Positions 1-22,168 of a stretch of 22,168 nt of DNA are shown here, piece by piece. The number at the start of each line of letters is the position of its first letter. Position 1 is the first letter of the stretch. Both the position numbers and the translations under genes were made by a program. The notes under the pieces were generated by a model, which was not told where the DNA came from, made no database searches, and was given only the letters and a program-made list of their open reading frames with translations. Source of the DNA: Desulfobacterales bacterium (GTDB lineage Bacteria; Desulfobacterota; Desulfobacteria; Desulfobacterales; JAHEIW01); NCBI GenBank assembly GCA_030145015.1, contig JAQYWI010000085.1, forward strand, positions 1 to 22,168, read 5' to 3'.

Positions 1-44
1 CAGTTTATGCTGGCATTCTCGGTCGGATTGTTGACGCCGGTGGG

Positions 45-378
45 CGCTGGCGGCTAGCGGCTGGTTGCCGGCGGCTGGTAACTGGCAACTGGTTTCCGGC
101 AGCCGCTGCCTGCGACGAGTCGTTCGACCCTGAGCTCACAGCCGAAGGGCTCAGCCGAGTCGAGGGCTGTCCTTCTACTTTATTTTTGACTTGTCGTTTT
201 CCGGCCTGAGTGGTCCTCCAGAGGCGCTGAGGTGTCGTTTTCCGGCTTAATCTGGCAGGGCCACAAGGGTTATTAGCGGCCCCTGGCCGCTAGGTTCAAC
301 GCCAGAGGCCAGTAGCCAGAGGCCAGGGACCAGTAGCCAGCCACCAGAACCTCTGAACCCTGAACCTTTGAACCTCTG
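45..378. repeat. Repeat-rich intergenic region with CTGG/CCAG-type words
   Basis: No convincing gene is seen in the first 378 bases. Positions 45-106 are built from variants of CTGGCAACTGG and GGCTGG. Positions 302-345 are built from the complementary words CCAGAGGCCAGTAGCCAG, so the two ends can pair loosely. They are followed at about 346-378 by a short tandem of gaaccTctgaaccctgaacc type. Between them lies a 14-bp direct repeat, TGTCGTTTTCCGGC, at 192-205 and 233-246, and a CTGAGC/GCTCAG hairpin around 130-153. Words of the same kind recur at 8940-9056. This looks like degenerate dispersed intergenic repeat DNA; its function is unknown. Confidence 0.6.
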
Positions 379-876
379 CTAGTCTTTCACAATTTTTTTA
401 TAGGCGGCAAAAGCCAGAAGACCGCCGGCGATCCCGCCTCCGGCCTGGATCAGGTTGGGAATAATTTCTGATACGGCTCCCTGGAGGCCGATGTTGGGCA
501 TAAATGCTTCCGCGATAAAGTAGCATGCAACCATAGAAGCGCCGCCCAGCAAGAGCAAAAGCCAGCGGCTAAATTTCTGCCGGCCCGATGCCAGAGCACA
601 CAATCCGCCCTCAGCGCCCTTGGCGACTAACGTAATTGGCGCAAACATGCCGAATCCGCCGAGGATGTCCGCCAAGGCAGAGCCAATACCGCCTGCTCCC
701 GCACCCCACCAGAAATTTCTTTGCCGGGTCAGGCTTCCCAATACCAGACCGGAAAATACGACGGCGACGTCTCCAAAATTGAAATATCCCCGGCTGGGCA
801 GCGGAATCCTGATAAAAAGCGTTATCAGGGCAACTACCACCGTTAGTGCGATAAAAGCAATTTTAATATTTTTCAT
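379..876 (-). CDS. ECF transporter S component (substrate-binding membrane subunit)
   Basis: A 165-residue membrane protein with about five hydrophobic helices. It shows the pattern of ECF-type S components (riboflavin-S-component-like families): IPLPSRGYFNFGD at 24-36, GSALAD at 65-70 and KGAEGG at 86-91. Such proteins bind a vitamin or precursor in the membrane and work with a T component and ABC ATPases. Its ATG overlaps the stop of the upstream gene as ATGA, with GAGG 7 nt before it, so it is probably translationally coupled. It is the last gene of a four-gene cassette. The substrate cannot be read from the sequence. A thiamine precursor is inferred from the TPP-riboswitch-controlled thiZXY genes upstream on the same strand. 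Family call good, substrate weak. Confidence 0.8.
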   Translation of the reverse strand: MKNIKIAFIALTVVVALITLFIRIPLPSRGYFNFGDVAVVFSGLVLGSLTRQRNFWWGAGAGGIGSALADILGGFGMFAPITLVAKGAEGGLCALASGRQKFSRWLLLLLGGASMVACYFIAEAFMPNIGLQGAVSEIIPNLIQAGGGIAGGLLAFAAYKKIVKD

Positions 877-1478
877 TTGTTGGCCTCGTATAAATGTAGA
901 TACCGGTTTTTTAGCAATCGATTTGAATTTTCAATTTCTTCATAAAGGTACAAATACAGAGCGATTATGAGGCAGGCATATTTTTTTAGTGCATATTTTA
1001 TGTTGCTTCCGGATTTTAATCCCGAATAGGTGTTCAGATACCAGGAAAACCGGCGCAATATTTTTTCACCTTTTGAGAAGGCCGACTTTATTGTAATTAA
1101 ATCAACCCGTTTTTTCATTGAAATTGGGAGGTTGAGAATATCGAGGTACGTAATATAACTCAACACGATTTTTAAAAAAATCAGTGAGCTGGGAAACACG
1201 AAGCATTTAATAAGCGTATCCTCTAACCAATCCTGCCTGCCGAACAGTCGGGTGAAGTGAAAAATCAGCCCGAAAATAAATAAAGTCAACACAAACGGAA
1301 AACAGAATTTCAGCAGGGAAATCGTTTCCTGGAGCGAAAATCGCAACGTATTCCACCCAATTATGCCTATAAAAACGACCAGTTGAATTGCGATTTGATC
1401 ATAAAAAGGGCCGAAAACAAAAAGCCAAAAAAAAGAGAGTATGAGCATGAATATGATGCCGAGTTTAAAAACGACCAT
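873..1478 (-). CDS. Probable ECF transporter T component (divergent)
   Basis: A 201-residue protein with hydrophobic helices at about 5-25, 28-45, 55-78 and 90-112. A long basic stretch follows at about 117-155, then another hydrophobic segment at 168-180, and a basic tail containing RLLKNRYLHLY. This layout (membrane helices, then basic coupling helices with Arg near the end) fits the EcfT/CbiQ family, but the classical Ala-Arg-Gly motifs are not clear. The start lies 2 nt after the stop of the ATPase-like gene, and the end overlaps the S-component start by 4 nt. T components link the S component to the ATPases. The call rests largely on position between an ATPase and an S component. It could be an unrelated membrane protein. 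Confidence 0.55.
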   Translation of the reverse strand: MVVFKLGIIFMLILSFFWLFVFGPFYDQIAIQLVVFIGIIGWNTLRFSLQETISLLKFCFPFVLTLFIFGLIFHFTRLFGRQDWLEDTLIKCFVFPSSLIFLKIVLSYITYLDILNLPISMKKRVDLITIKSAFSKGEKILRRFSWYLNTYSGLKSGSNIKYALKKYACLIIALYLYLYEEIENSNRLLKNRYLHLYEANK

Positions 1479-1480
1479 GT

Positions 1481-2011
1481 TTATTCTTTCTTTACCCTGA
1501 TATTCTTAATGTGACCATCAAAATCAATCAGGTCAAACTTTATGTTGCAGGCCCGATATTTATCGGCAAGAACCTCCGATTGGCCGTAGCCAAGATGGGT
1601 AACCATAATGAAAGTCCGGATAAACGCATCGCTCCAATCAAAGATAAATCCATAATCAGGAAAATATTTATCAAATTCATCCAAAATAAAAACAGTTGCA
1701 GATCGGCTTTGATTAATCCACAGCCTTAAAAGCTCAACTTCATTATTGTCGGACACTTTGATTCCCTGGACCGCCAGCAGCGCTCTCAGGGTATACAGTT
1801 GCGTTCGAATATCCTGACCGATATATATATATTGGATTTTGTCGGTCTTAAGGGCCGGGATGATTATTTCCTCCAGGAAGGATGTCTTTCCAAAGCCATT
1901 GCCCCCTCTGAAATAAAAACAATCGTCGCTGTTTTTAAAATCGAGATCGTCGGTTAGGCTAAAGTTCAGGCCCCGCTTTTCTAAACGATATGTGCCCCTT
2001 TTTATTTGCAT
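1481..2011 (-). CDS. ABC ATPase-like half: Walker A and B present, signature absent
   Basis: A 176-residue nucleotide-binding domain of ABC type, short for the family (ECF ATPases are usually 220-290). Numbered from the ATG at 2011, it has Walker A GGNGFGKTS (36-44), a Q-loop candidate GQD (64-66), Walker B VFILDE (107-112) and an H-loop MVTH (136-139). Only about 40 residues separate the Q-loop from Walker B, and no LSGGQ-type signature lies between them, so most of the helical subdomain is missing. An upstream ATG at 2068 would add 19 residues and overlap the previous gene. I prefer 2011, 4 nt after that gene's stop, because it matches the usual first strand of the fold. The neighbour at 2016-2444 carries the missing signature. 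Frameshift decay of a longer ATPase is the alternative. Confidence 0.65.
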   Translation of the reverse strand: MQIKRGTYRLEKRGLNFSLTDDLDFKNSDDCFYFRGGNGFGKTSFLEEIIIPALKTDKIQYIYIGQDIRTQLYTLRALLAVQGIKVSDNNEVELLRLWINQSRSATVFILDEFDKYFPDYGFIFDWSDAFIRTFIMVTHLGYGQSEVLADKYRACNIKFDLIDFDGHIKNIRVKKE

Positions 2012-2015
2012 GCCT

Positions 2016-2444
2016 TCAAAAAATCTCTTGAATGCGGTCTTTTTTATCTGTGAACAGCCTGGTATCATAGGTCGAACGCATTTCTGCGAATTTGCTGAAT
2101 AATTTCAATCGGTTGTCGTCACTTAGTGAGTTCAGGACATTATTCAACAACAATTTTAGACCATGGATTTTTTGGCTGCGAATCAGCGCCAGGGTGAGAA
2201 GACAGCCCAGGATTGCTTTTTGGCCGCCGGAGTAGGTATCGAAATCCTTGTCTGCGGTTACGTCGTATATGCTAAACTCTTGCGCCTCCCGCATAATTTC
2301 CGCCACCAGAGCGGGGTCTGCCCTGCGCTGCAGCAGCCAAACTTCCTCGCGGATGGAAGATGATATAAACAGATGATTAAATTCAAGAATCAGGAAACCG
2401 TCGCCGTATCTGTTCAAGATTGCGTCTAAATTATATATGGCCAT
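2016..2444 (-). CDS. ABC ATPase-like half: signature present, Walker A absent, Walker B degenerate
   Basis: A 142-residue fragment-like ABC domain that starts near the Q-loop region (GDGFLILEFNHLF, 14-26). It has a good signature motif YSGGQK (71-76) with the following helix. In place of Walker B it reads LLLNNVLNSLS (98-108), so both the Mg-binding Asp and the catalytic Glu are changed to Asn. There is no P-loop. An in-frame TGA three codons upstream of the ATG at 2444 rules out a longer form in this frame. The hairpin element at 2486-2693 begins 42 bp upstream, so insertion or deletion could have removed the 5' part of an ancestral gene. With the next gene it would supply the two complementary halves of one ATP site. 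It could equally be a pseudogene remnant. Confidence 0.55.
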   Translation of the reverse strand: MAIYNLDAILNRYGDGFLILEFNHLFISSSIREEVWLLQRRADPALVAEIMREAQEFSIYDVTADKDFDTYSGGQKAILGCLLTLALIRSQKIHGLKLLLNNVLNSLSDDNRLKLFSKFAEMRSTYDTRLFTDKKDRIQEIF

Positions 2445-2485
2445 AGAGTTCTTTCAACTTCATTAAAACCGAAATGCAGTCTGAT

Positions 2486-2693
2486 ACCTGAATTTTGCAC
2501 GAGTCGGAGGCTTTCATATGCAAGGCACTTAAGGCTGAGGCTATAGTGCACTATGCCTCGGCCTTAATAACGCAGCAGATGGAAGCCTCCGGCTCGCCGC
2601 GTTGTCTCAAGGGTGAAAAGTAATGAGATAAAATGATATTCATCCATTAAACATATTCCCAACTTCTCATTAATTTTCATGCAAGATTCAGGT
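2486..2693. repeat. Hairpin-rich element, copy 1 (MITE-like, 208 bp)
   Basis: The ends form a 14-bp terminal inverted repeat, ACCTGAATTTTGCA at the left and TGCAAGATTCAGGT at the right, with one mismatch. Inside are three more inverted pairs. An outer arm, GAGTCGGAGGC (2501-2511), pairs with GCCTCCGGCTC (2585-2595). A near-perfect 39-bp palindrome runs from TTAAGGC to GCCTTAA (2529-2567). TAATGAGA pairs with TCTCATTA near the right end. It fills most of the 296-bp gap between the thiY-like gene and the ECF cassette. A second copy lies at 7747-7999. No target-site duplication is clear and no protein is encoded. Confidence 0.8.
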
Positions 2694-2740
2694 TATATAT
2701 CACATTGAAATAATTTGGCGATTGAAATTTGCGCGAATGG

Positions 2741-3688
2741 TCAATGGTCAGTTGACCACAAAACTGTTTTTACATCTACGGCCTTTTCTATCAGCCCATA
2801 CTTAAAAGCAAAATCGGCAAAATGCTGCCATCGGTCTGCATCTATCTTCTGGTCGTGGGCATAATACGGCAGGGTTAGCTTGAAGGCGTCGGTTTCGGTC
2901 CTGCGGTCTGCCTCCGGTACTTCCTCAAGATAGTATCGCAACGCTTTTTGGGGGTTTGCACGAACATAAGCGATGGCGCGATCGATTGTCTTTTTGAATG
3001 TCGTCAGGGCCGCATGATTTTTTTTCATTGATTTCTTACTCGTGACAAAAATTAATTCATCATAATCAGGTATCCCCCACTTCTCCAGTTCGAAATATCC
3101 GACTTCATAGCCCCTGTTGGTCATGGTGACGGTTTCATAAGTTTTAAATGGTCCCATGACCGCGTCCACTTTTCCGGCCGTCAATGATTGGACGATGGAA
3201 AAGCCAACATTTACGGGTGTATACTGCTCAATGTGGTTGAGTTTGGCAAATGCCTCCAAAAGAATGTCCATGAGGCCGGGTACCGTGTATCCGATCTTCT
3301 TACCTTCCAAATCTTTAGGAACTTTTATGCCTTTGTCTTTCATGAACAATAGCGTCGTTAATGGATGCTCTATCAAACGTCCAAACGCCACCACCTCAAG
3401 ACCTCTGGCAGCGGCAATGATGGTTTGGGGTTCATAAGAAATGGCGATGTCCACTTTCCCGGCTGCGGCAAGTTTGAGCGCGTCTGCCGTTTCGGAAGGG
3501 CTGATGATGTTGATTTCCAAGCCCTCTTGAGAAAAATAACCCTGATTGCGGGCCACGTAAATGGGTAGATGGTCAACATTAGGGAACCAATCGAGGATCA
3601 GGGTGAAGGTTTGGGTTGCATATATGGAGGAGGTCCAGGTTAAGATAAGACAAACCGACAGAAAAATATGAAACGATATTTTCTTCAT
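2741..3688 (-). CDS. thiY: Periplasmic HMP/thiamine-precursor binding protein (NMT1/ThiY-like)
   Basis: A 315-residue secreted binding protein. Residues 1-24 are a signal peptide (basic start, hydrophobic core, likely cleavage after YA). The mature part begins with LDWFPNVDHLPIYVAR (about 32-47) followed by GYFSQEGLEI, the hallmark opening of the NMT1/THI5-like family that binds the pyrimidine moiety of thiamine or its breakdown products. Later segments AAGKVDIAISYEP and GKVDAVMGP match the two-lobed SsuA/ThiY fold. It is the third gene after the TPP riboswitch, 36 bp behind thiX, with GAGG before the ATG. It would capture the ligand and deliver it to ThiX. The exact ligand (HMP or formylaminopyrimidine) is inferred. 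Confidence 0.88.
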   Translation of the reverse strand: MKKISFHIFLSVCLILTWTSSIYATQTFTLILDWFPNVDHLPIYVARNQGYFSQEGLEINIISPSETADALKLAAAGKVDIAISYEPQTIIAAARGLEVVAFGRLIEHPLTTLLFMKDKGIKVPKDLEGKKIGYTVPGLMDILLEAFAKLNHIEQYTPVNVGFSIVQSLTAGKVDAVMGPFKTYETVTMTNRGYEVGYFELEKWGIPDYDELIFVTSKKSMKKNHAALTTFKKTIDRAIAYVRANPQKALRYYLEEVPEADRRTETDAFKLTLPYYAHDQKIDADRWQHFADFAFKYGLIEKAVDVKTVLWSTDH

Positions 3689-3724
3689 TTTTTCCTCTTT
3701 TCCTTTTTATATGTTGCCCTGTTT

Positions 3725-4468
3725 TTATACTTGTTTCCAGGTGATAACCCTTTTTTCCAGAAACCCGACAAATACCCACATGCTCACACCCATCATAGAT
3801 AGCCACAGAATTGCGGCAAACACGAGGTCGACTCTGAGCCTGGCATTGGCCTGAATCATCAGGTAACCGAGTCCCTGTTGGGCGCCGACCCATTCACCGA
3901 TGACGGCCCCGATAGTGGCCACAGAAACCCCTACCTTAAGTCCGGCAAAAAAATGAGGCAGTGCCCATTTCCAATATAGCAGACGCATGGCCTTCCAGAA
4001 TCCGGCTCCCATCAGATGAAAGAGAACCCGATATTCTTGATCGCAGCTTTTAAATCCCTCCAGCAAGTTTACCGTGATCGGGAAAAAGATGATGATTGCA
4101 GCCATCAGCACCTTGCTGGCGATGCCATAGCCCAGCCACACAACCAATAAAGGGGCAATCGCAAAAACCGGAACCGCTTGAGAGGCCACCAAAAATGGTG
4201 CGATCGTATTTTCCACCGAAGGATGAGCAAACATGACAACCGAAAGTGGTACGGCCACAGCCAGTGAAATCAGTATCCCGATCAGCACTTCCAATGCCGT
4301 TATTCCGGCATGGGGAAGCAGGAGGCCGGCCTGAGATACCGCCACGCTGATGATTTGAGTCGGCATGGGTAGAATAAAATCGGGAATCGCAAAGCCCCTG
4401 CAGGCCATTTCCCAAGCGGCCAGTATCGTAAACGCCCCTGCAAAGGCAATTAGTCTAGAGTATTTCAT
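3725..4468 (-). CDS. thiX: ABC transporter permease for thiamine precursor (ThiX-like)
   Basis: A 247-residue inner-membrane permease of the BPD_transp_1 type with about six helices. The EAA-type coupling loop is visible at about 139-168 (EGFKSCDQEYRVLFHLMGAG followed by the WALP segment), and the family's GEWVGAQQGLGYLM stretch follows at about 191-204. This is the arrangement of SsuC/TauC/ThiX permeases. Its start lies inside the end of thiZ (14-bp overlap), so the two are translationally coupled, and thiY follows. It forms the channel for the ligand brought by the binding protein. Family certain; the thiamine-precursor role comes from the TPP riboswitch and the NMT1-like partner. Confidence 0.88.
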   Translation of the reverse strand: MKYSRLIAFAGAFTILAAWEMACRGFAIPDFILPMPTQIISVAVSQAGLLLPHAGITALEVLIGILISLAVAVPLSVVMFAHPSVENTIAPFLVASQAVPVFAIAPLLVVWLGYGIASKVLMAAIIIFFPITVNLLEGFKSCDQEYRVLFHLMGAGFWKAMRLLYWKWALPHFFAGLKVGVSVATIGAVIGEWVGAQQGLGYLMIQANARLRVDLVFAAILWLSMMGVSMWVFVGFLEKRVITWKQV

Positions 4469-5201
4469 TTTTCAGCTCATTCTGTAAACGGCTTAGCACA
4501 TGTTCCTTAATTTCAATTAACTCCGGATCGTTCAGGCGACGGGGTTTGGGACCGCTCAAATTAAAGTGCTCCAAAATTCTCATCGGCAATTGACCCATGA
4601 CGAGCACTTCGTCCGCCAGCATAAGGGCTTCATCAATATTGTGGGTGATCATTAAGATACTTTTGTTGAATTCGCTTTGAAGCAAAAGAAGCAAAGACTG
4701 CAGACTGGTACGGGTGATCGCATCAAGAGCTGAAAGCGGTTCGTCCAGCAAAACGAGTTCATGCTCAAACATTAGGGTTCGTACCAGGGCACAGCGCTGA
4801 CGCATGCCGCCGGAAGTTTCTGCGGGCAGGTAATTTTCAAAACCTTCCAATCCCAGACGCTTAAAAAGTCTCTGTGCCTTGGTATTGGAAATGGTCATAT
4901 CCGAGCCGGCAATCGTTGCCGGAAGCAGCGCATTATCGAGCAAAGTAAACCAGGGAAGCAATAAATCCTTTTGCTGCATATAGGCAGCCTTTTTTCCCAA
5001 GTGCGGCAAGCTTTTTTCAAGCCAATAAATTTCTCCGCATTCTCGCGGCAAAACTCCGGTAAGTACGTCAAACAGAGTGCTTTTGCCGCAACCGGATGGA
5101 CCAATTAAAATCGTAAAGCCTCTGTGTGGGACGGTGAGGTTGAAATTTTCCAATACAACGAGGTCGCCGAAATGTTTGCACAGGCCTGAAATTTTCAGCA
5201 T
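4455..5201 (-). CDS. thiZ: ABC transporter ATPase for thiamine precursor (ThiZ-like)
   Basis: A 248-residue cytoplasmic ATPase of the SsuB/TauB/ThiZ group that powers the importer. Motifs are Walker A GPSGCGKST (34-42), Q-loop YMQQKD (74-79), signature TSGGM (129-133), Walker B LVLLDE (149-154) with D-loop SALD, and H-loop H187 in ITHNIDEA. The signature has Thr in place of the usual first Leu, a mild variation. It is the first gene after the TPP riboswitch. Its ribosome-binding site GGAGGA can pair with an upstream TCCTCC, so translation is probably the controlled step. The start at 5201 has GGAGGAAC spaced about 7 nt. High confidence in the ATPase, good confidence in its pathway. Confidence 0.88.
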   Translation of the reverse strand: MLKISGLCKHFGDLVVLENFNLTVPHRGFTILIGPSGCGKSTLFDVLTGVLPRECGEIYWLEKSLPHLGKKAAYMQQKDLLLPWFTLLDNALLPATIAGSDMTISNTKAQRLFKRLGLEGFENYLPAETSGGMRQRCALVRTLMFEHELVLLDEPLSALDAITRTSLQSLLLLLQSEFNKSILMITHNIDEALMLADEVLVMGQLPMRILEHFNLSGPKPRRLNDPELIEIKEHVLSRLQNELKNEIL

Positions 5202-5209
5202 TTTGAAGT

Positions 5210-5237
5210 TCCTCCGAAACAGAATTTTGCCGGAGGA
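5210..5237 (-). promoter_or_regulatory. SD-sequestering hairpin of the thiZ leader
   Basis: Read on the minus strand, TCCTCCG (5237-5231) is followed by a 14-nt loop and CGGAGGA (5216-5210), a perfect 7-bp stem. The 3' arm is the ribosome-binding site of thiZ. This is the expected expression platform for a TPP riboswitch that blocks translation initiation when TPP is bound. There is no U-run for a transcription terminator. Confidence 0.65.
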
Positions 5238-5264
5238 TGAGGAAGGAGTACCGTGTTTATCATA

Positions 5265-5358
5265 TCAACTTTCCTGCGCCGGCATGATCCGGATCAGGTT
5301 CCAGGGGTCGAGGCGCGAAGCCTCCTCTCAGCCGATTTATTTCGGCTCCCCCAGTGAC
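5265..5358 (-). ncRNA. TPP riboswitch (thi-box)
   Basis: On the minus strand the conserved thi-box blocks appear in order: CACTGGGGGAGCC, then CTGAGAGGAGG, then GACCCCTGGAACCTGATC, then CGGATCATGCCGGCGCAGGA. The helix around the GGCTTCGCGCC segment is also visible. This is the complete TPP aptamer, apart from small differences (TGGAACCTGAT for TTGAACCTGAT; GATCATGCC for GGTTAATGCC). It lies about 60 nt before thiZ and would shut off uptake when intracellular thiamine pyrophosphate is high. The call is secure from the primary sequence alone. Confidence 0.97.
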
Positions 5359-5368
5359 TTTGGTTTAA

Positions 5369-5397
5369 TTGCTACCATTTAATTGCTTTATTGTCAA
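5369..5397 (-). promoter_or_regulatory. Predicted sigma-70 promoter of the thi locus
   Basis: On the minus strand a perfect -35 box TTGACA (5397-5392) is followed by a 17-bp spacer and a weak -10 box TAGCAA (5374-5369). Transcription would start near 5362, only a few bases before the riboswitch aptamer, which is where a leader promoter should be. Confidence 0.55.
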
Positions 5398-5403
5398 TTT
5401 CTT

Positions 5404-5425
5404 ACCTGAATCCTGCAAAATTCAG
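5404..5425. repeat. Fused pair of tips of the hairpin-rich element
   Basis: ACCTGAATCCTGCA (5404-5417) and TGCAAAATTCAG (5414-5425) are the two terminal inverted repeats of the 2486-2693 element joined tip to tip and sharing the central TGCA. No interior is left. It sits directly upstream of the -35 box of the thi promoter. It may be a deletion relic or a minimal form of the same repeat. Confidence 0.5.
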
Positions 5426-5434
5426 TTATCAAAC

Positions 5435-5580
5435 TAGAACCCATCTCAAAAATGTGGATTAGGGTTCAGGGCAAGGCGCGGGGCGGTGAAAAAGCGGAGC
5501 ATACACATTAGTATGTGAGCATTATGAGCCGACCCGCAACGCCGCCCAGGCACTTAGACGCATTTTTGAGATGGGTTCTA
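5435..5580. repeat. 146-bp palindromic element with 20-bp perfect terminal inverted repeats
   Basis: The left end TAGAACCCATCTCAAAAATG (5435-5454) is the exact reverse complement of the right end (5561-5580). Inside, GGCGCGGGGCGG (about 5475-5486) opposes CGCAACGCCGCC, and a CATAC/GTATG hairpin lies at the centre (5510-5515 region). The whole can fold back on itself. No ORF is present. The right end overlaps the last codon of the ABC-F gene and supplies its TAG stop. The layout suggests a non-autonomous mobile element (MITE), and it may also act as a transcription stop between the two minus-strand units. Confidence 0.85.
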
Positions 5581-7446
5581 GGATGTCTCCGTATCAAGTT
5601 TGTTCAGGCGGGTTTCGAATTCGGTGTTGCGGGTGTCGAGATCGCGGGTTAATTTTTCCAATTCTGCAAACAGCCGGTCGATTGTTTGCTGGCAGGCATG
5701 CAGGGCCTGGGAAATTTCAGTGATCCGGGATCCATCCTGATCCTGGGCGGCCTGCTGCATGGATAGATTCAGGCGGCCCAGTTCGGCTTCTTCTTTTTCC
5801 ATCTGGTTTTCCACTTTGATGATGCGCTCCTGGAGAGGCTTTACGGTGCGAGATCGCTCGGAAATAATTTCCGATCTTTGGCGTCGCAATTCCTTTTTTG
5901 TTCGCTTTGTGGAACTATCCGTATTCAGATTGCGTTGTCGATACCGGCCGGCCGTCATATTTTCATCCTGCCAGCCGCCTTTGTCCAGAAAGCGCTGATA
6001 ACTGCCGTCAAAAACCTCGATGCGGTCATTTTGAAATATGATCAGCCGCCGGGCCAGAGCGTGTAGAAACATCTCGTTATGGGTTACCATTATCACCGTG
6101 CCGTCAAAGTTGTCGATTGCCGCCAGCAGGGCATCGCTGGACTCCATGTCGAGATGATTGGTGGGTTCATCCAGCAACAGGAGATTAACCGGGGTCACCA
6201 GAAGCTTGCCCAGCATCACCCGGCTTTTTTCACCGCCGGAGAGGACGCTGATTTTCTTTAGCGCATCATCGCCCGAGAACATCATGGCCCCGCAGACGTT
6301 GCGGGCTTGCTGCAGATCGCCGTCCGGATTCGAAAAAACAATTTCATCCAGTACGCTTCGACGATCAACCAGCGTTTTGACGCTGCCCTGCTCAAAAAGG
6401 CCTTTTTTGACCGCCGGATGATAACTAATTTCGCCGGTCCGGGGTGTGATTTCACCGCTTAGCAGTTTCAACAGGGTTGATTTGCCTTTTCCGTTCGGGC
6501 CGACCACGCAGATTCGCTCCCCCGCCGCCACGGTGATGTTAAAATCGCGAATCAGGGGTAATGCCCGATCATAGGAGAAATTTAAATTCTGTACGCCGAA
6601 CACATGTTTGGCCTGAAACGGGCTGCTGTTGAAAGAAAAATCTAATATTTTCAATTTTTCAAGTTTCTGCTTTTTTTCCATTTTCTGCAGGGTTTTGGTG
6701 CGAGATTGCACCAGATTGGCCTGTCTGGCCTTGGCTCTGAAGCGCGTAATGAACTGCTGGATTTCTTTGCGCCGACGCTCATCCTTTATGCGAGTATTCT
6801 CATATACCTCTTCATCCACGGCGATTTGATCGTAGTACTTTGCGGTGTGGCCTTCAATTTTGCGCACCATGAGGCGATGAATTCCCATCGTGTGGGTAAC
6901 AATTTTGTCCATAAAACTTCGATCATGGGTGATCAGCATCACCTCATGGGGCCAGCTTTGCAGGAATTGTTCGATCCAGCGAATGGAGGTGATATCCAGG
7001 AAGTTGGTGGGCTCATCCAGCAGCAAAAGGTCCGGTTCGGAAATCAAGGCCTTGGCCAGATTCAGGCGTACCTGATATCCTCCTGAAAACGCTTTCGGAT
7101 GTCGTTGAAATTCCGTCGGGTTGAAACCGAGTCCTGCAAGGATCTTTTCAGCTTTCCAGTGATGATCTTTTTCTGTCTCAGGCAGAGCCGAAATCGCTTC
7201 GGACAAAATCGTATCGTTGCTGAATTCAAGACTCTGGCTAACGTAACCGATGCGATAGTTTTTTGGAATGATGATAGATCCCGAATCGGGATTTTCTTTG
7301 TCCAAAATCATCCGAAACAGAGTCGTTTTCCCGTGACCGTTGCGACCCACAATACCCAGTCGCTCTCTTTCATTGAGGGCAAAGTTTAGGCCTTCAAACA
7401 GGATCAGGTCGCCGTAGCTTTTGTGTAGGTTTTCTACCCGGATCAT
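5578..7446 (-). CDS. ABC-F family ATPase (ribosome-associated, YheS/Uup-like)
   Basis: A 622-residue soluble protein with two ABC domains and no membrane segments. The first domain has Walker A GRNGHGKTT (34-42), signature FSGGYQ (120-125) and Walker B LLLLDE (140-145). The second has GPNGKGKST (316-324), LSGGEK (402-407) and LLLLDE (422-427). Between them is the charged inter-domain linker with RAKARQANLVQSRTKTL (about 237-253), typical of ABC-F proteins that bind the ribosomal E site. A C-terminal coiled coil runs from about 515 to the end, as in YheS/Uup relatives. ABC-F proteins act in translation, not transport. The stop codon lies inside the terminal repeat of the adjoining 146-bp element, so the natural C-terminus may have been altered slightly. 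Subfamily is not certain. Confidence 0.92.
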   Translation of the reverse strand: MIRVENLHKSYGDLILFEGLNFALNERERLGIVGRNGHGKTTLFRMILDKENPDSGSIIIPKNYRIGYVSQSLEFSNDTILSEAISALPETEKDHHWKAEKILAGLGFNPTEFQRHPKAFSGGYQVRLNLAKALISEPDLLLLDEPTNFLDITSIRWIEQFLQSWPHEVMLITHDRSFMDKIVTHTMGIHRLMVRKIEGHTAKYYDQIAVDEEVYENTRIKDERRRKEIQQFITRFRAKARQANLVQSRTKTLQKMEKKQKLEKLKILDFSFNSSPFQAKHVFGVQNLNFSYDRALPLIRDFNITVAAGERICVVGPNGKGKSTLLKLLSGEITPRTGEISYHPAVKKGLFEQGSVKTLVDRRSVLDEIVFSNPDGDLQQARNVCGAMMFSGDDALKKISVLSGGEKSRVMLGKLLVTPVNLLLLDEPTNHLDMESSDALLAAIDNFDGTVIMVTHNEMFLHALARRLIIFQNDRIEVFDGSYQRFLDKGGWQDENMTAGRYRQRNLNTDSSTKRTKKELRRQRSEIISERSRTVKPLQERIIKVENQMEKEEAELGRLNLSMQQAAQDQDGSRITEISQALHACQQTIDRLFAELEKLTRDLDTRNTEFETRLNKLDTETS

Positions 7447-7510
7447 GACTAATAATAGATTAATTCCGCCAAAAATGAGCGGCGCAAGATGCCTCGAGTT
7501 ATTTTATATG

Positions 7511-7587
7511 GGACACAGATTTACGCAGATAAACTCAGATTTATTTTAACTTTTTTAGATCTGTGTTCACCTGTGTGTATCTGTGTC
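7511..7587. repeat. Imperfect fold-back repeat (GACACAGAT type)
   Basis: The left arm GACACAGATTTACGCAGAT (7512-7530) is an imperfect reverse complement of the right arm TGTGTGTATCTGTGTC (7572-7587), with further pairing toward the centre. Repeats with these words are scattered in many bacterial genomes, as I recall. It lies between the divergently transcribed ABC-F gene and the mla genes, upstream of the mla promoter. No function can be read from it. The remainder of 7588-7697 shows nothing recognisable. Confidence 0.6.
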
Positions 7588-7697
7588 AAATTATTTTTTT
7601 TTACATCGGTTCAAACCGCTCGATGATGGCTCAGCGGATTTAACCGACTTGGTTAACCTTTTTTGCGATGAGCGTCAATGGTCAATTATTGCATTTC

Positions 7698-7726
7698 TTG
7701 AAACCCGCCTTACATTTTGCTATGAT
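7698..7726 (+). promoter_or_regulatory. Predicted sigma-70 promoter of mlaEFD
   Basis: A -35 box TTGAAA (7698-7703), a 17-bp spacer ending in TGC, and a -10 box TATGAT (7721-7726) form a good consensus promoter with an extended -10. Start of transcription near 7733 would give a leader of about 305 nt before the mlaE ATG, containing all of the hairpin element at 7747-7999. Confidence 0.65.
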
Positions 7727-7746
7727 CAACCCGAACTTCAGGTATT

Positions 7747-7999
7747 ACCTGAATTTTGCACGAGTCGGAGGCTTTCATCTGCAAGCGGAGCCCTTTACCG
7801 TAATAAGATCAGATGCTTCATCCCGCAAAGCGGGGGCATTTAAGGCAGAGGCTATAGTGAACTATGCCTCGGCCTTAATAACGCAGCAGATGGAAGCCTC
7901 CGGCTCGCCGCGTTGTCTCCAGGGTGAAAAGTAATGAGATAAAATGATTGACATCCTTTTTAGATAATCCCAACTTCTCATTAATTTTCATGCAAGATT
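7747..7999. repeat. Hairpin-rich element, copy 2 (MITE-like, about 253 bp)
   Basis: This matches the element at 2486-2693 nearly base for base over its two outer parts. It has about 50 extra bases (about 7785-7834), including a CCCGC/GCGGG hairpin, between the left outer arm and the inner palindrome (7840-7878). The left end ACCTGAATTTTGCA is intact; at the right end only TGCAAGATT remains. The left end is preceded by TTCAGGT, making TTCAGGTATTACCTGAA (7737-7753), which resembles an abutting second tip. It lies in the predicted transcribed leader of mlaE. Confidence 0.8.
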
Positions 8000-8039
8000 G
8001 CCCTACTGCCGGAAACATTCTATCACCAGGATCTTTTTC

Positions 8040-8840
8040 ATGGAGCTGTTTGTTGCTTTTAAAAGCCCGCTGATTTCCCTCGGCCGCTATACCATCGACA
8101 CCATTAAGGACCTGGGCCGAATTGCCCTGTTTTTTTCTAAAGGCTTTTTGCTCATATTCACCCGGCCGTTGCAGTTCAACAAGATTTTACAGCAGATATA
8201 CTTTATCGGCATGAAGTCGGTTTTTGTGGTCTGCCTGACGGGAGCATTTACCGGCATGGTGCTGGGACTTCAGGGATATTACCTGCTGGTCAAGTATGGT
8301 TCCACCGGCGTTCTGGGTTCGGCAGTGGCACTGTCTCTGGTTCGCGAAATGGGACCGGTGCTTACGGCCGTGATGGTGATTGCCAGAGGCGGATCTGCCA
8401 TGGCTGCTGAAATCGGCATCATGCGCATTTCCGAGCAGATCGATGCACTTGAAACCATGGACATTGATCCCATCCGTTTCCTGGTCAGCCCCCGGATTGC
8501 CGCGGCCTTAATCAGCTTTCCGCTGCTGACCGCTCTTTTTGATGTGGTCGGAATTTTGGGTGGCTATTTGACCGGTTCGATCTTGCTGGGTGTGAATCCG
8601 GAGCTGTATTTCTCGCGGGTCGAATCCAGCGTGGCGCTGATGGATGTCGCCGGCGGGTTTATAAAGTCAATCGTATTTTCAGTGATCGTCGTATCGATTT
8701 GTTGTTTCCAGGGATATTTCACCCATACACGCACAGAATTTGGTGCCAAGGGCGTCAGCATGTCAACCACTTCTGCCGTCGTACTTGCCTGCGTGATGAT
8801 TTTAATTGCGGATTATGTGATAACCTCATTTTTTCTATAG
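8040..8840 (+). CDS. mlaE: MlaE-family lipid transport permease
   Basis: A 266-residue inner-membrane protein of the MlaE (DUF140) family, the permease of the ABC system that moves phospholipids between the inner and outer membranes. Conserved segments are GAFTGMVLGLQGYY (about 68-81), SLVREMGPVLTAVMVIARGGSAMAAEIGIMRISEQIDAL split across about 99-137, and SPRIAAALISFPLL near 150. I chose the ATG at 8040, preceded by AGGA 8 nt upstream. A longer reading from a TTG at 7998 would begin inside the hairpin element and is unlikely. mlaF and mlaD follow on the same strand, separated by repeat-filled gaps rather than the usual tight spacing. No mlaC or mlaB is seen in the window. Confidence 0.93.
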   Translation: MELFVAFKSPLISLGRYTIDTIKDLGRIALFFSKGFLLIFTRPLQFNKILQQIYFIGMKSVFVVCLTGAFTGMVLGLQGYYLLVKYGSTGVLGSAVALSLVREMGPVLTAVMVIARGGSAMAAEIGIMRISEQIDALETMDIDPIRFLVSPRIAAALISFPLLTALFDVVGILGGYLTGSILLGVNPELYFSRVESSVALMDVAGGFIKSIVFSVIVVSICCFQGYFTHTRTEFGAKGVSMSTTSAVVLACVMILIADYVITSFFL

Positions 8841-8936
8841 CCTAAAATGAGCGTTTTAAATTAAAATTTTTTTTTTTTAGAGAACAATTATTTTTGCGTT
8901 TCGCAAGTCATTTACAAAACACGGTTTTATTTTAGG
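8841..8936. repeat. 96-bp element bounded by CCTAAAAT/ATTTTAGG
   Basis: Directly after the mlaE stop codon, CCTAAAAT (8841-8848) is matched by ATTTTAGG (8929-8936). Inside are a run of 12 T (8867-8878) and a TTGCG-TTT-CGCAA hairpin (8894-8906). The structure resembles a small AT-rich MITE or an attenuator within the mla genes. No coding potential is seen. Confidence 0.45.
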
Positions 8937-8939
8937 CCT

Positions 8940-9056
8940 CTTGCTACTGGCTTCTTGCTGCTGGCCGACTCAGAGACAAGCAGCCAGTGACCAGTGACAG
9001 GAGACCAGCTGTCAGCTGCCAGAGGCCAGGCGAGGGTAGCCAGCTACCAGAAACCG
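8940..9056. repeat. CTGG/CCAG-word repeat block between mlaE and mlaF
   Basis: The block starts with CTTGCTACTGGCTTCTTGC and continues with many copies of CCAGTGACCAGTGAC, CAGCTGTCAGCTGCCAG and CCAGCTACCAG. The two halves are partly complementary. It shares its word vocabulary with 45-106 and 302-345. With the preceding element it fills the 287-bp gap mlaE-mlaF. A strong GGAGG at 9072-9076 is followed by no usable start codon. Confidence 0.55.
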
Positions 9057-9127
9057 GTAAAGAACTCGCCTGGAGGAAATAAACCATACGATTTTTGCAA
9101 CATTTTTGTAGGACATGACACTATCTT

Positions 9128-10339
9128 ATGGATCAAGTGCTTATCGAGTTAAAAAATACGGTAAAACGACTGGGCCCCAACAGGGTTCTGGACGGTGTCA
9201 ATCTAAGCATCTATCGGGGGCAGATTACCTCCATTATCGGCCAGAGCGGCGTGGGGAAAAGCGTATTGCTAAAGCATATCATTGGCCTGCTTGAGCCGGA
9301 TTCCGGCCAGGTGCTTTTTGAGGGAAAACCGCTGGCCTCGATGAAAAAGCTTGAGCGCAAAGCACTGAAACAAAAATTCAGCTATGTGTTTCAAGATACG
9401 GCTCTTTTTGATTTTTTAACCGTTTTTGAGAATATCGCTCTGCCGCTGGCCGAAAACACGATTTGCCCGGAAACGGAAATCAAGAATCGCGTTCGGGATA
9501 AGCTGCATCAGCTGGATCTGCATAAGATTGATAACCAATATCCGTCCCAGCTTTCCGGAGGGATGAAAAAACGGGTAGCCCTGGCAAGAGCTTTGGTGAC
9601 CGATCCGGAAATTGTTTTATTTGATGAGCCGACCACCGGCCTTGATCCGATTCGAAAAACTGCGGTGCACAGCATGATATCCGACTACCAAAAACGGTTG
9701 GGATTTACCAGCATCATCGTCAGTCACGAGATTCCCGATGTGTTTTTTATATCTCAGCGGGTTGCCATGATCGACGCCGGACGGATTTGCTTCGAGGGAA
9801 CCCCGGAAGAAATACAGCGGACTGCAGATCCAGTGGTGCGAAGTTTTATCCAGGGACTTGAAAGTCCGCATGACGAATTGACCGGAATTGCCTCACAGTC
9901 CCTGGGCCAGAAACGACTGGCCCGGGAAATGTTCCGACTGCAGCGTCATTCGCGACCATTTTCCATTGTACTGCTTTCCGTCGAAAATCTTGAAGACGTC
10001 GACCGGATTGCCGGTCATGTGGCCAGCCAAACCGCATTGAAAAATTTTGCCACATTTGTAAAAAATAATACTTACCTGACCGATACCTGTTTTCGTTACG
10101 ACATGAATAAGCTCATGGTGGTTTTGCCGGATACGGATGCCGATCAGGCCGATATGTTTTGCAAAAAGCTGTCCCGCAACCTGAATACGGATGCGATCTT
10201 TGACCCGTCGGAGGCTCGCAAGGGTCTGTGTTTTGCTGTTTCGGCCGGAATTGCCCAGGCACAGGAAGACAGTCGAATTGATGCGATGCTTTCGGGCGTG
10301 GAAGAACGGCAGACTATATTTTATGAATGTAGGCTATGA
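9128..10339 (+). CDS. mlaF: MlaF-like lipid transport ATPase fused to a degenerate GGDEF-like domain
   Basis: A 403-residue protein, about 150 longer than usual MlaF. Residues 1-245 are the ATPase of the MlaFEDB-type phospholipid transporter: Walker A GQSGVGKS (38-45), Q89, signature LSGGM (142-146), Walker B VLFDE (163-167), H200. Residues from about 258 to 395 read like a GGDEF (diguanylate cyclase) domain by pattern: QRHSRPFSIVLLSVENLEDV with a following GH, then CFRYDMNKLMVVLPDT (321-336), then AEKL-like CKKL and FAVSAGIA (369-376). The active-site GGDEF is replaced by YDMNK, so no cyclase activity is expected. It could sense c-di-GMP or GTP or be a dimerisation module; both are inferred. 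The ATG at 9128 follows an in-frame stop at 9116, fixing the 5' limit. Confidence 0.88.
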   Translation: MDQVLIELKNTVKRLGPNRVLDGVNLSIYRGQITSIIGQSGVGKSVLLKHIIGLLEPDSGQVLFEGKPLASMKKLERKALKQKFSYVFQDTALFDFLTVFENIALPLAENTICPETEIKNRVRDKLHQLDLHKIDNQYPSQLSGGMKKRVALARALVTDPEIVLFDEPTTGLDPIRKTAVHSMISDYQKRLGFTSIIVSHEIPDVFFISQRVAMIDAGRICFEGTPEEIQRTADPVVRSFIQGLESPHDELTGIASQSLGQKRLAREMFRLQRHSRPFSIVLLSVENLEDVDRIAGHVASQTALKNFATFVKNNTYLTDTCFRYDMNKLMVVLPDTDADQADMFCKKLSRNLNTDAIFDPSEARKGLCFAVSAGIAQAQEDSRIDAMLSGVEERQTIFYECRL

Positions 10340-10387
10340 GCAACCTGGGTGGAGCTTAAAGTGTATATATTCAAGATTCAAAGTTTT

Positions 10388-10616
10388 AGGTGTCAAGATT
10401 AAAAGGTGTCGGGTTTCAGGTGTCAGGTGTCAGAATTCAAAAAAAGGCAGATAGGATAGGAAGCTATAAAGCTGGGAATCTGTCAGGCTTGATAGCGCGA
10501 AAGTTTCCAGGTGTTCTGGCCCCCTGGCTTCCCAGCCTTCAAGCTGTACGCTATGAGTTATCAACTGCGAGCTATTTACCTGACACCTGACACCTGACAC
10601 CCGACACCTGAAACCT
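10388..10616. repeat. Fold-back repeat of CAGGTGT units between mlaF and mlaD
   Basis: The left arm (10388-10433) consists of AGGTGTC-type units, for example TTTCAGGTGTCAGGTGTCAG. The right arm (10578-10616) is the complementary array CCTGACACCTGACACC and so on. Between them a second nested pair, AGCTGGGAA and TTCCCAGC, extends the pairing. The transcript would form a long imperfect hairpin ending just before the mlaD ribosome-binding site (GGAGG at 10622-10626). It accounts for the 292-bp gap, which otherwise contains nothing recognisable. Confidence 0.7.
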
Positions 10617-10631
10617 AAATATGGAGGGAAA

Positions 10632-11078
10632 ATGAAGAAGTCTTCTGTTGAATTAGGCGTTGGTATTTTTGTTCTGATAGGAATTATTTGTGTTGGATAT
10701 CTGACGGTTCAACTGGGTAAAATGGAGTTGCTGAGTGATGATCATTACTTTCTGAACGCCAGGTTTCATTCAGTTTCAGGTTTGAAAGCCGGTGCCCAGG
10801 TAGAGATTGCAGGTGTCAAAGTCGGACAGGTCGACTCCATCACGCTGGATACCAAAGATCATGTAGCGCTGGTACGGCTAAAAATATTAAGAAATGTCGA
10901 ATTAACAGATGATGTAATTGCCTCGGTGAAGACAGCCGGACTCATCGGGGATAAATACATCAAGCTGACCCCGGGCGGATCCGACGAAATTTTAGGACCC
11001 GAAGATATAATAACCGAAACCGAGCCCGCATTGGATATTGAAGAATTGATCAGCAAATACGCTTTTGGCAATGTGTAA
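10632..11078 (+). CDS. mlaD: MlaD-like MCE-domain lipid transport protein
   Basis: A 148-residue protein with one N-terminal membrane anchor (about 9-27, GVGIFVLIGIICVGYLTV) and a periplasmic MCE domain (about 38-118). The typical segments FHSVSGLKAGAQVEIAGVKV and AGLIGDKYIKLTPGG are present. MCE proteins form a hexameric ring on the MlaE/MlaF core through which lipids pass. The length matches short MlaD proteins such as that of E. coli (about 180). GGAGG lies 5 nt before the ATG. It is the third mla gene here. MlaC-type and outer-membrane partners are not in the window. Confidence 0.92.
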   Translation: MKKSSVELGVGIFVLIGIICVGYLTVQLGKMELLSDDHYFLNARFHSVSGLKAGAQVEIAGVKVGQVDSITLDTKDHVALVRLKILRNVELTDDVIASVKTAGLIGDKYIKLTPGGSDEILGPEDIITETEPALDIEELISKYAFGNV

Positions 11079-11092
11079 AATCCGGTTTATAC

Positions 11093-11120
11093 TTGACAAA
11101 ATCGCCTTACTTAATATCTT
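11093..11120 (+). promoter_or_regulatory. Predicted promoter of the DUF1844 gene
   Basis: A perfect -35 box TTGACA (11093-11098), a 16-bp spacer and TATCTT (11115-11120) fit a sigma-70 promoter. It starts 14 bp after the mlaD stop and ends 41 bp before the gene's ribosome-binding site start region, so this gene need not depend on the mla promoter. Confidence 0.55.
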
Positions 11121-11161
11121 ATAAGCGCCCATATCGGGTAGTTCGCACAGGGAGGTCACAT

Positions 11162-11593
11162 ATGCCAGAAGAAAACGAAGAAAAAAAAGATTTTGTAGTA
11201 AAGGACCGCAGGATTTTCGCAGAAGGAAAGCTGGACGCCGAAGAAAAAGAAGAAAAAGAGAGCCCGCCGGTTGATGAGGAAAAGGCGGCGGAGACGGATG
11301 AAGTCAGCGAAGAACCGACGGCCGAAACGCAAGAACCGCCATTTCAATTCCCGGAAATCAATTTCCCAACTTTCGTGGCATCGTTGAATGCTTCGGCATT
11401 ATTGCATTTAGGGGCAATCGAAGATCCGTCCTCCGGCGAGAAGAATAAAAACCTGCCGATGGCCAAACAAACGATTGACATATTAAATATGTTGCAAGAA
11501 AAAACCAGCGGGAATTTAAGCAAAGAAGAAGAGGACATGTTGAAAAATATCCTTTATGATTTGCGAATTATGTATGTCAAAGAGAAACAGTAA
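11162..11593 (+). CDS. DUF1844 domain protein with acidic N-terminal tail
   Basis: A 143-residue soluble protein. The first 60 residues are very rich in Glu and Lys and likely disordered. The last 80 match the DUF1844 pattern: FPTFVASLNASALLHLGAIE, then NLPMAKQTIDILNML, then LSKEEEDMLKNILYDLRIMY. The function of the family is not known to me. In Desulfobacterota it often lies near housekeeping genes, as here before degP and ispE. The start at 11162 has GGAGG 6 nt upstream; a longer reading from 11093 would begin inside the predicted -35 box. The family call is good and no function is assigned. Confidence 0.82.
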   Translation: MPEENEEKKDFVVKDRRIFAEGKLDAEEKEEKESPPVDEEKAAETDEVSEEPTAETQEPPFQFPEINFPTFVASLNASALLHLGAIEDPSSGEKNKNLPMAKQTIDILNMLQEKTSGNLSKEEEDMLKNILYDLRIMYVKEKQ

Positions 11594-11748
11594 ATTCGCC
11601 CTCATTCCTCCCATCTGTAAATATTTTTCTGTCGGCAGCTTCCTACCTAAAGGTTATGTTTACTCGGATTATTATCCGTGCTTTCAAGGCGTGCTCGCAA
11701 TACCTGGTGTGGCCCGTTAGAGCAAAAATGCTAAAAAGGAATGATCCT

Positions 11749-13278
11749 ATGACTCAAATGTACCGCTTCAAAAAAAGCGTGAGGCCCAAAATCAAAATTG
11801 TGTTTTTGGGGATCCTCCTCGCACTTTTAACCAACGCTTGCGATAATTTTCCATCAGACCGGGCGAATCGCTTCAAAGATATTGCCGCCGGGATAAAATA
11901 TCTGCCTTCCCTGGTGGCCTCAGATGCTGAAGCCACAACCATGAATATTGAGATGGTGCCTGAAAGCTTCAGTTCTCTGGCTGAAATGGCAAGTCCCGCG
12001 GTTGTTAATATTCGTGCCGTCAGGACGGCTAAAGGCGCAGGGCAGGGATTTCGACATTTTCAACAAGAGCCTTTCGGAGAAGATGATCGCATGCCGGAAT
12101 TTTTTGACAAATTCTTCGGCCAAAAGCCTGACAGGAATTTCAAACAACGCAGCCTTGGGTCCGGATTTATAATAGATAAAGCGGGTTACGTGGTTACCAA
12201 CAACCATGTTATCGAAAATGCGGATGAGATTCAGGTCATCCTGAAAGACGAAAAGGTCTATGAGGCTAAAATCATCGGCCGGGATCCCAACACAGATATT
12301 GCTTTAATCAAGATCCACTCGGATGATAAATTTGCGGTCGTAAAAATTGGCGATTCCGACTCGCTTAAGGTCGGCCAGTGGGTTGTTGCGATTGGCAATC
12401 CTTTTGGTCTTGAAAATACGGTTACGGCCGGAATCGTCAGTGCCAAAGGCCGAATATTAGAGTCGGGACCTTATGATGACTTTATTCAAACCGATGCTTC
12501 CATTAATCCCGGAAACAGTGGTGGGCCGCTTCTTAATATGGATGGAGAAGTCATCGGTATTAACACCATGATTGTTGCAGGCGGCCACGGGATCGGATTT
12601 GCTATTCCCGTCAATTTGGCCAAAAATGTTGTGGCACAACTTCAAAAAAGTGGTGAGGTAACCCGGGGCTGGCTTGGTGTGAGTATACAGGATGTTCCCA
12701 AAGATCTGGCCGAGTATTTCAATATTGAGGAACACAAGGGGGCACTGGTTGCCGATGTGGTTGCCGGAGATCCTGCAGATATGGCCGGCATCCGGCCAAA
12801 AGACATCATCGTTGAAGTCAACGGCCAAAAAGTTGCAGACAGCCGGGAGTTGCTGCGCCTGGTAGCCGGTTTGAATGTAGGTGAAACAGCCTCAGTAAAG
12901 GTGCTGCGCGATGGTAACCTGAAAAATTATCAGGTCACGGTTGCCAAGCGAACTGATGCCGGGCTGACTGCAAAAAAAGCACCCGTAAAGAGCGACTCTG
13001 AGCTGGGTATCCAGGTTGCCGGCCTGTCATCGGATACCGCCCGGCGGTTTGACGTTTCCGACACGGAAGGTGTGATTCTGGTGGGAATCAAATCCGGGAG
13101 CAGAGGTGAAAATGCCGGATTGAAAGTCGGAGATGTTATTAAAGGAGTGAATCGAGAGGAAGTTAAAAATGTTGATGATTTCAAAAGAATCGTCGACGAT
13201 TTGAAGACGGGTGACGCGATTGCCATGCTGATCAAAAGACGAAATCGTGGTTTTTTTGCAGTACAGCTGGAAAAATGA
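11749..13278 (+). CDS. degP: DegP/HtrA-type periplasmic serine protease with two PDZ domains
   Basis: A 509-residue envelope protease and chaperone. The N-terminus has a basic stretch and a hydrophobic segment (about 13-30) ending in TNAC at Cys31, which may be a lipobox, though an imperfect one; otherwise it is a signal peptide or anchor. The trypsin-like domain carries the triad H153 (NNHVIEN), D183 (NTDIALIKI) and S257 (GNSGGPLL). PDZ1 begins near GWLGVSIQDV (307-316) and PDZ2 near LGIQVAGLSS (about 425). The ATG at 11749 has AAGGA 8 nt upstream; ATGs at 11656 and 11728 are in frame but poorer. The stop overlaps the ispE start by 4 bp. Protease certain; degP versus degQ/degS subtype not resolved. 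Confidence 0.92.
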   Translation: MTQMYRFKKSVRPKIKIVFLGILLALLTNACDNFPSDRANRFKDIAAGIKYLPSLVASDAEATTMNIEMVPESFSSLAEMASPAVVNIRAVRTAKGAGQGFRHFQQEPFGEDDRMPEFFDKFFGQKPDRNFKQRSLGSGFIIDKAGYVVTNNHVIENADEIQVILKDEKVYEAKIIGRDPNTDIALIKIHSDDKFAVVKIGDSDSLKVGQWVVAIGNPFGLENTVTAGIVSAKGRILESGPYDDFIQTDASINPGNSGGPLLNMDGEVIGINTMIVAGGHGIGFAIPVNLAKNVVAQLQKSGEVTRGWLGVSIQDVPKDLAEYFNIEEHKGALVADVVAGDPADMAGIRPKDIIVEVNGQKVADSRELLRLVAGLNVGETASVKVLRDGNLKNYQVTVAKRTDAGLTAKKAPVKSDSELGIQVAGLSSDTARRFDVSDTEGVILVGIKSGSRGENAGLKVGDVIKGVNREEVKNVDDFKRIVDDLKTGDAIAMLIKRRNRGFFAVQLEK

Positions 13279-14159
13279 AAGTTTTTTCGCCCGCCAAAAT
13301 TAATTTTTTTCTGCATGTGCGCGGGAAACGCCCCGACGGCTATCACGAATTGTTCTCCCTGATGTGCCGTATCCATCTTTTCGATGAGGTTTCGCTGCAG
13401 ATCGGCGGCATCCCTGAAGGTGGGGTGGAGATTTATTGTTCCCATCCCAAGGTTCCGGCCGATGCGACCAACCTTGCTTATCGAGCCGCGAGTCTGTTTC
13501 AAAGCCAATTGCCTGCCGCGCAGGGCATTAAAATCCATCTAAAAAAACATATTCCGGTGGGTGCCGGTTTGGGGGGCGGCAGCAGCAATGCTGCCAGTGT
13601 TCTGCTGGCATTAAACGCCCATTATGGGCACCCTTTTTCACCGAAGCATCTTATGGAAATGGGGCTTAAGCTCGGTGCCGATGTCCCCTTTTTTATTTTC
13701 CAAAAGCCGGCGATCGCCACCGGCATCGGTGAAAAACTGGATGCCTTTGAAGGGGATTTGCAGTACCATATTTTGTTATTATATCCAGGATTTAGCGTTT
13801 CAACGGCCGAGGTATATCAAAACCTGAATTTGGGATTGACAAAAGATAAAAAAAAACCTACAAACATCTATTTAAAACGAAACAGGTTCAATCCAGCGGA
13901 TCATTTAACCAATGATCTTGAGCAGTTTACGGCTCTCAAATACCCTGAAATTGGTTTGGCCAAAGAAAAACTGTTAAGCCTGGGAGCAGTCGGTGCGCTG
14001 ATGAGCGGAAGCGGTCCAACAGTGTTCGGCCTTTTCGACAATGCCGATACAGCCAAAACGGCCAAGCAGGCACTGAGCTGTGATAATGCGAATAAGGATT
14101 TGCAGTTGTTTCTTGCCGATCCGATCCTTGATGCAGACTTTAAACTAATCGACCTCTGA
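13275..14159 (+). CDS. ispE: 4-diphosphocytidyl-2-C-methyl-D-erythritol kinase
   Basis: A 294-residue GHMP-family kinase of the MEP isoprenoid pathway, which phosphorylates CDP-methylerythritol at the 2-hydroxyl. Visible motifs are SPAKINFFLHV at 5-15 (catalytic Lys8), RPDGYHEL (19-26), the ATP-binding loop PVGAGLGGGSSNAAS (94-108) with GADVPFF (134-140; Asp136 catalytic), and the C-terminal GALMSGSGPTVFGLF. The length is normal. ATG overlaps the degP stop as ATGA, so translation is coupled. tRNA-Gln and prs follow, an order I associate with Desulfobacterota and other proteobacteria (ispE-prs). Confidence 0.96.
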   Translation: MKVFSPAKINFFLHVRGKRPDGYHELFSLMCRIHLFDEVSLQIGGIPEGGVEIYCSHPKVPADATNLAYRAASLFQSQLPAAQGIKIHLKKHIPVGAGLGGGSSNAASVLLALNAHYGHPFSPKHLMEMGLKLGADVPFFIFQKPAIATGIGEKLDAFEGDLQYHILLLYPGFSVSTAEVYQNLNLGLTKDKKKPTNIYLKRNRFNPADHLTNDLEQFTALKYPEIGLAKEKLLSLGAVGALMSGSGPTVFGLFDNADTAKTAKQALSCDNANKDLQLFLADPILDADFKLIDL

Positions 14160-14238
14160 AAGGACCTGCCGGCCTTTATAGGTGTAAGGAATTGTTTGAA
14201 CGCTGGAACAACGCAGTTGATTATGCCGTTAAGGACTT

Positions 14239-14313
14239 TGGGGCGTCGCCAAGCGGTAAGGCACAGGGTTTTGGTCCCTGCACTCGGAGGTTCGAGTCCT
14301 CCCGCCCCAGCCA
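14239..14313 (+). tRNA. trnQ: tRNA-Gln (anticodon UUG)
   Basis: A complete cloverleaf: acceptor TGGGGCG (14239-14245) pairs with CGCCCCA (14303-14309). The anticodon stem CAGGG/CCCTG encloses the loop TTTTGGT with anticodon TTG. The T arm is GGAGG-TTCGAGT-CCTCC. The discriminator base is G and CCA is encoded in the genome (14311-14313). It sits between ispE and prs on the same strand. Confidence 0.97.
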
Positions 14314-14355
14314 TTTGAATTGAATATTGACGATACTTGGATAACGGTAAGCTAA

Positions 14356-15294
14356 ATGGAAGGTATATCGATCTTTACGGGAAATTCGAACCCTACTCTG
14401 GCAAAAAAGATATGCGAATATCTGCACCTGCCTCTGGGCAATGCCCAGGTGAAAACGTTTAGTGATGGTGAGATCCAAATTGAGATTGATGAAAACGTTC
14501 GATCCAAGGATGTTTTTGTAATTCAATCCACCTGTGCACCGGTAAACGACAACCTGGTTGAGTTATTGTTAATGATTGATGCGCTTAAGCGTTCTTCGGC
14601 AATAAGAATCACTGCGGTGGTGCCGTATTTCGGCTATGCCAGGCAGGATAAAAAGGTCGCACCCCGGGTTCCCATCAGCGCCAAACTGGTTGCGGATATG
14701 GTGACAGTTGCCGGTGCGAACCGATTGATCACCATGGACCTGCATGCCGGTCAGATCCAGGGCTTTTTTGATATTCCGGTGGACAATATCTTTGCGGCGC
14801 CGCTGTTGATCGAATATATCCAAAGTAATTTCGTTGATAATCTTGTCATTGTTTCGCCGGATGCCGGCGGGGTTGAAAGAGCCCGGGCATTTGCGAAAAG
14901 GCTGGATGCGGATCTGGCCATCATCGATAAACGGCGGTCTGCTCCGAACCAGGCCAAAGCCATGGCGGTTATCGGCGATGTACAGGATAAGGTGGCGGTA
15001 ATCCTTGATGACATGGCCGACACGGCCGGTACCCTGACCGAGGCCGCTCATGCCCTTAAAGTGGAAGGGGCCCTTGAAATTCATGCCTGCTGTGCCCATG
15101 CGGTACTTTCAGGACCTGCAATTGAACGGATCGTAAATTCGGATATTAAAAATCTGGTGGTCACCGACACCATTCCTTTAAACGAAAATGCCGCCACCTG
15201 CGGCAAAATCGTTGTTATTTCGATTGCAGAACTGGTTGGTGAGGCGATCATCCGCAGCTATAGAGGGGATTCAGTAACTTCTCTGTTCGTATAG
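14356..15294 (+). CDS. prs: Ribose-phosphate pyrophosphokinase (PRPP synthetase)
   Basis: A 312-residue class I enzyme making phosphoribosyl pyrophosphate from ribose-5-phosphate and ATP, for nucleotide, His and Trp synthesis. Visible are ATP-loop residues around [10 protein letters not shown] (35-44), RQDKK (96-100), the signature [18 protein letters not shown] (127-144), the segment [16 protein letters not shown] (166-181) and the PRPP-binding loop DDMADTAGT (218-226). Full length for the family (about 315). It starts 42 bp after the tRNA with only a weak ribosome-binding site (GGTAAG). Cytoplasmic hexamer in known relatives. Confidence 0.96.
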
Positions 15295-15368
15295 TTCCTG
15301 AGAAGACTATTTTATACTTTTTGAGTTAATCAATTATTAGGGAGATACAATACCTAAACTACTAAGAT

Positions 15369-15536
15369 AAATCCGAATATCGAATTTCGAAATGCGAAAC
15401 AAATTCTAAATTCGAATGCTTCAATGACCAAAATACGGGATATATTGACCATCATTTAAGTCATGATCTTGTTTAGGTCATTTGAATTTAGATCATTTGG
15501 GATTGTTTCTAATTTCGTGCTTCGGATTTCGAGTTT
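15369..15536. repeat. Long imperfect inverted repeat (AAATCCGAA / TTCGGATTT arms)
   Basis: The 318-bp prs-rplY gap holds a fold-back of about 160 bp. The left arm starts with AAATCCGAATATCGAATTTC (15369 on) and continues through GAAACAAATTC and AAATTCGAAT to CAATGACCAAAAT. The right arm reads back GGTCATTTGAATTTAGATC, ATTTGGGATTGTTTCTAATT, CGTGCTTCGGATTT (to 15529). Pairing is imperfect throughout, with small indels. The AT-rich apex is near 15440-15470. A -10-like TACAAT at 15346-15351 precedes it. The rest of the gap shows only the rplY ribosome-binding site. Confidence 0.75.
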
Positions 15537-15612
15537 GTCGGACAAGCCGGGGCACAAGAGAAAAAAAAAGTATGGTTCCGACTCGTTTGGATAAAAGAAG
15601 GAGGATTGTCCT

Positions 15613-16293
15613 TTGGAACAGATCGATTTAAAAGTACAGATTCGAAAAACAGTGGGAAACGGCCCTGCACGGGTATTGCGGCGCGAAGGCAGGATGCCGG
15701 CGGTGCTTTACGGGCCGAAAATCGAGCCCGTTTTGCTATCGATTGATATAAAAGATATCGAATTTATTTTAAAAGAAGCCAGTGTCGGCTCAGTTTTGTT
15801 GAATTTGCAGATTCAAAACGGCAAAACCGATTCGCGGCCCGCGATGATCAAGGAACTGCAAACCCACCCGGTGACCGGAAAATTTCTGCACGTTGATTTC
15901 TATGAAGTCGATATGCAAAAGAAAATTACCGCCAAAGTTGAGGTTGTTGCCAAGGGTAAATCAATCGGCGTGGAAGCGGGCGGGCTGCTGCAGTACGTCC
16001 GCAGAGAGCTTGAGGTCCTTTGCCTCCCCACCGCAATTCCAGAGGCGATAGAAGTCGATGTTACTGACCTTGATGTCGGTGATTCGATTCACGTGGAAGA
16101 TATATCGCTATCCGGCGATGTTGAGATTCCGGCCGACACCAATTTTACGGTTGTAACGGTACTGGCACCGAAGGTCGAGGAAGTCGTCGAAGAAGAAGAG
16201 CTTCTGGAAGGCGAAGAATTAGAAGAAGGCGAAGAAGCTGCCGAGGGGGCTGCCGGCGAAGAGACACCCTCAGAAGAAGCCAAGGAAGATTAA
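15613..16293 (+). CDS. rplY: Ribosomal protein bL25, CTC (TL5) form
   Basis: A 226-residue 5S-rRNA-binding ribosomal protein of the long CTC/TL5 type. The L25 domain (1 to about 92) begins with QIDLKVQIRKTVGNGPARVLRREGRMPAVLYG, split here only for length, and includes HPVTGKFLHVDFYEV. The CTC beta domain (about 95-185) follows with GVEAGGLLQYVRRELEVLCL. The tail from about 190 is almost pure Glu, Gly and Ala. The start is TTG at 15613, supported by AAGGAGGA 7 nt upstream; no ATG fits. The pairing with pth downstream is common across bacteria. Confidence 0.96.
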   Translation: MEQIDLKVQIRKTVGNGPARVLRREGRMPAVLYGPKIEPVLLSIDIKDIEFILKEASVGSVLLNLQIQNGKTDSRPAMIKELQTHPVTGKFLHVDFYEVDMQKKITAKVEVVAKGKSIGVEAGGLLQYVRRELEVLCLPTAIPEAIEVDVTDLDVGDSIHVEDISLSGDVEIPADTNFTVVTVLAPKVEEVVEEEELLEGEELEEGEEAAEGAAGEETPSEEAKED

Positions 16294-16337
16294 TTTATCC
16301 GGCAGGCTGGGGAACCTGCCCCACCAATCAATTAGGA

Positions 16338-16373
16338 ATGATGTGGTTCAGGCTTTCCGGCCTGCTGCATCAT
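16338..16373 (+). repeat. Hairpin in the rplY-pth gap with an embedded mini-ORF
   Basis: ATGATG (16338-16343) and CAGGC (16349-16353) pair with GCCTG (16360-16364) and CATCAT (16368-16373) around a TTTCCG loop. Another small hairpin, GGCAGG/CCTGCC, lies just before it (about 16301-16320). The ATGATG could start a 16-codon reading frame that ends with TAG at 16386-16388, immediately before the pth start region. It may be a repeat relic or a coupling device. Confidence 0.5.
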
Positions 16374-16402
16374 CGGCCCCGGGGCTAGAGGATACGAGCT
16401 GC

Positions 16403-16984
16403 TTGCCACAAAAGCGTACGCGCCTGATTGTCGGGCTTGGAAACCCCGGCGTTCAATACGAACACACCCGGCACAACACCGGGTTTATGGTGGTGGATAA
16501 ACTCGCCGGGGACTTCGGTATTTCCTTAAATAAAAACAAGTTTGACATCCGCTACGGCCGCGGAATCATCGAAGACCATGACGTGATGCTGGCCAATCCG
16601 ATGGCCTTTATGAACCGCAGCGGCCCGCCGGTTCAAAAATTGGCCGCTTATTTTAAAATACCCGGCGAGGATCTGGTGGTCATTCACGACGACATCGACC
16701 TTGCTTTCGGAAGATTAAAAATAAAAGAGAAAGGAGGGCATGGCGGACACAAAGGTCTAAAATCGATTATCAGTGCTGTCGGCGAAGACCAATTTGTGCG
16801 TCTTCGCATAGGTGTTGGGCGTTCCGATACTGAAAGAGGTGTTACGGATCATGTTCTGGGGCCCTTCAGCGATGAGGAAGCCGGGGTTTTGGACACGATC
16901 CTTAATCAGGCTCGGGATGCGGTTGTAACGATTCTTACTGAAGGCAGCAAAGTAAGTATGAATCGGTTTAACACAAAAATTTAA
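16403..16984 (+). CDS. pth: Peptidyl-tRNA hydrolase
   Basis: A 193-residue enzyme that releases peptides from peptidyl-tRNA dropped by ribosomes. Motifs are LIVGLGNPGVQYEHTRHNTG (8-27) with Asn14 and catalytic His24, NPMAFMNRSG (65-74), and HDDIDL (95-100) with Asp97, followed by GGHGGHKGLKSI. I prefer the TTG at 16403 (AGAGGA 10 nt upstream), which puts the first motif at the usual distance from the start. The GTG at 16343 would add 20 residues without family resemblance, read from hairpin DNA. Same strand as rplY, 109 bp apart. Cytoplasmic, essential in most bacteria. Confidence 0.94.
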   Translation: MPQKRTRLIVGLGNPGVQYEHTRHNTGFMVVDKLAGDFGISLNKNKFDIRYGRGIIEDHDVMLANPMAFMNRSGPPVQKLAAYFKIPGEDLVVIHDDIDLAFGRLKIKEKGGHGGHKGLKSIISAVGEDQFVRLRIGVGRSDTERGVTDHVLGPFSDEEAGVLDTILNQARDAVVTILTEGSKVSMNRFNTKI

Positions 16985-17025
16985 TGATAAGGCATTAATC
17001 GAAAACCTTTTTAATGGAGGAGAGG

Positions 17026-19047
17026 ATGAATTATTTATCGTTAATTTGTACACTTGTGGGTGCTGCAGGCGTGCTCTTTGCCATCATCATTGCGGTTGTC
17101 GTTAAAGGCGCACCAGCCGGAAATGAAAGGATGCAGGAAATTGCCAATGCCATCAAGGAAGGCGCCATCGCCTATCTGAATCGGCAACTGAAAAGTATGG
17201 GGATTGCCGGTGCGATAATTTTCGTCATCATCATTTTTGCGCTGGGGTTAAAAACTGCTCTCGGTTTCCTGCTCGGGGCCGTTGCCTCATTTCTGGCGGG
17301 ATATATCGGCATGCGCGTGTCCGTATTGGCCAACGTGCGCACAGCCGAAGCTGCCAAAGGGGGCCTGGCCAAAGGCCTGTCCATGGCCTTTAAAGGCGGC
17401 TCGGTAACCGGGATGATTGTCGCCGGCCTGGCGCTTACATCTGTTGCCGGCTACTATACGATTTTAATCTCGCTGGGCACTTCGAGCAGGGATGCGGTGA
17501 TCGCGCTGGTGGCCCTCGGTTTCGGCGGCAGCCTTATTTCTATCTTTGCCCGTCTCGGCGGCGGAATCTTTACCAAAGGGGCGGATGTCGGAGCGGACCT
17601 GGTCGGTAAGGTCGAAGCCGGAATCCCCGAGGACGATCCCAGAAACCCGGCCACCATTGCCGATAATGTCGGTGATAACGTGGGCGACTGTGCCGGTATG
17701 GCGGCCGACCTTTTCGAAACTTACGCCGTCACCGCGGTTGCGGCCATGCTTCTGGGCAACCTTCTTTATCCGCAGATTGGCATCGCTACGGAATTTCCGC
17801 TGGTGCTGGGCGCCATTTCAATCGTTGCGTCCATGATCGCGGTTTTCTTTGTCAGACTGGGCAAGAGCGAGTATATCATGGGTGCCCTCTACAAAGGGAT
17901 GTTCGGCTCTGCCATCCTGGCGGGTATTGCCTTTTTCTTTGCCACCCGACAGCTGATGGGCGGGATTCCTGAAATTCCGATGATGTCGATTTACTATTCC
18001 ACCCTGGTGGGTCTGGTGCTCACCGTTTTGATTGTTGGCATCACCGAATACTACACCGGGATTTACGGACCGGTCAAAGCGGTGGCCAATGCATCGACCA
18101 CCGGACACGGCACGAATATTATTGCCGGTCTCGGTGTCAGTATGCAGTCCACAGCTGCGCCGGTGCTGGCCATCTGCGCCGCTATCGGTCTTGCTTATCA
18201 TTTTGCCGAGCTATACGGTATCGCCATGGCCGCCATGTCCATGCTCTCGATGACCGGAATGGTGATCGCCATCGATGCCTACGGTCCGATTACGGACAAC
18301 GCCGGCGGTATTGCTGAAATGGCGGAAATGGATGACAGTGTCCGCGCCGTCACCGATCCGCTGGATGCGGTCGGAAACACCACCAAGGCCGTCACCAAAG
18401 GGTATGCCATCGGTTCGGCCGGTCTGGCTGCGCTGGTGCTCTTTGCGGCCTACACGCAGGAATTCAAGCTGCATGGCGGCAGCGGGGAGCTGAGCTTTGA
18501 CCTGAGCAATGTCAAGGTGATCATCGGCCTGTTTATCGGCGGGCTTCTACCGTATCTTTTTGCCTCGATTGCCATGAAGGCCGTGGGCAAAGCCGGCGGA
18601 GCCGTCGTGGATGAGGTCAGGCGCCAATTCCGTGAAATTCCCGGTATTATGGAAGGCACAGCCAAACCGGATTACGGGGCATGCGTCGACATCGTCACCA
18701 AGTTCGCTTTAAAAGAAATGCTCGTTCCGGCCCTGCTGCCGGTCATCGCACCGGTGCTGGTCGGTTTTCTGCTGGGCAAAATTGCGCTGGGCGGTCTGCT
18801 GATCGGCAGTATTATTACCGGTGTCTTTGTTGCGATTTCCATGACCACCGGCGGGGCAGCCTGGGACAATGCCAAAAAGTACATTGAAGACGGCCACCTG
18901 GGCGGCAAAGGCAGCGACGCGCATAAGGCCGCGGTTACCGGCGATACCGTCGGCGATCCTTATAAAGATACTGCCGGACCTGCTATAAATCCGATGATTA
19001 AGATCCTCAATGTCGTGGCCTTGTTGCTCGTACCGTTTTTACTGTAA
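17026..19047 (+). CDS. hppA: Membrane-bound proton-pumping pyrophosphatase, K+-independent type
   Basis: A 673-residue integral membrane enzyme that couples pyrophosphate hydrolysis to ion pumping. The substrate site is marked by [20 protein letters not shown] (187-206) and the [20 protein letters not shown] stretch (207-226). The sequence [10 protein letters not shown] (450-459) has Lys454 and Thr457, where K+-dependent enzymes have Ala and usually Gly/Ala, so K+-independent H+ pumping is expected. About 15-16 membrane helices are visible. The ATG at 17026 is preceded directly by GGAGGAGAGG; the ATG at 17014 lies before that site and is not favoured. A terminator follows. In anaerobes such pumps conserve energy from biosynthetic pyrophosphate. 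Confidence 0.97.
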
Positions 19048-19078
19048 GCTGTGCTGGATCTTAGCGTGTGAAAAACCT

Positions 19079-19114
19079 AAAAGGGTTGGCGCCAGTCGGC
19101 GTTAACCCTTTTTT
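19079..19114 (+). terminator. Rho-independent terminator after hppA
   Basis: AAAAGGGTT-gg-CGCC, a four-base loop AGTC, GGCG-tt-AACCCTTTT and a T run (19109-19114) form a strong hairpin with U-tail 31 bp after the hppA stop. The A-run on the 5' side makes it potentially bidirectional. Confidence 0.93.
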
Positions 19115-19231
19115 AATTGATTGTTGACGAAAGGTATGCTATGAAATTCATTAGAAATGGTGAATTTTCGCCGTATGTAGAAATGCTGTCTCAAATTTGA
19201 GATGGTTTTTAATAAATTAGGGGTTAGCGGT

Positions 19232-19792
19232 GTGAACATGACAGAAAAAAATGCCAAAGAAAGCGGAAAATCCAATAAATTAAAGATGCGCACCTTTCAA
19301 GTGGGAGACCTTGCCGTCTATCCGGCCCATGGCGTCGGAGAGATCATGGCGATCGAAAGCCGTGTTGTCAACGGAGAAAAGCACGATTTTTATATCATGA
19401 AGGTCATTGAAAACGGCATGACGATCATGATACCCACCAATAATGTTGACTCCGTGGGATTAAGAGACGTTATCAATAAAAAAGAGGTATCCAAAGTGTA
19501 TGCGGTGATGAAATCCAGGAAAGAAGGGCTGGCCGACAACCAGACCTGGAATCGCCGCTATCGCGAATATATGGATAAAATTAAAACCGGTTCGCTTTAT
19601 GATGTTGCCGAGGTATTTAGAGACCTGTTCCTGCTCAAACTCAACAAAGATCTGTCGTTTGGTGAACGCAAGCTTTATGACACCGCTCAGATTCTTTTAG
19701 TAAGAGAACTCTCGACGGCCAAAAAAACCGACGAAGATACCATCTTATCTGAGATCGAGTCCCTTTTTGTTGCAGACCAAGCTGAAAACTAA
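19232..19792 (+). CDS. carD: CarD/CdnL-family transcription factor
   Basis: A protein of about 186 residues. The N-terminal domain (about 20-80) has the RNA-polymerase-interacting Tudor-like pattern FQVGDLAVYPAHGVGEIMAIE and the IPTNNVDSVGLRDVI segment. The helical C-terminal DNA-binding domain has NQTWNRRYREYMDKIKTGS and SFGERKLYDTAQILLVREL. CarD/CdnL proteins bind the RNA polymerase beta subunit and stabilise promoter complexes. The start is uncertain: GTG at 19232 has AGGGG 8 nt upstream; ATG at 19238 or 19202 are alternatives. It follows the hppA terminator, with a TTGACG at 19124-19129 as a possible -35 box without a good -10 partner. rluD follows closely. Confidence 0.9.
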   Translation: MNMTEKNAKESGKSNKLKMRTFQVGDLAVYPAHGVGEIMAIESRVVNGEKHDFYIMKVIENGMTIMIPTNNVDSVGLRDVINKKEVSKVYAVMKSRKEGLADNQTWNRRYREYMDKIKTGSLYDVAEVFRDLFLLKLNKDLSFGERKLYDTAQILLVRELSTAKKTDEDTILSEIESLFVADQAEN

Positions 19793-19815
19793 CCCACCTT
19801 TCATTGTTTATATCC

Positions 19816-20796
19816 ATGCCTGCCAAAGGTGCCTTTAGCATTCGCGTCAAATCATCCGATGAAGATAAAAGACTGGATGTGCTGGTGGCCTCGCTGCTTT
19901 CGGATTGTACGCGAACATTTGTTGCCGGCCTGATTGTCGCCGAACATATCCAGGTGGATGGCCAACCTAAAAAACCCGGTTATCGCGTAAAATCCGGCCA
20001 AAAGATATCCGGCCTGATTCCATCACCGGTTCCGGTTAAATTTAAGCCGGAACCCATCCCGCTAGATATCCTGTATGAAGATGACCATATCATTGTGGTC
20101 AACAAACAACCGGGGCTGGTGGTGCATCCGGCGCCGGGGCATTTTAGCGGAACCCTGGTCAACGGCCTGCTTTATCATTGCCCTGATCTTGGTGGGATTG
20201 GCGGTGAACTTCGACCGGGCATTGTCCACCGTCTGGATAAAGATACATCGGGTACGATGATTGTTGCCAAAAACGATGCTGCCCACCACAATTTGTCCCG
20301 GCAATTTAAATCCCGCCAAATTAAAAAGGAATACCTGGCTCTGGTTCACGGTGTTTTGAAAACAGCGACCGGAAGCATTAAGCTGCCCGTCGGACGACAT
20401 CCGGTGGATCGTAAACGCATGTCCACGGTCAGTCCCAAGGGACGAACGGCAGAAACAGTCTGGCGGGTTAAAGAGGAATTTCAGGAATTTACACTCCTTT
20501 CGCTGGATTTAAAAACCGGCCGAACCCACCAGATTCGGGTTCATTGTGCCGCCCTGCATCATCCCATTGTGGGGGATAAGGTTTATCGGCCGCGCAAACT
20601 GGAGAAAACCATCGCTCAGGGCCGCAAACAATCGGATAAACTTCTGCAGGTATTAAAATCGGTTAAGCGGCAGATGCTGCATGCCCGGTGCTTGAGCTTT
20701 ACCCATCCGCATAGCGCTAAGACCCTGTCCTTTGAATCACCCCTTCCACAAGACATGGCTGGACTGATAGATTCCATCAAAAAGATGAAATTGTAG
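19816..20796 (+). CDS. rluD: RluA/RluD-family rRNA pseudouridine synthase
   Basis: A 326-residue enzyme that converts uridine to pseudouridine in ribosomal RNA. An N-terminal S4 RNA-binding domain (about 14-70, RLDVLVASLLSDCTR then VDGQPKKPGYRVKSGQKI) is followed by the catalytic domain with GIVHRLDKDTSG (135-146; catalytic Asp141 numbered from the ATG at 19816) and KTGRTHQIRVH. An insertion of about 30 residues rich in Lys and Gln lies after VGDKVYRPRKLE, before QMLHARCLSF. Neither the ATG nor a TTG at 19804 has a clear ribosome-binding site, so coupling to carD 23 bp upstream is likely. RluD versus RluC is not decided; the S4 domain and length suit RluD. Confidence 0.92.
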   Translation: MPAKGAFSIRVKSSDEDKRLDVLVASLLSDCTRTFVAGLIVAEHIQVDGQPKKPGYRVKSGQKISGLIPSPVPVKFKPEPIPLDILYEDDHIIVVNKQPGLVVHPAPGHFSGTLVNGLLYHCPDLGGIGGELRPGIVHRLDKDTSGTMIVAKNDAAHHNLSRQFKSRQIKKEYLALVHGVLKTATGSIKLPVGRHPVDRKRMSTVSPKGRTAETVWRVKEEFQEFTLLSLDLKTGRTHQIRVHCAALHHPIVGDKVYRPRKLEKTIAQGRKQSDKLLQVLKSVKRQMLHARCLSFTHPHSAKTLSFESPLPQDMAGLIDSIKKMKL

Positions 20797-20815
20797 AGGG
20801 ATTGAATTATCATGC

Positions 20816-20843
20816 TTGCAATTTATTTCTTTTAGGATATAAA
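20816..20843 (+). promoter_or_regulatory. Predicted promoter of the cation exchanger gene
   Basis: TTGCAA (20816-20821), a 16-bp spacer and TATAAA (20838-20843) make a reasonable sigma-70 promoter in the 131-bp gap after rluD, leaving a leader of about 80 nt before the exchanger gene. Confidence 0.5.
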
Positions 20844-20927
20844 AGTCCCTTCAATTGTTAATGGCAGATAGAAGTGGCCAAAATAAAGATATCTGTATTT
20901 TAAACTACTTGCAGTTCAGGAGCGGGG

Positions 20928-21992
20928 ATGATGTTGGGTGAGATACTACGTTGGATCGGAGATGAAGCAGTTTTACATGAACTTGTTAGCGGATTACCCA
21001 CGATCGGTCTGTTGGGGATAATCGCGGTTTGTATCCTGGTGTTGTCCAAGGGCGCCGATTGGATGATCGACGGCGTGGTTCACCTGGCCCGCCGCACCGG
21101 TTTACCCAGAATCGTCATCGGCGCCACCATTGTTTCACTGGGCACCACCATGCCGGAGGCGGTGGTCTCGGTGATGGCCGCCTGGATGGGAAATCCAGGC
21201 CTGGCCCTGGGCAACGGGGTCGGATCCATTATTGCGGATACCGGGCTGATATTTGGCCTGGTCTGCCTGTTGACCCGGGTACCTGTGAATCGCTTTATTC
21301 TCAATCGAACCGGCTGGGTGCAGGTTGGCGCAGCCACCCTGCTGGTCGTTATCGCATTGATTGCTTTAGCTGTGACGGATGGGGAGCCGATTATACAGAG
21401 ATGGGTCGGGGGATTTTTTCTTGTTTTATTGGCGGGTTATATGTACATCACCTATATTTGGGCCAAGCAGGGCGCCAATGTCGCCGCCGGCGAAGAAGAA
21501 GAGGACGATTCGGAATTAATCGGTCTGGGCAAATGCTGGCTGATGCTGGTGGGAGGTCTGTTTTTAGTCGTTCTCGGTGCCCGATTTCTGGTTCCCAGTG
21601 CGGCTGAGATCGCCTACCGCATGGGCGTGCCCGAAGACGTCATCGCCGCAACCATGGTTGCCTTCGGCACCTCATTACCGGAACTCATGACGGCCATAGC
21701 GGCCGTCCGTAAGAAGCATCCCGAAATCATGGTGGGCAACATTGTGGGGGCGGATGTGCTTAACTGTCTTTTTGTCATCGGTGCGGCCGCGGTTGCCAGG
21801 CCGCTGGCGGTGCCCCCCAACTTTTACGCCTTCCACTTTCCGGCCATGCTCCTCATTCTTTACCCTTTCCGGGCTTTTATCTTCATCAACAAAGATGGCC
21901 AATTCAAACGCTGGCAGGGCGCCTGGCTTCTGGGTATCTACCTGATTTACCTGGTGCTGCAGTATGCATTTAACATCGGGACCGTCGGGTAG
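20928..21992 (+). CDS. Na+/Ca2+ exchanger-family (CaCA, YrbG-like) membrane antiporter
   Basis: A 354-residue inner-membrane protein with about ten helices and the two inverted alpha repeats of the family. Repeat 1 has GATIVSLGTTMPEAVVS (65-81; Glu77) and GNGVGSIIADTG (95-106). Repeat 2 has ATMVAFGTSLPELMTA (241-256; Glu252) and GNIVGADVLN (270-279; Asp276). A Glu/Asp-rich loop (about 188-196) lies between the halves. Ile101 takes the place where repeat 1 usually has Asn (GSN), a predicted ion ligand, so selectivity or coupling may differ. AGGAG lies 5 nt before the ATG at 20928. The transported ion is not provable from the sequence. Confidence 0.9.
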   Translation: MMLGEILRWIGDEAVLHELVSGLPTIGLLGIIAVCILVLSKGADWMIDGVVHLARRTGLPRIVIGATIVSLGTTMPEAVVSVMAAWMGNPGLALGNGVGSIIADTGLIFGLVCLLTRVPVNRFILNRTGWVQVGAATLLVVIALIALAVTDGEPIIQRWVGGFFLVLLAGYMYITYIWAKQGANVAAGEEEEDDSELIGLGKCWLMLVGGLFLVVLGARFLVPSAAEIAYRMGVPEDVIAATMVAFGTSLPELMTAIAAVRKKHPEIMVGNIVGADVLNCLFVIGAAAVARPLAVPPNFYAFHFPAMLLILYPFRAFIFINKDGQFKRWQGAWLLGIYLIYLVLQYAFNIGTVG

Positions 21993-22110
21993 GCCGCATG
22001 CAATTAAATTAAGATTTTCCTTGCATTACGACAGTGTATTATATAAAAAATGAACATCTTCATGGGAAAATAAGGCATAAAGTTACAATTTAGCAGTAAT
22101 ATCAATAAGA

Positions 22111-22120
22111 AAGGAGGTGA
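22111..22120 (+). promoter_or_regulatory. Perfect Shine-Dalgarno without an adjacent start codon
   Basis: AAGGAGGTGA is fully complementary to the 16S rRNA tail. The following bases ATTAGCCGG offer no ATG, GTG or TTG at normal distance. A second candidate, AAGGGG at 22148-22153 with TTG at 22164, may begin a gene that runs past the window. A possible promoter, TTGCAT (22021) and TATAAA (22042), lies upstream with a short 15-bp spacer. Confidence 0.4.
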
Positions 22121-22168
22121 ATTAGCCGGTATTTTCAGATTTAACCTAAGGGGAAAAAAACTGTTGAA

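Follow-up and report, generated by a model that had tools for sequence, protein, structure and literature searches.

What could two adjacent small genes do, one of which encodes an ABC signature without a Walker A motif and the other Walker A and B motifs without a signature, when both are followed directly by genes for two membrane proteins? The question is raised by a cassette near one end of the window, by which we mean the whole 22,168-nucleotide stretch of Desulfobacterales DNA that was analysed. Its four genes are read from the minus strand, in the following order:

2016..2444, minus strand: signature half, 142 aa, with a Q-loop-like LEFNHLF, the signature TYSGGQK and a degenerate Walker B LLLNN, but neither Walker A nor H-loop
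1481..2011, minus strand: Walker half, 176 aa, with Walker A GGNGFGKTS, Q-loop GQD, Walker B ILDEF and H-loop VTH, but no signature
873..1478, minus strand: putative T (coupling) membrane protein, 201 aa, with hydrophobic segments and without a curated family
379..876, minus strand: S component, 165 aa, matching PF07155 (ECF-ribofla_trS) with a Pfam score of 72.5 bits against a cut-off of 26.7

The first-pass annotation had described the gene at 2016-2444 as having YSGGQK and LLLNN without a Walker A motif, and the gene at 1481-2011 as having Walker A, Walker B and H-loop without a signature. Both descriptions are confirmed, and re-reading of the coordinates bears out the tight spacing that was also claimed, with a 4-nt gap between the two halves, a 2-nt gap between the Walker half and T, and a 4-nt overlap between T and S. 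The Walker-half frame stays open upstream to 2068; since 105 of the best 120 listed homologues of this protein are 176 aa long, the ATG at 2011 is its likely start. Neither half reaches any curated Pfam or NCBIfam cut-off, and the names that their homologues carry at source, where given, are nearly always 'hypothetical protein'.

The division of motifs is kept throughout the relatives of each half. At E≤1e-3 the two proteins have 309 and 322 homologues, and the best 120 of each were examined. A Walker A pattern is present in 120/120 of the best listed Walker-half homologues, in which the Walker A Lys-Thr, Q66, D111, E112 and H139 are invariant and the Walker A, Q-loop, Walker B DE and H-loop stand in the order typical of ABC proteins; none of these 120 has a signature of the form [LYFVIM]SGG[QEM]. 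The best 120 listed signature-half homologues are complementary to this, all with a signature (T-Y-S-G-G-Q being invariant) and none with the Walker A pattern G....GK[ST]. At the two positions of their Walker B acids, D or E occurs in 0/120, the residues found being N, S, I or Y at the first and N, H or K at the second. A complete motif set in each nucleotide-binding domain (NBD), which would make two composite sites, is therefore absent from the best listed homologues of both halves, and within the same sets of 120 the protein lengths are nearly fixed.

Is the separation into two genes real at the level of the DNA? The order signature half, Walker half, T and S is kept, within the reach of the contigs, in the window and in seven related loci, so that the split pair, for which a search in related genomes had been proposed, recurs in eight assemblies with that of the window included. 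The junction between the two genes ranges from -20 to +4 nt, and recurrence with such different junctions shows that the split is no sequencing frameshift. An ordinary full-length ATPase broken by a sequencing or assembly error could draw on the run of T in the window's junction sequence (minus strand ATTTTTTGA), but it has to contend with seven other loci that repeat the division with different junctions and with motifs that are absent, not just out of frame, in the best 120 listed homologues of each half; we regard this explanation as refuted, with a negligible residual chance. We likewise rejected the idea that a +1 frameshift at TTTTTT-TGA joins the two frames in a conserved way, because the gaps vary so widely among the eight loci. 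As a separate observation, the signature half ends ATT TTT TGA (2016-2035), and this run of T ahead of the stop might in principle permit +1 slippage into the Walker-half frame, at a spacing that differs from locus to locus.

Purifying selection acts on all four genes. Ratios were obtained for five of the seven comparisons with the window (synonymous change being saturated for two relatives in the signature, Walker and T genes), and dN/dS is 0.11-0.22 for the signature half, 0.10-0.18 for the Walker half, 0.08-0.13 for T and 0.04-0.10 for S, values that are rough because several dS exceed 1.5 but that lie far from 1. The first-pass annotation had argued against random decay, and this holds; a pseudogene is ruled out by these ratios together with the motif division in the best 120 listed homologues of each half. 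Distribution follows the same pattern, in that the Walker half, the signature half and T, whose homologues are conserved, each occur in the identical seven of 242 genomes drawn from the order, adjacent on one contig in every case; four of the seven were already known from an earlier scan. Close S orthologues (74-95% identity) are found in the same seven genomes, in one of them on another contig. The four named members that carry the pair are metagenome-assembled genomes (MAGs) of Desulfobacterales or 'Deltaproteobacteria', and no homologues were found in viral contigs. The organism of one locus, L002, is labelled Myxococcota in the tree output although its genome falls in the same order as G003, and this is probably an outdated 'Deltaproteobacteria' label.

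These data bear on the possibility that the two halves are what is left of an earlier ATPase pair, the S and T proteins now being powered by a canonical EcfA encoded elsewhere. All four genomes searched do contain CbiQ/EcfT genes, several of which adjoin complete ATPases (L006-L010), yet relics would not be expected to have dN/dS of 0.1-0.2, catalytic residues invariant in all of the best 120 listed rows and nearly fixed lengths, nor to occur in exactly the seven genomes that carry the specific T, and we consider this explanation very improbable. The ordinary CbiQ/EcfT genes and complete ATPases of L006-L010 imply that a one-site system coexists with two-site ECF modules in the same genomes.

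Do relatives encode one full-length ATPase with intact motifs? S relatives of any distance are present in 25 of the 242 genomes, the 18 beyond the seven being distant, and in 17 of these 18 the S gene shares its cassette with a single ATPase gene of 425-476 aa (~440 residues). A membrane protein lies between this fused ATPase and S, as aligned for seven loci (L061-L064, L066, L068 and L070). Single chains thus exist, but each of the 17 has one signature and one Walker A in total, the sole LSGGE-type signature in the N-terminal half and the sole Walker A in the C-terminal half. The N half reads S-P at the would-be Walker B acids, and at the signature position of the C half there is no signature in 17/17, the sequence there being LLQAK, LLELK and similar. 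The order of the halves, signature first and Walker second, is common to the split and fused forms. Because these single-chain relatives are themselves asymmetric, they extend the one-site reading and do not refute it, and the presence of the same asymmetry in the fused ATPase of S cassettes leads us to read the window pair as a one-site ABC engine in split and shortened form. The earlier proposal of complementary halves that could form a single site is in this way supported, by the motif division in the best 120 listed homologues of each half and by the asymmetric chains.

The C half of the fused chains is, as judged from its sequence, a bona fide ABC domain where tested. Its score for ABC_tran exceeds the Pfam threshold in each of the two members scanned, its hhalign probability against canonical EcfA-like proteins of related genomes is 98.6%, and the best NCBIfam matches are TIGR04521 (ECF_ATPase_2) for L063, at 7.5e-14 and under that model's own cut-off, and ModF for L068. 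Profiles of the window-type halves match at the expected places, with 76% for the signature half against canonical EcfA and a modest 44% against the fused N half, and with 90% (28 columns) for the Walker half against canonical EcfA and a modest 44% against the fused C half. In a fused subgroup with TTGYFNIGD-type S proteins (L061, L063 and L064) a divergent gene adjoins the cassette; in L063 and L064 we take this to be a GntR-like helix-turn-helix gene (KLPSVRKLH.RTGLSITTVYQSLIELEKRG), and it possibly regulates the fused cassette.

The Walker half might alternatively be a stand-alone P-loop NTPase of the AAA/STAND or RecA-like kind, perhaps self-associating, with the signature half as a separate regulator or scaffold and no ATP site in common. 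The strict co-occurrence of the halves and their union in one chain in all 17 fused relatives, with a C half that is clearly an ABC ATPase where tested, speak against such independence, although the Walker half does have weak Pfam matches to NACHT and AAA models and in structural comparison it scores about as well against Cdc6/Orc1 and KaiC-like chains as against ABC chains. The SGGQ kept in 120/120 of the best listed signature-half homologues is also hard to reconcile with it, as we know of no use of this motif without a partner Walker A. Two unconnected proteins are accordingly an unlikely explanation.

The split and fused cassettes are connected by their chromosomal surroundings also. Two common flanking genes, presumably acyl-CoA-hydrolase-like and YhhN-like, bracket both the split cassette of L002 and the fused cassette of L074. 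A gene that we take to be ABC-F-like is found a few genes away in five of the eight split loci (the window, L002, L003, L004 and L019) and in five of the 17 fused loci (L065, L067, L070, L072 and L075), many of the contigs being too short to show it. In a tree of the 25 S proteins, drawn without an outgroup, the eight split-type S fall on one side of a branch (100/99). Given the shared neighbours and this tree, the simplest reading is that the split and the fused cassettes correspond to each other as forms of a single system. In L002 and L074 the cassette has the same genes on its flanks and opposite orientations, which suggests an in-place inversion or a replacement.

We conclude, at a probability of roughly 0.7, that the products of the two genes complement each other in a reduced ABC heterodimer that has one ATP site and no more, the split counterpart of the ~440-residue chain. 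An ABC site takes its Walker A and B motifs, Q-loop and H-loop from one subunit and its signature from the partner (PMC7756269). In the window pair, the 176-aa subunit would bind ATP with the first set of elements and the 142-aa subunit would cap it with SGGQ, and the opposite site would be missing because its Walker A and its signature are both nonexistent. Closing and opening of the single site would then move the adjoining T protein, and this movement would load and release the S protein in the style of ECF importers, in which closing of the ATPase dimer shifts the coupling helices of EcfT and expels S (PMC10368641). We infer that the halves bind each other, that ATP is hydrolysed and its hydrolysis coupled through T, and that the cargo of S is a thiamine precursor or another vitamin.

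An AF2 model of the joined pair has a pLDDT of 77.1, and each half matches ABC chains among others, the alignment of the signature half to full NBDs beginning only near their residue 80; matches that span both halves do so at an rmsd of 14-27 Å. The engine could in principle be a higher oligomer, such as two of each half round one T or an assembly that shares a third ATPase, and the number of sites would then not be one. Splitting frees the stoichiometry, but the fused chains, with one Walker A and one signature each, fit one site per chain if their halves pair internally, and a larger assembly is in our view decidedly unlikely.

How far do the two membrane proteins support an ECF transporter? 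Their labels in the first-pass annotation fared differently, that of S being upheld by the PF07155 match whereas that of T, which we call putative, follows from position and hydrophobicity only. The window T has no Pfam match to EcfT/CbiQ (PF02361) and an hhalign probability of 0.1% against it; hhalign gave no match between the window T and the fused-type T, nor between the fused-type T and canonical EcfT. The AF2 model of T has a low pLDDT of 50.7, and its Foldseek matches have E values of 9 or worse, with none at E≤0.001. An A-R-[GSAC] motif occurs in none of the eight split T proteins, which may still have a looser X-Arg-X, and in one of five fused-type T, while the wider pattern used for the canonical EcfT of these genomes gave ARC or ARA in 5/5. 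Several close T homologues are named 'signal transduction histidine kinase' at source, a name to which their sequences of 201-204 aa give no support. In the S proteins, a strict A-x-x-x-A within the first 34 residues is absent from six of the seven split-type members tested, that of the window included, and present in three of nine fused-type members tested; this motif in helix 1 of S has been tied to docking on ECF modules (PMC11109136). Since T is not recognisable as EcfT and the window S lacks AXXXA, we use the term ECF-like and do not claim a proven ECF transporter. The window system most likely drives an ECF-like importer.

Some indication of the cargo may come from the genes upstream, which lie on the same strand as the cassette:

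5254..5362, minus strand: TPP riboswitch (RF00059, 80.8 bits), upstream of the presumed ThiZ-like gene
4455..5201, minus strand: ordinary complete ABC ATPase (PF00005), presumably ThiZ-like
3725..4468, minus strand: ABC permease (PF00528), presumably ThiX-like
2741..3688, minus strand: NMT1/THI5-like binding protein (PF09084, E 1e-60), a thiamine-precursor transport gene, presumably ThiY-like

Thiamine-precursor genes adjoin the cassette in six of the eight split loci; by our assignment the window and L019 have ThiZ/X/Y-like genes upstream of it, and L001, L003, L004 and L020 have a CytX-like permease beside it. In L019 the ThiY-like gene is separated from the signature half by 81 nt. TPP riboswitches were found in four of the eight (the window, L019, L003 and L004). 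A thiamine precursor as the substrate of S is a reasonable guess, no more. Two other elements were noticed in the window. A repeat at 2485-2688 and 7746-7999, with identities of 98% for a 40-nt part and 93% for a 165-nt part, has one copy in the gap that separates the ThiY-like gene from the signature half and the other beside an MlaE-like gene; it has the look of a small element, mobile or palindromic. A stretch of ~145 nt at about 5434-5580, recognised by eye, has inverted ends of ~20 nt (agaacccatctcaaaaatg / catttttgagatgggttct) and is MITE-like.

Whether ABC importers need two ATP sites or only one is usually probed with mutants. Here evolution seems to have deleted one site and kept the rest under selection, in split and in fused form, so the question becomes directly testable with a small pair and its natural fused counterpart. 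The pair also offers minimal, separable signature and Walker subunits for structural work, from a transporter branch that is present in public metagenomes mostly as 'hypothetical protein'. The first-pass annotation saw in it an undescribed ECF architecture. Among the open-licence papers listed, judged by their titles and the openings of their abstracts, we found no description of an importer, ECF-type or other, whose ATPase dimer has a single Walker A and a single signature, be it split or fused. Within that scope this part of the proposal stands; the architecture cannot be called new for its asymmetry, which is already known from Pdr5 (PMC8421411), nor can ECF membership be called proven, so the novelty lies in the physical division and the ECF-like setting. 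We give even odds to the wider view that this is an unnamed branch of ECF-like importers, belonging to one Desulfobacterales-type order, with one ATP site by design and a coupling protein unrelated in sequence to EcfT, in one lineage of which the NBD dimer has been divided between a 142-residue and a 176-residue protein and may be the smallest ABC engine on record.

Finally, how does this system compare with those already characterised? The ECF ATPase of the YkoD type has two ABC domains on one chain, both of them complete. The ~440-aa fused relatives resemble it in having two ATPase parts per polypeptide, but differ in having one signature and one Walker A in total. There are close parallels with group I and II ECF transporters, in which, as here, ATPase genes and the gene for a membrane protein lie next to that for an S-type protein (PF07155 in this case); the C half of the fused chains resembles ECF ATPases at the profile level, and the A and A' subunits have their counterparts in the two ATPase genes of the window or in the two ABC-like parts per chain of all 17 fused loci, each of which is incomplete. 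In the known ECF modules there are two ATPase subunits, each of which binds Mg-ATP and also engages a signature motif (PMC10368641), and EcfT carries Ala-Arg-Gly motifs (PMC11109136), whereas here each ATPase is without a different part of the motif set and T has neither detectable EcfT homology nor an Ala-Arg-Gly motif. In its site pattern the window pair resembles Pdr5, of the fungal PDR family and related in this respect to ABCG5/G8, TAP and TM287/288. In Pdr5 the signature is VSGGE in NBD1 and mutated to LNVEQ in NBD2, and asparagine (N334) replaces the glutamate of the degenerate Walker B (PMC8421411). This is the same one-site pattern, and it demonstrates that an exporter can work with a single catalytic site of this type. 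Pdr5, however, is an exporter with intact folds whose degenerate site still binds ATP, while in the window system the signature half is without the Walker A region (0/120 of the best listed homologues), the Walker half is without the signature region, and the two are small separate subunits in an importer-like cassette. At the level of motifs the window system goes beyond the asymmetry of Pdr5, in that the parts not used are missing.
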